NCBI GenBank assembly: GCA_035541755.1 | Contig: DATKMQ010000103.1 | Coordinates: 1-64,000, forward strand | DNA from: Syntrophorhabdaceae bacterium | GTDB taxonomy: Bacteria; Desulfobacterota; Syntrophorhabdia; Syntrophorhabdales; Syntrophorhabdaceae | DNA length: 64,000 nt | Direction: 5' to 3' | Part shown: positions 1-64,000 of the stretch, in pieces | Position numbering within the stretch: the stretch's first letter is position 1 | Layout: each line of letters starts with the position of its first letter | Program-made: the position numbers and the translations under genes | Notes under the pieces: model-generated | What the model was told of the DNA's origin: nothing | Databases searched by the model: none | Seen by the model: only the letters and a program-made list of their open reading frames with translations

Positions 1-126
1 GGTCTTTTTTATGTCCTTTCCGGACGCAACGAGGATTTGGGGTTCTTTGTGAAGTTCCGCGGCAAGGACCTGGATATCTTCCTGGATATTCTCCTTTGTA
101 CCCACGGCAATGACGATTTCTTTCAT
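1..126 (-). CDS. Hypothetical protein, N-terminal fragment cut by the window edge
   Basis: The minus strand reads open from an ATG at 126 to the window edge, giving 42 residues that begin MKEIVIAVGTKENIQEDIQ. Codon choice matches the neighbouring genes. The hydrophobic strand IVIAVGTKE suggests the first beta strand of an alpha/beta domain. No strong Shine-Dalgarno precedes the ATG and I do not recognise the family. It lies downstream of the carboxyltransferase gene, separated by a hairpin terminator at 192-223, so it is probably a separate transcript. Confidence 0.45.
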   Translation of the reverse strand, partial: MKEIVIAVGTKENIQEDIQVLAAELHKEPQILVASGKDIKKT

Positions 127-191
127 GAGTGTAGATTACTACAGCGGCTCCGTTTTTTCAACGCATGGCGGCCAATCGAGACGCAAATAAT

Positions 192-223
192 AAAACCGGG
201 CAACGGATTTGCTGCCCGGTTTT
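192..223 (-). terminator. Rho-independent terminator hairpin
   Basis: Perfect 11-bp inverted repeat (AAAACCGGGCA and its complement) around a 10-nt loop, with A/T-rich ends on both sides. It follows the stop codon of the minus-strand carboxyltransferase gene by about 45 nt. The ends AAAA and TTTT would let it work in either direction. Confidence 0.8.
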
Positions 224-268
224 AATCTCGAAACGTTCTTTATTTCTTTTACAGCTTAGCGCCTGCTA

Positions 269-1651
269 TCAGGAGGATTTTCCATATTTCTTTTTGAGGA
301 ATTCAAGACCCGTCATGGGATACAGGGCGTAGATGAGAATATCGCCCATGTCGCTCGTTATGTCTTTCACCGCCTCCCTCGCCTTGGGAAGTTCCGGTTC
401 GATAACATCACCCGGCCGAGTGTCGATGGGAGTATTTCCTTTGGCATAACCTTTAAGCGCCTTCTGTTTGATCTCCTCGCTCACCGCTACCGGCGGTTTA
501 CCGTACAGGCCGTAAAAATAATCTTTGACCTCGTTGGAGATCATCTTGTAGCGGCCCGCGATAACGTTGAATACGGACTGCACACCCACAATCTGACTCG
601 TGGGGGTGACAAGCGGGGGGAATCCGAGGTCCTTGCGGGTGGCGGGTATTTCTTCGTACACTTCTTTGAGCCTGTGGAGCGCCTTTCCCTGTTTTAACTG
701 GCTCACGAGATTGCTGATCATGCCGCCCGGTATCTGATGCATGAGAACGCCGATGTCGATAACGGAAAAACGGGTCGTATCGGCAAAATTCATGTATTTG
801 GGAACAATGGATTCGAGGTAATCGTCTATTTCAGCGATGGCCTCAAGATCAAAGCCTGTCTCGTGCGGGGTGCCTTGCAGTGTTACCACAAAGGGTTCCA
901 CGGCGCTATGGGAAGACCGCAGGGCAAAAGGGGCAAGACAGGTATCGACGCCGTCGGCTCCGGCTTCGATCGCCTTAAGCAGAGCCATGGAAGCCATACC
1001 GCTCGTATAATGGGTATGGAGGTGCACCGGGATGGAAATGCTGGATTTGAGCTCTGACACAAGGTCGTACGCGTCATAGGGAGAGATGATCCCGGCCATG
1101 TCTTTTATACAGAGAGAGTGTGCACCCATGTCTTCAATCTTCTTTGCCTTGTCTACATAGTATTTTACGTTGAAAATAGGCCCCCCGAGTCTCTTCTCGG
1201 TAAGCGAATAGGAGATTGCGCCCTGAATATGCTTTCCGCATTTCTTGATGGCTTTGAAAGCGGCGATAAAGTTACGTTCATCGTTCAGCGCGTCAAAGAC
1301 CCTGAAAATATCGATTCCCACTTCAGCGGCCTTCTCCACGAAGGCCTCGACCACGTCATCGGCGTAGTTGCGGTACCCGACGAGGTTCTGTCCGCGAAGC
1401 AGCATCTGGAATTTGGTCTTGGGCATCTTCTGTTTGAGGATCTTCACGCGCTCCCAAGGATCCTCGTTGAGGAACCGGGTCATGACATCGAAGGTAGCAC
1501 CTCCCCAGACTTCCATAGAATAGAACCCAATGTTGTCCATTTTCTCCGCAATGGGAAGCATGTCCTCTGTGGTCATCCTCGTCGCGAAAAGCGACTGGTG
1601 GCCATCCCGCAACGTTAAATCGGTAATACGGATGGGTTTCTTGTCTGCCAT
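269..1651 (-). CDS. Pyruvate/oxaloacetate carboxyltransferase subunit (PycB/OadA/transcarboxylase-5S type), without biotinyl domain
   Basis: This is a 460-residue TIM-barrel carboxyltransferase that moves CO2 between carboxybiotin and pyruvate (oxaloacetate). Signatures seen: TLRDGHQS at residues 13-20 (metal-binding Asp), RVFDALND at 117-124, CIKDMAG at 181-187 (the Lys that is carbamylated in the family) and HLHTH at 210-214 (metal-binding His pair). The ATG at 1651 is chosen because GAGGAGG lies about 9 nt upstream; an earlier in-frame start would add 20 residues unlike the family. The chain ends soon after the conserved C-terminal helical region, with no AMKM biotin-attachment motif, so it resembles the 5S subunit of transcarboxylase and needs a separate biotin carrier. 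The exact physiological direction (pyruvate carboxylase, decarboxylase or transcarboxylase) cannot be told from this gene alone. Confidence 0.88.
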   Translation of the reverse strand: MADKKPIRITDLTLRDGHQSLFATRMTTEDMLPIAEKMDNIGFYSMEVWGGATFDVMTRFLNEDPWERVKILKQKMPKTKFQMLLRGQNLVGYRNYADDVVEAFVEKAAEVGIDIFRVFDALNDERNFIAAFKAIKKCGKHIQGAISYSLTEKRLGGPIFNVKYYVDKAKKIEDMGAHSLCIKDMAGIISPYDAYDLVSELKSSISIPVHLHTHYTSGMASMALLKAIEAGADGVDTCLAPFALRSSHSAVEPFVVTLQGTPHETGFDLEAIAEIDDYLESIVPKYMNFADTTRFSVIDIGVLMHQIPGGMISNLVSQLKQGKALHRLKEVYEEIPATRKDLGFPPLVTPTSQIVGVQSVFNVIAGRYKMISNEVKDYFYGLYGKPPVAVSEEIKQKALKGYAKGNTPIDTRPGDVIEPELPKAREAVKDITSDMGDILIYALYPMTGLEFLKKKYGKSS

Positions 1652-1749
1652 GATACGTTGCCTCCTCTTCAGAATGTGAAATAAGTTACATGATCCCCAG
1701 GGAAAAATCAATGGAATTCTTCTTACCAGTCATGGTATGTATATAGCCT

Positions 1750-1828
1750 CGGGAAGTAGCTCAGTATGGTGTAGAGCACAGCGTTCGGGACGCTGGGGTC
1801 GCAGGTTCAAATCCTGTCTTCCCGACCA
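1750..1828 (+). tRNA. tRNA-Pro (anticodon CGG)
   Basis: Full cloverleaf: acceptor arms CGGGAAG/CTTCCCG, anticodon stem CAGCG/CGCTG enclosing loop TTCGGGA (anticodon CGG at loop positions 3-5), T arm with TTCAAAT, and an encoded CCA at 1826-1828. It reads the CCG proline codon. The yjbQ-like gene begins 29 nt downstream and may be co-transcribed. Confidence 0.96.
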
Positions 1829-1857
1829 GTTTTGCCCTCCACAAGTCGGACGTACCC

Positions 1858-2277
1858 ATGAAGATCATACACAAGAAGATTGGTTTCAAAACCAAAGGGA
1901 GCGGCGATCTCATAAACATTACCGGTTCTCTGTCGCAAGCGCTCAAAGAAACGGCGTTAAAAATCGGTAACGTGACCGTCTTTGTCTGCGGTTCTACCGC
2001 CGGCATCTTGACCTTAGAGTACGAACCGGGCCTTATCAAAGATATAGGTGAATTCTACGAGAAGCTCGCACCTTCGAACCCACACTATCATCATGACGAT
2101 ACCTGGGGTGACGCGAACGGCTTCAGCCATATCAGGGCAAGCTTGACCGGACAATCGCTCACCGTGCCTTTTGAAGACGGAAAACTCCTGCTCGGAACCT
2201 GGCAGCAGGTGGTGCTTGCCGAATTCGATAACCGTCCCCGCTCACGCGAGCTCACCGCACAGTTCATTGGGGAATAG
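1858..2277 (+). CDS. YjbQ/UPF0047 family protein
   Basis: A 139-residue protein matching the YjbQ (UPF0047) family in length and sequence. Visible family features are VFVCGSTAGILTLEYEPG (about residues 41-58), the His-rich segment NPHYHHDDTWGDANGFSHI (about 74-92) and the C-terminal LLLGTWQQVVLAEFDNRPR (about 109-127). The family forms trimers with a metal- or phosphate-binding pocket; E. coli YjbQ has weak thiamine-phosphate synthase activity and its true role is unsettled. It starts just after tRNA-Pro and its stop codon lies 2 nt from the end of the convergent MEMO gene. Confidence 0.9.
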   Translation: MKIIHKKIGFKTKGSGDLINITGSLSQALKETALKIGNVTVFVCGSTAGILTLEYEPGLIKDIGEFYEKLAPSNPHYHHDDTWGDANGFSHIRASLTGQSLTVPFEDGKLLLGTWQQVVLAEFDNRPRSRELTAQFIGE

Positions 2278-2279
2278 AT

Positions 2280-3476
2280 TTACTTGTAAAAGACACCGCC
2301 CGCGAAGCTCACCGATGACTTGCCGTCTGTCCACTGGTCGTAGCCCACAATATCGCAGCGGCCTCCGGCGAGCAGCTTGAGTTGAAAGTAGATCGGCGTG
2401 AGGCCGCATATGCGCCGTTCATCCTTTTCTTCTTTGATCGCTTCAAAGAATCCTTGAGCATCGACCTTTCTTATGGATTCAAGCAGAAGCTCATCGCGGG
2501 CCTTTGAACGGGCAAGGGTCGCATCGTGGAGGGTAAAGGTATCTCCGAATTGCGCCCCGATATGGGCCAGGTCTGCGCCTGACAGGATTATAAACGGTTT
2601 GCCTGAGGCGGCGAGCACCGCTTTTAGACTTGTCACAACCTCGTCGATCTCTCCGTCATCAAGATTTCGCTCTCCTTCCACGTACTCATGCATGGAGCCG
2701 GTAAGAATGGGTAGCATCTCGAAGTCGTGCTGCATCATGAACTGTATGAGCGGAAGCTGCAATTCAATCGAATGTTCGTTCCTGTGGGGCCATTCGTCTA
2801 TGTATCTCTCGAGGACCGGGTTTTCGCGGATGAGCTCGGCCACATCTTTCGCATGGGGGATGGTTTCAAGCGGCGTTTCAAAGTCCTTAAGCGATATGGA
2901 AAGAAGCCTCTCGGTGGGGTGATGGCACGTGCCCAGGATAACTATAAGAGGCGCGGCGCAGCCTTTGAGGTGGGGATAGGTCTTCTGATAGACGCTCATG
3001 CCCCTCGGATAGTCGATGTGGGGCGCTACCATGCCTGTCATCTCGCCTTTTTCCGCACAACCGTCAACGCCTCCTTTCAACATCTCAGTAAGAAAGGTGA
3101 TGAGTTCCATTCTGTTCGCGGCATAGCTTCTGCCCGCGAGAGCAGCGGGGCGTACCGGCGATTTTTCATACTCTTCCCGCAGCGCGGCAAAACGAGCCCT
3201 GAAGTTGTCGTTCAAAAGAAGAAGGTGCGAATCCATGGTGCGAACCAGCTCTTCGATCTTCTCGATATAGACAAGCTCACCGACAGTCCGCATGAAATCG
3301 AGCTGTATGTCTCTTATGGTTCGGGAGCCGTCCATGAGAGAGATCATGAAGGCCACCTCTCGCGACACAACGAGTGCATTCTCCGTGATCCCCTCGGTAT
3401 CCTTAAGAACGATGAGCTCCTGGCCTTCCTCAACTACGGGGATCGCTTCAATGAATCGTATGCGGGGGTTTTCCAT
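2280..3476 (-). CDS. MEMO family protein (AmmeMemoRadiSam system protein B type)
   Basis: 398 residues. The N-terminal ~130 residues (two strand-rich segments with VVSREVAFMISLMDG and YIEKIEELVRTMD) resemble a small PqqD/winged-helix type domain. The rest is a MEMO domain related to extradiol dioxygenases: VAPHIDYPRG, a core around ILGTCHHPTERLLSI, EHSIELQLPLIQFM, and ILSGADLAHIGAQFGD. MEMO proteins are usually encoded with an AMMECR1 protein and a radical-SAM protein (the AmmeMemoRadiSam set); neither partner is adjacent here. The ATG at 3476 is preferred over an upstream TTG (3494), but the ribosome-binding site is weak for both. Function is unknown in bacteria. Confidence 0.82.
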   Translation of the reverse strand: MENPRIRFIEAIPVVEEGQELIVLKDTEGITENALVVSREVAFMISLMDGSRTIRDIQLDFMRTVGELVYIEKIEELVRTMDSHLLLLNDNFRARFAALREEYEKSPVRPAALAGRSYAANRMELITFLTEMLKGGVDGCAEKGEMTGMVAPHIDYPRGMSVYQKTYPHLKGCAAPLIVILGTCHHPTERLLSISLKDFETPLETIPHAKDVAELIRENPVLERYIDEWPHRNEHSIELQLPLIQFMMQHDFEMLPILTGSMHEYVEGERNLDDGEIDEVVTSLKAVLAASGKPFIILSGADLAHIGAQFGDTFTLHDATLARSKARDELLLESIRKVDAQGFFEAIKEEKDERRICGLTPIYFQLKLLAGGRCDIVGYDQWTDGKSSVSFAGGVFYK

Positions 3477-3544
3477 GTGAAAGGTATACCACAATCGGCC
3501 CGAAGAGTGAAATTACAACGGGTCCCTGAGGTGGGAGAAAAATC

Positions 3545-3620
3545 GGTTTGTCTGGTTTGTCTGGTTTGTTTGGTTTGTCTGGTTTGTCTGGTTTATCTGG
3601 TTTATCCGGTTGATCTGGTT
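3545..3620 (+). repeat. 9-bp tandem repeat array, locus 1 (consensus GGTTTGTCT)
   Basis: About eight head-to-tail copies of a 9-bp unit, GGTTTGTCT, drifting to GGTTTATCT and GGTTGATCT at the right end. Only one orientation is present here, unlike the hairpin arrays at 14229-14590 and 35930-36136. Reading frames through it give (VCL)n or (NQT)n and are not protein evidence. It fills the gap between the divergent MEMO and MFS genes. Confidence 0.9.
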
Positions 3621-3726
3621 CGCTCGCCCGTTTACGCCATCCTTCACTGCCATATCGGACCTTCCTCTAAAAACCATTGACAATCCGAATGCAAAATTTG
3701 AGAATGAAAAAAAGGGGGTGTCCATC

Positions 3727-4938
3727 ATGATACATTATGCATGGATCATCGCGCTCACGGGAACATTGGTGACGATTCTCGCTCATGGCCTCGGCAGGAT
3801 GTCCTATTCCGTGATACTGCCTTCTATGAAGGACGGCCTCGCCCTTACCTACACTCAGACCGGCTATATCGCCACGGGCAATTTCATCGGATATCTCTGT
3901 CTCGCGATCATGGGAGGATTTCTGGCGGCCCGGTTCGGGGTGAGGCGAGTCGTGTTCGTATCCCTTGTTGTGATCGGCGTAAGTCTCTTTCTCACCGGTC
4001 TTTCCAATTCCTTCGCTTTTGCATTTCTCATGCGGCTTCTTGCCGGGGCTGGTAACGGGGGAAGCTATGTCCCCATAATGGCGTTGCCTGCGGCCTGGTT
4101 CGTGGCGAAAAAGAGAGGTCTTGCTACTGGCATCGTGTCCGGAGGTATCGGCATCGGGCTTTTTCTCGCAGGGATTATCCTTCCTCCCATAATTTCCGCT
4201 TACGGGAAAGAGGGATGGAGATACGCGTGGTATTTCATGGGGATTGTCGTGTTCGCGCTCGCCTTTCTCTGCTATGGCTTCTTAAGGAACAGTCCGGCGG
4301 ACAAAGGCATTTCCCAGCTCGGCGGCACAGAAGCATTAAAGGGCGGCGTGAGGGTGACGCTGTTTTCGGCCTTCAAGGATGTGGTCGTCGAGCGAGAGAT
4401 ATGGAAACTCGGATGCGTCTACTTCATGTATGGCTTCTCGTACATAATATACCTCACGTTTTTTGTGGCTTATCTTACCAAAGAACTGGGGGTAAGTCCG
4501 GTGGCTGCGGGACGAATATTCGCCGTGCTCGGTATTTTCAGTATCTTCTGCGGCGTTATCTGGGGAGGTATATCGGATGCCCTGGGGAGAAGGCTCGGGT
4601 CCATGCTCGCCTACCTTACCCTGGCTTTCTCGTATCTGGTTTTCGTTTTCTGGAAAGACTACACCGGGTTCTATATCTCGGCCGTGGTATTCGGTTTAGC
4701 CGCCTTTTCCATACCCACGATCATGGCGGCTGCGGCTGGTGACGCCGTAGGCGGAAGGCTCGCCCCGGCCGGACTCGGTTTTATCACCCTGTTCTTCGGG
4801 GTGGGCCAGGCATTTGGTCCGGCTGTAGCCGGATGGATAAAGGATTCGGCAGGCACCTTTACCTATGCCTTCCTCCTCGCCGCTGCCATTTCTCTCGTCG
4901 GGGGCTTCGGATCCATGATACTCAGGAAGAAGGCGTAA
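3727..4938 (+). CDS. MFS transporter (YbfB/OFA-like)
   Basis: 403 residues with about 12 predicted membrane spans, starting MIHYAWIIALTGTLVTIL directly with TM1. Inner-membrane carrier of the major facilitator superfamily. It has the loop 2-3 motif region GGFLAARFGVRRVV and the mid-protein repeat GGISDALGRRLG. The early GRMSYSVILPSM stretch is typical of YbfB/OFA-like carriers of organic anions. The ATG at 3727 has AAGGGGGTG about 6 nt upstream. Substrate unknown. Confidence 0.85.
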   Translation: MIHYAWIIALTGTLVTILAHGLGRMSYSVILPSMKDGLALTYTQTGYIATGNFIGYLCLAIMGGFLAARFGVRRVVFVSLVVIGVSLFLTGLSNSFAFAFLMRLLAGAGNGGSYVPIMALPAAWFVAKKRGLATGIVSGGIGIGLFLAGIILPPIISAYGKEGWRYAWYFMGIVVFALAFLCYGFLRNSPADKGISQLGGTEALKGGVRVTLFSAFKDVVVEREIWKLGCVYFMYGFSYIIYLTFFVAYLTKELGVSPVAAGRIFAVLGIFSIFCGVIWGGISDALGRRLGSMLAYLTLAFSYLVFVFWKDYTGFYISAVVFGLAAFSIPTIMAAAAGDAVGGRLAPAGLGFITLFFGVGQAFGPAVAGWIKDSAGTFTYAFLLAAAISLVGGFGSMILRKKA

Positions 4939-5106
4939 CAGGGCGAGTTCTTCTTCGGGCTGGGCAAGATATCTCTCATAAGTCTTCCTCCCCGTAATAG
5001 AAGGTCATACGGAAGAGGACAATGGCTCGCCTCGTCAACCCGGCTCATGAAGATTCCCCATCCATGTATTAGATTATGGCAGGACGAAATGTAAGGGGGA
5101 TCAATA

Positions 5107-5784
5107 ATGTTCTTTTCGCCGCTTTCTTTTTTCTTCATGGTGATCTTCTTCGTCATCATCGGTTTCGTCTTCACCATGGTTCAAGTTAACGTCATAGCGC
5201 TCGCCTTCGAAAAAATCGGGATCCCATCCCATTATGTGTTCGGGGCGCTTTTCGCGAGCTTTCTCGGAAGTCTCATCAACATTCCCGTGAAGAAGGTCCG
5301 GCAACAGACCATGACCACACGGAGGAGGGCAAGATTCTTCGGCCTTCATTACGTTGTTCCTGCCGTGAGGAATAACTTCACCGTGATCGCCGTGAACGTG
5401 GGTGGCGCCGTTGTGCCCTGTGCCATATCGGCCTTCCTGTTATTCAAAACGAGTCTTTACCTTCAGGCCCTGATCGCCACGGCATGCGTTACCTTCGCGG
5501 CCTACCGGCTTGCGAGGCCCGTGCCGGGTGTGGGCATCGCGTTGCCTTTCTTTTTGCCCCCGTTTCTCGCTGCGGTGGTTTCGGTCATCGTGGCCCGCGA
5601 GCATGCACCTATCGTGGCCTATATCGCGGGGAGTCTGGGAACGATCATCGGTGCCGACATACTGAATTTGAAAAAGATCTCGGAACTCGGTGCGCCCATC
5701 GCCTCCATCGGCGGGGCCGGCACCTTCGATGGGATATTTTTGTCCGGCATCCTGGCGGTTATTCTCTCAGCCCTTTTTACCTGA
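5107..5784 (+). CDS. DUF1614 family integral membrane protein
   Basis: 225 residues, five to six hydrophobic spans. It matches DUF1614 by its N-terminal membrane pair, the NVGGAVVPCAISAFLL segment, GIALPFFLPPFLAAVVS and the glycine-rich C-terminal GTIIGADILN...GGAGTFDGIFLSG. The family is widespread in archaea and anaerobic bacteria and has no assigned function; the glycine-rich paired segments suggest a transporter-like fold. GGGGGA sits 8 nt before the ATG. Confidence 0.75.
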   Translation: MFFSPLSFFFMVIFFVIIGFVFTMVQVNVIALAFEKIGIPSHYVFGALFASFLGSLINIPVKKVRQQTMTTRRRARFFGLHYVVPAVRNNFTVIAVNVGGAVVPCAISAFLLFKTSLYLQALIATACVTFAAYRLARPVPGVGIALPFFLPPFLAAVVSVIVAREHAPIVAYIAGSLGTIIGADILNLKKISELGAPIASIGGAGTFDGIFLSGILAVILSALFT

Positions 5785-5870
5785 TTTCGGGGGATGAAAT
5801 CTCGTGTCAACCTTGCGGATGCGCGCGTCTTCAGTATTGGATACGTTGGCGGGGCCTTAAGCGAGTGTTC

Positions 5871-6275
5871 TTAATCCTCAATGTCATTATGAGGGGCATG
5901 TTTGAAATCTATCACCCTATCCACGCGAATGAGGACTGATCTTTCCACTTGAGGAACGGTGATCTTCTCGGTGAAAGCCGGAGCATACCCATCAAGCATG
6001 GCCATATCTTCGATCTTCTCCGATTGGCCGGTGAGCTGGAAACCCCGGTCAGACTCCCTGTCCCAGATCACAAGGCAGACGGCCCGGTTTTCGTGTAGAT
6101 TCGCCACGGTCGTGGGACAGAACCAAGCGCTCGCTGTCACGTGCGTTTCATCGACCTGCCTGAGAACGGCGGCCGCGGCGATATGGGGCTCTTTTTTTCG
6201 GTTGGCCGTGCCGATCAGGACGTGCTGCAACCTCCCGGCCAGGGTCACCGCGTCACGTAATGCCTGGTAATTCAT
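5871..6275 (-). CDS. Pyridoxamine 5'-phosphate oxidase-fold (FMN-binding split barrel) protein
   Basis: 134 residues with the split-barrel pattern: an N-terminal helix, HVLIGTANRKKEPHIAAAAVL, WFCPTTVANLHENRAVCLVIWD, and a C-terminal strand ending VDRVIDFKHAP. Members bind FMN, F420 or heme and act as small flavin reductases or oxidases; no pyridoxine-specific residues are evident, so the substrate is open. The ATG at 6275 is chosen because GGAGG lies 5 nt upstream. It is followed 96 nt downstream by convergent sequence and preceded by the ferredoxin gene on the same strand. Confidence 0.75.
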   Translation of the reverse strand: MNYQALRDAVTLAGRLQHVLIGTANRKKEPHIAAAAVLRQVDETHVTASAWFCPTTVANLHENRAVCLVIWDRESDRGFQLTGQSEKIEDMAMLDGYAPAFTEKITVPQVERSVLIRVDRVIDFKHAPHNDIED

Positions 6276-6371
6276 ATGATCCTCCATTTTACGGGTACGC
6301 GTCATCCCTCACGGTGCGATAGCCATGTCGACCCACGCGGCCATCCGGCTCTATCTCGCCGCTTACCCTTA

Positions 6372-6560
6372 CTACTCGTGAATAATGATCGCGTCAACCG
6401 GGCAGGCCTCGGCCGCTTCCCTGCACAGATGCTCAAGCTTCTCGGGCACCTCCTCCATCTTCACGACCGCCAGGTCTCCAACCATCTTGAAGAGATCCGG
6501 ACAAATCTCTACGCAGCTTCCGTCTCCCACGCACTCCTCGTCATTGATCCTGACTTTCAT
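6372..6560 (-). CDS. Small single-cluster ferredoxin with Asp ligand position
   Basis: 62 residues; AAGGAGGG lies about 4 nt before the ATG. Cluster ligands are C10, C16 and C53, with D13 in the place of the usual second cysteine; C20 and C46 are also present. This is the pattern of Pyrococcus furiosus ferredoxin (Asp ligand, plus a Cys pair that can form a disulfide), and such proteins can hold [3Fe-4S] or [4Fe-4S] clusters. It would be a soluble low-potential electron carrier, possibly serving the Hdr complex encoded 330 nt away on the other strand. Confidence 0.88.
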   Translation of the reverse strand: MKVRINDEECVGDGSCVEICPDLFKMVGDLAVVKMEEVPEKLEHLCREAAEACPVDAIIIHE

Positions 6561-6748
6561 ATCGCCCTCCTTAAACCCGCCCTGCAGTTCCTGTCTATCT
6601 CTAATCGCATAACAGCGGACTGTCAAGGACAAGGCCGGCACGCCAACTCTCGATTGGCATGAAACCACGGTCTTTACGCGACGTCAACAATAACCCACAA
6701 TATCGCCTACCGGTTAAAAAGGCCCATTCCTGCCTGTATTCGCGCATA

Positions 6749-6779
6749 TTGCCTTTCTTCAATGCTTATGATATATAAT
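6749..6779 (+). promoter_or_regulatory. Candidate sigma-70 promoter of the hdr-met operon
   Basis: TTGCCT at 6749-6754, a 17-nt spacer, then TATATA at 6772-6777 (TATAAT at 6774-6779 with a 19-nt spacer). It is the best promoter match before hdrC and leaves a leader of about 105 nt, in which I see no recognisable riboswitch. Confidence 0.5.
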
Positions 6780-6889
6780 TATTTCTGCCAGTTACCACGC
6801 AGCGCTGCATCGCGTAACTAAATTCGCACCGGGGCGAAAAACGTTTTTGAATTGATGCTGCAGAGAAACATGCAAGGGGTTGGTATCCT

Positions 6890-7429
6890 GTGAATGACCT
6901 TACATTCTTGAATGAAATTGAAGATAAATCGGGGCAAAAGGTATCGGCCTGTTATCAATGCTACAAGTGCACCACAGGCTGTCCCGTAGCCGGTGAAATG
7001 GATATTTATCCTCACAGGATCATACGCCACATCATCCTCGGCGACAGAGAAAAAGTGCTCGCTTCGGCAACCATCTGGACCTGCCTCCAATGCACAACCT
7101 GTTCGGTCCGTTGCCCCAACGATATAGATATTGCTCATGTGTTCGATACTTTACGGAAGATCGCTGTGGCCGAGCATCGGGAGGCCGAGCGCGACACCTG
7201 GGCCTTCTACAGATACTTCCTTGACAGCGTGAAGAAACATGGCAGACTGCACGAACTCGAAGCGATCATGCACTACAAGCTCGCCAAGAAGGATTTTTTC
7301 AGCGATACGAAAATGGGTCTCGGCATGCTCACAAAAGGAAGGATGGGCATACTGCCCCATAATATAAAGGATAAGAAGTTGATGAAAAAGATCTTCACGA
7401 GAACGAAGAGCGGAGATAAGGGTGAATAA
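6890..7429 (+). CDS. hdrC: Heterodisulfide reductase-like subunit C
   Basis: 179 residues carrying two [4Fe-4S] clusters: C21, C24, C27, C31 and C65, C68, C71, C75, each in CxxCxxCxxxCP form. HdrC links the ferredoxin-type clusters of HdrA to the catalytic HdrB. The start is GTG at 6890 with AAGGGG upstream. It is the first gene of an operon whose other members are HdrB, HdrA, MvhD, MetV and MetF. The 3' end overlaps by 8 nt a four-helix-bundle reading frame that belongs to an inserted element, so the native hdrC-hdrB spacing has been stretched from roughly 30 to 513 nt. Confidence 0.95.
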   Translation: MNDLTFLNEIEDKSGQKVSACYQCYKCTTGCPVAGEMDIYPHRIIRHIILGDREKVLASATIWTCLQCTTCSVRCPNDIDIAHVFDTLRKIAVAEHREAERDTWAFYRYFLDSVKKHGRLHELEAIMHYKLAKKDFFSDTKMGLGMLTKGRMGILPHNIKDKKLMKKIFTRTKSGDKGE

Positions 7430-7877
7430 CTCGAAATTGGGGTCGGGGTTCAGGGACCGGGGGTCAGCAAAATCAGAGAACCGGGGCTCAGGAATTGAGA
7501 ATCTCGGGCCGGAAAAGATAAAGAGCTATCAAGATCTGGACGCATGGAAGCAAGCCATGGATTTGGTCGTCGAGTGTTATAAGGCTACAAGAAATTTCGC
7601 TAAGAACGAGACCTTTGGTCTATCAAGCCAATTACAAAGGGCGGCCGTTTCTGTTGTCGCAAATATTGCCGAGGGCAGATCGAGAGGGCATACCAAGGAG
7701 TTTCTGCAGCACTTGGCTATTGCCTATGGCTCTCTGGCAGAATTAGAGACCCACCTCCAAATTGCAAACCGTTTGAGCTACATTAATGATGCCGGATTAT
7801 CCCTACTGCTGGATAAGACAAATCTTGTGGGAAAATTGATTAACGGGTTACGTAGATCTTTGGAGAAGAAGCTATGA
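7422..7877 (+). CDS. Four helix bundle protein (23S rRNA intervening-sequence protein family)
   Basis: The body from about residue 33 (KSYQDLDAWKQAMDLVVE, then LSSQLQRAAVSVVANIAEGR, then FLQHLAIAYGSLAELETHL) is the standard TIGR02436-type four-helix-bundle protein, ~118 residues in the family. The first ~32 residues are translated from the G-rich terminal repeat (GSGFRDRGS, NRGSGIENLGPEK), so the real start is doubtful: GTG at 7422 overlaps the end of hdrC and may be reached by translational coupling. Function of the family is unknown; members occur inside rRNA intervening sequences and as orphan cassettes. No role in the Hdr complex is implied. Confidence 0.8.
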   Translation: MNNSKLGSGFRDRGSAKSENRGSGIENLGPEKIKSYQDLDAWKQAMDLVVECYKATRNFAKNETFGLSSQLQRAAVSVVANIAEGRSRGHTKEFLQHLAIAYGSLAELETHLQIANRLSYINDAGLSLLLDKTNLVGKLINGLRRSLEKKL

Positions 7878-7922
7878 TAGGTCTGTCTTTGCTGACCCCC
7901 GGCCCCAGAACCCTGGCCCCGC
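7439..7922. mobile_element. Four-helix-bundle cassette bounded by ~33-bp imperfect inverted repeats
   Basis: The left end (7439-7471) and the right end (7888-7922) are inverted copies of one G-rich sequence. The inner 15 bases, CCGGGGGTCAGCAAA, are identical and the outer part (GGGGTC..GGGTTC.GGG) differs at a few bases. They enclose one gene of the 23S-intervening-sequence protein family and sit between hdrC and hdrB. No transposase and no obvious target-site duplication is present. A related G-rich tract (GGGATCAGGGGCCAGGG) occurs at about 14170-14200. I infer a small non-autonomous mobile cassette. Confidence 0.65.
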
Positions 7923-7942
7923 TATTTACGAAGGTACACTAA

Positions 7943-8800
7943 ATGATCACCTTGACCTACTATCCCGGCTGCTCCATGAAGACTTCGAGCAAATTCTACG
8001 AGGCGTCTCTCAAGGAGATATTCTCCTTTTACGGGATCGGCCTCAAAGAACTCGATGACTGGTCATGCTGCGGGGCTTCCGCTGCACACACGATCGACGA
8101 GAGGCTCGCCCACGCGCTATCCGCCCGCAACATAGCCGTGGCAGAAGGTGAGGGGAACCATTTCTTTGCGCCCTGTTCTGCCTGCTATAACCGGGCAAAG
8201 ATCACGAATGATGCAATCCGAAAGGATGCTACCCTGCGTGAGGAAGTGAATAGTATGATCGCACCCCTTCAATGCCGGGGCACAGTCGAAGTCAAGAACA
8301 TTATAGAGGTGCTCCGCGACCACGTGGGCCTTGAACGGATCGCCGCAAGCATCGCCTACGACCTCTCCGCCATCAAAGTAGCGCCTTATTACGGCTGCGT
8401 GCTCACGCGCATACCCGGGGTCGATGTATTTGACGATGTGGAGAATCCTACGAGCATGGACGACCTGCTCTGGGTGACCGGGGTAGACCCGGTGGTCTGG
8501 CCCTATAAGATGGAATGTTGCGGGGCGAGTAAGACCCTCACGAACAAGGATGTGACCACGAGACTATCCGGGAAGATCATGGATATGGCGATCTCGGTAG
8601 GCGCGGATATGATCGTCACGCCCTGCCCTCTCTGCCAGATGAACCTGGACCTCCTCCCCTATCTCGGCAGAACGGACAAGAACCTCCCTGTGCTCTTCCT
8701 GACCGAGATCTATGAACTCGCGCTTTTTGGGAAGATTGCTGGCGGGTCATCGCACATCATACCGGTGGATGGCCTCGCGGATAAGGTGAAAAAGAAATGA
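7943..8800 (+). CDS. hdrB: Heterodisulfide reductase-like subunit B
   Basis: 285 residues with two CCG domains: C10-x31-C42C43-x34-C78xxC81 and C152-x39-C192C193-x34-C228xxC231, the ligands of the two noncubane [4Fe-4S] clusters of HdrB. In methanogens this subunit reduces CoM-S-S-CoB. In the MetVF-HdrABC-MvhD complex its substrate is not the heterodisulfide and it may pass electrons to MetVF. It is co-directional with hdrC and hdrA. Confidence 0.95.
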   Translation: MITLTYYPGCSMKTSSKFYEASLKEIFSFYGIGLKELDDWSCCGASAAHTIDERLAHALSARNIAVAEGEGNHFFAPCSACYNRAKITNDAIRKDATLREEVNSMIAPLQCRGTVEVKNIIEVLRDHVGLERIAASIAYDLSAIKVAPYYGCVLTRIPGVDVFDDVENPTSMDDLLWVTGVDPVVWPYKMECCGASKTLTNKDVTTRLSGKIMDMAISVGADMIVTPCPLCQMNLDLLPYLGRTDKNLPVLFLTEIYELALFGKIAGGSSHIIPVDGLADKVKKK

Positions 8801-8829
8801 AGGGAACTAAGACCCAGGAATAAGAGATC

Positions 8830-9183
8830 ATGGACGTGACGGAAAAGATTGCCTTTATAAAAACACACGATCCGGACGGTGCGGCGCGCCTTGAGCGGTT
8901 AATCGGCAAGAGAGAAAATCTTGTGCGTGAGGGGAATGTGTACAAAGAGAAGTTTACCGAGAGGCAGTTCACTCTCGTCTTTAACCCGCTTCTGGACGCG
9001 ACCTATGAGCGGACCCGCATACTGGAGATACTCTCGAGAGGCGACAGTACCATACCTGCAATTTCCGAAAAAATCGGTCTGTCAAGGGAGAAAGTCTTCG
9101 CTGCAATAAAAGACCTCATGAGAAAAAATCTCGTTGAAATAGCGCATCACCAGGAGCGGGATGCCACATTCAGGAAAAAGTGA
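8830..9183 (+). CDS. Winged-helix protein encoded inside the hdr operon
   Basis: 117 residues: a charged N-terminal helical part, then a winged helix-turn-helix at about residues 59-110 (RTRILEILSRGDSTIPAIS, EKIGLSREKVFAAIKDLMRK, followed by a basic wing). It resembles ArsR/MarR-like DNA-binding domains, although such folds also occur as protein-docking modules. It lies 29 nt after hdrB and 6 nt before hdrA, so it is made with the complex. It could be an autoregulator of the operon or an accessory subunit; the sequence does not decide. Confidence 0.7.
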   Translation: MDVTEKIAFIKTHDPDGAARLERLIGKRENLVREGNVYKEKFTERQFTLVFNPLLDATYERTRILEILSRGDSTIPAISEKIGLSREKVFAAIKDLMRKNLVEIAHHQERDATFRKK

Positions 9184-9189
9184 GACGGC

Positions 9190-12100
9190 ATGGATAAGGT
9201 AGGAAAAGTTCTCGTTATCGGCGGCGGCATTGGCGGCATGGAGGCCTCGCTCAACCTTGTGGAGGCGGGCTTTCGCGTCTATCTCGCTGACGAGAAACCG
9301 AACATCGGCGGCAGCATGTCCCAGCTCGACAAGACATTTCCTACGAACGACTGCTCCATGTGCATCATGGCCCCCAAGCTCGTGGAAGTTGGAAGAAACC
9401 CGAACATAGAGCTACTCATGAATTCAGAGGTGGTGGCCTTAGAGGGTGAGCCGGGTAATTTCACCGTTACCTTGAAACGAAGGCCCCGCAGGGTCCTGCC
9501 CGAAAAATGCACCTCCTGTGCACTCTGCGCCCCAAGCTGTCCTCTAGAAGTCAAGGCCGACTACAATGAGGGACTCTCCAAAAAAAGTGCCGCATTCATC
9601 AATTTTCCCCAGGCCATCCCTTCCACGTATATGATCGACAGACAGATCGCCCCCTGCGTGAACCGCTGTCCCGTGAACTTAAATGCCCGGGACTACGTGG
9701 GACTCATCGCCGAAGGGCGCTTCCTCGAAGCACTCGATTTGATCAGGGAACGACTTCCCTTCCCCGGCATCATTGGCCGCATCTGTGCGCATCCGTGCGA
9801 GGACGAGTGCCTGCGCGGACGCAAGGTCGAGCAGCCCATCGCCATCTGCGCGCTAAAACGGTTCGTGGCCGATTTTGAGAAGGGCAAAAGAGAGGCCCCA
9901 ATACCTGAGATCGGCCCGGATACCGGCAAGAAAATAGCCGTGATCGGCGGCGGTCCCGCGGGTATGAGCTGCGCCATTGAACTTCGCAAATCGGGTCACG
10001 CCGTGACCATCTTCGAGGCCCAAGACAAGCTGGGAGGCATGCTCTATCTTGGCATCCCGGCTTACCGGCTCCCCAAGGAGGAGCTCGCGCGGGAAGTCTC
10101 TATCATCGAAAAGATGGGCGTTGAGGTAAAGTACAACACGCTCGTTGGCAAGGACGTGGCAGTCAAAGATCTCTTGAATAAGTTCGATGCGATCTTCTTT
10201 GCTGTTGGCGCTCACGGAGGCAGAGGCTTAGGAATAGAGAACGAAAACGCTCAAGGCGTATTGGGCGGCATAGACTTTCTCCGCAGCGTCAATAAAGGCA
10301 CACCCATGCCTCTTGGAAAGACGGTCTTTGTTATCGGCGGCGGAAACGTGGCCATAGACGTGGCCTTAACCGCTGTAAGATCCGGCGCCGAGCGCGTGCA
10401 TATGGCATGTCTTGAGACCTGGGACGAGATGCCCGCCCACACCTGGGAGATCGACCAGGCCGTATCCGAAGGGGTTCAAGTCCATACATCCTGGGGGCCA
10501 AGACGCATCCTCGCACGTGACGGAAAGCTCACCGGCATAGAATTCAAACGGTGCACTGCCGTATTCGACGCCTCCGGTCGTTTCAGTCCCTGCTACGACG
10601 ACGGCACTACCCTTTCATTCGATGCGGACACAGTGATTCTCGCCATCGGGCAGGCCATGGATACGGGCTTTCTAAAGGACGCTCACGGATTGGAGATCTA
10701 CCGTGACGGCAGAATCAAGACAGACCCCGTAACCCTCGAAACCACGCTCAAAGGCGTTTTTGCCGGCGGCGACGTGGCAACGGGTCCCAAGCTTGCCATC
10801 GACGCAATCAATCAGGGACAGGTTGCCGCCGAATCCATCAACCGATATCTCGCGGGCAAAGATATCAAGGCAGGTCGACTTGCAAAAGAAGATGAGCTCG
10901 TCGAAGACGTGCCGGAGGTGATCGAAAAGAAGGCCCGCGTGCTCATCCCGGAAGTGCCGCTATCGGAGCGTAAGGGGTTTGACGAGGTGTATCTGACGCT
11001 AAGCGCAGAGGCAGCGATGGAGGAGGCAAAGCGATGCCTTAACTGTCGCCGGTGCCTCGGATGCCGCATCTGCGAGGAATTCTGCAAGCCTCAAGCCATT
11101 GACTACCTCATAGAACCTACCGAAGAAAAGATCAACGTGGGGAGCATCATCATCGCCACCGGTTTTGATGAATACGACGCGAACGCAAAGAAAGAACTAG
11201 GCTACGGTATCTATAGCAATGTGCTGACGAGCATCGAATTTGAACGTGTCCTCTCGGCAACCGGACCCACGGGCAGCGTGATCATGCGCCCCTCCGATGG
11301 AAGGATACCCAAAAAGATCGCCTTTCTTCAGTGCGTGGGGAGCCGCGACAAAGTAAACGAATACTGCTCGTCCGTGTGCTGCATGTACGCCACAAAAGAG
11401 GCGGTCATTGCCAAGGAACACCAGCGGGATATCGAGGCCGCCATCTTCTATATCGATATACGGGCCTTCGGTAAAGGCTTTGACCAGTACTATGAGCGGG
11501 CAAAGAACGAGTACGGAGTCCGCTACGTAAAATCGACCATATCGCGCGTGCTCGAAGACATTAAGACCAAAGACGTGGAGATCACCTACATCGATGAGGA
11601 CGGCGTGCTCAAGACCGAGATGTTCGATATGCTCGTGCTCTCCGTGGGGTTGAGGCCGCCGAAGACGCTCGCAAAACTCTCGTCGGTGCTCGATGTGGCG
11701 CTCAACGAATACGGCTTCGTGAAGACTGACACGGGTAGTCCTCTTATCACCTCCCGGCAAGGCATCTACGTGAGCGGTGCGGCGGAATCGCCCAAGGACA
11801 TCCCGGAGACGGTCATGCAGTCCGCGGGCGCGGCATGTGAAGCGGCATCTATCATAGCGGACGCCCGGGGTAAAGACCTCGTGGTCCTAGAGCTGCCCGA
11901 AGAAAAGAATGTGGATGAAGAAGAGCCACGAATCGGCGTCTTCATCTGTAACTGTGGGATTAACATCGGCGGCGTGGTCAATGTGCCGGAGGTGCAGGCC
12001 TACGCAAAGACGCTACCCAATGTGGTGCTGTCCGATGAAAACCTCTTTACCTGTTCTCAGGATACGCAGGACAAGATGAAGAGGGTCATCGACGAATACA

Positions 12101-13593
12101 AGATCAATCGCGTGGTCGTGGCATCCTGTTCACCCCGTACCCATGAGCCGCTCTTCAGGGCAACTATACGGGAGGCGGGCCTTAACAAATACCTCTTCGA
12201 GATGGCAAACATCCGCGATCAATGTTCCTGGGTCCACATGCAGGACAAACCGGGCGCCACCGAAAAGGCAAAAGACCTGGTGAGAATGGCGGTCACCAAT
12301 GCCAACTACATTCGGCCGCTCAAAGAAGTCACGATCCACGTGAACCACAGGGCGCTCGTGGCAGGCGGCGGCATTGCCGGCCTGACGGCGGCGCTTAAAC
12401 TTGCCGGTCAGAACTTCGAGGTCTTCCTCATCGAAAAAGACGCGGAACTTGGCGGGAACTTGAGACACATATACCACACCGTGGACGGCATGGATGTGCA
12501 GGCGTTCCTCAAGGATACGGTCGAGAAGGTTCTCAGTCATCCGTTGATCCATGTGGAGCGCGAGGCCACAATCGTAGGCCATTCCGGGTTTAAGGGTAAT
12601 TTTTCTACAGAGATCGCAATCGGACCGACAAAAGAAAGAAAGACCATTGAGCACGGTATCATCGTGGTGGCGGTGGGAGGCGAGGAATTTAAACCCCACG
12701 GCAAATATCTCTACGGCGAAGATCCGCGCATTATGACGCAGACCGAATTCGAGAACGCGCATGCGGAAGGAAAACTGCATCAGTTTCAGCGTTGCGTCAT
12801 GGTGCAGTGCGTGGGCTCACGGGACGAAGAACGACCATACTGCAGCAGGGTGTGCTGCTCCCTGGCCGTGAAAAATGCCATCGACATCAAAGAAAAAGAC
12901 CCGAATACCGATGTAGTTATCCTGTACCGGGATATCAGGACCTACGGCTTTCTGGAGAAATATTACCTCAAGGCGAGAAACCTGGGTGTCAGGTTCATCC
13001 GCTTCGAGCCGGAGAACCCTCCCGTGGTAAAGAATGAGCAGGGTGAACTTTCCATAGCCTGTTTTGAACCGTCTGTGGGCGAGAATATCACATTCAAAAC
13101 TGATCTCTTAGTCTTGAGTAGCGCCATCGTGGCAGGCGACAACAAAGGGCTGGCCACTCTTCTCAAAGTGCCGAGGACAAATGAAGGCTTCTTCTTCGAG
13201 GCCCATATGAAATTGCGGCCCGTGGACTTTGCCTCCGACGGCATGTTTCTCTGCGGACTCGCCCATTCGCCCAAGAACATTCAGGAGAGCATTACCCAGG
13301 CTGAAGGCGCCGTAGCCAGGGCGCTCACCATCCTTGCAAAGGACACCATGGCCGTGGGCGGTGTGGTGGCGACCGTGGATGCAGACAAGTGTGCCGCGTG
13401 TCTCACCTGTGTCAGGACATGTCCATATTCCGTCCCGGTCATAAACGAAAAGGGTGAGGCCGAAATAGATATCAGCAAGTGCAAGGGGTGCGGCAATTGT
13501 GTGGCCGAATGCCCTGCAAAGGCGATCGATCTTATGCATTACAGGGACGCGCAGCTTATCGAGAAGACGAAAGCGCTCTGTGTGGAGAGATAG
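9190..13593 (+). CDS. hdrA: Giant HdrA: two HdrA modules, the first interrupted by an NfnB/GltD-type NAD(P)H module
   Basis: 1467 residues. Module 1: FAD motif GGGIGG (11-16), NDCSMC (53-58), first cluster CTSCALCAPSC (107-117), then the segment ending STYMID (145-150). An inserted dihydropyrimidine dehydrogenase-N/GltD unit follows at ~155-560: Cys-rich APCVNRCPV and GRICAHPCEDEC, FAD motif VIGGGPAGMS (251-260), NAD(P) motif VIGGGNVAIDVA (381-392) and FAGGDVATGPK (524-534). Module 1 then resumes with CLNCRRCLGCRICEEFC (616-632) and QCVGSRD..YCSSVCC (714-731). Module 2 is a full HdrA: N-terminal domain from ~914 (GVFICNCGINIGG), FAD motif AGGGIAGL (1058-1065), QCVGSRD..YCSRVCC (1206-1223) and two C-terminal clusters (C1401-C1411 and C1431-C1441 groups). 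HdrA carries the flavins used for electron bifurcation. The built-in NfnB-like part is expected to accept NAD(P)H electrons (inference). Confidence 0.93.
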   Translation: MDKVGKVLVIGGGIGGMEASLNLVEAGFRVYLADEKPNIGGSMSQLDKTFPTNDCSMCIMAPKLVEVGRNPNIELLMNSEVVALEGEPGNFTVTLKRRPRRVLPEKCTSCALCAPSCPLEVKADYNEGLSKKSAAFINFPQAIPSTYMIDRQIAPCVNRCPVNLNARDYVGLIAEGRFLEALDLIRERLPFPGIIGRICAHPCEDECLRGRKVEQPIAICALKRFVADFEKGKREAPIPEIGPDTGKKIAVIGGGPAGMSCAIELRKSGHAVTIFEAQDKLGGMLYLGIPAYRLPKEELAREVSIIEKMGVEVKYNTLVGKDVAVKDLLNKFDAIFFAVGAHGGRGLGIENENAQGVLGGIDFLRSVNKGTPMPLGKTVFVIGGGNVAIDVALTAVRSGAERVHMACLETWDEMPAHTWEIDQAVSEGVQVHTSWGPRRILARDGKLTGIEFKRCTAVFDASGRFSPCYDDGTTLSFDADTVILAIGQAMDTGFLKDAHGLEIYRDGRIKTDPVTLETTLKGVFAGGDVATGPKLAIDAINQGQVAAESINRYLAGKDIKAGRLAKEDELVEDVPEVIEKKARVLIPEVPLSERKGFDEVYLTLSAEAAMEEAKRCLNCRRCLGCRICEEFCKPQAIDYLIEPTEEKINVGSIIIATGFDEYDANAKKELGYGIYSNVLTSIEFERVLSATGPTGSVIMRPSDGRIPKKIAFLQCVGSRDKVNEYCSSVCCMYATKEAVIAKEHQRDIEAAIFYIDIRAFGKGFDQYYERAKNEYGVRYVKSTISRVLEDIKTKDVEITYIDEDGVLKTEMFDMLVLSVGLRPPKTLAKLSSVLDVALNEYGFVKTDTGSPLITSRQGIYVSGAAESPKDIPETVMQSAGAACEAASIIADARGKDLVVLELPEEKNVDEEEPRIGVFICNCGINIGGVVNVPEVQAYAKTLPNVVLSDENLFTCSQDTQDKMKRVIDEYKINRVVVASCSPRTHEPLFRATIREAGLNKYLFEMANIRDQCSWVHMQDKPGATEKAKDLVRMAVTNANYIRPLKEVTIHVNHRALVAGGGIAGLTAALKLAGQNFEVFLIEKDAELGGNLRHIYHTVDGMDVQAFLKDTVEKVLSHPLIHVEREATIVGHSGFKGNFSTEIAIGPTKERKTIEHGIIVVAVGGEEFKPHGKYLYGEDPRIMTQTEFENAHAEGKLHQFQRCVMVQCVGSRDEERPYCSRVCCSLAVKNAIDIKEKDPNTDVVILYRDIRTYGFLEKYYLKARNLGVRFIRFEPENPPVVKNEQGELSIACFEPSVGENITFKTDLLVLSSAIVAGDNKGLATLLKVPRTNEGFFFEAHMKLRPVDFASDGMFLCGLAHSPKNIQESITQAEGAVARALTILAKDTMAVGGVVATVDADKCAACLTCVRTCPYSVPVINEKGEAEIDISKCKGCGNCVAECPAKAIDLMHYRDAQLIEKTKALCVER

Positions 13594-13763
13594 AACGATG
13601 AGCAGTAAACAGACTATATCAGATTTGAAATCTGCAGCAAGGAAACCAGTTCCTTTGCTCGCGCTGCGGGTGCTTTACCCTTGCTACGATTCATCTGCGC
13701 TCAATTCTCGAACTCGCTTTGTCGCTCCAAACCCAACTATTCGCTGTGTCACAAGGAGCATTG

Positions 13764-14210
13764 ATGGGCAATTTTGAACCGGATATCATAGCCTTCTGTT
13801 GCGAATACTGAGGATACGCGGCCGCGGACCTGGCAGGTTCGATGAGACTTACGTATCCGACCAACATCAAGATCGTAAAGGTGCCCTGCACAGGCAGGGT
13901 CGATATTATGCTTATGATGAAGGCATTTGAAAACGGGGCAGACGGCGTCTGTCTCGTGGGTTGTCTGGAGGGCGATTGCCATTATCTGGTGGGCAACCTC
14001 AAGGCAAAAAGACGCGTGGAATACGTAAAGAAATTACTTGATGAATGCGGCATCGGCGGCGAGCGCGTGGCTATGTACAATCTGTCTTCTGCCCAGGGCC
14101 AGCGATTTGCCGAGGCAGCGCGCGAGATGGGAGAGAAGATAAAGGCACTCGGACCAAATCCTGCAAAGCAGGGATCAGGGGCCAGGGATCAGGGACCAGG
14201 AAACCAATGA
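13764..14210 (+). CDS. mvhD: MvhD/FrhD-type subunit, selenoprotein (in-frame TGA = Sec16)
   Basis: 148 residues when TGA at 13809-13811 is read as selenocysteine. The family's N-terminal motif FCCxWCxYAGADLAG appears here as FCCEYUGYAAADLAG, so Sec stands exactly where cysteine normally sits. Later motifs match too: VPCTGRVD and GADGVCLVGCLEGDCHY. The ATG at 13764 has AAGGAG 5 nt upstream, while the next ATG (13842) has none and would remove the [2Fe-2S] cysteines. MvhD passes electrons between hydrogenase or other donors and HdrA. The last ~14 codons (SGARDQGPGNQ) are read from an inserted G-rich repeat. The 170 nt between hdrA and this gene holds a short unsupported frame and small inverted repeats (AGATTTGAAATCT; GCAAGGAA../TTCCTTTGC). 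Confidence 0.9.
13809..13841 (+). promoter_or_regulatory. Candidate bacterial SECIS element with the UGA codon
   Basis: Fourteen bases after the UGA, CGGACC (13825-13830) and GGTTCG (13836-13841) form a 6-bp stem (one G-U pair) with the 5-nt apical loop TGGCA. Bacterial SECIS elements are short hairpins directly 3' of the UGA with a GG/GU feature in the apical loop for SelB binding, which fits by position and loop content. The same bases encode the conserved ADLAGS residues, so the fold is also constrained by coding. Confidence 0.65.
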
Positions 14211-14228
14211 ACCAAATACGTGATAATA

Positions 14229-14590
14229 GTTTGTCGGGTTTGTCTTGTTTGTACGGTTTGTTTGGTTTCAACCAAATAAACCAAAAAAACCAGAGAAACC
14301 AGATCAACAAGAATAGTTTGTATGGTTTCAACCAGATAAACAAAACAAACCATATGAACCAAATAAATAAAGAAGGTTTGTCGGGTTTGTCTTGTTTGTC
14401 AGGTTTATATGGTTTCAACCAGATAAACCAAAGAAACCAAACAAACAGAGATAATAGTTTGTCGGGTTTGTCTTGTTTGTACGGTTTGTTTGGTTTCAAC
14501 CAAATAAACCAAAAAAACCAGAGAAACCAGATGAACAAGAATGGTTTGTATGGTTTCAATCAGATAAACCAAAGAAACCAAACAAACAGA
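14229..14590. repeat. 9-bp repeat array folded into serial hairpins, locus 2 (inside the operon)
   Basis: Runs of GGTTTGTCT-like units are followed by inverted runs (AAACCA-type units), joined through short palindromic centres GGTTTCAACC at 14264, 14324, 14411 and 14492 and GGTTTCAATC at 14552. The block 14222-14340 is repeated almost exactly at 14450-14568, so part of the array arose by direct duplication. No gene is supported between mvhD (ends 14210) and metV (starts 14629); frames through the array give NQINQ- or KPNKP-type low-complexity peptides. Confidence 0.92.
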
Positions 14591-14628
14591 GAACGGGAAG
14601 GGCAGTCCCGCAGAATAAAGGAGTTATC

Positions 14629-15300
14629 ATGATAGTAGCAGACAGAAAACCGTTTGACGAGATTATGAAGATGCTCGCGCCGTACACAAAAATTCTGCTT
14701 GTGGCGTGCAACGAGTGCGTCACGGTCTGTTCCGTGGGCGGCACAAAAGAGGTGGAAGTGCTCGCATCGGAGATACGCATGGCCCGCGCCAAAGACGGCG
14801 TGCCCGTAGAAGTGAAAGAGCACACGCTCGAGAGGCAGTGCGACCCCGAATATGCCGAGGAGTTGAAACCCTTGATAGACAACTATGAGGTCGTGATCTC
14901 CATGGCCTGCGGGTGCGGCGTCCAGACCGTAGCCGGAACGTATCCGAATAAATATGTGGTGCCCGCGGTGAACACAACCTTTATGGGCTCCTCTGAAGAA
15001 CAAGGCGTGTGGAAAGAGATGTGCCAGGGATGCGGCAACTGCGTGCTCGACAAAACACTCGGGCTCTGTCCCGTGGCGCGCTGTGCCAAGAGTCTTTTCA
15101 ACGGTCCCTGCGGGGGATCTCAGGTCGGCGGTTCCTGCGAAGTAAACAAAGATACGCCCTGCGTGTGGCAGCTCATCGTCAAAAAAATGAAAGAGATGAA
15201 TATGATGGAAAAATATATGGAAATTCAGCCCGTGAAGAATTGGTCAACGGCGAGAGACGGGGGTCCGAGAAAAAGGATCAGGGAGGACTTGAAGATATGA
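14629..15300 (+). CDS. metV: MetV: methylene-THF reductase C-terminal-domain zinc/Fe-S partner
   Basis: 223 residues of the MTHFR-C (MetV) family, the obligatory partner of MetF in Wood-Ljungdahl organisms. Cysteine groups seen: ACNECVTVCSVGG near residue 23, ISMACGCGVQTVAGTYP (about 87-103), CQGCGNCVLDK (about 132-142), then CPVARC and GPCGGSQVGGSCEV. These bind Zn and an Fe-S cluster in the family. The ATG at 14629 has AAAGGAG 5 nt upstream; an upstream in-frame start would run through the repeat array and is rejected. Its stop overlaps the metF start (ATGA), indicating translational coupling. Confidence 0.92.
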   Translation: MIVADRKPFDEIMKMLAPYTKILLVACNECVTVCSVGGTKEVEVLASEIRMARAKDGVPVEVKEHTLERQCDPEYAEELKPLIDNYEVVISMACGCGVQTVAGTYPNKYVVPAVNTTFMGSSEEQGVWKEMCQGCGNCVLDKTLGLCPVARCAKSLFNGPCGGSQVGGSCEVNKDTPCVWQLIVKKMKEMNMMEKYMEIQPVKNWSTARDGGPRKRIREDLKI

Positions 15301-16214
15301 GCACAGAGAGCAATCTGGAAAAAGTTCTCTTAAGCGGGGCCTTTGCGGTGACCGGCGAGTGCGGCCCTCCGCGCGGCGCCGACACCGAAGTAATCCGGAA
15401 GAAGGGCGCCTTTCTCAAAGGCTATGTGGATGCCGTGAACGTGACTGACAACCAGACGAGCGTGGTCAGGATGAGCAGCTTTTCCGCATCCCTGGTTTTG
15501 AAGGAAATGGGCTTCGATCCGGTCATGCAGATGGTCTGCCGCGACAGAAACCGTATCGCCATACAGAGTGATGTGCTGGGTGCGGCCGCACTCGGTATCA
15601 ACAACCTCGTCTGCCTCTCCGGCGACCACCAGACCTTCGGTGACCATGCATCGGCAAAGAACGTTTTCGATATCGATTCCATGCAGCTCATTCAGACTGT
15701 GTCACAGATGAAAAACCAGGGCAAATTCATAAGCGGCGAAGACGTCAAGGGCAAACCAAATCTCTTTATCGGCTGCGCCGAGAACCCCTTTGCAGATCCG
15801 TTTGAGATACGCGCCATGCGTCTTGCTAAGAAGGCCGCAGCAGGCGCCCAGTTCGTCCAGACCCAGTGTGTGTTCAATGTGGACAAGTTCGAGAAGTGGA
15901 TGGAGATGGTCCGCGATCTCGGCGTCCACGAAAGGATGTATATCCTCGCAGGTATTACGCCATATAAATCAATCGGCATGGCAAATTACATGAAAAAGTC
16001 CGTCCCCGGGATGGACGTGCCCGATGAGCATATCGCGCGTCTAAAAGGCGTGGCCAAAGAAAAGGTCGCCGAGGAAGGCGTGAACATATGCCTGGAGATT
16101 ATAGAGCGCGTGAAATCAATCAAGGGCGTGGCGGGCATCCACATCATGGCTATAGAATGGGAGCAGATAGTGGCAGACATAGTTACGCGCGCTAAGCTGC
16201 ATCCGCGTCCATAA
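15297..16214 (+). CDS. metF: Methylenetetrahydrofolate reductase, MetF-type subunit
   Basis: 305 residues, TIM-barrel MTHFR. Near the N-terminus FAVTGECGPPRGAD supplies the conserved Glu/PP segment. VDAVNVTDNQTSVVRMS, VCRDRNRIAIQSDVLGA and GAQFVQTQCVFNVDKF are typical of the short archaeal/acetogen form, which lacks an NAD(P)H regulatory domain. It reduces 5,10-methylene-THF to 5-methyl-THF with electrons delivered through MetV and the Hdr subunits. Starts on the ATGA shared with the metV stop. It is the last gene of the operon and its stop codon lies in a long hairpin. Confidence 0.95.
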   Translation: MSTESNLEKVLLSGAFAVTGECGPPRGADTEVIRKKGAFLKGYVDAVNVTDNQTSVVRMSSFSASLVLKEMGFDPVMQMVCRDRNRIAIQSDVLGAAALGINNLVCLSGDHQTFGDHASAKNVFDIDSMQLIQTVSQMKNQGKFISGEDVKGKPNLFIGCAENPFADPFEIRAMRLAKKAAAGAQFVQTQCVFNVDKFEKWMEMVRDLGVHERMYILAGITPYKSIGMANYMKKSVPGMDVPDEHIARLKGVAKEKVAEEGVNICLEIIERVKSIKGVAGIHIMAIEWEQIVADIVTRAKLHPRP

Positions 16215-16264
16215 TGTTTGTTTTAATCGGCTGATGATGTCTCAGCCTAGATTAAAACAAACAT
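16214..16264 (+). terminator. Long hairpin at the end of the hdr-met operon
   Basis: A perfect 15-bp inverted repeat (ATGTTTGTTTTAATC / GATTAAAACAAACAT) encloses a second stem (GGCTGA/TCAGCC). It begins on the last base of the metF stop codon. The outer stem is T-rich on its 5' arm and A-rich on its 3' arm and no U-run follows, so it could be a Rho-independent-like terminator, a 3' mRNA-stabilising hairpin or a symmetrical protein-binding site. Confidence 0.65.
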
Positions 16265-16574
16265 GGTGCCATCTGGCCTCGATCTTTTCGCGCCTGATCT
16301 CGTTGCGCTTCGTACCGTGACTCTTCGACGTACACTTCAGTACGCCTGCGATCCCCGGCACTCACGCGCCTAATCATCCATCGCAAATCTCTTCGGCCTG
16401 AGACTCTCTTGAATTAGCGATTTCACCTGCTAATCTTCACATTATTGATTGGATAGGAATTGAAGATACAGATATGGCAGACAATACTCACCGCGAATAT
16501 TTAGGAACACTAGCGAGTGACTTTTCTGCAACGGCGCATTGTTATGCAGTATCTTGATTTTCTCTTAAGCTACC
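16265..16574. other. Intergenic stretch without a supported gene
   Basis: About 310 bases between the operon-end hairpin and the stop of the minus-strand island. I see no credible coding frame. The left half is GC-rich and contains small inverted pieces (GTACACTTCAGTAC). The right half becomes AT-rich like the island, so the left boundary of the transferred segment probably falls near 16400-16500. Confidence 0.5.
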
Positions 16575-19400
16575 TTATGTCAACTGTTGTTGCCTAATCT
16601 CTCTTAACCAAAGTGAAGGTCTATCGTTGCCTTTCTTAAGGTACTCACTTTCCGCCTCTCTAACTTTTCGCAGCCCTTCAGGGCCCATTTTGAGTAAATT
16701 AGTAAATATGATTCTAACAGCTTCTTCTGGATAATCTGGTGCAGAGCCTTCTAACATCTTCATCCAAATTTCATGGGCTTCGAAAGGTTGCGTCTCGCTG
16801 ATTTCGGAAATACTTACTAATAGCTCATACGAATTGTGAGATTCATCGGAAAAAGGTGCTATTGCGAGAAGTAGTTGTCTTCTTTCTTCATCGATCTGCT
16901 CGACAAATACAGTCCAGTGGCATAGCTGCGAGGCCATCCTTCGTCCTTCCCTTGTCGATAAATCAGTATTGTGCAGAATCTTGGGCCACAACTCATAAAT
17001 TTTGTTTTTTAGTTTGTCATCGCCTTTCTTTCTGAGAGTCCACATAAACCATATTAAATGGCTTATTTCTTCATGGTCATTCCTGCTTATTAATGTATTA
17101 ATGAGACTATTGTCTTCCTCGAAAGACTCAAAATCACTTATATAGGCAACAGCAATATTTTGAATTGCCTTTTCTTCTACTCTTTCTCTAATATTCTCAT
17201 CTTCGAGTGCTCTTAATAGGTCGCCATGCTCTTTTAGATATTTATAAATTTCCTGATATATAGTTCCTACATAAGCATAACCCTTCATGGCACACAGCCA
17301 CTTCAGATAATTATTTTGATCAAACATTCTGTTGAGGTTTTCAAGCACCCACTCTCTTGACATATATAAGAAATTGGGCAAATAGTTAGTCACTAGCGTA
17401 GCAAATTCATATTCGGGATTTTCTGAATCCGCACGATCCAGCTCGGAATCGTAATAGTGTTGAAAGTGCAACCAAACCTCTGAGTGATCTTTATTGTTGT
17501 TCTGATCTGCAAGCCTGCATGAACGTAGCGTCAAATTAATTAGGGCCTCAAGACAACGCCCCCGAGGACTATTAATAGATATAAATACGGCATCGCTATC
17601 CTTTTTATACTCGTTCCCCTTCTCCCGATTTAATAGATGTGCAAGTATTTCTTCCGCATCCTTCAAATACTCCTCGTTGAATGCATGTTCGTCTGATTTT
17701 GTACCAGCCTCTATCAATCGCCCGATACTACTTACTATCCAAAATCGGTTCCCAACAAATAATTTCTGTTCTGCATTCTCAGGCTCCCAAAATCTTTCTT
17801 TCGTGACAACGTCCAAACAGAATTCGAGTAATTTTCTCCATATTTCATCCCAGGGTATTTTAGCCTTCTCCGCCCATAAGTCCCCATAAGCCTCGATAAT
17901 TTCGTATATATATGCCAAATCAAGACTGATGAATTTGCTTAAGTTAAGATAAAAATTAAGTGGCGTAGTTTTGACTAATTGTTTAAAGACCTTTACTAGC
18001 CCCTCTAAACCGGGCTCAGTAAACCCACCCGGATCTTTGTAATTTTCTAAATACTGAGCCAACTCACCAATTGATAGTGATTGCAATTCTTCGAGAGTTT
18101 TGGGTGATTTTCTACCCCCCCATCCTGCTGACATGAAGCTAGAAAAATCGGGGTGATCTGGCTCTGTTTTTGCTATTTCTATATTGTTTGCATAAAGCTG
18201 TGCTTCCCTATCTCCATGATCCTTTATAGCAGAAAACCAAATGGCTTTATTGTAGGCTGATGCACCAGCATGATATTCATTCTTGTCATCGTACGTTGTT
18301 ATACCAGATACTAATTCAAGCACTTTTGCTTTTTGTAGGCCTGAGAAATGCGGGTAGCTTTTATTTAAAAAATGCCACATCTCATGTCGATGGTTACTAT
18401 CCAAATACTTCTCATCCAGTAGTCGGCCAACTACATCTGTAAATAAGTGATAATTTCTAGTGATTACGTGTATAGCCAACCTCTGAATAGTTTGGTATTT
18501 TGACGCAAGCATGTTTTTGACACATTCGGATGCCTCATGGGGGTGGATACGCATGAAACCACCTATCGAATCACGATACGCCCGGATTAATATGTTCTCT
18601 GCATGCTCTCGGTACTTATTTTGTTCATGGTCTTCGATAGCTGGTTGCCAATATGATGACCATAAATCATTTTTAAGTTGATCTAGTATTTTCTTTAAGG
18701 AGGCATCGAATATTTCAATAACGTCTAAACCTAATTTTTCGCCGGCTAGCGCAGCTATTTTTTCAGTAATTTGCTGAGCGTGATAATAGTCGAATCTCAG
18801 AGAGGTTTCTTTCTTTCCTTTCTCACCACGCTCACCTTCGACGAATATTACTTTATAGAGAAGTTCGATAATTCTCCTGGCTAGTTGCAATGCGTGGCCA
18901 TCGTTTATTTGCAACAATTTTGGCAACCACTTTTCACCAATAACCTGAGCAACAAGTCCGCGTTCATATTTATCGTCTAGCCAGTAATCGACAATATCTA
19001 TATTTTCAATAGGAATGGAATCATGTGGTACTTGGGAGATTATTTCGGCAAATTGCCACCAAGTGCGGTAATTACTAATCTCATTTTGTTTAGCGTAAAC
19101 AGTAACGTCCGTAAGAACCCGAAGGAATTTTTCAGCATATTGTCGATTCTTCTCATCAGCGAGTTCTGGGACTGTTTTAACAAGATAATCAACGGTGAAC
19201 CAAAATGGTATAATCACATATCCTTCCTCTTTAGCGGGCACAGGTTTTGGGTTTGCGTTTGGTCTAAAGTAGCCCAGCTCTGCGAGAGGATCGAACCATT
19301 TCAGGCCCTTCACTTTACGGAAAAATAGGGGGCGTAGCTCTTCCTTCTCATTAATACGTTGCAATAAATCCAGTTCTTCTACTGATAGCTTACTCGCCAT
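16575..19400 (-). CDS. Large helical-repeat protein, partner of the SIR2 gene (candidate defence sensor)
   Basis: 941 residues; ATG at 19400 overlaps the last 11 bases of the SIR2 gene. The N-terminal ~60 residues (LRPLFFRKVKGLKWFDPLAE, then a Pro-rich stretch and an EGYVIIPFW segment) resemble the start of large sensor-like proteins found beside defence effectors. The remainder is almost wholly alpha-helical, HEAT-like, with no Walker motif, nuclease motif or membrane span that I can see. The C-terminal ~150 residues may correspond to the DUF4020 type seen with SIR2 domains (recalled, not tested). Codons are much more AT-rich than in the flanking genes, which suggests transfer. Expected role by analogy: phage sensing or inhibition of the SIR2 effector. 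Confidence 0.7.
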   Translation of the reverse strand: MASKLSVEELDLLQRINEKEELRPLFFRKVKGLKWFDPLAELGYFRPNANPKPVPAKEEGYVIIPFWFTVDYLVKTVPELADEKNRQYAEKFLRVLTDVTVYAKQNEISNYRTWWQFAEIISQVPHDSIPIENIDIVDYWLDDKYERGLVAQVIGEKWLPKLLQINDGHALQLARRIIELLYKVIFVEGERGEKGKKETSLRFDYYHAQQITEKIAALAGEKLGLDVIEIFDASLKKILDQLKNDLWSSYWQPAIEDHEQNKYREHAENILIRAYRDSIGGFMRIHPHEASECVKNMLASKYQTIQRLAIHVITRNYHLFTDVVGRLLDEKYLDSNHRHEMWHFLNKSYPHFSGLQKAKVLELVSGITTYDDKNEYHAGASAYNKAIWFSAIKDHGDREAQLYANNIEIAKTEPDHPDFSSFMSAGWGGRKSPKTLEELQSLSIGELAQYLENYKDPGGFTEPGLEGLVKVFKQLVKTTPLNFYLNLSKFISLDLAYIYEIIEAYGDLWAEKAKIPWDEIWRKLLEFCLDVVTKERFWEPENAEQKLFVGNRFWIVSSIGRLIEAGTKSDEHAFNEEYLKDAEEILAHLLNREKGNEYKKDSDAVFISINSPRGRCLEALINLTLRSCRLADQNNNKDHSEVWLHFQHYYDSELDRADSENPEYEFATLVTNYLPNFLYMSREWVLENLNRMFDQNNYLKWLCAMKGYAYVGTIYQEIYKYLKEHGDLLRALEDENIRERVEEKAIQNIAVAYISDFESFEEDNSLINTLISRNDHEEISHLIWFMWTLRKKGDDKLKNKIYELWPKILHNTDLSTREGRRMASQLCHWTVFVEQIDEERRQLLLAIAPFSDESHNSYELLVSISEISETQPFEAHEIWMKMLEGSAPDYPEEAVRIIFTNLLKMGPEGLRKVREAESEYLKKGNDRPSLWLREIRQQQLT

Positions 19401-20319
19401 CAAGAACCTCATTCATAAAATCGTGATCAACAGCTAACGGAGGCTTGCGTACCTTAATTTGATTTGCCCAGCTTTTTATTATCTTTTCCAGACATTGGTA
19501 GTCTTCGTGATCGCGGATAAAGCCTAGCAGGTGCACGCCAAATGACTTCTCGTAGTAAGCATGAAGATTTTCATAAAGCGGTTTTTGACTCATGAAAAAA
19601 CCCTGCAATGCAAAGCGCTTTCTATTACCGGTCGGTTCTACTGATCCCCTTCTTAATATATGTTCTAATACTTCTGTATCTTCCAGACCGTATCCAAGAA
19701 ATAAGACGGTCTTTTTTTCAAATAATTCCCCCAGGAATTCTTGGACATTTTTGTGATCGTAATTATCAAGATAGTCCTTCGTAGTAACAATCATTGTTTC
19801 AGGTTCACTAATTGCACCATGTAAATGAACGACCGTCCCAGGCTCATTTAGCAATTTCGCGAAAAACCGATCTCTATTATATGCTCGATTCACCGGTGTT
19901 GCGGTTGCAGATCCATCTTTCGTGTCAACGAAGCGAGGGGCCAATAATTCGTCATAGTTTGTTGTTACGCAAGAGCAGCCTATGTCATTAATGGCTTTAT
20001 AAATACTATCGCCTTCGCTTTTACCAGTAAGATGTTTTATAAGATCCAATTCATAGTTATTATCCTTAGCAATTAATTGTGCAATTGACAACTGCTTCTT
20101 AGGATCGAGCCTATTTAGCTGCTCGATTTCTGAATAATTCAAATACCCGTTCTTACGTAAGTCTTCAAGGACTTTGACGGCTAACCCAGACCAAGACGGC
20201 AAACCAAGAAGCATAGACGCGCCTGCTCCAACAAAGAAAATAAGATCACCAATCAAGCCTGCCTGGACTATCTCGTCAGGAGGGTCAAAAATTTCTCGTA
20301 AGTCAGGCGCCTTTCCCAT
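19390..20319 (-). CDS. SIR2-like domain protein (candidate NAD+-consuming effector)
   Basis: 309 residues of the SIR2_2 class. Visible: FFVGAGASM with GAGAS at 31-35 (NAD+ loop), VTTNYDELL with N121, HLHG with H167, and LGYGLEDTEVL at 208-218. The residues used for NAD+ hydrolysis by defence sirtuins (Asn and His) are both present. It lacks the Zn cysteines of deacetylase sirtuins, so protein deacetylation is unlikely. It is the upstream gene of a two-gene unit, overlapping the helical partner by 11 nt. The arrangement matches abortive-infection systems in which SIR2 depletes NAD+ on phage sensing (inference). AT-rich like its partner. Confidence 0.85.
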   Translation of the reverse strand: MGKAPDLREIFDPPDEIVQAGLIGDLIFFVGAGASMLLGLPSWSGLAVKVLEDLRKNGYLNYSEIEQLNRLDPKKQLSIAQLIAKDNNYELDLIKHLTGKSEGDSIYKAINDIGCSCVTTNYDELLAPRFVDTKDGSATATPVNRAYNRDRFFAKLLNEPGTVVHLHGAISEPETMIVTTKDYLDNYDHKNVQEFLGELFEKKTVLFLGYGLEDTEVLEHILRRGSVEPTGNRKRFALQGFFMSQKPLYENLHAYYEKSFGVHLLGFIRDHEDYQCLEKIIKSWANQIKVRKPPLAVDHDFMNEVLDGE

Positions 20320-20461
20320 TGTTTGTTACCAATTCCTTTCGCTTAAAGTGTAAATCAAGCTTGAATGTCATCTTCTGGCCGATTGTCGCCACGCATCCTT
20401 GCTGCATATCGAGGAGTTCAGCCCGGTTTGCAAGGTGTCGGTTCCATCACATGATCAGAAT

Positions 20462-21031
20462 TTATCTCCATATCTGTCCTTTAAGAATACAGATAGCCCG
20501 CTTCCTGTTGGTGGGTAACATAGCTACTTTGCATCGATCAGTTTTAGGGAAATTGCGAATCTTCCGAGTTATCCAGCTATCAATGTACCAATCCATTCCG
20601 TGCTTCTTGAGTCGCTCCTCCACCGTGAAACAGTTCTTAAAGGCGTAGCCGGACGCTTTTAGAAAGATGAATTTGGGCTGTCCGTTTACCTCCGTCCCAT
20701 AAGCACATGGCGGCTCTGGTATGGCCTGACCCTTTACACAAATAGCATAGCTATGCCGGATTTCATCAAATCGAGGTTTGACTTCATTTAGCTCCCGCAT
20801 TACGGTTTCGTAATCTCCGTTCGTCTTCGGAAAGGCGAGAAAGATGGCAGAGTCGTTCCATGCATAAGCATGACGGTGGAACGGCATATCGATGTTGATA
20901 CTCTTGTGGGTCAAGGCGTGAAGTTGCCGCATAAGCTCTGTGGCCTCGCTATTCTCAGATGCGATCGTCTTGCGTGTGTCGATCAGATCAAAGTACGATA
21001 CTATGCAATCCTCCCAGTTGCTCACCAGCAT
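20462..21031 (-). CDS. Hypothetical protein, weakly nucleotidyl-cyclase-like
   Basis: 189 residues, starting MLVSNWEDCIVSYFDLIDTR from an ATG with GGAG 3 nt upstream. The hydrophobic strand ending in FDL (about residue 14), and the later AYAWNDSAIFLAF (about 56-68), recall the two metal-binding Asp strands of class III nucleotidyl cyclases, but spacing and other motifs are too weak to assign this. The C-terminal third is basic. It sits 142 nt upstream of the SIR2 gene on the same strand and may be part of the same island. No function is claimed. Confidence 0.5.
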   Translation of the reverse strand: MLVSNWEDCIVSYFDLIDTRKTIASENSEATELMRQLHALTHKSINIDMPFHRHAYAWNDSAIFLAFPKTNGDYETVMRELNEVKPRFDEIRHSYAICVKGQAIPEPPCAYGTEVNGQPKFIFLKASGYAFKNCFTVEERLKKHGMDWYIDSWITRKIRNFPKTDRCKVAMLPTNRKRAICILKGQIWR

Positions 21032-21244
21032 TCTCCTGCCGTAACAATCAGTATACAGCCATTTATAATTGTCACATTTCTAATACCTTGAGTCGGTGAA
21101 TGTCAGAGTTGTGGGGTCAGTGACTCGCGCCGGGAAAAAGCTGTTAAATACTATTAAATTAATGATACCAGTGTTTCGGAACAAAGCAAGAAAAATCTTC
21201 GATTCCTTTGCCCATCTCTCCATCGGAGATGCCAAAATAGAAAG

Positions 21245-21510
21245 CTGCGCTATGCGCTGCGCACAGTCATTGTATGGTTCAGATGCAATAACCGCGAACT
21301 CAGCAATGTAGCTGAGGGCCGCGGGTGGAGTGGAGACAGGCTTGGAGTGAAAAGATGGAGATACGATGCACCGGCGGGTTTTGCTGACCGAGAACTATAC
21401 TGTATGTATGTTCGAGGACGCAAGGCCCGACGGGGCGCGTATAAACGCTTTTCCGAACAAGCCTGTCTCCAAACACACATCATACACGCCTTTGGGCCTT
21501 AAGCAGTTAA
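21245..21510. repeat. Structured repeat element, copy A
   Basis: Shares long identical blocks with 22676-23020 in the same orientation, for example ATGGAGATACGATGCACCGG and the GCGGGTTTTGCTGACCGAGA stretch, and the right part with AGGACGCAAGGCCCGACGGG. Internal pairing: GGAGACAGGCTT with AAGCCTGTCTCC (12 bp) and CTCAGC with GCTGAG. Where copy B carries ~85 extra bases, copy A has only the short sequence TATACTGTATGTATG. No protein is supported between 21032 and 21675. Confidence 0.75.
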
Positions 21511-21675
21511 AAAAGCAAGCGGGCGACGCGGACGCGTTCTCTCGAACACGCCCTTACCGGAAATATAATACCATTTGTAGTGTTGCACATCCGGTTAGAA
21601 CGATGAAACGCTGCCTTCAGAAAGAAGTTAACTAATGAGAACGAGGCTCCCGTCCTTGGATGCCTCCGCTACTCA

Positions 21676-21909
21676 TCACCAACTCTTTATTAGAATAAAA
21701 ATGCCTGCCACGGCAACGAATAGTCCCACAATTCTTATTCTCCATTTTATGAAAATAGATACCCAGGGTCGATCATTGGAAAATGGAAGAACCTTCGAGT
21801 CGATATACGAGCCGAAACGAAAAAGTTTTTTGTAAAAGAAAAAGTCCGCCAGGCCCAAGAGTATTAACAGTATCGCCAATATCCTTTCGAAAATGGTAAG
21901 TCTCCCCAT
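21676..21909 (-). CDS. Small membrane protein, two predicted spans
   Basis: 77 residues: TM1 at about 7-27 (FERILAILLILLGLADFFF), a basic loop, and TM2 at about 58-75 (IVGLFVAVAGIFILI). GAGGGG lies about 9 nt before the ATG at 21909. I do not recognise the family. It lies between the two copies of the structured repeat, transcribed away from the XRE regulator gene. Confidence 0.55.
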   Translation of the reverse strand: MGRLTIFERILAILLILLGLADFFFYKKLFRFGSYIDSKVLPFSNDRPWVSIFIKWRIRIVGLFVAVAGIFILIKSW

Positions 21910-22181
21910 CGATTACATCCCCTCGTACGCCTGCTCCAATTCCTGCCGAGTTAAATATGCTGATTTAGCCTTTTTTGCCATCCTACACCCGTTCGCCAAA
22001 AGATTGCAAGGTCTTCTTGATGATTACCGAACAAAATACTGTATATTTGGGAAAGAGACTGAAGTGAGGATTTCAGTCAAAAGTCGGCCGGAGCTGTGGC
22101 AGCGCCTCAAAGGTTTCTACTTTTGCAAACGTTTTGCAACGTCTTTTTGCATTCCGCCCCTTCCCCCATGCTTTTTGGAAT

Positions 22182-22217
22182 TATAACTTTAATGTTATAT
22201 ATCATGTGAGTTATAAT
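22182..22217 (+). promoter_or_regulatory. Palindromic operator and -10 box of the XRE gene
   Basis: A perfect inverted repeat TATAAC-N6-GTTATA (22182-22199) is followed by a third half-site in GTTATAAT, which contains the -10 hexamer TATAAT (22212-22217). The gene's ATG is 40 nt downstream with GGAGG at its ribosome-binding site. The layout fits autorepression by the XRE protein. The rest of 21910-22257 holds no supported gene. Confidence 0.55.
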
Positions 22218-22257
22218 ACTACCCGTCGATTGGTTGGCACCATGGAGGTAAACATCT

Positions 22258-22551
22258 ATGAAAGGAAGAACTTTGAAAGACCACATTCAAACAAGAATGA
22301 GAGACCCCAAATTCAAAAAGGCATGGCATGATCTCGACGATGAATTTGAGCTGCTTGAAAGCATAATCAAAGCAAGAGAAGTGGCCGGATTGACGCAGGA
22401 GGAACTCGCAAAGAGAATAGGAACCAAACAGCCGGCCCTGTCTCGTCTTGAAAGGGGAGGATTTCAGAAAGCAAATATCGAGACCCTGAGGAAAATAGCT
22501 GAAGCCCTGGACGTGAAGCTCGTAATAAAGCTTCAGCCCAAGGCTGCCTGA
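22258..22551 (+). CDS. XRE-family helix-turn-helix regulator (HigA-like, no toxin partner)
   Basis: 97 residues. HTH at about residues 41-92: AREVAGLTQEELAKRIGTKQ, then PALSRLERGG and ETLRKIAEALDVKLVIKL. The N-terminal ~38 residues (DPKFKKAWHDLDDEFELLES) are the usual lead of HigA-type antitoxins or RelE-linked regulators. No RelE/HigB toxin frame is found within 350 nt on either side, so it is an orphan antitoxin or a simple regulator. A palindromic site overlaps its promoter. Confidence 0.88.
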   Translation: MKGRTLKDHIQTRMRDPKFKKAWHDLDDEFELLESIIKAREVAGLTQEELAKRIGTKQPALSRLERGGFQKANIETLRKIAEALDVKLVIKLQPKAA

Positions 22552-22675
22552 GACGGAAATCTCCCAATTGGAGATGGTAACCTCCGATGCTTAACGGGCC
22601 TGACGCTTAAGGTTAACGATGTATCGTTACGGCACAAACCGACCATCCGACCATTGGAGGTGCCGGAACTAGAAG

Positions 22676-23020
22676 CTGTGCTATGCGCTGCGGATAGTCA
22701 ACGTATATTCAGACGCAGTATCCGCGGACTTAAGGCGCCATGGCTTAAGGGCCGCGGGTAGAGTGGAGACAGACTTGGAGTGGAAAGATGGAGATACGAT
22801 GCACCGGCGGGTTTTGCTGACCGAGAACCGGGCTTATATCCTGAAAATAGGTTTGCCGGGTACCCACGCGTTGAACCGGATTGAAGGGCGACCAAACTGA
22901 CACGTGGGTGGTACATGTTCGAGGACGCAAGGCCCGACGGGGCGCGTATAAACGCTTTTCCGAGCAAGCCTGTCTCCAAACATAAAACTTACACGCATTT
23001 GAGCCTTTAGCCGTTTCAAG
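22676..23020. repeat. Structured repeat element, copy B
   Basis: Second copy of the 21245-21510 element, same orientation, with about 85 extra bases in the middle (about 22828-22912). The extra part can itself fold (GTACCCACG with CGTGGGTGGTAC, bulged). The stem CTCAGC/GCTGAG of copy A is replaced here by CTTAAG/CTTAAG, which still pairs. Another stem, GCGGATA/TATCCGC, flanks the left part. A perfect TAACGAT/ATCGTTA hairpin lies just outside at 22614-22629. No protein is supported in 22552-23174. Confidence 0.75.
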
Positions 23021-23174
23021 CGGGCGGCGATCCCAACAATTTTGCTTGCATTTCTAAAATTACCGTATAATAATCTCTCAAAGGCAATCAGTACGCGAGC
23101 CAGACAGGCAGTCGAGTCGGCCGCTTATAATATCGTTTATGCGCGGTTGGGGGCGTTGAAGGGGGAGAGGCGTC

Positions 23175-24164
23175 ATGTCTATTTTGGGTCCCTATATTCA
23201 CCATGTCGATCCCGTCATCGGCACAATCCTCGGCGTTCATCTCTGGTGGTATGGTTTCAGTTATACCCTGGGTTTCTTAAACGCCTACCTCTATATACAA
23301 CGCAAACAGACCCATCTGGAACTGCCCCTCAAGTCCACTTACAATCTGAGCATTCTGCTCGCCATCGGCGTTCTCCTTGGCGGACGTTTCGTGGAGGTGG
23401 TTTTTTATGAATGGCCGTTCTACCAGGAGCATCTCTCTCTGATTCCGGCTTACTGGCTGGGCGGTATGGCAACGCACGGGCTCTTATTTGGCGGCCTTAT
23501 CGGAATCTGGATATTTGCCCGCATCCAGGGGATGTCCTTCTTGAAAGTCACCGATACGCTTGCCATACCGGGGGCCGTGATCATGGGCGTAGGGCGCCTG
23601 GGTAACTTTATTGACGGACAAATAGTGGGGAGCATCACGTCCGTGCCCTGGGCAATTAAATTTCCGGATGCCGAAGGCTTCCGTCACCCTGTGGTGCTCT
23701 ACGACGCCATAAAGAACCTTCTCATCGTGCCCATCCTCATGCTCGCCGAGAGAGGGCAGCCGCCGGACGGCGTGCGCACAGGCATCTTTCTTTTCCTCTA
23801 CGCCTTTCTCAGGATCTTTGTCGATGTCTTTCGTGAATACCCGACAAGTCTCCTCGGGCTCGCCACGGGACAGGTATTAAACATAGCGCTCTCAATCGTC
23901 GGCCTTTTGCTTATATTCATTCCTCTGTTCAAACGTCGAAATAGATCGAAAATCTTTGTAGGGTCTTTACTCAGCTCGCGACAAGACTATATGACTTCGG
24001 GACTTCTGTCAAGGCAGATCCTATTCACTGCCCTTCTTCTCTTTTCGCTTGTCATGCCGAGTGATTGGACGCAGGATGTTCCGGCGCGATACGGGAAACG
24101 ACATGCCTGTCTTAACTATTCGGCGATCTATCCTCAAATAGACACTTCACCGAAGAAACATTGA
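23175..24164 (+). CDS. lgt: Prolipoprotein diacylglyceryl transferase
   Basis: 329 residues, inner-membrane enzyme that moves diacylglycerol from phosphatidylglycerol to the lipobox cysteine of prolipoproteins. Family signatures: LGGRFVEVVFYEW, GGMATHGLLFGG, the Lgt signature GRLGNFIDGQIVG, and HPVVLYDA. Good ribosome-binding site GGGGGAG. The enzyme core ends near residue 260; the last ~65 residues (an extra hydrophobic segment ILFTALLLFSLVM and a polar tail) are unlike the family and may be a stop-codon extension into flanking sequence. Substrates exist nearby (several lipoboxes at 44-58 kb). Confidence 0.9.
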   Translation: MSILGPYIHHVDPVIGTILGVHLWWYGFSYTLGFLNAYLYIQRKQTHLELPLKSTYNLSILLAIGVLLGGRFVEVVFYEWPFYQEHLSLIPAYWLGGMATHGLLFGGLIGIWIFARIQGMSFLKVTDTLAIPGAVIMGVGRLGNFIDGQIVGSITSVPWAIKFPDAEGFRHPVVLYDAIKNLLIVPILMLAERGQPPDGVRTGIFLFLYAFLRIFVDVFREYPTSLLGLATGQVLNIALSIVGLLLIFIPLFKRRNRSKIFVGSLLSSRQDYMTSGLLSRQILFTALLLFSLVMPSDWTQDVPARYGKRHACLNYSAIYPQIDTSPKKH

Positions 24165-24189
24165 TGAGCTGCAGTCGCGAGACGGGAAA

Positions 24190-24360
24190 TCGTTGAGCGG
24201 TGGAATAGTCGAATAGCCAACTGGTCGAGTCGCGAAATCGTTGAATAGTCGAATTGTCAAATGGTTGAATGGGGAGAAGAAACTGCGATCGGGAAACGAC
24301 AAATCGTCAAATGGTTGAATAGTCGAATGGGGAAAAGAACTGCAATCGTGAAACGAGAAA
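24190..24360. repeat. Simple-repeat tract with GTTGAATAGTCGAAT units
   Basis: Between lgt and the next gene the sequence consists of variants of GTCGAATAG and GTTGAATGG, plus a ~50-bp imperfect tandem duplication: the GTCAAATGGTTGAAT segment with its following GGGAAAACGA-type tail occurs at about 24257 and again at about 24307. It differs from the GGTTTGTCT family in sequence but has a similar 9-10 nt period. Confidence 0.7.
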
Positions 24361-24463
24361 CGCGAATCGAAGAGCGCGAAACTGAAAAAAGCGAACCAAT
24401 CATCGAGAGCTCAACGACCGCTGCATTGACAAAAGTTAGTGTGAATTATACGATCTCCTTACT

Positions 24464-24718
24464 ATGACGAAAAGCGAACGGGATATCTGGTTTCCGGCGA
24501 AGAAATACGGATGGGGCTGGGGACTGCCCTGCGCCTGGCAGGGATGGCTCGTAACGCTGGCGTATATCGCGCTTGTTGCGGCCGCCATAATCTTCGTTCG
24601 ACCGTCAGCGCACCTTCCGGCATTTGTGGGCGTAATTGTAATGCTCACGATCCTGTTCTGTCTTGTCTGCTGGTGGAAGGGAGAGAAGCCTGTCTGGAGA
24701 TGGGGGAACAAGAAATAG
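24464..24718 (+). CDS. Small two-span membrane protein
   Basis: 84 residues beginning MTKSERDIWFPAKKYGWGWG, followed by PCAWQGW and two hydrophobic spans (about 28-45 and 51-68), ending with a Trp/Lys-rich tail. The W-P-x-K-Y-G-W-G-W-G lead is shared by a set of uncharacterised bacterial membrane proteins. It is 33 nt upstream of an isoprenylcysteine methyltransferase-like gene, so the two may be co-transcribed. No function assigned. Confidence 0.65.
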   Translation: MTKSERDIWFPAKKYGWGWGLPCAWQGWLVTLAYIALVAAAIIFVRPSAHLPAFVGVIVMLTILFCLVCWWKGEKPVWRWGNKK

Positions 24719-24751
24719 AACTCATGGATATTCTGACGCGATAGGGGAAAC

Positions 24752-25222
24752 ATGAAGAGACGAGAAAAGTTATTCGGCATGGGACCGAGAGGCACGGCCA
24801 TCAGCATTATTCTACTGGCAATAGCCTTTTACGTAAATGGCAGACTGGGACGCCCCGCCATGCTGGCAAATCCGGCGCCTCTCAAGGTTGCCGGCATGTT
24901 GTTTATCTGCGTTGGATTGATGCTCTACATCGCAAGCGTACACAGGCTGAGAAACTGGTGGCGTAATGATGAGCTCTGCACATCCGGTCCCTTCAGGTGG
25001 TTTCGCCATCCCATGTACGCCTCATGGATTACCTTTATATTGCCTGGCGTAGCCCTTTATTCGAATTCCTGGGTCATCCTGTGCTGCGCTATAGTATTGC
25101 ATCCGATCTGGCATCTCTTTGTTGCGCGAGAAGAGAAGATGATGATGGAGACGTTTCAAGACCAATACAAAACGTACGCAGCAGGAACGGGAAGATTCAT
25201 CCCGCGCATACGGTGCAGTTAA
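24752..25222 (+). CDS. Isoprenylcysteine carboxyl methyltransferase (ICMT)-like membrane protein
   Basis: 156 residues with four hydrophobic spans. The family's SAM-binding signature is visible: CTSGPFRWFRHPMYASW (about 76-92) followed by REEKMMMETFQDQYKTYAAG (about 126-145) and a GRFIPR end. Bacterial members methylate small lipophilic substrates or are of unknown role; there is no prenylated-protein pathway here. Likely in an operon with the preceding 84-residue membrane protein. Confidence 0.8.
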   Translation: MKRREKLFGMGPRGTAISIILLAIAFYVNGRLGRPAMLANPAPLKVAGMLFICVGLMLYIASVHRLRNWWRNDELCTSGPFRWFRHPMYASWITFILPGVALYSNSWVILCCAIVLHPIWHLFVAREEKMMMETFQDQYKTYAAGTGRFIPRIRCS

Positions 25223-25268
25223 CCAATATTTGTAATGCGCAGGATTCGCATCTTCTAAGGCGCGTATA

Positions 25269-25571
25269 ATGACAGAAGAACCGGGATTATCGAAGAACCG
25301 GAATTGGTCGGGAAGAGTGACCAGAGAGAGTAACGCACTTGACCTTGAGGAGGGCGTATTCACCTGGTCAGACCCAAGAAAGATCGCGCTATCGCTTAAA
25401 CGGTCGGCTGAGGCGAGTGCCCGCCGGAAATCGGCGCCATTTCGTTCGGCCATGTCCATGCTCGTGTTCTACATCAATCGCGCGGGCAAAAATCTCAACA
25501 AGGACCAACTCCGCATTCTGCAGCAGGCCAAAGAAGAGTTGCGCATACTATACGGAAAGGCCCGTCCGTAA
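25269..25571 (+). CDS. DUF3175 family protein
   Basis: 100 residues. It matches DUF3175 in size and pattern: WSGRVTRESNALDLEEGVF near the N-terminus, DPRKIALSLKRSAE, then SAMSMLVFYINRAGKNLN and a C-terminal helix. Soluble, basic, no catalytic motif. The family is widespread in bacteria and uncharacterised. Confidence 0.75.
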   Translation: MTEEPGLSKNRNWSGRVTRESNALDLEEGVFTWSDPRKIALSLKRSAEASARRKSAPFRSAMSMLVFYINRAGKNLNKDQLRILQQAKEELRILYGKARP

Positions 25572-25627
25572 CGCCCGATCGAGGCCGGTTGACCTTCCCT
25601 TTCCTCTGTGTTACGTTTTGAAGGTAT

Positions 25628-26779
25628 ATGGCTGATACACAATCTCCGCACCAGAAACTCCGCATGTTCCTCACAAAGGTCGATATGACCGGTAACGAGA
25701 TAACGCAACTCGATTCCTACAGGCCCCTTTTCATCAGCAAGAAGGATGCCTTTGCCGATTATTTCTATGATTTCTTTCTTGGTATAGCGGACACCAGGGC
25801 GATCCTGGAGAACGAAAAGACACCCGGCCTCATGAAACGTGTATGGGCCTCCTGGTTCGAATCATTTTTCCGGGCAAACCCGGACGACAACTTTCTCGCA
25901 TATCTGTGGAAGATAGGGGTGAGGCACGTGGAGGTTAATCTCGATCAGCGATACTCGAACCTCGGCTTCGCCATGATACGTCAGTTCTGCCACAAGATCG
26001 TCTCCGAAGAGGTCCCGCTCGGTGAGAGAACAGGGCTCCTCTCGGCGATCAATAAGATGCTCGACCTCTGCCTTTTGACGGAAACCACCGCCTATATCGA
26101 GAATACGATAAGCTGCGATATTGAGGTCATGAGCGAGGTGGCCGACCGGGTGAGAAACCCTGCAATGATCATCGGATGGAACATAAAGAAGCTCCAGGGA
26201 AAGGTCTCAGAAGGAACTCCGGAATTTAAGACTTACAAAATGCTCATGGGGGAAAACGAACGGCTCGAAAATATGGTTCATGACATCAAGGTCTACATGG
26301 ACCTGTTCCAGGGCGAACCCGTTTTTCAGACCATAGATATCCCGGAATTAATAGACTCCGTACGCAAGGAAATCGACGCCAGACATGTCTATGAACATGT
26401 TCGGGTGACGGTGGATTGCCATAAGACCGCGTGCCGCGTCAAGGGCGATCCCAAATGGTTCGAATATCTTTTTTACTATCTTATCGAGAACGGCATGGAG
26501 GCCGTGGACAAACAAAATCCCGTCATCAGGATAAGCTCACAGGTTGAAAACGTTCCTCCCTTCAACGTCCGCATTGAGATCTTCAACACCGGCTCCGTAC
26601 CCGAGGAAGAGATGGAGAAACTCTTTTCTCCTTTTTTCTCAACCAAGATTTCAGGTACGGGTTTCGGCCTGCCCATCGCCCGACTCGTGGTCAAAAAGCA
26701 CCACGGGACCCTTTCCCTGGAGACGGCTAAAGGTGAAGAGGGCGTGAGCGTGGTTATGAGTCTGCCTAATCCTGAATAG
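25628..26779 (+). CDS. Globin-coupled histidine kinase-like protein lacking the phospho-acceptor His
   Basis: 383 residues. Residues ~10-160 are a protoglobin sensor domain, with the proximal heme His at H100 in LWKIGVRHVEVNLDQRY. Residues ~165-230 are the dimerisation helix pair, where the usual HExRNP box reads VADRVRNPA: Asp173 stands in place of the phosphorylated His. The ATPase domain follows: N box LIENGMEAV (N288), G1 box FNTGSVPEE with Asn for Asp, FSPFFSTK, and G2 box GTGFGLPIA (343-351). So heme/gas sensing looks intact while autophosphorylation is unlikely. No response regulator gene is adjacent. Confidence 0.82.
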   Translation: MADTQSPHQKLRMFLTKVDMTGNEITQLDSYRPLFISKKDAFADYFYDFFLGIADTRAILENEKTPGLMKRVWASWFESFFRANPDDNFLAYLWKIGVRHVEVNLDQRYSNLGFAMIRQFCHKIVSEEVPLGERTGLLSAINKMLDLCLLTETTAYIENTISCDIEVMSEVADRVRNPAMIIGWNIKKLQGKVSEGTPEFKTYKMLMGENERLENMVHDIKVYMDLFQGEPVFQTIDIPELIDSVRKEIDARHVYEHVRVTVDCHKTACRVKGDPKWFEYLFYYLIENGMEAVDKQNPVIRISSQVENVPPFNVRIEIFNTGSVPEEEMEKLFSPFFSTKISGTGFGLPIARLVVKKHHGTLSLETAKGEEGVSVVMSLPNPE

Positions 26780-26810
26780 TGACGATACCCGGGTAAGACC
26801 TGCGTGCCCG

Positions 26811-27329
26811 CTACCGTAGGCCTGTGCTGTCTTTGTCTTCGAGGGCCTTTCTTACGGAGAGTTCCTTTTCAAGTTCTTTATACAATTTCCTCACATAACG
26901 CTCGGGAAACTCCTTCATCTCCAAATATCCGAGTGCGCTCTCCTCAAAGGCGGCGACGAGAGCGGCCTTTTCATTCACCAGGTCGTCAGCCCTGACCCCG
27001 CTCTTGGCAATTTCCCTGCGGTACTCTGTCACGGGAATGAGCATGTTCACGATCTCAGAATAGTGCGGGGCCTTCTCGAAATCGGCAAGGTACCCGCTTT
27101 TGACGGGGATGGTACTCTGGATGATAAGTTTTATGGTCCATGAATCGGCGCCGTAACATATGGATTCGTCGAGTATCTGAATCACGAGACCGTTGGTGGG
27201 CCACCATGTTTTGAGCGTTTGAGCCATTTTCAAGTATACACTGAAAATGGAATCCTTGGAAGCATAAGCGGCAAAAAGGTAGGGAGGTGATTTGTACAAA
27301 TTGAAAAGTCCCGCACATTTCCGTTGCAA
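26811..27329 (-). CDS. Hypothetical protein
   Basis: 172 residues from a TTG at 27329 that has GGGGAGG 4 nt upstream; an internal ATG at 27227 would give 138 residues but has no ribosome-binding site. The middle is strand-rich (WWPTNGLVIQILDES, SWTIKLIIQSTIPVKSG) and the C-terminal half is a long charged helix (NEKAALVAAFEES to ELEKELSVRKALEDKD). Family not recognised. It is divergent from the MFS gene at 27359, with only 29 nt between the starts. Confidence 0.55.
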   Translation of the reverse strand: MQRKCAGLFNLYKSPPYLFAAYASKDSIFSVYLKMAQTLKTWWPTNGLVIQILDESICYGADSWTIKLIIQSTIPVKSGYLADFEKAPHYSEIVNMLIPVTEYRREIAKSGVRADDLVNEKAALVAAFEESALGYLEMKEFPERYVRKLYKELEKELSVRKALEDKDSTGLR

Positions 27330-27358
27330 AAGACCTCCCCGGTGCAGTAAGAATTAGT

Positions 27359-28537
27359 ATGAAATCGAGAAGAGTACTGTTCTTCTGTCTCGGATGGGTC
27401 GGCATGGTCTTTTATTTCATGCAACGATGGATATATGGCCCGCTCATACCATCGCTCATGGAAGAGTTCAAAACCACGAGGACCGCTTTGGGTGTCGTGG
27501 GGTCAGCCTCGCTCTGGGGCTACATGTTCACCACAATCCTCGCCGGGGTGATTTCAGACCGCTTCGGCAGAAAACATGCGGCGCTCTTCGGCATCTTCGG
27601 GTTCTCTCTTCTTACGGCGCTGTGCGGACTCGCGACGAGCATTCACCAGATCTTCGTGGTACGGTTCTTTACCGGCATGGTAGAGGCCTTCTATTTCGTT
27701 CCCCTCATCGCATTTACCCTGGAGCTCTTTCCCGAGCATCCCGGATTTTATCTGACGTTCATGTCGTCGGGCTCTTCGCTCGGCTGGTTTACAGGGCCCG
27801 CACTTGCGGGATGGCTGCTCGGTCTCACGGGAAGCTGGCGGGCGCCCTTCCTCGCGACAGGGCTCTCGGGCCTCATCGTGGCTTTTCTGCTTCTCGCTTT
27901 CTGGCCGGAGCACGCAAGACCCACAGGTCCGAAGGCCCTTTTTGACAGGAAATTTTTGAAACCCTCGTACCTCATGATAATTCTGCTCGCGAGTCTTACC
28001 GCCATGTTCCAGATATCGGCCGAGTTCGGCTTCACCATGTGGTACCCCGTCTTTCTCAAAACCGAAGTCGGTATGGCCATCGGCACGGCCGGGCTTATTG
28101 CAGGAACGTATGGAATCGGACAGTTTATAGGAAGACCCATAACGGGGTGGATATCGGATAAGCTCGGCTACCGGAGGACAGGGGCGACCGGCGGGCTTCT
28201 TCTGGCCTTGTCCACCGCGCTCATCCTTTCGGTACATAATAACACCCTGAGAACAGCGTTCACGTTTACCGCCGGCTTCACCGGCGCAGCCGTCATGGGT
28301 ACGCTCTGGACCTTCACCGGTCTCATAGTTTCAGAGTACAAAGGTCTCGTGCTCGGCATCATCCTCACCTTTGGGTACGTGACGTCTTCGCTGGCGCCGA
28401 TTACCATCGGGTATCTGGGGGACCACTATTCGGTACATTTCGGTCTTGCCTCGGTGTGCGTGCCCGCATCATTTCTCGCATGCGTGGCTTTAGCGTCAAC
28501 CTATCTCGTTAAACTGGGACGGAATCAGACAAAGTAA
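27359..28537 (+). CDS. MFS transporter
   Basis: 392 residues, about 12 membrane spans. The A motif after TM2 is GVISDRFGRKHA and the mirrored copy in the second half is GWISDKLGYRRTG. RWIYGPLIPSLMEEF in TM1 is typical of organic-acid and sugar-phosphate-like carriers. Substrate unknown. No clear Shine-Dalgarno lies before the ATG in the 29-nt gap shared with the divergent hypothetical gene. Confidence 0.83.
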   Translation: MKSRRVLFFCLGWVGMVFYFMQRWIYGPLIPSLMEEFKTTRTALGVVGSASLWGYMFTTILAGVISDRFGRKHAALFGIFGFSLLTALCGLATSIHQIFVVRFFTGMVEAFYFVPLIAFTLELFPEHPGFYLTFMSSGSSLGWFTGPALAGWLLGLTGSWRAPFLATGLSGLIVAFLLLAFWPEHARPTGPKALFDRKFLKPSYLMIILLASLTAMFQISAEFGFTMWYPVFLKTEVGMAIGTAGLIAGTYGIGQFIGRPITGWISDKLGYRRTGATGGLLLALSTALILSVHNNTLRTAFTFTAGFTGAAVMGTLWTFTGLIVSEYKGLVLGIILTFGYVTSSLAPITIGYLGDHYSVHFGLASVCVPASFLACVALASTYLVKLGRNQTK

Positions 28538-28568
28538 GGGAATGTGTTGGCGCGAAAAGTATTCTCGT

Positions 28569-29045
28569 CTACTCGAAGGAAAAGTTTACGTAGAGGATGT
28601 CCTCGCCGTAATCTGTGGCGAACTGGAACGGCAGGGATATGATCGGCAACTTACACATAAAGTGCAACTCGACGTTCTTACCGACCACCACTGTGGGGAT
28701 TGACGCGGTGAGGTTCACGCCTGCATTTTCAAGTTCCTTTCTCGATTGCCCTGATATGATATTGGTGAGCTCACCGATGGCGTCAACGACCTCGGGACTT
28801 ATCTCGCTGCGTTCATCGCCCATGAGGGTCTTATACGCATAAAGAGCGCCCTGGCGACTGAAGCTTATACACATCATGCCCCTCTTGTCGTTGTCGCCTG
28901 CAACCCCCATAACACCTGTCACGTCACCGGATGTGGTCTTGTCAAGCTTGAGCAGAGGCTTTTCCATGGTCATGTCGATATTGAGCATGGCCTTGAATAC
29001 CATCTTGGTTGCCAGGATAAACGGGTTGATATACTTTACATCCAT
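28569..29045 (-). CDS. cheX: CheX-type chemotaxis phosphatase
   Basis: 158 residues, matching CheC/CheX phosphatases in length. The single active-site helix is seen in EVVDAIGELTNIISGQSRKEL (conserved Glu and Asn), preceded by GMMCISFSRQGALYAYK. CheX dephosphorylates CheY-P. GGAG lies 7 nt before the ATG at 29045. There are no other chemotaxis genes in the window, so it acts with genes elsewhere. Confidence 0.85.
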   Translation of the reverse strand: MDVKYINPFILATKMVFKAMLNIDMTMEKPLLKLDKTTSGDVTGVMGVAGDNDKRGMMCISFSRQGALYAYKTLMGDERSEISPEVVDAIGELTNIISGQSRKELENAGVNLTASIPTVVVGKNVELHFMCKLPIISLPFQFATDYGEDILYVNFSFE

Positions 29046-29140
29046 CTCTGAGCTCCACCCATCAGATTATTTTAGCGCCTTTCTCTGGCCCTTCTCAAGG
29101 TTCCCCTTGAGCCCTTATCACTACGTTGAAATATGTCCCC

Positions 29141-29161
29141 GGAAGATAAAATTTATCTTCC
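29141..29161. promoter_or_regulatory. Perfect palindrome in the cheX/MFS intergenic region
   Basis: GGAAGATAAA-A-TTTATCTTCC, 10-bp arms around one base. It lies ~95 nt upstream of cheX and ~280 nt upstream of the divergent MFS gene, so it is a candidate regulator-binding site. Nothing else is recognisable in 29046-29443. Confidence 0.45.
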
Positions 29162-29443
29162 TAATGTTATCGTGCATTCTTCCGTAAACTTTAATCGCAA
29201 GAGCCCTGATTTGACCCGTTTTTGTGCCGATTTGCGTCTTTTTTGGCGCCCGTCGTACCGATCTGACGTATTCTATATATCCATTTTCCTGCAATATCGA
29301 TCTAATTACAAGTAAAAATTTTGGTGATTGTGTCTAATCGCCAAGATTTTTCAAAATAAAAGCTTCACGCATTAAGATCATGGGCCGCAATGAGATCAAA
29401 AAGGTTGCAACACGGCGCGCTCATATGGAATACTTATGACGCC

Positions 29444-30625
29444 ATGAACACCGAAGAAAAGACTTCGTCACACTCACTCCGAAACATTCTGACCCGTGAT
29501 TTCGTGTGCTCCTTTCTCGCCCTCTTCACATTTATCGTTGCCTATCATGCCTTGATCCCCACCCTGCCCATATATTTTTCACGACTGGGCTCCAACGAGG
29601 CAGAGATAGGAATCCTCGTCGGGGTGTTCGGGGTTTCGTCGCTTATTTTCAGGTTTGTTGTGGGCGGAGCCCTCCAGCGTTACTCGGCAAGAAGCATCAT
29701 GATGTGCGGCGCCGTCTTATTCGGCCTCACCTTTGTGGCTTCGCTCGTTGTGCGACCTTTCTGGCCTTTCTTCGCCGTGAGGTTCTTCCAGGGCGCAGCG
29801 TTCTCGTGTATGGATACAGCAGTCCTCGCCTTTGTCGTGAGTGTTACTCCGCTTGCGAACAGGGCACGCGTGATCGGCTATTTTGTGCTCGCCCCTCCGC
29901 TTTCACAGGCCATGTCTCCCGCGTTCGGCATGTTTCTCATCAACCAGTACAACTTCACCGTTCTCTTCCTTGTTTGTATGGTGCTGACTCTGTGCGCCCT
30001 GGCCTCTTCCTACAATGTGAGTGCTCAGGAATCGCACCGGTCCGACAAAGACGATCCTCCGCGAAGCACCCATTATTTCGATGGTAAGGTAATCATTCCT
30101 TCGCTCGTAAGCCTGCTGCAGAATTTCGTCTGGGGCGCCGTCATCGCCTTTTTGCCTCTCTATGCAAGCAGGTGCGGGGTTAGCAATCCCGGACTCTTCT
30201 TTTCGGCGAACGGTGTTATGCTCATCGTGGGCCGCGCCTTAGGCGGCAAGATTCTTGACTCCTATAACAAGGAAAAGATGCTCCTCATCCTCGTCTCCAC
30301 GCTGACCTTCGCCGTTATCCTACTCGCGTTCTCAAAGACGCTTACCATGTTCATTATTGTGGGGCTCATCTGGGGGGCGGGAAGTGCCTTCTTCTTTCCC
30401 GTATCCATGGCTTATGCGCTTGACTATACCGGTACCTCGGACGGCACTACCGTGGGGACTTTTCGGGCGATCTCCGATCTGGGGATAGCGATGGGACCGG
30501 TGGCCATGGGGGTTATTATTCCGGCTACAGGTTATCAGGGCATGTTTCTCTGCCTTGCCAGCATCAACTTTATGAATCTTTGCTGCTTTCAGTTCTATGT
30601 GAGGAAGCGAGGACGAAGACCATAA
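29444..30625 (+). CDS. MFS transporter
   Basis: 393 residues, about 12 spans. Motif-A region FRFVVGGALQRYSARSIMM in the first half and GRALGGKILDSYNKEKML in the second. The start MNTEEKTSSHS leaves a normal short cytosolic lead before TM1; an in-frame ATG 54 nt earlier is possible, and neither has a strong ribosome-binding site. Its last 56 bases overlap the end of the convergent MFS gene. Substrate unknown. Confidence 0.8.
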   Translation: MNTEEKTSSHSLRNILTRDFVCSFLALFTFIVAYHALIPTLPIYFSRLGSNEAEIGILVGVFGVSSLIFRFVVGGALQRYSARSIMMCGAVLFGLTFVASLVVRPFWPFFAVRFFQGAAFSCMDTAVLAFVVSVTPLANRARVIGYFVLAPPLSQAMSPAFGMFLINQYNFTVLFLVCMVLTLCALASSYNVSAQESHRSDKDDPPRSTHYFDGKVIIPSLVSLLQNFVWGAVIAFLPLYASRCGVSNPGLFFSANGVMLIVGRALGGKILDSYNKEKMLLILVSTLTFAVILLAFSKTLTMFIIVGLIWGAGSAFFFPVSMAYALDYTGTSDGTTVGTFRAISDLGIAMGPVAMGVIIPATGYQGMFLCLASINFMNLCCFQFYVRKRGRRP

Positions 30626-31775
30626 AGGCCACGGTCGCCATCACGGCCGCAAAGTAAAAGGGGGCCGCGGCGCCCACATATTTCCAGAGAAATCCGGCAA
30701 TGAGAGAAGAGAAGAAGGTCATAACGCCGATCAAGGTCTGGTAGATGCCGTATGTGGTGCCCGCATAGTCCCTGTCCGTGAGATGCGAAATATAGGCCTT
30801 GCCCACGCCCTCGGTCAACGCCATGTACAGCCCATAGAATGGAAAGAGAATCCAGAGATAAGCCGCCTGCGTGACCAAACCGAAGAAGAAATAGATGACC
30901 GCAAAGAGAAAGAACCCGTACAGGAGAACACTCTTTTGTCCGATTCTGTCGGATAAGATACCGGCGGGAAATGAGGTGAGCGCGTAGGCCGCATTAAAAA
31001 CCGTGTAGACGAGAATGGTGAGGCTCAAGGAGAGCCCCAGGTTTTGCGCCCTTAAGATCAGAAAGGCATCCGAGCTGTTGCCCACGGCAAAAATGGCGCT
31101 CACCCAGAGAAAGACTTTGAAATCCCTGCTGAGTTTCATGCCCTTGAGGGTAAGCCGCGGCTCGCCAGCAGTCTGTTCTTGCTTTTGGATGTCCTTCACG
31201 AATGCGACGAGAAGCCCAACCCCTGCCGCGGCCGGTATAATGGCAAGAATGAAGATGAACCTCATGTTGTCGCGAAACGCCTGAAGAAGCGCGAGGGCGG
31301 TGAGAGGCCCTACCAACGCGCCCATCGTATCAACGGCCCGGTGGAACCCGAAGACTTTTCCCCGTGAGCCCGCATCCGAGCTCTGTGCGAGCAGGGCATC
31401 GCGGGCCGACGTCCTCACCCCTTTTCCGAAGCGGTCAAGGAAGCGTCCGCCCATGACAACCGACCAGTGAAAGGAAACCGCTATAACTAATTTTGAAAGG
31501 GCAGAAAGCGCATAGCCAGCCACCATAAAGGGTTTTCTGCGTTTGAATTTGTCCGAGAACCAACCTGAAAAGACACGGAGGATGCTCGCCGTAGATTCTG
31601 CGAAACCCTCGATGAGGCCCACAACGGTTACCGGCGCTCCGAGCACACTCGTCAGAAAGATAGGCACTATGGGATAGATCATCTCTGAGGCGATATCGTT
31701 GAAGAAACTCACGAGGCTGATACCGACTACGTTTTTCGTGATCCCCGAGCCTGCCTTGCGCATAAACGACTTCAT
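30570..31775 (-). CDS. MFS transporter
   Basis: 401 residues, about 12 spans. Distinctive family segments are SFFNDIASEMIYPIVPIF, GLIEGFAESTASILRVFSGW and RFLDRFGKGVRTSARDALL, seen in a widely distributed bacterial MFS group of unknown substrate. Its C-terminal hydrophilic tail (ASSHRTESSKDS) is encoded opposite the last codons of the convergent MFS gene. Confidence 0.82.
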   Translation of the reverse strand: MKSFMRKAGSGITKNVVGISLVSFFNDIASEMIYPIVPIFLTSVLGAPVTVVGLIEGFAESTASILRVFSGWFSDKFKRRKPFMVAGYALSALSKLVIAVSFHWSVVMGGRFLDRFGKGVRTSARDALLAQSSDAGSRGKVFGFHRAVDTMGALVGPLTALALLQAFRDNMRFIFILAIIPAAAGVGLLVAFVKDIQKQEQTAGEPRLTLKGMKLSRDFKVFLWVSAIFAVGNSSDAFLILRAQNLGLSLSLTILVYTVFNAAYALTSFPAGILSDRIGQKSVLLYGFFLFAVIYFFFGLVTQAAYLWILFPFYGLYMALTEGVGKAYISHLTDRDYAGTTYGIYQTLIGVMTFFSSLIAGFLWKYVGAAAPFYFAAVMATVAFMVFVLASSHRTESSKDS

Positions 31776-32049
31776 CTGCTCAGTCTATGATAGCGCAGAG
31801 GATAAATCAATCAACAAGATAGTCCGGATTTGCCTTGATGAGCATTGTAAGCTGCGCGTGGCGCTCCGAAGAGTCAATTGAATACTCCGCGACTATTACC
31901 GAAATTTCCGGCCTCTACTGGGAATTTCGGTGTGAAACTACAGAACCAAAACAGAAATCGAACGCCTTCTCTGTTGAATTTCCCCGGCACTCGCGGTAGG
32001 ATATTGAGAAAGTTGATCTAAAAGCGATATCACGCCTCGAAGGAGAAAT

Positions 32050-32760
32050 ATGCAATACATCATCGCGCTCCTGCTCATCGGTCTTGTGATCCTGGCCCAC
32101 GAATTCGGTCACTTCATCGCCGCCCGCATTGTGGGTGTGCCGATCAGAATCTTTTCTATCGGGTTTGGTCCCAAGCTCTGGGCCACAACAAAATCAAGAA
32201 CTGAATACCGCATAGCCGTGATCCCGCTCGGTGGCTATGTGATGCCCGATTGCGAGGACGACAAGGACTTTCTTGCCCTGCCTGTTTACAAGAGGATCGT
32301 CATGACGGCAGGCGGTCCGGTCGCGAGCATGATCCTGCCTCTATTCTGCTTTGCCGCCGCCAACTGCGTTTCAACCGGGGCAGATTTCAATGCAGTTTTG
32401 ATAAAACCCTTGCACCAGATATACCACATCTTTTCTCTCGTAATCGTCTCCCTTCTTGGACTCTTCTCTCAACATGGCCAGTTATCGGGCATCATCGGTG
32501 TGGTCGCTCAGGGCGGACAGTTCATCGGCGTAAGTTCCATCAAGGCCCTTCAGTTCACAGGGCTTATCAGCCTCAATCTTGCCGTGCTCAATCTGGTTCC
32601 TCTGCCCGTTCTCGACGGAGGCAAGATACTCCTCTATCTCGCAGAGGGCCTCCATCCGCGGTTTGCAAAGCTCCACTATCCCCTAGCAATTGCCGGATGG
32701 TTGCTTATCATGGCCCTCATGCTCTATGCGACGGTCATTGATGTGGTAAGGCTCATATAG
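32050..32760 (+). CDS. M50-family intramembrane metalloprotease, short form without PDZ domain
   Basis: 236 residues: the zinc motif HEFGH (residues 17-21) in TM1, the FSIGFGPKLW and PLGGYVMP segments found in RseP/site-2 proteases, and the second-half motif LNLVPLPVLDGGK supplying the third zinc ligand Asp. Full-length RseP is ~420-450 residues with one or two PDZ domains between the halves. Here the halves are joined directly, so it is the compact S2P type. Role not deducible from context. Confidence 0.85.
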   Translation: MQYIIALLLIGLVILAHEFGHFIAARIVGVPIRIFSIGFGPKLWATTKSRTEYRIAVIPLGGYVMPDCEDDKDFLALPVYKRIVMTAGGPVASMILPLFCFAAANCVSTGADFNAVLIKPLHQIYHIFSLVIVSLLGLFSQHGQLSGIIGVVAQGGQFIGVSSIKALQFTGLISLNLAVLNLVPLPVLDGGKILLYLAEGLHPRFAKLHYPLAIAGWLLIMALMLYATVIDVVRLI

Positions 32761-32768
32761 CGGCGATC

Positions 32769-33152
32769 TTAACCGTAGCCGAGTTCCGCGAGTCTTGCCT
32801 CGGTCATGCCGATGTAGTGCGCCACCTCGTGAACAACTGTGATCTCAATCTCTTGTTCCAGTTCATTAAGCGTTTCACACATTGCTTCGAGAGGCTCCTG
32901 AAAAAGATAGATCATGTCCGGGTACAAGGGTGGGGTGGTGACAGACCGGTCTATGAGCGCAACCCCTTCGAAGAGGCCGAGCAAAGGCTCCTCCGGCGAA
33001 AGCTCCATCTCCTCCCTCATGCGTTTTGAGGGCCGTTTCCTCACGGTTATAATAATGTTGGTCAGATGTTGACGGATCTCTGCCGGTATTCTCGCCACGG
33101 CCTTTTGCACAATGCCATCGAACTCCTTCTCACTCAATTTAATCGTTCCCAC
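32769..33152 (-). CDS. Zincin-like metallopeptidase family protein (DUF1025 type)
   Basis: 127 residues, the normal size of this minimal family. The C-terminal HEVAHYIGM motif (about 109-117) carries the zinc His pair and catalytic Glu. Also seen are LLGLFEGVALIDRS and YLFQEPLEAMCETLNEL. Cytosolic, function unknown in most bacteria. Convergent with the M50 gene, 8 nt apart. Confidence 0.85.
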   Translation of the reverse strand: MGTIKLSEKEFDGIVQKAVARIPAEIRQHLTNIIITVRKRPSKRMREEMELSPEEPLLGLFEGVALIDRSVTTPPLYPDMIYLFQEPLEAMCETLNELEQEIEITVVHEVAHYIGMTEARLAELGYG

Positions 33153-33324
33153 GATCTCTCATTGTACCATCTCAGACAAAAATAGACAGCAGTTTAGGAA
33201 GCCGAGCAGGGGGCGTTGTTATCGACTGTAATCCGTATTTTACTATGTTCTTCCAGTGTAAAAGATTTCAAGGCTTAATCAACGGCAGAAAGGAAATTCT
33301 TATCTAAAGAGGCGGGTCACTTCC

Positions 33325-34800
33325 CTAGTGCGCCGCTTTAAAGTCTATATATCCGCGCTCCACGTCCGTGTTGATCAACTCGACACGTATTCTGTGTCCG
33401 ACGTCAACCCCCTCAAAACCGTGAACTAATCTCCCTTCCACAGGAAGATTAAGAAGACGAACCCAGGTGCCCTTGTCTGCAGCACCTGTCACGATAGCGT
33501 CAAACCGTTCACCGATGCGCGATTCCAAAAGCATTGCAGCAGCGGACTTTTCCACCTGCCGTTCGACCTTCTTAACCACATCCTCTTCCTCTGTGCAGTG
33601 GGTGGCAAGCGCTTCCAGATCGTTTGCCGTGTAGGGAAGGGGTCGCTCGCTCATGGCAGCCTTGAGCATTCTCTGAGTGATAAGATCCGGATACCTGCGA
33701 TTTGGTGCGGTGGAATGTGCATAATCTCTAACCGCAAGGCCAAAATGACCTGGCGTATGGGTGTCCCCGGGGAATTCAGCAACGTACTCTCCGGGTCCTA
33801 ACAGTTTGATGATAGAGAGGGAGAGGTCGGGAAAACGAAGCGGATCCGACGCTCTCGCCTGTTCCAGGAATCTCTCCAATTCCTTGGCATCCGGCGTGTC
33901 TGAAAGCCCAAATCCGTGTTCTCTGGCAATCTCGACTATTCGAGGCCATCGTTTAGGCGTCTTTACTACGCGGCGCAACGAGGGAAAATTCCGTGAAGAG
34001 AGATACCGGGCGGTTACGCCATTTGCCGCAATCATGAAGTCTTCGATAATGTCGGTCGCGCGGCCCTTGCTTTCCGTTTTCAGTTCGCGAATTTCTTCGC
34101 CATCAAAGACCGGCCGTGCCTCAACGGTTTCGAGACTGAGCGCCCCATGAACATGCCGAAAATTCTTCATGCGCTGCGCCACATTGTCCTGCATACGGAG
34201 ATTCTCATCGAGCCCGGCCACAGCCGCAATGCCTTCAGGCACAGCGCCGCTGCCTTCAAGCCATGCTCCGACGCTGTTGTATGCAAGCTTGGCGCGATTG
34301 CGGACCCACGCCCTGTAGACATCAGAATTCACTACGGATCCGTCAGCGTCAATGACCATTTCCATAATAATTGCCAATCGGTTTTCGTTAAAGCTCAACG
34401 AAGTGAGGTCGGTGGAGAGCTTCTCGGGAAGCATGGGAAATACCTGTGCCGGCGTATACACCGAGGTCGTATTGTGGCGGGCATGACCGTCAATCGAAGA
34501 TCCCTCCACAACAAGCGCATCTACATCAGCCACCGCAACGAATATCTTGGCTGTGTTTCCCGGCATTGTTTCCGCCAGGGTAAGCTGATCCAGATCAAGG
34601 GAGTCGTCATTATCGATAGAAGCCCAGAGACAATGTGTAAGATCACGAATCTGTCCGTCACTCCCCATTGCGGGAGCTTTAAGTCTGTCAAGCTCTGAGA
34701 GGACTTCGGCAGAAAAATCAGGGAAAAGTCCCTTCTCGATCATTGCTTTCCGAGCGATTCTCTGGAGTATGGCGCGGTGTTGTTTTTCTGTTCCGGTCAT
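33325..34800 (-). CDS. RNase II/R-family exoribonuclease (RNB domain)
   Basis: 491 residues. RNB catalytic centre WASIDNDDSLDLDQ (about 61-74) with the Asp cluster that binds Mg2+. Then VAVADVDALV, NTTSVYTPAQVFPMLPEKLS, and HFGLAVRDYAHSTAPNRRYPDL near residue 370. A short C-terminal S1-like barrel begins around ERFDAIVTGAADKGTWVRL. It lacks the N-terminal cold-shock domains of E. coli RNase II/R, like the Deinococcus-type enzyme. Start at 34800 has GAGGTG 7 nt upstream; a start 63 nt earlier is less likely. Confidence 0.88.
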   Translation of the reverse strand: MTGTEKQHRAILQRIARKAMIEKGLFPDFSAEVLSELDRLKAPAMGSDGQIRDLTHCLWASIDNDDSLDLDQLTLAETMPGNTAKIFVAVADVDALVVEGSSIDGHARHNTTSVYTPAQVFPMLPEKLSTDLTSLSFNENRLAIIMEMVIDADGSVVNSDVYRAWVRNRAKLAYNSVGAWLEGSGAVPEGIAAVAGLDENLRMQDNVAQRMKNFRHVHGALSLETVEARPVFDGEEIRELKTESKGRATDIIEDFMIAANGVTARYLSSRNFPSLRRVVKTPKRWPRIVEIAREHGFGLSDTPDAKELERFLEQARASDPLRFPDLSLSIIKLLGPGEYVAEFPGDTHTPGHFGLAVRDYAHSTAPNRRYPDLITQRMLKAAMSERPLPYTANDLEALATHCTEEEDVVKKVERQVEKSAAAMLLESRIGERFDAIVTGAADKGTWVRLLNLPVEGRLVHGFEGVDVGHRIRVELINTDVERGYIDFKAAH

Positions 34801-34926
34801 ATTATTCACCTCGTTGGCAAGTATAGCATAACGCTTAGAGCAGGGAGGGAAAAAATCTTGCAATTACTCTTGTAAGATAATCGCAATTATGGGAAAGTAA
34901 ACTGTATTTAAGTGAGAACGGATAGA

Positions 34927-35904
34927 ATGACAAAACATGAATCTTTTTTGTTGAAACCCGGTAGTTCGAAGGGCAAAGGACCCTCCAATGCCATCCTGAC
35001 CGGTTTAGCTGTTTTCATCCTCGTTCTCGTGAGTTCCACTGGCCTTTCCGCTCAGACGGCGACCGACCTCGACGCCTCGGGCAATCTCAGGCTTTCTATC
35101 TCCGGATCGACGTTCTATCAACCCAAAACCCACGTCAGCGGGGGCGGCGACATCACTGTAGGCAGCTATCGCATCTCGGCAAACGGGTTAATCCCTATCA
35201 ATGACAGGTTTAGCTTCGGATTGGGGCTGGCGTACGAGTTCGACGATTACAACTTTTCCGGACTCACCGGTTTTGCCGTCCCGGATCCATGGAACAAGAT
35301 ACAGAGAGTGGGTTTATCGCCGCGGCTCGTTTACAAGCTCCAACAAGACTGGAATCTATCTTTCAGCCCCATCGTGCAGTACGCCGGGGAGCAAGGCGCC
35401 GCCTTCGACAAATCCCTGGTGTACGGTGGAGCGATGAGTGCAATGCATAGAGTGAACCGTAACCTTTTTGTCGGCCTGGGTGCGGGTGTGTTCTACCGAT
35501 TGGGGGAGACACGGCTGTTCCCTTCACTCATGGTTTCCTGGAGGATAACTGATCAACTTCGTTTTGGAAACTCAAACAGGTTGGGGCCATCCGGGCCTGC
35601 AGGTCTTGAGTTGGCCTACACGCTCGACAAGAACTGGGAAGTGTCGGTAGGTGGGGGATACCGGTCGAATCGCTTCCGCCTCGATCACAACGGTACGACA
35701 CCTGACGGCATCGGTCAGAACGCTACCGTGCCTGTCTGTGCCCGCATTGGACGAAAACTCGGTCAGGATTTTCACCTTGATCTTTATGGCGGCGCGGCCC
35801 TCGGTGGAAGTCTCCGGCTTGAGGACAAAAACGGCAACGGAATAGATAGTGTCCATTATAACACTGCGCCCATAATGGGGCTAACGCTTTCGTCGTTTTT
35901 TTAA
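34927..35904 (+). CDS. Predicted outer-membrane beta-barrel protein
   Basis: 325 residues from the ATG (a GTG 15 nt upstream is possible). The N-terminal hydrophobic segment ILTGLAVFILVLVSSTGLSA looks like a signal peptide. The mature part is amphipathic strand repeats (NDRFSFGLGLAYEF, WEVSVGGGYRSNRF, DFHLDLYGGAALGG) and ends in a C-terminal aromatic FF, typical of BamA-inserted barrels. It resembles DUF6268-type outer-membrane proteins. The following sequence is a T7/A8 run and then the repeat array at 35930. Confidence 0.7.
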   Translation: MTKHESFLLKPGSSKGKGPSNAILTGLAVFILVLVSSTGLSAQTATDLDASGNLRLSISGSTFYQPKTHVSGGGDITVGSYRISANGLIPINDRFSFGLGLAYEFDDYNFSGLTGFAVPDPWNKIQRVGLSPRLVYKLQQDWNLSFSPIVQYAGEQGAAFDKSLVYGGAMSAMHRVNRNLFVGLGAGVFYRLGETRLFPSLMVSWRITDQLRFGNSNRLGPSGPAGLELAYTLDKNWEVSVGGGYRSNRFRLDHNGTTPDGIGQNATVPVCARIGRKLGQDFHLDLYGGAALGGSLRLEDKNGNGIDSVHYNTAPIMGLTLSSFF

Positions 35905-35929
35905 AAAAAAGACGCAGATAATCATTGTT

Positions 35930-36136
35930 CTGGTTGATCTGGTTTCTCTGGTCTTTTTGGTTTGTTTGGTTGGAACCACATAAACCGGACAAACAAGACA
36001 AACCCGACAAACCATTTTTGTTCATCTGGTTGATCTGGTTTATTTGGTTCATTTGGTTGAAACCCGATAAACCATACAAACCCGACAAACCAGACAAACA
36101 TTACAAACCGTACAAACTTTCTTTGGTTCATTTGTT
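35930..36136. repeat. 9-bp repeat hairpin array, locus 3
   Basis: Two long hairpins made of GGTTTGTTT/GGTTGATCT units and their complements, centred on GGTTGGAACC (about 35968) and GGTTGAAACC (about 36054), plus a partial third (GTTTGAAAC near 36132). Same family as 3545-3620 and 14229-14590. It lies between the barrel gene and the QueG-like gene. Confidence 0.92.
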
Positions 36137-36218
36137 TGAAACCGTCGTTTGCTTTTGACGGCAAAATGTTTTTTAATGGTGTGGTTATGAACAGCTTGTA
36201 TTAAGGGAGGTAGATGAG

Positions 36219-37130
36219 TTGGACGACAAAGACAGATCGGGCAATCTTGCGGAATGGATTACCGACGTAGTCACTACATTTACCGTCAGTCCCGAGAATA
36301 CGCTTAAAAACACCGGAAATGAGCCTGCCTGGGCAAAGCCACTTATCGGTTTCGCCCGCGGCGATGAGTCGCTCTGGGATGAGTTCAAAAGAGACATCGG
36401 CGAGTTCTATCACACGCCCATCGAATTTTTCACCCAGGCTTTTCCTCGCAGAACCGTGACACCTCAGGAACTCGCGGTCATCGTCTGGATACTTCCCCAG
36501 ACCGAACAAACGAAATCCGACCACCGGAAGGAGACGGCTTTCCCATCCGAGCGATGGTCCAGGTCACGCAAATACGGCGAAGAGTTTAACGTGAAGCTCC
36601 GCGTCCATCTCGTCGAGAAACTGAAGGAGGCGGGCTACGAAGCCCTGGCTCCGCAGCTTTCGCCCCTCTGGAAGATGGCAAAATCAGAAAAATATGGCCT
36701 TTGTTCTGCATGGTCCGAACGGCACGCCGCCTACGTCGCGGGGCTCGGCACGTTCGGTTTATGCGACGGACTCATTACCGCTGTCGGAAAGGCCATGCGG
36801 TGTGGCTCCGTGATCGCGCGACTTTCCGTTCCCCCCACGCCGAGACCATATGAGTCCCGCCATGCCTACTGTCTGTTCTATGAGAAAGGCATCTGCGGAA
36901 AATGCGCGGACCGCTGCCCTGCCCAGGCGATAAGCAGGGAAGCCGGACATGATAAACTGCGATGCCAGGAATACATAGATACAAAAACGCCGCAGTATAT
37001 CAAAGAACATTACGGGCTTGATATTTACGGCTGCGGTCTGTGCCAGGTTGCCGTACCCTGTGAATCGAAGATACCGGTAAAAACCCGACCCAAGCCTTAT
37101 CTGTCCTCACGCCTGCCAATCGGGCCGTAA
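36219..37130 (+). CDS. QueG-like (epoxyqueuosine reductase-related) 4Fe-4S protein
   Basis: 303 residues, probably from TTG at 36219 with AGGGAGG 8 nt upstream; the ATG at 36214 is out of frame. Features shared with the QueG family are WSERHAAYVAGLGTFGLCDG (about 165-184), CGKCADRCPAQAI (about 226-238) and YGCGLCQVAVPCESKIP near the C-terminus, giving the Cys ligands of two clusters. True QueG has a cobalamin-binding domain and reduces epoxyqueuosine in tRNA. This protein belongs to the broader group, whose substrates are mostly unknown. Confidence 0.75.
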   Translation: MDDKDRSGNLAEWITDVVTTFTVSPENTLKNTGNEPAWAKPLIGFARGDESLWDEFKRDIGEFYHTPIEFFTQAFPRRTVTPQELAVIVWILPQTEQTKSDHRKETAFPSERWSRSRKYGEEFNVKLRVHLVEKLKEAGYEALAPQLSPLWKMAKSEKYGLCSAWSERHAAYVAGLGTFGLCDGLITAVGKAMRCGSVIARLSVPPTPRPYESRHAYCLFYEKGICGKCADRCPAQAISREAGHDKLRCQEYIDTKTPQYIKEHYGLDIYGCGLCQVAVPCESKIPVKTRPKPYLSSRLPIGP

Positions 37131-37240
37131 ATGAGACCGATGAGCCTTGTTTGCACGATCATGCTTGATTTTTGCCCTGTTTTCGGGTATATTATCAACT
37201 CGTAACCGTACATCGCTTCATCAATCGTTCAAGAGGGGAC

Positions 37241-39052
37241 ATGGAGCCGGAAAACATACGTAATATTGCGATCATAGCCCACGTCGATCATGGGAAGACG
37301 ACTCTCGTGGATCAGCTCTTTGCACAGAGCGGCATGTTCCGCGACAATCAGGTCGTGGAAGAGAGACTCATGGATTCCATGGACCTCGAACGGGAGCGAG
37401 GTATCACTATTGCGTCGAAAAACGGATCTTTCCGGTACAAAGACCATCTCATCAACATTATCGACACACCGGGACACGCGGATTTCGGTGGCCAGGTGGA
37501 ACGGGTGCTCAAGATGGCCGACGGTGTGCTACTCCTTGTGGATGCCGCCGAAGGGCCCATGCCCCAGACCTATTTTGTTTTGAAAAAGGCGCTGGCGCTC
37601 AACTTGCCGGTTATCGTAGTCATAAACAAGATAGATAAGCCGGCTGCCCGGTGCGACTGGGTGGTAAACGAGGTTTTCGATCTTTTTGTGAAGCTTGAAG
37701 CGCCTGATCACATACTCGATTTCCCCATTATTTACAGCTCGGCCAAAGAGGGTTTTGCGACCCTCGATCCTCAAGTCCGCGAGGGCACCATGGAGCCGCT
37801 CTTTGAAATGATCACAGAAGCAGTGCCCGCGCCCTCGGGCGACCCTCAGGGCCCGCTCCAGATGCTCGTGAGCTCGCTTGACTATTCGCCTTTCCTTGGC
37901 AGGCTTGCCATCGGAAAGATTACCTCCGGTGAGTTGAGGCTCGACCGCGACGTGTCGGCGGCGAGCGCGGACAAGGAACCGTCACCCGCGCGTATCACCA
38001 AGATTTATCGCTTCAAAGGCACCGAAAAGGTGGAGACGGAAAGGGCCGGAATCGGAGAAATCGTGGCAGTTGCCGGTATGGAATCCGTTACTATAGGGGA
38101 AACACTCACAGACCCCTTAAACCCCATCCCGCTGCCCGGTATCCATGTGGACCCCCCAACCGTTGCCATGAATTTTGTTCCCAACGATTCTCCGTTCTAT
38201 GGAAGGGAAGGACGGTTTGTCACCTCACGGCATCTGCGCGACAGGCTTTTCAGAGAGACGCTATCGGACGTGGCCCTGGTTGTCGAGGAAGTGGAAGAGT
38301 CACCCGGATTCAGGGTATCAGGAAGAGGAGAACTTCATCTCTCGATCCTCATCGAAAAGATGCGCCGGGAAGGATACGAATTTCAGGTCACCCGGCCGCA
38401 GGTCCTCTTCAGAGAAAAGGGTGGTGTGAAGCTCGAACCGTACGAAGAGTTGACCATCGATGTGGACGAGAACTACGTGGGCAAGGTTATAGAGAATTTG
38501 GGCGCGAGAAGGGGACTGCTTATCGATATGAGACAGGAGAACGGCATGGCCCGCCTCAAATACAAGATTCCCACCAGAGGGCTGCTCGGCTTTCGCTCGG
38601 AATTTCTCACAGAGACGAGAGGCATGGGGGTCATGAATTATGTCTTTCTCGAATTCGACGCCTACGCGGGTGAAATCAAGAACAGGACCAAGGGCGTTAT
38701 GATCGCCATGGAGGAATGCACGACGGTTGCCTACGCGCTTTTTAATCTCCAGGAGCGCGGGAGGCTCTTCCTTGGCCCCGCTGAAAGGGTCTATGAAGGT
38801 CAGATCATCGGGGAACACTCGCGGGAGACAGATCTCGTGGTCAATCCGGCAAAGGGCAAGAAGCTCACCAACATGCGAGCGGCCGGCTCCGACGATGCGG
38901 TAATTCTAACCCCCCACGTGAAGATGAGTCTCGAAGAGTGTATCTCCTATATCAACGATGACGAGCTCGTGGAAATCACCCCTCAATCGATCCGGTTGCG
39001 TAAGCAGATCCTTGCCGATCTCGAGCGGCGCCGATCCCGTTCCGCAGCCTGA
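37241..39052 (+). CDS. typA: Ribosome-associated GTPase TypA/BipA
   Basis: 603 residues. G motifs: G1 AHVDHGKTT, G2 RGITI, G3 DTPGHADF, G4 NKID. Then the TypA-specific C-terminal part with LGFRSEFLTETRGMGVMNYVF and TNMRAAGSDDAVILTP. It binds ribosomes like EF-G and is needed for 50S assembly and stress growth. The ATG at 37241 has GAGGGG 5 nt upstream and gives the usual N-terminus MEPENIRNIAIIAH. Confidence 0.96.
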   Translation: MEPENIRNIAIIAHVDHGKTTLVDQLFAQSGMFRDNQVVEERLMDSMDLERERGITIASKNGSFRYKDHLINIIDTPGHADFGGQVERVLKMADGVLLLVDAAEGPMPQTYFVLKKALALNLPVIVVINKIDKPAARCDWVVNEVFDLFVKLEAPDHILDFPIIYSSAKEGFATLDPQVREGTMEPLFEMITEAVPAPSGDPQGPLQMLVSSLDYSPFLGRLAIGKITSGELRLDRDVSAASADKEPSPARITKIYRFKGTEKVETERAGIGEIVAVAGMESVTIGETLTDPLNPIPLPGIHVDPPTVAMNFVPNDSPFYGREGRFVTSRHLRDRLFRETLSDVALVVEEVEESPGFRVSGRGELHLSILIEKMRREGYEFQVTRPQVLFREKGGVKLEPYEELTIDVDENYVGKVIENLGARRGLLIDMRQENGMARLKYKIPTRGLLGFRSEFLTETRGMGVMNYVFLEFDAYAGEIKNRTKGVMIAMEECTTVAYALFNLQERGRLFLGPAERVYEGQIIGEHSRETDLVVNPAKGKKLTNMRAAGSDDAVILTPHVKMSLEECISYINDDELVEITPQSIRLRKQILADLERRRSRSAA

Positions 39053-39330
39053 AACGGGCATTGTTTCCCTTTTTTGAAATCCGTCTTCGCTCCCGGGAAG
39101 CCAAAAGTATCCCCTTGAATTTCCCTGCTCGCTCATGATAATCTACGCCGTCCGTCCGAAGAGATTCCGTCAAGCGCAGAAGTATCGTCAGCCTCGCAGA
39201 GCGAGTGCGGGCGATCCCATGTGAGCCGTTGAGAATTAGGCACTAAGAAGGGCGAGCAGACACGGTTCGAACCGGTCGATAGTTATTTAAGTTGATTTTC
39301 ATCATCTTGCATGCATGAGGAGGCTTTTAC

Positions 39331-39834
39331 ATGGGATTACGGTATGAAGAGGTCACGTCGACAGCGCTCAACTTGCTTAAGACAGTGAGGGCAAAGGACT
39401 TCCCCGAACTGAAGAATGCCAAGATCAAGGTGCTCTTTGACCTGAAAAAGAGGAAGTCGGGGGGAAGGATCGTTCTTGGCAGGATCATGAAGACAAACGA
39501 CCTTATACGCCACCTCACAAAGGACGAAGTGGAAGTAATTGAGGGGTTCGACTACATCATCACCCTGGACAAAAAATGCTGGGACAATACTACCGACGAA
39601 GACAGGACGAGGATCCTGCGCCATGAGCTAAGGCACACCTTCTTCGACATTGAAGCTGAAAAGGACCCTTACAAGCTCATGACTCATAGCATATCGGACT
39701 TCTACGAGGAAGTAGAACTCAACCAGAAGGACCCGCGCTGGCGCGAACGGGTAGCGATTTTAACCGAAGACATCTACGAACAGGAGAAAGAAGCACAGGC
39801 GGAGAAACGAAGAAAGAAAAAGGACCGCGAATAA
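39331..39834 (+). CDS. Putative phage-type metallopeptidase domain protein
   Basis: 167 residues. The core RILRHELRHTFFDIE (about 93-107) carries HExxH with an extra Arg/His, and the preceding YIITLDKKCWDNTTDEDR segment matches the putative phage metallopeptidase family. The C-terminal tail is a highly charged helix (EQEKEAQAEKRRKKKDRE). The 278-base gap before it (39053-39330) holds no recognisable feature. No phage genes are adjacent. Confidence 0.7.
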   Translation: MGLRYEEVTSTALNLLKTVRAKDFPELKNAKIKVLFDLKKRKSGGRIVLGRIMKTNDLIRHLTKDEVEVIEGFDYIITLDKKCWDNTTDEDRTRILRHELRHTFFDIEAEKDPYKLMTHSISDFYEEVELNQKDPRWRERVAILTEDIYEQEKEAQAEKRRKKKDRE

Positions 39835-40032
39835 CACGGCTTTGTTCTCCCCGGCACGTCTTTTCGTTATAGGCCTACTTGACGCCCACCATTTCGGGGC
39901 CCAATATGGCGTCTACCGCTCTATCCTGCAATAATCTCACAATCTGCACCTTTTTCCTTAATCAAAATGAAGCTTACGCGATAAAAAGGGTACAATGTTG
40001 CGTATGGGCGTAAGGAGAATTATATTAGTATT

Positions 40033-40275
40033 ATGACAACAGCTGAAAAACAAAAGATTACGATCTGTGCGGACCAGGTATTTCACGGAGGAACCATACG
40101 GCAGGAGTATCCAGTCTGTGAATGCGGTAAGATTTATACCGAAAAAGAGCTTTACAATGCTCCGGGGGTATTCTTTAGAAAGATAGATATCTTCGGTAAG
40201 ACTTATACGCTGATAGAACCCGTCTGTCCGATATGTAAACAGAGGATCCCCGCAAGCTTTAACGTACTCAACTAA
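40033..40275 (+). CDS. Small zinc-ribbon-like hypothetical protein
   Basis: 80 residues with two cysteine pairs: CECG near residue 29 and CPICKQR near residue 67, enough for one zinc ribbon. The best Shine-Dalgarno (GGAG, about 40013) is ~16 nt before the ATG, an unusually wide gap, so the real start may differ. Family not recognised. Confidence 0.55.
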   Translation: MTTAEKQKITICADQVFHGGTIRQEYPVCECGKIYTEKELYNAPGVFFRKIDIFGKTYTLIEPVCPICKQRIPASFNVLN

Positions 40276-40448
40276 GATTCCTCCGGGAAAGAGGTTACTG
40301 AATACGCCTCGTTCGGCCTTTGCCTGTCTGTGGGTGACCGACGGCGGCCGTGCCGTAAAGAGCTTTACACTTCACGCACAAGAGGATTACCGGATCATCC
40401 CCGACGAAAACTTTAGAAACCCAATCATTGCCGCAGGGTGAGCGGGAT

Positions 40449-41834
40449 TTACGCCTCTTCTCTTCGAATTTTGCCCCGCACAAGCGACGCGAACATGCCC
40501 AGAAGACAGAGCGCGGCGAAGATCAGGAACGATATCTTCATGCTCTGAAGAAACTGTGGATGGTTCTCCTCGGTGATCATGCTTTTGCCCATGTGAAGCA
40601 TGAACGTAAACATGACAACCCCCATGCTCAGGCTCTGCCCCACGAGCCGCATGGTCGCCATAATACCGGAGGCGAGCCCGTAGGATTTCCTTTCTACTGA
40701 ACTCATGATCGCATTGGTGTTCGGCGCTATGAAGAGGGCGAAGCCGAAGCCGAGCAGCGCCAGGTCAAGAACCACATACGTCAAAGTCGACGTGCTGTGC
40801 AGGAAAGCAAAAAATAGAAGCCCCACAAACAGGGATGCCATGCCGGCAGACGCGAGGACCCGCGGCTCTACCCTGTCGGAGATCTTTCCCGCCATGGTAG
40901 ACAGGGCCGCCTGCACAAACGGCTGGACCACGAGGATGAGCCCGGCATGTTCCGGGCTGAACTTCATAATGTACTGCAGATAGAGGCTCAAGAGAAAGCT
41001 CACGGCAAAAGTCGCGCTGTAGTTAATGAGCGCGGCAAGGTTAGAAAAAAGAAATGGCCGGTTGTGTCGGAACAGGTGTAAATCAAGCACAGGATAGCGT
41101 GCCTTCGATACCCAGAACACGAATAAGACAAAGCCTGCGACGCCGGGCACAACGAGTATGAGGCCGATCAATCGGGGTAAGAGAGAAAGTCCGTACATGC
41201 TGAGCACCAGGGAAAATACGTAGAGCACGGACCCCGTCAGATCGAGCGACTCGCCACGGGCCTCAGCCCACTCCTGTTTGATTTTCCAGAGGGTCGTAGT
41301 CAGGATGACAGCTCCGATCACGACATTGGAGAGAAAGATACTCCGCCAGCCAAGATGGGTCGTAAGAAATCCTCCGATAAAAGGACCCGCCGCAAGCCCT
41401 ATGTAGGTAGTGGTCAGTACGATGCCCAGGGCCTTGCCACGCTCTTGAAGAGGATACACCGCTGTGACCATGGAGATGCCTGTGCCGAAGATCATGGCGC
41501 CGCCCACCCCCTGAAGCACCCGGCAGAATATAAGGATAGAGCCGGACGGGGCAAGGGCCCCGAAGATCGAAGCCGCATTGTCGATAATGATGCCCCAGGT
41601 AAAGATTTTCTTCCTTCCGTATATATCAGATGCCCTGCCGAAGGGCACGAGAAACGCTGCAGCGGAGAGGATATAGGAGGTCGCAACCCAGCTCAACGCA
41701 ATGGCGTCCATTGAGAGATCGCGCCCCATGGTGGGGAGCGACACGTTCACCGAGGAACCCATAAAGGGAGTGAGAAATGAGCTGAGCGAGGCAACAAGAA
41801 GGGCGTTTCTTTTCAGGCTGTCATTGTTTTCCAT
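40449..41834 (-). CDS. DHA2-type MFS drug exporter (EmrB/QacA family)
   Basis: 461 residues with about 14 spans. TM1 region SSFLTPFMGSSVNVSLPTMG, motif A GRASDIYGRKKIF, motif C-like GVGGAMIFGTGISMVTAVYP with AAGPFIGGFLTTHLGWRSIFL: the DHA2 pattern of proton-driven multidrug export. No EmrA adaptor or TetR regulator is adjacent, so the inducer and drug range are unknown. Confidence 0.9.
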   Translation of the reverse strand: MENNDSLKRNALLVASLSSFLTPFMGSSVNVSLPTMGRDLSMDAIALSWVATSYILSAAAFLVPFGRASDIYGRKKIFTWGIIIDNAASIFGALAPSGSILIFCRVLQGVGGAMIFGTGISMVTAVYPLQERGKALGIVLTTTYIGLAAGPFIGGFLTTHLGWRSIFLSNVVIGAVILTTTLWKIKQEWAEARGESLDLTGSVLYVFSLVLSMYGLSLLPRLIGLILVVPGVAGFVLFVFWVSKARYPVLDLHLFRHNRPFLFSNLAALINYSATFAVSFLLSLYLQYIMKFSPEHAGLILVVQPFVQAALSTMAGKISDRVEPRVLASAGMASLFVGLLFFAFLHSTSTLTYVVLDLALLGFGFALFIAPNTNAIMSSVERKSYGLASGIMATMRLVGQSLSMGVVMFTFMLHMGKSMITEENHPQFLQSMKISFLIFAALCLLGMFASLVRGKIRREEA

Positions 41835-42137
41835 GGATACCCGATGTGTTCAGAATATGATCCGTCTACTATATCACACTTTATCCAATCGTTTCATATA
41901 ATTTCACTCATGATAAAATAACACTTGATTCTTGCTATACTTTAGTCATAAAATCGGATATAGTATTATGTGTACTATTTCACAACCGGATTTTCGGTAG
42001 CGTATACGGGATTTCGCGTGATCAGGTTCCCCAGAAATGACAATAAGGTTTAATTCTCCAGGCGTTGAAAGCAAGATTGGATCACGGAGAGTTTTAGCTC
42101 CGAAACCAAATAAATAAAGTCCCAAGGAGAGTAAGTC

Positions 42138-43910
42138 ATGGCAAACGCGGTTGAAAAATGGGTAGAAGCACAGGCAGCCCTGACCAAGCCGGATAAGGTA
42201 TACTGGGTCCAGGGCACAGAAGACGAAATGAGGCGGCTTATCGAAATCGGGATGACCAAGGAAAAGACAGGCCCCCATCAAACCTTTCGGGAATTGAATC
42301 CCCAGGCCTTCGCCAATTCGTATCTCCATCGGAGCCATCCAAACGATGTGGCCCGCACAGAACAGCTCACCTTTGTGTGTACGACGTCAAAAGAAGAAGC
42401 CGGTCCCAACAATAACTGGATGGAACCGAAAGAGGCCAAGACCATGGTCTCAAAACTCTTTGACGGTTGTATGAAAGGTCGCACGCTCTATGTGATCCCT
42501 TACATGATGGGCCATCCTGAATCTCCTTATGCAAAACCCTGTATTCAGATCACAGACTCGATCTACGTAGTCGTGAGCATGTATATCATGACGAGGGCAG
42601 GAAAAAAGATACTCGACAGGATAGGCTCGTCGGATAAGTTTGTGAAAGGCCTTCACTCCATCGGCGAGCTCGATCCCAATAAGCGCTACATCATGCACTT
42701 CCCCCAGGAAGACCTTGTTATGAGCATTGGTTCCGGCTACGGTGGTAATGCGCTCCTCGGCAAGAAATGCTTTTCGTTGAGAATAGCGTCCTACCAGGGC
42801 CGCCAGGAAGGCTGGCTCGCCGAGCACATGATTATTATGGGCGTGGAAGACAAAAAGACCAAGGAAACCATGTATATCCTCGGCGCCTTTCCTTCCGCAT
42901 GCGGCAAGACTAATCTCGCCATGATCGATCCCATTCTCGAAGGTTATAATGTCACCACGTTGGGAGATGATATCTCCTGGATCAATGTGGGTCCGGATGG
43001 CAGGCTCTATGCGATTAACCCGGAAGCCGGGTTCTTCGGCGTGGCGCCTGGAACCGGGGACAAGACAAATCCTCAGATGATAAAGACGCTCAAGGCCGGT
43101 AAATATTACCCCACGCTCTTCACCAACACAGGCCTCGACACGGACACCAATTCCCCCTGGTGGGAAGGATTAACCGACGTGGCCCCCGCCCATCTTCTCG
43201 ACTGGCAGGGTAATCCCTGGGACGCCGCCTCGGGCAAGGTTGTGGCCCATCCCAATTCCCGTTTTACCGTAGCGGCATACAACTGCCCTACCCTTTCAAA
43301 AGAGTTCGATAACCCCAAAGGCGTGCCGATTTCGGCCATCCTCTTCGGAGGAAGGCGCTCCGACACGGTCCCCCTGGTCTGTGAAAGTTTCGACTGGAAC
43401 CATGGAGTTTTTAAAGCGTCGTCCCTGGGCTCCGAGACAACAACTGCTGCAGCCGGCCAGGTAGGTGTGGTGAGGCGTGATCCCATGGCCATGCTTCCTT
43501 TTTGCGGGTACAACATGGCAGATTATTTCCGCCACTGGATGACCGTGGGCAGCAAGCTCACAAATCCTCCGAAGATCTTCTTCGTAAACTGGTTCAAGAA
43601 AAACGCTCAGGGCAAGTTCGTCTGGCCGGGATTCAGGGACAACTTCCGCGTGATTAAATGGATGATGGACAGGGTCAAGGGAACGGTATCGGCGAAAAAG
43701 ACACCCATCGGCTACATGCCGGAGATGGCCGATCTCAACCTGAGCGGCCTCGATATCTCAAAGGAAACTCTCGATATGCTCTTCGAGATAAAAGGCGAGC
43801 ACTGGAAAAAAGAGATCGAAGGGATCGAGACGTTCTACGCCCAGTTTGGCGAGAAAATTCCCAAAGAACTCACCCAGTATCTGGCTGAGCTGAAAAAGAA
43901 CATATCATAA
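42138..43910 (+). CDS. pckG: Phosphoenolpyruvate carboxykinase (GTP)
   Basis: 590 residues, the GTP-dependent class. The kinase loop GAFPSACGKTNLAM lies at about 249-262; the metal segment TLGDDISWI and the active-site loop ending FFGVAPGTGDKTNPQM follow. It interconverts oxaloacetate + GTP and PEP + CO2 + GDP for gluconeogenesis or anaplerosis, alongside the carboxyltransferase at 269-1651. AAGGAG precedes the ATG. The AT-rich 303 bases upstream (41835-42137) probably hold its promoter, but no clear hexamer pair stands out. Confidence 0.96.
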   Translation: MANAVEKWVEAQAALTKPDKVYWVQGTEDEMRRLIEIGMTKEKTGPHQTFRELNPQAFANSYLHRSHPNDVARTEQLTFVCTTSKEEAGPNNNWMEPKEAKTMVSKLFDGCMKGRTLYVIPYMMGHPESPYAKPCIQITDSIYVVVSMYIMTRAGKKILDRIGSSDKFVKGLHSIGELDPNKRYIMHFPQEDLVMSIGSGYGGNALLGKKCFSLRIASYQGRQEGWLAEHMIIMGVEDKKTKETMYILGAFPSACGKTNLAMIDPILEGYNVTTLGDDISWINVGPDGRLYAINPEAGFFGVAPGTGDKTNPQMIKTLKAGKYYPTLFTNTGLDTDTNSPWWEGLTDVAPAHLLDWQGNPWDAASGKVVAHPNSRFTVAAYNCPTLSKEFDNPKGVPISAILFGGRRSDTVPLVCESFDWNHGVFKASSLGSETTTAAAGQVGVVRRDPMAMLPFCGYNMADYFRHWMTVGSKLTNPPKIFFVNWFKKNAQGKFVWPGFRDNFRVIKWMMDRVKGTVSAKKTPIGYMPEMADLNLSGLDISKETLDMLFEIKGEHWKKEIEGIETFYAQFGEKIPKELTQYLAELKKNIS

Positions 43911-43919
43911 CGGGCATAT

Positions 43920-43963
43920 AAACAGGAGGAGGCGCGCCGAAACAAGGCCACCTTCTCCTGTTT
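43920..43963 (+). terminator. Terminator hairpin after pckG
   Basis: AAACAGGAG (43920-43928) pairs with CTCCTGTTT (43955-43963), and the stem continues inward through AGG/CCT. Nine bases separate it from the pckG stop codon. There is a short T-run in the 3' arm only. Confidence 0.65.
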
Positions 43964-44015
43964 CTCAAGAACAATAGTAAGACCGGCCATCATCTCACGA
44001 GGCCAAAAACCCTGC

Positions 44016-44570
44016 CTATTTCAGCTTTTGCACCCACCTCGCCAACGCAGCTAGAAGCTCTTTGATTTTTTCCCGCGTCGCTTCGTCGGCGAGTCTCCCC
44101 TTTTCGTCAAATTTCTTTTCGGCGAAGGGTACCATAATCTCGGGACGGTTCAAAGGAAACGCATTGAGAAAGACCATGGTCTGCCTTAGATGATACTGCG
44201 CCCGGGCCGTGCCAAGCATACCGATTGAGGCACCCATGATGGCCACGGGTTTTCCTTCAAATGGACTTGTACCGTAAGGTCTGGATGCGGCATCGATGGC
44301 ATTTTTCAGAACTCCCGGCACAGAATAGTTGTATTCGGGCGTTACGATGAGCAGTCCATCCGCCGCTTTTACTTTCTCCTTGAACGCCTTTACCGTGGGA
44401 TGAGGATCGTTCTCAAAGTCCTGATTGAAGGGGGGAATGCCCTCAAGGTCGAATGTGTCGAGTTGTAGTTGCTCCGGGACAAGCTCGCTGGCGGCTCTGA
44501 GCAGCATTCTGTTGAATGACCCTTTCCGGAGACTTCCAGCAAAGCCAAGTATTGTGAGTTTATCCGCCAT
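44016..44570 (-). CDS. NAD(P)H-dependent FMN reductase family protein
   Basis: 184 residues, flavodoxin-like. FMN phosphate loop GSLRKGSFNRMLLRAA (about 12-27), PEYNYSVPGVLKNAIDAAS (about 78-96) and SIGMLGTARAQYHLRQ near 115. Members reduce FMN, quinones, chromate or azo dyes with NAD(P)H. GGAGG precedes the ATG. Stands alone. Confidence 0.9.
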   Translation of the reverse strand: MADKLTILGFAGSLRKGSFNRMLLRAASELVPEQLQLDTFDLEGIPPFNQDFENDPHPTVKAFKEKVKAADGLLIVTPEYNYSVPGVLKNAIDAASRPYGTSPFEGKPVAIMGASIGMLGTARAQYHLRQTMVFLNAFPLNRPEIMVPFAEKKFDEKGRLADEATREKIKELLAALARWVQKLK

Positions 44571-44777
44571 TTCATACCTCCGCTTTTATGTCTCAGGCGT
44601 CCCCCAAGGGGACATCCTGGAATGAGAAAACCTTTATGCCGCGTGTAGAAGCATACTAAGACCTCCTCGGGATAATGTCAACGATATCTCTTGCTCGTCA
44701 TGACACAGTTCCTACAGCGCCATGGCCAGGCAATGGTGAGCTTCGTGGTCTTGTTCAATCCCTCCCATGAAAAGAAC

Positions 44778-44806
44778 TTGACTGTCAGACCATTTAGATA
44801 TAATAA
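44778..44806 (+). promoter_or_regulatory. Candidate promoter of the lipoprotein gene
   Basis: TTGACT at 44778-44783 with TAATAA at 44801-44806 (17-nt spacer), or TATAAT at 44799-44804 (15-nt spacer). About 60 nt before the start codon. The remainder of 44571-44867 shows nothing else. Confidence 0.55.
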
Positions 44807-44867
44807 TTTTCAATAATACAATTGACCGTGGGCAGACAAACAAACTGAAACTCGTGAAGGGGGAGTC

Positions 44868-45569
44868 ATGAATTTACCTTTTAGATTCAGTCTGCTGTTG
44901 ATATCCGCAATCATCATGGTTTTGCAGGGGTGCGCCGCCCCTGAGCAACGCCTTGACAGGCAGATGCTCGGTAATCCTGCATCCATAAAAGTGGCCCGCT
45001 TCGAGCCTGTGAAGCTAAGAAAACCGACTTCCGGTTCAAAGGTAGCCGCAGCTACCTCCTACCCACTGGCCGTTCTTACCGGAGGTATCGGGGCAGGTGC
45101 AGCGGCCGCAACGACCCTTGCTCTTGAGTCGAACGCCGGAGAGGAACTGTCGGTACGGGTGCAACTGCCTGACTACAGCGAGATCGTCATGGGCAGATTT
45201 GTCGAGACGGCACAGTCCGAAATATCCGATTGGCCTAAAATGTATATTGATAATAACGTCTTAAGAACTAATGAGGCCCAAAATGAATGCCTCATCGCAT
45301 TCCGCGTGGTACGTGCACGGGTCGCCCCTGCCTCGGGTCTCACGATAAGTACCGATGCCGAGATGTTTACACCGGATAAGAAAAGAGTGTGGGCACGCAG
45401 GTTCACGTACAGGTCATCGGATTTCAGAAGATGTACGGACCTTGGGATGTTAGAGGCAGATCAGGGCAAGCTCCTGCACGAAGAATGGGAGTACGCTGCT
45501 AAACAAACCGTGGCCGATTTCATTGCACATCTTAAGGGCGCCACAGGATACGCGGCAAGGTCAGAGTGA
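44868..45569 (+). CDS. Predicted outer-membrane or periplasmic lipoprotein
   Basis: 233 residues with a lipoprotein signal: basic start, hydrophobic LLLISAIIMVL and lipobox LQGC (Cys at residue 22). A glycine/alanine-rich hydrophobic segment (VLTGGIGAGAAAATTLAL) follows at about 69-86, then a soluble alpha/beta domain with SVRVQLPDYSEIVMGRF and ISTDAEMFTPDKKRVWARRF. Family not recognised; the domain shape recalls DUF4410-type lipoproteins, but that is weak. GGGGGAG ribosome-binding site. Confidence 0.7.
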   Translation: MNLPFRFSLLLISAIIMVLQGCAAPEQRLDRQMLGNPASIKVARFEPVKLRKPTSGSKVAAATSYPLAVLTGGIGAGAAAATTLALESNAGEELSVRVQLPDYSEIVMGRFVETAQSEISDWPKMYIDNNVLRTNEAQNECLIAFRVVRARVAPASGLTISTDAEMFTPDKKRVWARRFTYRSSDFRRCTDLGMLEADQGKLLHEEWEYAAKQTVADFIAHLKGATGYAARSE

Positions 45570-45663
45570 TGTCTGCGCATAGCCGCAAGCAAGAGACGTG
45601 TAAAAGTTGATCTCCAGAGTACCGGGAGGGATGAAAAAAAATCGTAGGGCACGTGCCGGTCGA

Positions 45664-46476
45664 TCACTTCGATGGAAGGTACTTATTGATAAAGTCCTTC
45701 AATCCCGATTCATACACCAAAAGAGACTGATAAAAATCTCCGTTATGCGAGCCCGATAAGGCCAGGAACTCTTTTTTACCCAGGGCTATCTCATAGAGTT
45801 CCTGCCCGTGATGAAAGCGGACTATTTCGTCATCGCGGCTGTGGATAACAAGAACAGGGCATCGCACGCTTTTCAAGTATTCCTGAGTATTGTAGGCATT
45901 GCCGAGGATAAGTCCCGCCGGGGCCCATGGAAAAAGATCGTGCGCTACGGCGGCAATCCGGGTAAAGGAAGAGTGGACGATGAGCAAGCCAGGCGTGTAA
46001 GTTTGAGCAAGCCGAGCCGCAACTGATCCGCCGAGAGATTTTCCATAGATGATTATGTCCTGCGGGTCTATGACCCTCTGCTCCACAAGATAGATCCAGG
46101 CCGCTTCAGCATCCCGGTACGTCCCTTGCTCCGTGGGATGGCCCGCACTCAATCCATAACCGCGATAATCAACGGAAAGGGTGCTGAGTCCCAGTCTGTT
46201 CCAGACTACCGCGTAGTCGAGGAAATGAGAAATATTTCCGCCGTTGCCGTGGAAGAAGAGCACCACCGCGATCGGTTTTTGCGCAGGCATCCACCACGCT
46301 GAAATCCTTACCTTGTCGCTTGTTTCAAAAAAAACTGTTTCGTAGGCAAGGCCAACATCAGCCGGGGTTATCCTGATTTCCTTATCAGGCTGGAATATAA
46401 GCTGTGACCGGCAACCAAGGAGGGTCGCAAGCGTTAGCAGAGCCAGGACGCAAAGAAGATAACCTTTACGGTTCAT
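45664..46476 (-). CDS. Lipoprotein alpha/beta hydrolase
   Basis: 270 residues from the ATG at 46476: hydrophobic signal with lipobox LLGC, then a hydrolase fold with HGNGGN oxyanion loop, nucleophile GKSLGG, acid SRDDEIV and catalytic GSHNGD. This is the BEM46/YqkD-like group of serine hydrolases; the substrate is unknown. It lies downstream of the DUF4105 gene on the same strand, the third gene of a DUF3015-DUF4105-hydrolase set. A longer frame starting 81 nt upstream overlaps the DUF4105 gene and is not preferred. Confidence 0.82.
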   Translation of the reverse strand: MNRKGYLLCVLALLTLATLLGCRSQLIFQPDKEIRITPADVGLAYETVFFETSDKVRISAWWMPAQKPIAVVLFFHGNGGNISHFLDYAVVWNRLGLSTLSVDYRGYGLSAGHPTEQGTYRDAEAAWIYLVEQRVIDPQDIIIYGKSLGGSVAARLAQTYTPGLLIVHSSFTRIAAVAHDLFPWAPAGLILGNAYNTQEYLKSVRCPVLVIHSRDDEIVRFHHGQELYEIALGKKEFLALSGSHNGDFYQSLLVYESGLKDFINKYLPSK

Positions 46477-46532
46477 CACACGCCTATTCTCGCGATAACA
46501 TCTTGCAAATGCATTCCAGAGTTCTTCTTCAT

Positions 46533-48464
46533 TCAGAAAAAAAGATTGAGGCCGCACTTGAATTCGGTCTGATAGAACTCACGGGTCTTGCTTCTCGCAA
46601 CCTCGAGAGAGATACTCGAATTCGTGCTAAGAACAAGGTTCTGAATAAGCCTTGCCTCAAAAAGGTTGTGTTCGTTTCCCAATCCGTAGTAGATGTCTCT
46701 CACATAAAGATGTGTTTTCCAGAAGTCGGTCATATTCCGGATAAGCCCCAGGGAAGCGCCGGCGCCCAGGGCATACTTCTCCTTGAAGGCGCCGCCCACA
46801 TCCAAATCCGACTCCATCATAAAATAATATAGGCCAAGAAGCCTGTTCTTCCACGTAAATCCTCCCGCCGGATTGAGATGAGCGATCATGTGATCTTTGC
46901 CGTCTTCCATGATTCTCTGTATCAAACCGGTATCCACCTTCCATGAAATTGGTTTGAAGAAAAGGTCTCGTGGAGCGAGGGAAACAATATTGATGGCGTC
47001 GACGCTCTCCAGTTTCAGCTTATCGTCCTGAGAATAATACCTCAAAGCGGTATCTGCGAATATGATCTGCGCCCCTTCTTTATATCCCTTTCCATTATCC
47101 AGGAGGCCGTGGTAGACAGGCCGATAACTTACCTCTTGAAATGGTCTATTCATTTTAGATCCAATCGCAAACCCTATCCGGCTTGAATCATGCCCCTCGT
47201 CCGGCCTCGGTGGAACGGGGATTGAGCGTTCTTCGCTTTGAGGCCCTCCTAAGGCGCTCCTGGCCCGTAGCATTTTCATAAATCTTTGGGTATAGGTATC
47301 GTTTGATACCTGCTTGCTCGTATGAAGATACTGGAGGTACTCGATAGCAAGGTCGTAGATCTGTATCTTTTGCGCCTGTGAGACCCCCGGTCCGGGTTCG
47401 CCGTCAGGCTCGATCTCGCCCATCGCGAGCATACGGACTCTTACCTGGCCCTCCTTCGGCAACAGGGATGCCAGATATTCTATCTTTGATGTCCGGGAGG
47501 GTCTGTACTCAGCCCCGAGAAATATACCTTTTTTCTTGATTGCCTTAACCGTATCAAGGGGGATCACCCATACGCCCTGGTTGTCAGTCAGGTTAAGGGA
47601 CGGACGGGCGGCATCAAGAAGAAAGAGCAGATCGTAGGAACAGTTCTCATCAAAGAAATAATAATCGGAATAGATGTTGTCGAGTTCATAGAGATGCATG
47701 AGAAGTCTTTTTGTTTCGTCTTTGGTCAAATCGAGTGGGTACTCCCAGATATCCCTCCTGTCGATATCGCCGTACTCCTGTAATTTGCCGTAGTAGGGGA
47801 GAGTAGAGAAGTATCCCCTGTAAAAACCAAAAAGACCCTTAACGGCATAGAGAGGGCCGAATGTCTCTTTGGTAACTGCAGCGTAGTTGACTGCATAGGC
47901 GAGGAGTTTGCTTTTCGATGCAGTCTCAACGGCGAGCAGGGTATGACCGAACATGGAGGCGGGGCTGTTTATGTGGGCGTCAGGAAAAACCAGGGTGACC
48001 GATTCAGGTTTAATGTCATCGACGAAATTATCGAAAGATTTGATAGGCGTGTTGAAATTTCTGCATTCAGGACGGGGAATTCGTGACTCGTCAAGATGGA
48101 GTTTCTCTTTAATCCATTCATAGCGTGCCACGAATGTGCAGACAGCAGGCTTTGTGTCACCGGTTTCAGTATGAAAGATGGCCCTGATCGTGGCATCGAG
48201 CTCTGCCGCGGGGTCATACTTGCCGTCCGGTGCAAGGAAGAATTTTGGATCATCGATGAGGCTTCTAAAACCGCCAAGGCCTCTTTTGTAGTGAAGCAGA
48301 ATGTGCCAGTAGTGATCTTTGGAAAGGCCCATCTCGCGGGCATTATTCAGAACAGACTCAAGGTAGGAGGTCTCCTCTGCGCGAAGACCAGCATTGATAT
48401 TGACACAAAGAAAGATAAGGCAGGTGAGAAGTGTGGAGATGCAGCACCTGTTCGGGCGCCACAT
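46533..48464 (-). CDS. DUF4105 (Lnb N-terminal periplasmic domain) protein with C-terminal barrel-like region
   Basis: 643 residues with a signal peptide (LLTCLIFLCVNINAGLRAEE). The middle part is the DUF4105/Lnb domain: TLVFPDAHINSPASMFGHTL, NYAAVTKETFGPLYAVKGLFG, DIWEYPLDLT and YFFDENCSYDLLFLLD (conserved His and Cys). The last ~200 residues are strand-rich (LGLYYFMMESDLDVGG, SISLEVARSKTREF) and may form an outer-membrane barrel. Role is envelope-related but unknown. GGGAG lies immediately before the ATG, an unusually tight spacing. Confidence 0.85.
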   Translation of the reverse strand: MWRPNRCCISTLLTCLIFLCVNINAGLRAEETSYLESVLNNAREMGLSKDHYWHILLHYKRGLGGFRSLIDDPKFFLAPDGKYDPAAELDATIRAIFHTETGDTKPAVCTFVARYEWIKEKLHLDESRIPRPECRNFNTPIKSFDNFVDDIKPESVTLVFPDAHINSPASMFGHTLLAVETASKSKLLAYAVNYAAVTKETFGPLYAVKGLFGFYRGYFSTLPYYGKLQEYGDIDRRDIWEYPLDLTKDETKRLLMHLYELDNIYSDYYFFDENCSYDLLFLLDAARPSLNLTDNQGVWVIPLDTVKAIKKKGIFLGAEYRPSRTSKIEYLASLLPKEGQVRVRMLAMGEIEPDGEPGPGVSQAQKIQIYDLAIEYLQYLHTSKQVSNDTYTQRFMKMLRARSALGGPQSEERSIPVPPRPDEGHDSSRIGFAIGSKMNRPFQEVSYRPVYHGLLDNGKGYKEGAQIIFADTALRYYSQDDKLKLESVDAINIVSLAPRDLFFKPISWKVDTGLIQRIMEDGKDHMIAHLNPAGGFTWKNRLLGLYYFMMESDLDVGGAFKEKYALGAGASLGLIRNMTDFWKTHLYVRDIYYGLGNEHNLFEARLIQNLVLSTNSSISLEVARSKTREFYQTEFKCGLNLFF

Positions 48465-48492
48465 CTCCCTTAGACGGCTCAGGTCAGAAAAC

Positions 48493-48960
48493 TTACGTAG
48501 AAGAGATAACAGTCTCTATGTTCCTGATTACCTCCGTGCTGGTCACGGACTGAGATGTGTATATGCGGGAAAAATTCTTCTGGAGTTTGGCGTTGAAGGA
48601 TGTCCTGTCTTTCTCCGCAATATTCAGAAGCGATGCGAGCGTGTCGAGGTGCTCTCCCTCACCCTTTGCGATATCCCGTGCCAGGCTGTCCATATTGTCT
48701 GCCACAAAAACGTTCGCCTTTTCATTCGAGGTCCAGGTTGAGTACTGCGCGCAGTTCGACGTGCCTGAAGTTATACCGAAGGTCTGATTGCCAAAAGTGC
48801 CGTTTGTTGTAGCTGCCGAGATCTGGGAAATGAGCCCATCATTCCCTTCAAAGGCCATAGAGCCGAGACCACAGCCATAATTCTTCTGGTCCGCAAGGGC
48901 TGCCGTGCTGAAACCGACTATGATGAAAGCGACGAAAGACAGAAACAGAACCTTTTTCAT
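48493..48960 (-). CDS. DUF3015 family exported protein
   Basis: 155 residues: signal peptide MKKVLFLSFVAFIIVGFSTA, then the DUF3015 pattern YGCGLGSMAFEG, ISAATTNGTFGNQTFGITSG and a C-terminal helix pair with NMDSLARDIAKGEGEHL. First gene of the set with the DUF4105 protein 28 nt downstream; DUF3015 and DUF4105 genes are often neighbours. Strong promoter and GGGGAGG ribosome-binding site. Confidence 0.88.
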   Translation of the reverse strand: MKKVLFLSFVAFIIVGFSTAALADQKNYGCGLGSMAFEGNDGLISQISAATTNGTFGNQTFGITSGTSNCAQYSTWTSNEKANVFVADNMDSLARDIAKGEGEHLDTLASLLNIAEKDRTSFNAKLQKNFSRIYTSQSVTSTEVIRNIETVISST

Positions 48961-49002
48961 ACAAACCTCCCCGTTTGGCTTTATTGAATACTCAATAATG
49001 AG

Positions 49003-49031
49003 ATTCTAACGAGTTTGTCATATCAAGTCAA
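49003..49031 (-). promoter_or_regulatory. Sigma-70 promoter of the DUF3015 operon
   Basis: Read on the minus strand: TTGACT (49031-49026), 17-nt spacer, TAGAAT (49008-49003), ending about 43 nt before the start codon. A small palindrome ATTGAATACTCAAT (48983-48996) falls in the leader. The rest of 48961-49296 holds nothing I can name. Confidence 0.7.
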
Positions 49032-49296
49032 GTAGATTTCCAGAGGCTGCGGGAATGGTTTTCTCTACTTCAGATGCAGTCGTCCCATACCAGAACCGTC
49101 AGATTGTAAATGATATCACTATCCTTTCCGGGACCAATTGAAACGAGTGGGGTCTAAATTGTTCTATCTTGTTTAGCGTATATCGGGCAATCGCAAACAG
49201 AAAATTACGCCGTCGCACTCAGTGCACTATATTACCGATCGTTCGAATCGTTCTATCAAGACATGGCCCCGGCATGGCACCCTCTTATAGATAATT

Positions 49297-50421
49297 TTAC
49301 CCTTTTGCCTTGAGCACGTGGACCGCTGTGGCCTTGAAGGACGCGGCAATTTTCTTATCAGCGGAGAGAGACATATGTTCCAGCGAATGTTTGGTCACAT
49401 AGGCCACAAGGGGAAACCCGCAGTCCATTTCGAGCCGGTAATGAAGACCAAGCGGGGTAATCCTTTTGATCACGCCCGGAAAATGATTTCGCGCGCTTGT
49501 TTGCGCATCCGAAGAGCCGTCCAAAAGCGTGACATTCTCGGGCCTGATACAGAGGATCACCTGTTCGCCGGGTTTGTTGTCACCGATCGCCTCAATCTGT
49601 TCGCTGCCCACGGACACGACAATCTCCCCTTCCTGCGCATGGGCCACTCTTCCCCTAAGGATCGTCTCCACACCGACAAAAGATGCAATGAATTCATTTA
49701 ACGGATGATTCATTACCTCTTCCGGATAGCCAATCTGTAGGGTCTTTCCGTTGTTCATAACGGCAATCCTGTCTGAAAGCCTGAGCGCCTCCATGCGGTC
49801 GTGGGTCGCAAAAATCGTTGTCGTCCGTGACTCGCCGAGGATCGCTTCGAAATCGCTTATCAAAGATTCGCGCGTGGGCGGGTCCAGGGCTGAGAAGGGT
49901 TCGTCGAGAAAGAGGATATCCGGGGCGATGGCAAAGGCGCGGGCCAGGCTTACCCTCTGCGCTTCCCCGCCTGAAAGCGTTCGCGCCGAACGGTCTCTTA
50001 GATGTGCGATGCCAAACCGTTCGAGATTCTCATCCACGATCCGCTTCGTCATCGATTTCTTTGTTTTACGGAAGTTGAGGCCCGAGGCTACATTGGCAAA
50101 AACCGTGGTATCGAAAAGGAGCGGCTCTTGAAAAACCATGGCGATCCTTCTCCGATAGGCATCAACAGACATCCCCCCGCCGACCTTTTCGCCTCGGAAA
50201 AAGATCTGCCCTTCAAGCGATTTAGTAAGTAAACAGAGGGCCACGAGCAGTGTGGTTTTGCCCGCCCCGTTGGGACCGACAAGAGAGAGAACTTCACCTT
50301 CGGCAATCAAGATGAGATCGATCTCGAGGATTGAAAAACCGCTTCTCGCAACCCGTAAACCTCTTCCTTCAAGAACGGGAACCACTGTGTCTGCAGGATG
50401 AATCGATTCTTTGCCGGACAT
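49297..50421 (-). CDS. tupC: Tungstate/molybdate ABC transporter ATP-binding subunit
   Basis: 374 residues. Walker A GPNGAGKT, Q-loop VFQEPLLF, signature LSGGEAQRV, Walker B ILFLDEP, H-loop ATHD, followed by a C-terminal TOBE domain (from about residue 270: GRVAHAQEGEIVVSV, CIRPENVTLL), the oxyanion-sensing part in Mod/Tup ATPases. The ATG at 50421 is 1 nt past the tupB stop codon; an in-frame start inside tupB is not needed. Powers oxyanion import by TupB. Confidence 0.9.
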   Translation of the reverse strand: MSGKESIHPADTVVPVLEGRGLRVARSGFSILEIDLILIAEGEVLSLVGPNGAGKTTLLVALCLLTKSLEGQIFFRGEKVGGGMSVDAYRRRIAMVFQEPLLFDTTVFANVASGLNFRKTKKSMTKRIVDENLERFGIAHLRDRSARTLSGGEAQRVSLARAFAIAPDILFLDEPFSALDPPTRESLISDFEAILGESRTTTIFATHDRMEALRLSDRIAVMNNGKTLQIGYPEEVMNHPLNEFIASFVGVETILRGRVAHAQEGEIVVSVGSEQIEAIGDNKPGEQVILCIRPENVTLLDGSSDAQTSARNHFPGVIKRITPLGLHYRLEMDCGFPLVAYVTKHSLEHMSLSADKKIAASFKATAVHVLKAKG

Positions 50422-50422
50422 G

Positions 50423-51121
50423 TTATCGAGGTCTTTCTTTCTGTTGGATGTGGGTGAGGATAAAGTTAATGGCGTAAGCAAGAGCGAGCAGAATAATGCT
50501 CAACGCGATGGCGACCTCAAAATTGCCCCTGCCTGTTTCCATGACCGTGGCCGTGGTGAGCACCCGTGAATACCCCTTGATATTGCCGCCCACCATAATT
50601 GAGGCCCCAATCTCGGAGATGACCCCGCCAAAACCGGCCATGACTGCAGCGAGGAGCGGTAGTCTCGCCTCATTGATCAGGGTCCAAACCATCTGCACCC
50701 TTGTGGCGCCGAGTGCGAGAATCTGAAGCCTCAATTTCTTTGGAAGCTGTTGCACGGCGGCAACGGTAATCCCCATGACGATCGGTGTTGCAATGATGGC
50801 CTGGGCGATGACCATGGCGAGCGGTGTGTAGAGAATGCCCAGGAAACCGAGCGGGCCGTTTCTCCAGAGGAGTATGGAAACAAAAAGACCGACGACCACG
50901 GGCGGAAGGCCCATGCCCGTGTTGATGAGACTAACAACGAGCTTCTTTCCCGGAAAGCTGGAAAGGGCAACCACCGTCCCCACGGAAATGCCTATGACGA
51001 GGCTCACGAGCGTGGCCGCGCCCGACACCTTGAGCGAGAGAAACGTAATGCCCATGACCTCAGGGTCCAGGGTAAAGAGCAAGACAAACGCTTTTCTTAT
51101 GCCTTCAAAGATAAGTTCCAT
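50423..51121 (-). CDS. tupB: Tungstate ABC transporter permease
   Basis: 232 residues with five to six spans, the TupB length. The EAA-type loop that contacts the ATPase is seen in LALGATRVQMVWTLINEARLP, preceded by GMGLPPVVVGLFVSI. Its ATG directly abuts the tupA stop codon. Inner-membrane channel subunit working as a homodimer. Confidence 0.92.
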   Translation of the reverse strand: MELIFEGIRKAFVLLFTLDPEVMGITFLSLKVSGAATLVSLVIGISVGTVVALSSFPGKKLVVSLINTGMGLPPVVVGLFVSILLWRNGPLGFLGILYTPLAMVIAQAIIATPIVMGITVAAVQQLPKKLRLQILALGATRVQMVWTLINEARLPLLAAVMAGFGGVISEIGASIMVGGNIKGYSRVLTTATVMETGRGNFEVAIALSIILLALAYAINFILTHIQQKERPR

Positions 51122-51973
51122 TTACTTCCCGAGATCTTCGTCTTTCTTGCCTGCGTCGGGAAAGAAAAGGGGCGCCCCGAATTTTTCCACGCCGAATGTC
51201 TTGATAAGGCCCTGGGTTTGCTGCGACACCATGAAATCGGAAAAGGCCTTTGCGCCTTCCACGTTCACTTTAAGCCACTTCGAGGGGTTCACTTCGATCA
51301 CGTGGTAGATGTTAAGCAGCACGGCATCCCCCTCGACGAGTATTTCAAGACCCAGGTTCTTCTTGAGAGACAGGTACGTGCCCCGATCGGTGAGCGTATA
51401 CGCCTTCTTCTCGGACGCCACGTTCAGGGTCTGGCCCATACCAAGACCGGTCTCCTGATACCATTTCTCGCCTTGATATTTGGTACCCGCCGCTTTCCAA
51501 ATTGATTTTTCCTTGGCATCGGTACCCGAGTTATCGCCTCGTGACATAAAAAGGCTCTGCGAGGCGGCAATTTTCCGGAATGCATCTACCGTGGGTTTCG
51601 TCCCCCTGGTTTTGGCTGGGTCGGTAGCGGGTCCCACAAGCACAAAATCGTTATGCATGATGAGTCTCCGATTTACCCCGTAACCCTCGGCCACAAATTT
51701 CTGCTCCGCTTCAGGAGAATGGACAAGGAGTACATCGGCCTCACCCTTCTGGCCCATGGCCATGGCCTGGCCCGAACCAACCGCGATGGTCTTCACAAAA
51801 TACCCCATCTTTTTTTCGAAAGCCGGAATGAGCACATCGAGCAGGCCTGTATCCTGTGTGCTTGTCGTGGTTGCAAGAATGATGTTCTTCTCGATGGGGG
51901 CACAAAGGCCAGGGATTGCAAAAAACCCCACAAGCGCCAAAACAAATGCCAGCATATAATTGATGCGTTTCAT
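51122..51973 (-). CDS. tupA: Tungstate-binding periplasmic protein
   Basis: 283 residues with a cleavable signal (MLAFVLALVGFFAIPGLCA). The TupA hallmark TTTSTQDTGLLD (about 35-46) supplies oxyanion ligands, followed by AVGSGQAMAMGQKGEADVLL and SRGDNSGTDAKE. TupA binds WO4(2-) in preference to MoO4(2-). Second gene of the four-gene tup operon. Tungsten would serve W-containing formate dehydrogenases or aldehyde oxidoreductases. Confidence 0.93.
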   Translation of the reverse strand: MKRINYMLAFVLALVGFFAIPGLCAPIEKNIILATTTSTQDTGLLDVLIPAFEKKMGYFVKTIAVGSGQAMAMGQKGEADVLLVHSPEAEQKFVAEGYGVNRRLIMHNDFVLVGPATDPAKTRGTKPTVDAFRKIAASQSLFMSRGDNSGTDAKEKSIWKAAGTKYQGEKWYQETGLGMGQTLNVASEKKAYTLTDRGTYLSLKKNLGLEILVEGDAVLLNIYHVIEVNPSKWLKVNVEGAKAFSDFMVSQQTQGLIKTFGVEKFGAPLFFPDAGKKDEDLGK

Positions 51974-52005
51974 GGTAATTCTCCTTCAAGTGACGTTTTG
52001 TTCAG

Positions 52006-52863
52006 CTATCTGCCTCGCCCCTCTCTGTCTCTCCATTGTTTCGAATTGGGGAAAAAAAGGGGGCTTCCGAATTCCGCCTTACCAAAATCGCGAACGATAG
52101 CCTGGCCCTTGGCCGCATCCGTGAGCCAGGTAATGAAGGCCATGGCCGCTAAATAGTTTGCACCTGGAATCTTCTTCGGGTTTACCGGAATGAGGCTGAT
52201 ATAATTGAGTAAGGCTTCGTCTTTTTCCACCAGAACCACGAGCTTGATTTGTTTCTGCAATGTGAGCAAAGTGGCCCGGTCCATGACCGTATATGCCCCC
52301 TGCTTGTCGGCCTCGAGCAACGTGGGTGCATTCCCTTCGGCGCCTCTCTCGTAAATCCTATACCAGGGGCCCGCCGGTTTGATGCCGGCCTCCTCCCAAA
52401 GAGACATCTCAGCAACGTGCGTGCCCGATTGGTCGCCACGACTGATAAATAGGACCCTTTTTTCAGCAATTCGCCTTAATGCCTCGTCTGCCCTTTTCAC
52501 GCCTCTGATTCCGGCAGGGTCATTAGAAGGACCCAAAATGACAAAGTCATTGTACATGAAATCGATCCTTTCCGTTCCGTATCCCTCTTTCATGAATTTC
52601 TCTTCCAAGCTTTTGGCGTGCACCAGGACAAGATCGATATTCCCTTTTCGGGCAATATCAAGTGCGGCGCCGGTCCCGGCGCCAACGTGGCGCACCCGTA
52701 TGCCCGATTCTGCTTCAAATCTGCTTTCGAGAACGTCGACAATGCCCGAATCGATGGGGCCGATCGTACTCGCCATGAGAATAAACTTGTTCTCTTGTGC
52801 CCCGCAAAACTGAGGCAAACCGACGGCCAAGCAAAGGACAGTGAAAACGAACCATTTCTTCAT
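52006..52863 (-). CDS. Second TupA-like periplasmic binding protein with altered ligand loop
   Basis: 285 residues, signal MKKWFVFTVLCLAVGLPQFCGA, first gene of the tup operon. Overall alignment with TupA is clear (VGAGTGAALDIARKGNIDLVLVH, SRGDQSGTHVAE, GAYTVMDRATLLTL), but the N-terminal TTTSTQDTGLLD is replaced by ASTIGPIDSGIVD, so the oxyanion pocket differs. The ATG at 52863 has GGGGATG upstream. It may bind another oxyanion or tune affinity; it arose by duplication of tupA (inference). Confidence 0.85.
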   Translation of the reverse strand: MKKWFVFTVLCLAVGLPQFCGAQENKFILMASTIGPIDSGIVDVLESRFEAESGIRVRHVGAGTGAALDIARKGNIDLVLVHAKSLEEKFMKEGYGTERIDFMYNDFVILGPSNDPAGIRGVKRADEALRRIAEKRVLFISRGDQSGTHVAEMSLWEEAGIKPAGPWYRIYERGAEGNAPTLLEADKQGAYTVMDRATLLTLQKQIKLVVLVEKDEALLNYISLIPVNPKKIPGANYLAAMAFITWLTDAAKGQAIVRDFGKAEFGSPLFFPNSKQWRDREGRGR

Positions 52864-52900
52864 AGTTTCATCCCCATATGGCATGCTTAATATGCGATAT

Positions 52901-52929
52901 AAAATAATCCCACCAGGACCGTAAGTCAA
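52901..52929 (-). promoter_or_regulatory. Candidate promoter of the tup operon
   Basis: Minus strand: TTGACT (52929-52924), 17-nt spacer, TATTTT (52906-52901), about 38 nt before the first start codon. Confidence 0.55.
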
Positions 52930-52960
52930 TATAAATAGACAACTTATAATTACTATCGAT

Positions 52961-52980
52961 AACCAATAATAACCAATTGA
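52961..52980. promoter_or_regulatory. 10-bp-phased direct repeat upstream of tup, candidate operator
   Basis: AACCAATAAT followed immediately by AACCAATTGA: two AACCAAT copies exactly one helical turn apart, ~32 bp upstream of the tup -35 box and between the divergent promoters. A plausible site for the divergently encoded HTH/binding-protein regulator. Confidence 0.4.
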
Positions 52981-53177
52981 TACAACCATATGAAGCGTCG
53001 CTGGCTGCTCAAACAACGGGCAAATCCAAAAGGAGGATCTCAAACAATCCCGATCCCCGCTCGTCCTGCCCGATAGGAACGGAAGGCGCAGGAAAAAACG
53101 CTCTTTCTTGGCCGTCCACCGTCTCGCAGGCGCGGATCCCTTATAATTATGAGCTAAAAAGGGGCCCGTGGGTGCAG

Positions 53178-53206
53178 TTGCCAATAGAGCTTTTTTTCGA
53201 TATAAT
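53178..53206 (+). promoter_or_regulatory. Promoter giving a near-leaderless regulator mRNA
   Basis: TTGCCA (53178-53183), 17-nt spacer, TATAAT (53201-53206). Transcription would begin about 53211-53214, on or next to the GTG start at 53213. No Shine-Dalgarno precedes that GTG, and starts further upstream would lie inside the promoter. Confidence 0.7.
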
Positions 53207-53212
53207 CACTAT

Positions 53213-54085
53213 GTGGAAATTCTTTCTGCCAAAGAACTCTCAAAATACCTGAAGATCAATGAGAAAAAAATTTACAAGCTCGCCCAGGAAGGAACACTGC
53301 CTCATGTAAAAATCGGAGGCAAGATAGCCTTCGCCAAGGAACTTATAGACAAGTGGATATTGGAAAATACCGAGCGTGAAAAGCATGTGCTCATCGCCGG
53401 CAGCGACGATCCCCTGTTAAGACAGGTCATCGATCTTTTCAATGGGAGAAACGAAGGTGTGATCTACTACGCCCCCGTGGGGAGCATAAATGGCTTGAGA
53501 CTCCTCGAGGCAAAGGCCGCCAACATGTCCTGCGTGCATATGCTTGATTTGGAAAAGAAATCATACACCCTGTCTTATATAGCCCGGTACCTCTCAAAAG
53601 ACGATTATCGGGCTCTCCAGTTGTTCTACCGGACCCAGGGGCTCATGTTGAGGAAGGATAACCCCAAAGGCATTCGTTCCATTAAGGACCTATCCAACAA
53701 AGGTGTCGTCTTTATGAACAGAAATCAGGGATCCGGAACGCGTCTGCTGTTTGATTTCCTCCTTCGGGAACAAAGTGTTGCCCAATCGGCGGTGAGCGGT
53801 TACGGCAACGAAGCGGCATCTCATATGGAGGCCGGCATCGCGGTGCTCAAAGGAGAGGCCGACGCGGCTCTCGGCATAGAGCACACAGCGCATATTCTCG
53901 ATCTTGATTTCATCCCGCTTTTTGAGGAACGGTTCGATCTTGTCATCCCTATCGATTATTTCCATACTGCCCAGGTCAAAACCTTCCTCTCCTTGTTTGA
54001 GCACCCTTCGCTTCTCCATCATATACGGGACTTCACGGGTTACGATCTCAAGAACACGGGAAGCATCCTGGAAGCAGATGCATGA
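53213..54085 (+). CDS. HTH/periplasmic-binding-protein-like one-component regulator, probably tungstate responsive
   Basis: 290 residues. The N-terminal excisionase-type HTH is LSAKELSKYLKINEKKIYKL with GTLPHVKIGGKIAF (residues ~4-45). From ~58 a cytosolic substrate-binding-like domain (PBP_like class) follows: HVLIAGSDDPLLRQVIDLF, KGVVFMNRNQGSGTRLLFDF, and VLKGEADAALGIEHTAHI. It shares the QGSGTR-type loop with the TupA proteins encoded divergently. Start GTG at 53213 gives the family-typical MEILSAKEL. Expected to sense W/Mo oxyanion and control the tup operon. Overlaps prmA by ATGA. Confidence 0.85.
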   Translation: MEILSAKELSKYLKINEKKIYKLAQEGTLPHVKIGGKIAFAKELIDKWILENTEREKHVLIAGSDDPLLRQVIDLFNGRNEGVIYYAPVGSINGLRLLEAKAANMSCVHMLDLEKKSYTLSYIARYLSKDDYRALQLFYRTQGLMLRKDNPKGIRSIKDLSNKGVVFMNRNQGSGTRLLFDFLLREQSVAQSAVSGYGNEAASHMEAGIAVLKGEADAALGIEHTAHILDLDFIPLFEERFDLVIPIDYFHTAQVKTFLSLFEHPSLLHHIRDFTGYDLKNTGSILEADA

Positions 54086-55023
54086 CGGGGCAGAAAAGGG
54101 ATCCTATGGCCTTTTCTTCAAAAAAGGACCCCCCCGTGACACCTCAAAAGAAATTGCGAACTCGTGTTGATATTAAAGTCTTAAAAGGGGCCGAAGAACT
54201 CCTTCCGGAGGCTTTCTATGAATCCCTTTGCGCGTCGGGCATATGGGTGGAGGACATGGGCCGCTACTCGGTCGTCAAATGCTATCCCGAAAACGTCAAA
54301 ACCTTTCTCAAAATGATCAAAGCTTTGCACGTACCGGCCGAGGATATCCTGGTCACAGATGAGCCCGAGCGCGATTACGCGGAGCTGTCAAAGAAATATT
54401 TTCGTCCAATCAGAGTTGAAGGACTCACAATATTAACGCCCTGGAACAAGACAAGACGCGATGGCCCTCGTATTCTCATCGAGCCGGGTATGGCGTTCGG
54501 CACGGGCAGGCATGAATCGACCCGATTGATGATCAAACTGATGAGCGGCATGAACATGGAGGGCAAGAGCGTGCTTGATCTGGGATGCGGGTCAGCAATC
54601 CTCTCATTGTATGCTGCGCTCCTTGAGGCAGGCCACGTCCTTGCTGTGGATGTCGATGAAGATGCCGTGGCCTCGGCCCGTAAGAACATCGCCTTGAACC
54701 GCGCCGCCGTCGATATTACCTGCTGCGATCTGCAACAGGTGACCGGGGGCTACGATATTGTTCTCGCCAACATCGACATCGCCACGTTCAGGGGCATGTC
54801 AGCCCATATCATCGACCTTTTGAACAAAGGCGGGTATCTTCTCGTTTCGGGCGTGCTCAGGCGCAACAAAGAGGAATTGCTGTCCCTTTTCGCCCCCCTT
54901 TCCTGCCTTAACGCGGAGCTAAAGAACAGCTGGTGCGGGTTTGTTTTTCAGAAAGATGCCCACGGCGCTACGACGCGGAGAAATTTACATACAAGCTCAA
55001 CAGATTCATACCCTGGCAGTTGA
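54082..55023 (+). CDS. prmA: Ribosomal protein L11 methyltransferase-like (PrmA family)
   Basis: 313 residues. N-terminal substrate domain with ESLCASGIWVEDMG, then PrmA signature EPGMAFGTGRHESTRL (about 134-149), SAM motif VLDLGCGSAILSLYAALL (about 165-182), VDVDEDAVASARKNI and VLANIDIATF (NPPF-like motif as ANID). It uses SAM to methylate L11. The ATG overlaps the regulator's stop (ATGA), so translation is coupled. Confidence 0.85.
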   Translation: MTGQKRDPMAFSSKKDPPVTPQKKLRTRVDIKVLKGAEELLPEAFYESLCASGIWVEDMGRYSVVKCYPENVKTFLKMIKALHVPAEDILVTDEPERDYAELSKKYFRPIRVEGLTILTPWNKTRRDGPRILIEPGMAFGTGRHESTRLMIKLMSGMNMEGKSVLDLGCGSAILSLYAALLEAGHVLAVDVDEDAVASARKNIALNRAAVDITCCDLQQVTGGYDIVLANIDIATFRGMSAHIIDLLNKGGYLLVSGVLRRNKEELLSLFAPLSCLNAELKNSWCGFVFQKDAHGATTRRNLHTSSTDSYPGS

Positions 55024-55056
55024 GCTCGGCACATTCTTTATTACACAGGTGAAACT

Positions 55057-55653
55057 ATGAAGATAGGATTCCTGGCATCGCACGGCGGAAGCAATATGCA
55101 GGCTATCATCGACGCCTGCAAATCGGGAAAACTTGAGGCCATACCGGCAGTCGTTGTGAGCAATAATAGCGATTCAGGCGCTATCGCCAGGGCAAGAACC
55201 GAGGGCGTGCCTCACTATTATCTGAGCGGAAAGACCCATCCCGACCCCGTAGAACTCGATCAGGCCATTCTCGATGCCCTTTTGCGCCACGGCGTGGATA
55301 TCGTGATCCTGGCCGGGTACATGAAGAAACTCGGTCCCAAAACGCTCGCTCACTTCCGGGGACGGATTCTCAACGTCCATCCTGCGCTTCTTCCCAAGTT
55401 CGGCGGCGCCGGTATGTATGGTATTCACGTGCACGAGGCGGTGATCGCCGCCGGGGAAAAGGAGAGCGGAGTCACCATCCATCTCGTTGACGAGCAATAC
55501 GATACAGGCCCGATCCTTGCGCAAAGACGAGTGCCTGTGATGCCGGACGACACGCCCGAAACGCTCGCAGCGCGCGTTCTGACTGAGGAACATATCTTGT
55601 ATTCAGAAACATTACAACGAATCGCGACGGGCGAGCTCAGCCTTCCTACCTGA
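55057..55653 (+). CDS. purN: Phosphoribosylglycinamide formyltransferase
   Basis: 198 residues, 10-formyl-THF-dependent step 3 of purine synthesis. N-terminal loop LASHGGSNMQAIIDA binds GAR phosphate; active-site ILNVHPALLPKFGGAGMYG supplies Asn and His; VTIHLVDEQYDTGPILAQ supplies Asp. A 33-nt gap follows prmA. It draws on the same C1-folate pool that the met operon reduces. Confidence 0.93.
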   Translation: MKIGFLASHGGSNMQAIIDACKSGKLEAIPAVVVSNNSDSGAIARARTEGVPHYYLSGKTHPDPVELDQAILDALLRHGVDIVILAGYMKKLGPKTLAHFRGRILNVHPALLPKFGGAGMYGIHVHEAVIAAGEKESGVTIHLVDEQYDTGPILAQRRVPVMPDDTPETLAARVLTEEHILYSETLQRIATGELSLPT

Positions 55654-55715
55654 AGGCTCTTTACCGGGGTTCTCCCGCGTCAGAACGTGATCACTGTCGA
55701 TGAGATGAGTAAGCC

Positions 55716-56621
55716 CTAAAGGATAGCCTCGGCAAAATCTCTGGCGCTGAATGGTATCAGGTCATCGACCTTTTCGCCCACCCCCACATACCTCACCGGA
55801 ATCTTGAGCGTGTGAGCGATAGGCAAAATGAATCCTCCCTTTGCGGTGCCGTCAAGCTTCGTAATGATCATGCCTGTCACGTTCAGGGCCTCGTGAAATG
55901 TCCTGGTTTGTGCAATGGTATTCTGCCCATTTGTTGCATCCACAATGAGGAGCGTTTCGTGGGGGGCTCCGTCAAGCTCTTTGCTCACTACCCTCTTGAT
56001 CTTCTTCATTTCCTCCATAAGGTTCGCTTTGGTGTGGAGTCTCCCGGCGGTGTCAAGTATGAGAATGTCTATGTTGCGCGCCTTTGCGGCTTTTACCGCG
56101 TCGAATGCCACGGCAGCGGGGTCCGACCCCTGCGCGTGTTTTACCACGGCGATATTGAGCCTTTCTGCCCACACCTCGAGCTGCTCGATGGCTGCGGCCC
56201 TGAAGGTGTCGCAGGCCCCGAAGAGGATCGTCTTGGCTGTATGCTGGTAGATGCTCGCCATTTTCGCTATGGTCGTGGTTTTACCGACGCCGTTTACGCC
56301 GAGGGCGAGTATCACAAAAGGGTGCGTGCCGTCTACGACAATCGGCGATTCAACAGGCTTGAGTATCTTTTCGATTTCCATTTTCATGGAACGTTTGACA
56401 TCATCGGCCGTTTTGATCTGACCACGCTTCCACTGATCTTTGAGGGATGTAATGATGAGTTCCGCCGTCTCGAAACCGGCATCGGACAAAAGGAGCGCTT
56501 CTTCGATTTCCTCGAAGGCCTCTTCGCCCATGGGTTTACCCGTAACAGCCCATTCTACGCGGGTTATGAGCTGGTCTCTCGTCTTGGCGAGACCCTGTTT
56601 TACCTTTTCAAATAAACCCAT
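55716..56621 (-). CDS. ftsY: Signal recognition particle receptor FtsY
   Basis: 301 residues, an NG-domain FtsY with almost no acidic A domain. G1 GVNGVGKTTTIAKM, the DTFRAAAIEQLEVWAER insertion box, G3 DTAGR, G4 TKLDGTAKGG, and the closing GVGEKVDDLIPF. Membrane-associated GTPase that docks SRP-ribosome complexes to Sec. Confidence 0.96.
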   Translation of the reverse strand: MGLFEKVKQGLAKTRDQLITRVEWAVTGKPMGEEAFEEIEEALLLSDAGFETAELIITSLKDQWKRGQIKTADDVKRSMKMEIEKILKPVESPIVVDGTHPFVILALGVNGVGKTTTIAKMASIYQHTAKTILFGACDTFRAAAIEQLEVWAERLNIAVVKHAQGSDPAAVAFDAVKAAKARNIDILILDTAGRLHTKANLMEEMKKIKRVVSKELDGAPHETLLIVDATNGQNTIAQTRTFHEALNVTGMIITKLDGTAKGGFILPIAHTLKIPVRYVGVGEKVDDLIPFSARDFAEAIL

Positions 56622-56638
56622 GCACCGTCTCGTCTGTG

Positions 56639-57214
56639 CTAATGGAAGACCCCGCCGTTGTCCCTTCCCAGACGGTCATAGAATCCGGTACCCGTGGACA
56701 GATATTGCTCCACCTCGGTCTCATACCACCATATCTCATCGTCGATGATCTTCTCGAGGCGCGCCTCATCAACGGCACCGGTGGCTACCATTTTCTTTAG
56801 GTCTTTAATAGAAGGGAGCGGGTATGAATACTCGTAACGGCTGATGTAATCTTTCAGCGCGACGAGCCCCTGGGCCTTGTCTCGCTTCATAAGTATAATC
56901 GCCCTGTACCCGAACGCCCTGATATTGTAAAGTGTGCTGGTTTTACTTTGAGCCGCCTCTTGTATCAGCTTTTCCGCACTTTCCAAATTACCCATTCTAT
57001 ATTCTGTAATGGCCAGGAAGGCTAGCGAAGCTTGATCCCTTTGGTTATTCACCGCGTCCTGGAAAGCACCCTCAGCCTTGGCATATTCCTGTTCGTTCAG
57101 GAATTCCTTTCCGTCACGAATGTCACTGGAATACTTCGTATAGGTTGTGGAACAGGACCACAGGGTAAAACCGAAGAGAATTGCTACGATTCCGATGTGT
57201 ATGGTTTTCCGCAT
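56639..57214 (-). CDS. TPR-like lipoprotein
   Basis: 191 residues: signal with lipobox WSCS (Cys at residue 21), then two to three helical hairpins of TPR type (EFLNEQEYAKAEGAFQDAVN, AITEYRMGNLESAEKLIQEA). Likely a periplasmic scaffold of unknown partner. Its start lies inside the preceding zinc-ribbon gene (31-nt overlap), so the two are co-translated. Confidence 0.75.
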   Translation of the reverse strand: MRKTIHIGIVAILFGFTLWSCSTTYTKYSSDIRDGKEFLNEQEYAKAEGAFQDAVNNQRDQASLAFLAITEYRMGNLESAEKLIQEAAQSKTSTLYNIRAFGYRAIILMKRDKAQGLVALKDYISRYEYSYPLPSIKDLKKMVATGAVDEARLEKIIDDEIWWYETEVEQYLSTGTGFYDRLGRDNGGVFH

Positions 57215-57429
57215 ATCTTACATACCCCCTTCTCGACTACGCCGATGCAGGCCCCATCGACACACAGGAGCCTTTCGGTAAAATCGACGGTATCGGCCTC
57301 CTGTTTGTCTGCTGAGGGAACAATCTCCCTGCCGCAAGAATAACAAAAAGGGCCGAGCTTCACAATTACGTTGCCGCACTGATCGCAGGTAATACTTTCA
57401 ATCGCACTTCCGCATTTTTCACAAAGCAT
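57184..57429 (-). CDS. Small multi-zinc-ribbon protein
   Basis: 81 residues with four CxxC pairs (CEKC, CDQC, CYSC, CKIC) plus C56 and C61, enough for two zinc ribbons. Cytosolic. The C-terminal 10 codons overlap the TPR-like lipoprotein gene. Family not recognised beyond zinc-ribbon. Confidence 0.7.
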   Translation of the reverse strand: MLCEKCGSAIESITCDQCGNVIVKLGPFCYSCGREIVPSADKQEADTVDFTERLLCVDGACIGVVEKGVCKICGKPYTSES

Positions 57430-57441
57430 AGTCCACCTTTG

Positions 57442-57888
57442 CTATTCCTTTACCTTAAGAACTTTAATCACTTTGCCATTTTCAAACTCTACATAGACGG
57501 TATCCCTATTGTCAGGCATCAGTTTCCACGAGGGCGTATACGTCCAGAGGATATGGTTCTCAGGCGTGATACTCACCATGGTAGGTTCGCCCAGTTTTGC
57601 GCGAATTTCTGTTTCGTTCATGGATATAAGCGCATTCTCAAGGACCGGTGTTGACTTCGGCTTCTCCGTTGACTTCGGCTTCTCCGTTGGCTTCGGCTTC
57701 TCCGTTGACTTCGGCGTGTCGGTTCCCTTCATCTTTTTCAGGTAGGTACATGAACCCAGGAGAAAGAGGCAGAGGAATATGATGCAAGTTTTAAGAACAA
57801 AAGAGGTTCCAGGTTTTTTCCACATTTTCTGTGGAAAACCTGTGTATAAATAGTAAAAACCGGTTTTTATCCTCTTGATTTTATTCAT
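57442..57888 (-). CDS. Lipoprotein with PKSTEK repeats and SmpA/OmlA-like end
   Basis: About 148 residues. Lipobox LLGSC follows a hydrophobic stretch, then four copies of a six-residue repeat (PKSTEK/PKPTEK; 18-bp tandem repeats at 57653-57715). A C-terminal domain follows with ALISMNETEIRAKLGEPT and VYVEFENGKVIKVLKV, like the outer-membrane assembly SmpA/BamE fold. Start choice is uncertain: AGAGG precedes the ATG at 57888, while a later ATG (57825) gives a more normal signal peptide but sits in a TTTTCCACA/TGTGGAAAA hairpin without a ribosome-binding site. Confidence 0.65.
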   Translation of the reverse strand: MNKIKRIKTGFYYLYTGFPQKMWKKPGTSFVLKTCIIFLCLFLLGSCTYLKKMKGTDTPKSTEKPKPTEKPKSTEKPKSTPVLENALISMNETEIRAKLGEPTMVSITPENHILWTYTPSWKLMPDNRDTVYVEFENGKVIKVLKVKE

Positions 57889-58036
57889 TATCATCCTCTT
57901 TTGCGCGTTTTGACTTAATTAGAATACCTAAATAATATCAACTAGTTATATTTTATGAGATCCTTATGCACGCCCATATTTTCATGAAAATTACCATATC
58001 ATGTATTGTCCAAATTATCAATGGGTCGTGATGAGC

Positions 58037-59002
58037 CTATCGGATACCCCTTTTCGAGGCCTTGTTGAGCCGTTCCATGATAGCCCTCCCGATGCCCGTC
58101 GGGGGCACTTTTTCCGCATAGATGATGTCCACATCTTCGCGGTCAAGATCGATGAGACTCGAAAAGAAATTTGCCGCCGCCTCGTTCAAGTCTCCCGTGG
58201 CCGAAAGCACCTTCATATAGCGCGCCCGCGTCTGGCTCTCTGGCGTGCGAAAGGAGAGAAACGAAGAGTTGTCTATTTTGACGTCCTCGGGACCGGCCAC
58301 GATCTTCAGGGGTTTCATTGGCGCATAATGGTAAGGAAGCTCCCCCGGGGACCGGCAGACCGAACCATCATCAATGCTCTCCACTATTTCAACGTGTTCC
58401 CTCAAGTCTTCCTCGCTCACGGCCCCGTGTCTATGAATGTAGACCCCGCGGGTCTGAAATGAAATGATCGTCGATTCTATGCCGAAAACGCTGTCACCTC
58501 CGTCCAGAATCAACGGGATTTTCCCCTTGAGCATGCGGGCAACATGGGCAGCCTTCGTGGGACTCATGTAGCCGAACGGGTTGGCGCTCGGCGCAGCGAT
58601 GGGCCTGTTAAGCGTATCGATGAGGTTAAGAGCCGCGCCGTGGGCCGGCATCCTCATGCCTACCGTTGACAGCCCGGCCGTAACGATGTCCGGTATCAGT
58701 GATTGTTTTTCAAGAAGCAGGGTGAGAGGACCCGGCCAAAACACCTCTATCAGCTTTCGGGCATCCGACGAAACATGTTTAGCATAGCGGAAAATCCAAT
58801 CTTTTTGGCTTATATGAACGATCAAGGGATCAAAGCGAGGCCTGTTTTTGACCTGAAATATCTTTGCCACAGCATAGGGGTTCTGCGCATCGGCGCCGAG
58901 ACCATAGACGGTCTCCGTGGGAAAGGCGACCACATCTCCCTGGTCGAGCAGACGCACGGCCTTCTGTATAGAAGAGCTCTCGAAACCGTTTACGATTTCC
59001 AT
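58037..59002 (-). CDS. L-threonylcarbamoyladenylate synthase, Sua5 type
   Basis: 321 residues: YrdC/TsaC catalytic domain (about 1-200) with VAFPTETVYGLGADA, KIFQVKNRPRFDPL and PIAAPSANPFGYMSPT, then a linker with SPGELPYHYAPMKPL and the C-terminal Sua5 domain. It makes threonylcarbamoyl-AMP from Thr, bicarbonate and ATP for the tRNA t6A modification. Confidence 0.93.
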   Translation of the reverse strand: MEIVNGFESSSIQKAVRLLDQGDVVAFPTETVYGLGADAQNPYAVAKIFQVKNRPRFDPLIVHISQKDWIFRYAKHVSSDARKLIEVFWPGPLTLLLEKQSLIPDIVTAGLSTVGMRMPAHGAALNLIDTLNRPIAAPSANPFGYMSPTKAAHVARMLKGKIPLILDGGDSVFGIESTIISFQTRGVYIHRHGAVSEEDLREHVEIVESIDDGSVCRSPGELPYHYAPMKPLKIVAGPEDVKIDNSSFLSFRTPESQTRARYMKVLSATGDLNEAAANFFSSLIDLDREDVDIIYAEKVPPTGIGRAIMERLNKASKRGIR

Positions 59003-59100
59003 GGCAGCATTGTACGAATATTTCTAAAGATTATCAAGGTACTGTGAGGGGGATGCTTGAGGCACACATCAAGCGCCGTGCCTCATCTGACACGGAGCCG

Positions 59101-59301
59101 CTACTTTGGTTCCTCCTTGCTCTTCTCTTTTTCATCCTTTGGCGGGGTAACGTCAATCTCCGGAGGTTCATTCATGGACTTCTTGAAATTCCTGATACCT
59201 TTCCCTATAGCGCCCCCTATGTCGGAAATCCGTCCCGCTCCAAAGACAAGGATAACAATGATTAATATGACTATCAGTTCCGGCATTCCTAAGCCAAACA
59301 T
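59101..59301 (-). CDS. tatA: Twin-arginine translocase subunit TatA/E
   Basis: 66 residues: one membrane helix [17 protein letters not shown], the hinge [10 protein letters not shown], amphipathic helix [14 protein letters not shown], and an acidic/basic tail. The ATG at 59301 has GGAGG about 6 nt upstream. Forms the Tat pore with TatC, not in the window. Confidence 0.9.
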
Positions 59302-59539
59302 TCGTCCTCCTTCCAAAACAGGTGTCAATCTGCGCTATCTTTCTCAAACGGGATTTACGCCACGTGTCTTCATTATAATAGCAATCGGAACAAATGTATA
59401 GGGGTATCTCCCCGTGCAGTGAAGCCGGCGCCCAACGCTCAAGCGCCCGCGGGGTACTTGGGCTCACCGCCTCCTGTGCCTTTCGGTTTACATTTTTGTG
59501 GAAAATTGGGCGCTTTTCTGCTACTATTCTTCACACTCG

Positions 59540-59610
59540 GTCCCATCGTCTAGCGGCCTAGGACGCTGGCCTCTCACGCCGGAAACACGAGTTCGATTCT
59601 CGTTGGGACC
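59540..59610 (+). tRNA. tRNA-Glu (anticodon CTC)
   Basis: Acceptor GTCCCAT/TTGGGAC (one T-T mismatch at the inner pair), anticodon stem CTGGC/GCCGG with loop CTCTCAC (anticodon CTC), T loop TTCGATT. No encoded CCA. Reads GAG codons. Confidence 0.92.
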
Positions 59611-59757
59611 ATTTCTTCCATTCACCCGGGATGTTATGAATGTGGACCACGCTTGCTACGAGCCTTGAGTTCTGCCCGCCTTCGCGCCGTTCTCTCGCGT
59701 TTCGTACAAGATGGCATGTGGTCTTCGACAGAAGATCGGAAAGACCACGGACAGCGT

Positions 59758-60372
59758 CTAGATGCTAAAACCTCTGGATCCCCGGAAAAAATCCGTGTTC
59801 AGAAAATTCCTGAGGGCCAAAAGGGCTTTTCCCCTGTGACTTAAAGCGTTCTTCTCCTCCAGGGAAAGCTCCGCAAGATATTTATTGCGTTCGGGCAGAT
59901 AGAAAACCGGATCGAATCCAAACCCTCCTGTCCCATGCCTTTCAAACCCGATGTACCCCTTAAGGTCTCCGTAAAAAACATAACATCTCTCCCGCTCCGG
60001 CATGTAAAAGACCACGTAGGACTTGAAGACTGCCTTTCTTCTCTCAAAGGGAGTTGCCTTGAGCTCGCTGAGCAACCTCGTCTGTCTCTCATCATCGTTT
60101 TTTCCGTATCGGGAAGAATAGACCCCCGGCCTGTTTTGGAGGGCTTCGACCTCAAGGCCGGAATCATCCGCGAGCGTTGCCATACCAAACCTGTCGCCCA
60201 CTTTCCTCGCCTTCTTCAGCGCGTTTGCCACATATACCGGGCTGTCTTCATCAACAAAGACTTTCTCAGGAAAGTCATTGAGTGAGTAGAGCGTCTCAAA
60301 TATATCCCCAAGTAACGATTTTATTTCCTGGAATTTGCCCCTGTTTTCTGTGGCTATGATGACCTCTTTCAT
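59758..60372 (-). CDS. rdgB: XTP/dITP pyrophosphatase (RdgB/HAM1)
   Basis: 204 residues. N-terminal [15 protein letters not shown], central [14 protein letters not shown] (metal ligands), GVYSSRYG, and [16 protein letters not shown]. It hydrolyses non-canonical purine NTPs. Overlaps the end of rph (ATGA), a common rph-rdgB pair. Confidence 0.94.
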
Positions 60373-61097
60373 AAGGGAAAGAGCGGCCCGAGGGCAATCT
60401 TCTGGAGCCTTGTTATTTCACTCGCGCCTTTAGCCGCATACTGGTACATCAGGTCAAAATGCTCCTTTGTAAAGGGCTTTTTTTCCGCTGTTCCCTGCAC
60501 TTCAATGAGGAGGCCTTTGCCGGTCATGACAAAGTTCATATCCACTTCTGCACGGGAATCTTCTTCGTAGGAGAGATCGAGAATGGCTTCGCCGTCCACC
60601 AGCCCCACACTGATTGCCGCCACGCTGTCACGCAATGGTATCTTCTGGATGAGCCCCTTCTTCTTCATGCTCCAGAGCGCCTCAACCAGGGCCACGTATC
60701 CGCCGGTAATACTCGCGGTTCTGGTTCCACCATCAGCTTGAATGACATCGCAGTCAATCCATATGGTTCTCTCGCCTATGATGTCGAGGTTGACAACGCC
60801 CCTGAGCGCCCGGCCGATGAGCCTCTGGATCTCATGGGTTCTTCCACCGATCTTGCCGGAAACCGACTCGCGCATGGACCTTGTATGAGTGGACCGGGGA
60901 AGCATCGAGTATTCCGCGGTAAGCCATCCCTTACCACTGTTCTTCAAGAAAACCGGAACCTTTTCTTCCACGCTGACCTGACAAATCACCTTGGTTTCAC
61001 CCATTTCCACGAGCACCGATCCCTCGGGATATTTCAAGAAATTTTTCTCAATTTTGAGCTGTCGAATGGAATCATTCGCCCTACCGTTCGCTCTCAT
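60369..61097 (-). CDS. rph: Ribonuclease PH
   Basis: 242 residues, phosphorolytic 3'-5' exoribonuclease for tRNA ends. Motifs: [62 protein letters not shown], and [18 protein letters not shown]. It overlaps the upstream exported-protein gene by 17 nt and rdgB by 4 nt, so translation is coupled. Confidence 0.95.
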
Positions 61098-61644
61098 TCT
61101 TCACACCTCTTTTCAGATATTTCTGGATGCCCTGGTCAAGCTTATTAAGCACCTCGCCAATTTTATCCCTGGGACAATCAATCCTCAGAAAGACGCCAGG
61201 CATATCAACCCCCAGCAAAACGAAGACAGGAATCCTCTTCACTTTTTTTCCGAAGGGTGTAGCCACGTCCTGGGCGAGTTCCTCAGATTCGACCCCGTGA
61301 GCAGCAGGAACTTCGTCAATCTCAAGAATAGCGCCCCTTCCTTTCTTTGCGTTCGATATGGCGACAAATATATTTTCTGTGTCAGACGGAGCGAGCTCGA
61401 TGGCCATGAGCAGGGCCGCCTTTTCTCTGTTCATTCTGTTTGCGTTCGCCACCTGTTTTTCTATGCTGTCCGCTCCTTCATAGATGCTCACACCGTAACC
61501 TTTGCCGGTGAAATACTTCTTCACCATGTTCCATAGGGCAGGATCACGCTCCCCAACCTGACAGAATATGATGCTGTCCCGAGCGTACAGGTAAGAAAAG
61601 GGCATGAGCAGAAAGACGCACAAAAACAATGAGGAGGCTTTCAT
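61081..61644 (-). CDS. Exported hypothetical protein, remotely amidase-like
   Basis: 187 residues with a signal peptide ([21 protein letters not shown]). The stretch [20 protein letters not shown] recalls the helix-strand of N-acetylmuramoyl-L-alanine amidases (amidase_3), but the zinc-binding His residues are not evident, so an active amidase is doubtful. It overlaps rph (17 nt) and the HAD gene (4 nt). Confidence 0.55.
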
Positions 61645-62636
61645 TCCTCACCATCTGACGCTTCCAAGCCGATTTCTCTTCGCATATTCTCGCTCATGCA
61701 AATAACATTCTCCGTATTGCAGTTGGCACGACTAAACACAAAAACGCCCTCCCGCAATGTGCCCTGCTTGATGGCACCCTTGCCGTGCTCGTCAAAGGAA
61801 ATAGCCACATCTTTCAGAACGTCCGTTTCCCTGCTGATTACGACATATTCAGCGTTGAGTATCGCATGCCTGTTCCCGTTGAAGCTTATGGAGAGCCCTC
61901 CGTTCTCCATGACAAGGGTCAGGGCGTCCACATCGGTTGCGCTATCACCCACGTAGACCACATCCCGGAGCGATTGGCCGGCGCGTTTCGTAATATTGAT
62001 AATCGTATCAGCTTTGCTCTTCCCGGCGAGAAGGCTCACGCTCTTGATCCATTGATTGGCAGGCAGGGTAGGGAATCGTTCAAGCAAAAACGCCTTGAGA
62101 GAGTCTATTGAGAACTGAGCGTGAGGGGGAATAAGGCCCTCCGGGCTCCATGAAATCATGGGTAGCTGCAAGAAGGCGTTACGAAGTCCTGTAAACATCT
62201 TTTGTTCCCTCTCACCCATTTCATAACTATCGAAGGCCACCTGCGTGCCATAAACGTTGGCGGGGTCTAGCCCAATCTGTCTTCCTACTTCGTCCACATG
62301 GTGCACGTAACTCGTGCCGATGAGATATACGTCCATAGTTTCTCGGATTGAGCCCAGGGTATCCTGAACCGTTTTCATCACGTTTACGCGTTTACCCGAG
62401 AATTCCCGCACACCCTTGTCGGTCACGCCCGCCGCTTTAAGAAAAGGAAGCATGTATTTCAACGAGCTACCGGGCTCATGGCCTCTTGCCTTCTCAATAT
62501 CACTGAGATACTCATCAAACTTGGCAAGCAGCGCAAAAAGCCTTTCACCTTCCGGAACAAATTCCTGCGCAACCTCGTGACCGTTGTTGTTCGTCGAAAC
62601 AGGACCTTCGCAATCAGTGATGTAGAGCTTTTTCAT
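61641..62636 (-). CDS. HAD-superfamily protein of the EhaR-like group
   Basis: 331 residues. The N-terminal HAD motif I is YITDCEGPVS (Asp nucleophile, with Glu in the usual second-Asp position), and motif IV is DVVYVGDSATDVDALTLVM. The group is annotated in methanogens as energy-converting hydrogenase A subunit R; true function is unknown. Start at 62636 (MKKLYITD). Same strand and coupled by ATGA to the exported-protein gene. Confidence 0.7.
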   Translation of the reverse strand: MKKLYITDCEGPVSTNNNGHEVAQEFVPEGERLFALLAKFDEYLSDIEKARGHEPGSSLKYMLPFLKAAGVTDKGVREFSGKRVNVMKTVQDTLGSIRETMDVYLIGTSYVHHVDEVGRQIGLDPANVYGTQVAFDSYEMGEREQKMFTGLRNAFLQLPMISWSPEGLIPPHAQFSIDSLKAFLLERFPTLPANQWIKSVSLLAGKSKADTIINITKRAGQSLRDVVYVGDSATDVDALTLVMENGGLSISFNGNRHAILNAEYVVISRETDVLKDVAISFDEHGKGAIKQGTLREGVFVFSRANCNTENVICMSENMRREIGLEASDGEE

Positions 62637-62733
62637 TACCCTGTGACCTCTCACGCAACGTATTGTTTTCCGAAATTGGTGCTCCTTTCAAATGATGAAC
62701 GGGGTCCAGCCTGAGAAGACCGGTTCACCTATT

Positions 62734-63663
62734 TCACAGTTTCTTCTCGAGAATGTATTTTTCGAGGTTTACCGCCGCAAGAGCGCCGTCTCCCACGGCG
62801 GTGGTAATTTGTCTGAGTGTCTTCTTTCTCACGTCTCCTGCGGCGAAAAGCCCTTCCGTCCTGGTGGAAAGCTCTTGATCGGTCACGATGAATCCGGCCT
62901 TATCTTGCTCTGTTAATTCTCTGAGGAAGGCGGTATCGGGAGCCGCACCGACGTAAATGAAGACGCCGCTCACTTCGAGTCGCGAGCGCTCACCGGTCTT
63001 TGTATCTTCGATGAGAGCATACTCTACCTGGTCCTTGCCTGCTATTTCAACGGGCTTCTTGTTCCAAAGAAATTCAATCCTATCGTTCTTGAAAGCCCTG
63101 TCGCAGAGTATCTTTTGCGCCCTCAATGTATCTCTTCTGTGGACAATGTAGACTTTCTTTGCGATATTTGCGAGCAGCAAGCCTTCCTCAACCGCCGCAT
63201 CACCCCCGCCGATCACCGCTACATTGAGGTCCTTGAAGAACATTCCGTCGCACGTCGCACAATACGATATGCCCCTTCCCACAAGCTCCTTCTCCCCGGG
63301 AATATTCAGCTTCAGCGATTCGGTCCCGTTCGCAACGATAATGCCCATGGACTCAAAAAGGCCGCTCGAGGTCTTCATAACGAATCCCTTTTCCTCTCGA
63401 CTCAAGGACTCCACCTGTGCGAACTCGCGCACGGGAAGACCGAACGTCTTTGCATGCTCTGCAAACCTGTCCATCAACTCCTTGCCCGAAATCCCATGCG
63501 CAAATCCGGGATAGTTCTCTATCCGTCCGGTGTTAAGCGGGGTCCCGCCGGGAAGCACTTTCTCGACAAGCAGCGTATCAATGCCGGCCCTCATGAGATA
63601 AATTCCGGCCGTGAGCCCCGCAGGCCCGCCACCGATAATGATCGCTTCGTGATATTCAGACAC
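62734..63663 (-). CDS. trxB: Thioredoxin reductase
   Basis: 309 residues. FAD motif IIIGGGPAGLTAG, redox-active CATC (in ISYCATCDGMFF, about 125-136), NAD(P) motif VIGGGDAAVEEG, and LFAAGDVRKK. Start GTG at 63663 has GGGAGG 5 nt upstream and gives MSEYHEAIIIGG; a longer ATG start is less supported. Reduces thioredoxin, or acts with ferredoxin-type partners in anaerobes. Confidence 0.93.
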   Translation of the reverse strand: MSEYHEAIIIGGGPAGLTAGIYLMRAGIDTLLVEKVLPGGTPLNTGRIENYPGFAHGISGKELMDRFAEHAKTFGLPVREFAQVESLSREEKGFVMKTSSGLFESMGIIVANGTESLKLNIPGEKELVGRGISYCATCDGMFFKDLNVAVIGGGDAAVEEGLLLANIAKKVYIVHRRDTLRAQKILCDRAFKNDRIEFLWNKKPVEIAGKDQVEYALIEDTKTGERSRLEVSGVFIYVGAAPDTAFLRELTEQDKAGFIVTDQELSTRTEGLFAAGDVRKKTLRQITTAVGDGALAAVNLEKYILEKKL

Positions 63664-63741
63664 CGTAGCCTCCCACATGATTGAGTCTTGCGGCACACGA
63701 CATAACATCATAGTTTAAATGGAAAGGCCGCGAAATACAAG

Positions 63742-63894
63742 TACTGGGGCTTGCGTCGCCCCCTCCAACGGCAAAGCCGTATGGAGCCTCCCCTTCTGTC
63801 TCGGTTACCCGAGACGCAGGCTTACGCCTGATATCTAATACTGGGGCTCACGTCGCCCCCTCCACCAGCAGAAGCTGTCGGAGCCTTCCCCATC
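63742..63894. repeat. Two diverged ~55-bp direct repeats near the window end
   Basis: TACTGGGGCTTGCGTCGCCC (63742) and TACTGGGGCTCACGTCGCCC (63839) start two related segments that continue CCTCCA..GGAGCCT..CCCC, spaced 97 nt apart. Each begins with a GGGGC..GCCCC hairpin. The remaining bases to 64000 show no supported gene. Confidence 0.6.
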
Positions 63895-64000
63895 TCGCTC
63901 AAGAATGAGCTAGGAGATCCTTAATAAGGGGCTCGTCATCGGCCCTTTAACCAGCCGAAGCACGCACCCCCAGCACGCGCCCCGCGTTACCCATCACACG

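Follow-up and report, generated by a model that had tools for sequence, protein, structure and literature searches.

A predicted selenoprotein MvhD in a Syntrophorhabdaceae bacterium and the codon-locked hairpin downstream of its in-frame UGA

In methanogens, MvhD is the [2Fe-2S] subunit that hands electrons to HdrA, and a cluster of this type is known for both MvhD and VhuD (PMC6019823). The archaeal counterpart of the selenocysteine (Sec) containing members of this family is VhuD of Methanococcus (PMC2933860), which the initial annotation of the present locus had quoted, correctly, as a selenoprotein precedent. In bacteria, the accessible parts of earlier reports describe Sec-containing FrhD/MvhD in Deltaproteobacteria and Clostridia, with a Sec-FrhD in Moorella (Zhang et al. 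2006, PMC1794560), four Sec-containing genes, mvhD1/2/3/5, in Desulfobacterium autotrophicum (PMC2702500) and a Sec-containing mvhD in Desulfococcus multivorans (PMC5109826). A 2026 review gives CxxU as the motif of these proteins (PMC13188914). The protein kind is therefore already known, bacterial Sec-FrhD/MvhD having been in print since 2006. A second point of reference is the Hdr-type methylene-THF reductase, which was proposed for Moorella and received pulldown support in Sporomusa (PMC9430772).

The gene considered here, mvhD of a Syntrophorhabdaceae bacterium, lies in a window of 64 kb, that is, the whole stretch of DNA analysed. It resembles the Sec-FrhD/MvhD genes of Deltaproteobacteria in its family (PF02662), its CxxU motif, its phylum and its adjoining hdr genes, as far as the accessible text of these reports describes them. 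In that same text of PMC1794560, PMC2702500 and PMC5109826, no analysis of the hairpin sequence was found, and the source organism, whose nearest relatives bearing a name are Syntrophorhabdus/Syntrophorhabdaceae MAGs, is absent from their species. The titles and abstracts searched contained no report of a Syntrophorhabdus mvhD as a selenoprotein, and a limited literature search, which is not proof of novelty, found no description of a near-invariant, codon-locked mvhD SECIS. What is new here is this SECIS and its explanation, Sec-MvhD itself being already known. The evidence presented below argues, with a probability of about 96%, that this mvhD encodes a selenoprotein decoded by means of a SelB-bound hairpin whose core is locked by the peptide it encodes, and that the product is a [2Fe-2S] subunit linked to HdrA, most likely within a MetVF complex.

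An in-frame UGA in an intact mvhD gene

The features of the locus are collected in Table 1. The TGA is in frame with the ATG at 13764 within an otherwise intact gene, as had been proposed. Reading through it yields the product MGNFEPDIIAFCCEY-U-GYAAADLAGSMRL..., in which the cysteines of MvhD are conserved. The Pfam FlpD/MvhD profile PF02662 matches residues 8-130 of this protein with 168.7 bits (cut-off 22.3) and covers profile positions 1-123 of 123; a full-length match requires readthrough of the TGA, which gives the intact family N-terminus that had been expected. The strong ribosome-binding site announced by the initial annotation is also present. Its placement of the TGA stands, but its wording of the motif, FCCxWC with the TGA in the second half, does not: the codon occupies the last Cys position of FCCxxC, which here reads FCCEYU. 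The product is a relative of VhuD and not VhuD itself; it scores 172.8 bits against NCBIfam NF045873 (F420-non-reducing VhuD), below the cut-off of 215.

Table 1. Coordinates of the features of the mvhD locus within the window
Feature	Position	Strand	Description	Basis
hdrC-like	6890..7429	+	4Fe-4S protein	ORF and profile match
hdrB-like	7943..8800	+	CCG domains	ORF and profile match
hdrA	9190..13593	+	1467 aa, HdrA2-like, inserted GltD/NAD(P)-type domain at about residues 154-557	ORF and profile match
Shine-Dalgarno-like AAGGAG	13753..13758	+	5 nt 5' of ATG 13764	Sequence
mvhD (FlpD family)	13764..14210	+	148 aa, UGA at residue 16 decoded as Sec	Profile match and orthologues
Predicted Sec codon TGA	13809..13811	+	Last position of FCCxxC	Sequence, homologue alignment
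Near-invariant 17-mer	13824..13840	+	GCGGACCTGGCAGGTTC	Codon identity, phylum genome scan
Predicted bSECIS hairpin	13825..13841	+	7-bp stem 13825-13831/13835-13841, triloop GGC 13832-13834, apical G 13832	
Shortened ORF expected from standard-code calling	13842..14210	+	122 aa, ATG start at 13842	
metV-like	14629..15300	+	PF12225, methylene-THF reductase C-terminal	Profile match
metF	15297..16214	+	PF02219 MTHFR	Profile match

Standard-code calling does give the ORF starting at 13842, as had been predicted, and this ORF lacks the first 26 residues with the FCC motif among them. The accompanying expectation that relatives are misannotated stays tentative, its basis being this mechanical ORF call and the split locus tags of the Desulfococcus multivorans mvhD, noted in the accessible part of PMC5109826. 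The existence of a 122-aa ORF with its own ATG, together with the use of TGA as an ordinary stop at the end of 15 of the 37 long open stretches of the window, speaks for a true stop, which would make mvhD a pseudogene or a shortened protein translated only from ATG 13842. Against this, ATG 13764 follows a strong ribosome-binding site, the N-terminal codons 5' of the TGA are conserved across dozens of genera, the Sec column holds only TGA or a Cys codon, and the host possesses the Sec machinery. A true stop is thus very improbable, being refuted by conservation across the phylum.

With hdrA and mvhD adjoining metV and metF, the window has the gene arrangement expected of an Hdr-type methylene-THF reductase, and the same hdrA-mvhD-metV-metF neighbourhood accompanies most Sec orthologues and several Cys ones. 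Because mvhD is placed between a long GltD-type hdrA and metV-metF, its product probably serves as a subunit of such a reductase. The hdrA gene at 9190-13593 resembles HdrA of type III, as described in PMC12054007, and also the long Moorella HdrA. An array of AT-rich palindromic repeats, with units near GGTTTCAACCAAATAAACC, occupies positions 14229-14594 between mvhD and metV; related copies are found at 35959-36143. By chance, none are expected.

Selenocysteine machinery and Sec/Cys exchange

A search of the 3.85-Mb host genome, whose completeness is 96%, for selA, selB, selD and tRNA-Sec, the check suggested by the initial annotation, found all four: the tRNA-Sec has a TCA anticodon and scores 76.3 bits, above its cut-off, and the three protein matches all exceed their curated cut-offs. 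The selD gene (L019, G000:C90:12310-13221) contains one in-frame TGA of its own, which makes it likely that the SelD of this host is itself a selenoprotein. Within the class, the presence or absence of the Sec machinery has no discriminating power, since almost every member possesses it. At the level of the phylum, a selA match is absent from 11 TGA-bearing genomes, all of them at most 90% complete, and the TGA motif is missing from all 22 genomes that lack selA at a completeness above 90%; this distribution fits assembly gaps. In the class set, one genome of 95% completeness, G038, gave no selA match although it contains a TGA-MvhD and selB.

Of the MvhD-family matches in the host genome, five in all, three have no TGA and two have a single one. 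The second Sec-MvhD paralogue (L011/L113, G000:C30:3689-4060) is longer and of the CxWU type. Its hairpin differs (CUGGA-GUU-UCCAG, with the loop 27 nt after the UGA), and the same hairpin occurs in L117 and L118.

Among the independent GTDB loci of relatives, the Sec column of mvhD is TGA in 19 of 26 and TGC/TGT in the remaining 7. The motif search also allowed Ala, Ser and the other stops at this column, and no codon besides TGA and TGC/TGT was recovered in any class or GTDB locus. Homologues that lack the in-frame UGA thus have Cys in its place. One orthologue of the same family, L026/L107, has TGC at the Sec codon and a very similar N-terminus. At its position 240, the hairpin codon GCA of the Sec form is replaced by GCC, which breaks the loop-closing pair, and this orthologue is likely to represent a recent Sec-to-Cys switch. 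So close a Cys relative could also suggest that the TGA of the window arose from a Cys codon by mutation of a single base, or that it is an artefact of sequencing or assembly. This explanation, still less credible than a true stop, is refuted by the presence of TGA at the exact same column in 43 distinct class and GTDB orthologues and in 115 copies from the phylum.

Codon choice over the hairpin

The SECIS-like stem-loop that had been placed 14 nt past the TGA is a 7-bp hairpin starting 13-14 nt after the UGA. The published bSECIS limits (PMC13188914) are an apical loop of 3-9 nt, an upper stem of 4-16 bp, a G in loop positions 1-2, a UGA-to-loop distance of 16-37 nt and a minimum free energy of at most -7.5 kcal/mol. 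The hairpin falls within every one of them, with its GGC triloop, its 7 bp, its distance of 20 nt and its folding energy of -8.2 kcal/mol. Folding energy is nevertheless weak evidence, because the region is GC-rich and synonymous shuffles often fold equally well. The local 46-nt z-score is +0.27, so that the energy is not exceptional, and only 2 of the 47 TGA sequences lie at or below 5% of their codon-shuffled versions (group difference p = 0.011). A test of codon identity and pairing was used in place of this weak energy test. A longer stem, GGAUACG/CGUAUCC (13812-13818/13852-13858, -19.3 kcal/mol, z -2.04), was not accepted as functional, given the free variation of its codons among orthologues; this lower stem, suggested by the window alone, is not conserved. 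Rfam gave no match for the hairpin, the hits listed being located in the AT-rich repeat array and all below gathering scores.

The codons over the hairpin, in positions counted from 13800, are GCG (24-26), GAC (27-29), CTG (30-32), GCA (33-35), GGT (36-38) and TCN (39-41). In 43 distinct Sec orthologues, GCG, GAC, CTG and GCA are invariant (100%) and GGT is found in 42 (98%). The next best codon column of mvhD reaches 79%, and the median top-codon share in conserved columns is 57%. In the Cys homologues, the top-codon share of the same columns, where the residue is shared, is 36-71%. On the same numbering the pairs are G26-C40, A28-U38, C29-G37, C30-G36 and U31-A35, with G32 apical, and each locked synonymous base is either a pairing partner or this apical G. 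All six pairing and apical requirements are satisfied in 42 of the 43 Sec orthologues versus none of the 42 Cys homologues, including none of the six whose residues, ADLAGS, are identical. The conserved core corresponds to 13826-13840; the outermost pair, 13825-13841, is not conserved and is not required, since the third base of the Ser codon varies. An open search in which synonymous sites were left free produced a comparable picture among the matches listed: in the non-CxWU Sec-MvhDs (at least 84 sequences), GCG GAC CTG was used in 84 of 84 and GCA in 82 of 84, and at the Ala directly before the locked block all four codons occurred, 29/24/15/15 times. The matches listed also held at least 66 paralogues of the CxWU type, which form a separate group.

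These codon-identity and pairing tests reveal selection on structure beyond the protein sequence, and the synonymous constraint on the hairpin is strong only when the codon is TGA. Codon choice is accordingly the strong evidence for a SECIS, and folding energy the weak one. The near-fixation of the core can be explained by the peptide A-D-L-A-G-S, which sets the partner bases and leaves one codon per synonymous site. If, as this pattern suggests, the SECIS is embedded in a fixed peptide, its invariance needs no further special explanation.

The exact 17-mer was found in 98 of 395 sampled phylum genomes, representing 63 of 246 genera; a control with the reversed pattern was found in 0 of 395. 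Each of the 115 copies examined is part of mvhD and follows an in-frame TGA at a distance of exactly 12 nt, with no Cys copies or other genes among them. As this set was picked by the 17-mer itself, it tests specificity and not conservation. Near-invariance across families is unusual for a bSECIS and could point instead to a 17-mer fixed by recent horizontal spread, by an overlapping antisense gene or by a protein or DNA binding site. Recent spread is excluded by the saturation of the flanking fourfold-degenerate codons, where all codons are used (top share 0.31 for Ala+4 and 0.34 for Arg+12). Every locked synonymous base pairs or is the apical G, the lock is absent from the same segment of the Cys homologues, and the 115 copies all belong to TGA-type mvhD. 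Fixation for a reason other than SECIS function is, on these grounds, unlikely.

The selenoprotein reading is unusually clear in this case, as relatives throughout the phylum retain the hairpin with hardly a base changed. The balance of evidence leans moderately towards a single ancient, invariant and protein-locked mvhD SECIS in Desulfobacterota and relatives, located 12 nt after the UGA. Its invariance would make it a 17-nt genetic marker for mvhD of the Sec type, often beside MetVF, whose decay would mark Sec-to-Cys reversion, for example in L026/L107. The specificity of the 17-mer is sufficient for locating and repairing shortened mvhD annotations throughout the phylum, as well as for following switches between Sec and Cys.

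Proposed mechanism and comparison with known systems

Selenocysteine in MvhD, as first proposed, is borne out by the machinery, the Sec/Cys exchange and the codon-locked hairpin. With the UGA in the A site of the ribosome, SelB carrying Sec-tRNA(Sec) would bind the hairpin, and the final position of FCCxxC would receive selenocysteine. The hairpin core would remain fixed since only one codon per synonymous site preserves the pairs together with the apical G32. The encoded protein is predicted to hold a [2Fe-2S] cluster, of which Sec may be a ligand, and to transfer electrons between a bifurcating-type HdrA with a GltD/NAD(P)H domain and its partners; the setting is most likely a MetVF methylene-THF reductase of the Hdr type. 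In uncultured, syntroph-like bacteria, a probable enzyme complex of the Wood-Ljungdahl pathway would then have as its electron-transfer subunit a selenoprotein that standard gene calling shortens. The locus also demonstrates clearly, from sequence data, that synonymous selection acts on a bacterial SECIS.

The gene set is like that of the HdrCBA-MvhD-MetVF systems of Moorella and Sporomusa ovata (PMC9430772), in the order hdrC-hdrB-hdrA-mvhD-metV-metF and with a long HdrA as in Moorella; the Sporomusa study makes no mention of selenocysteine. In the PDB, the MvhD-family chain 9sfi_K shows non-standard residues, written X, at two places: the Sec column and a Cys column further on, the latter being Cys in the mvhD of the window. 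Both are probably selenocysteines. Methanococcus VhuD belongs to the same family and has Sec at the equivalent column. However, archaeal SECIS elements are structurally unrelated to bacterial ones and usually located in the 3' UTR (PMC13188914), whereas the hairpin described here lies inside the mvhD coding region. It agrees with the bSECISearch consensus in its 3-nt loop, 7-bp stem, G at loop position 1 (GG), 20-nt spacing and energy. In contrast to the many bSECIS elements described as having no mutual resemblance, the mvhD hairpin is nearly invariant in sequence.
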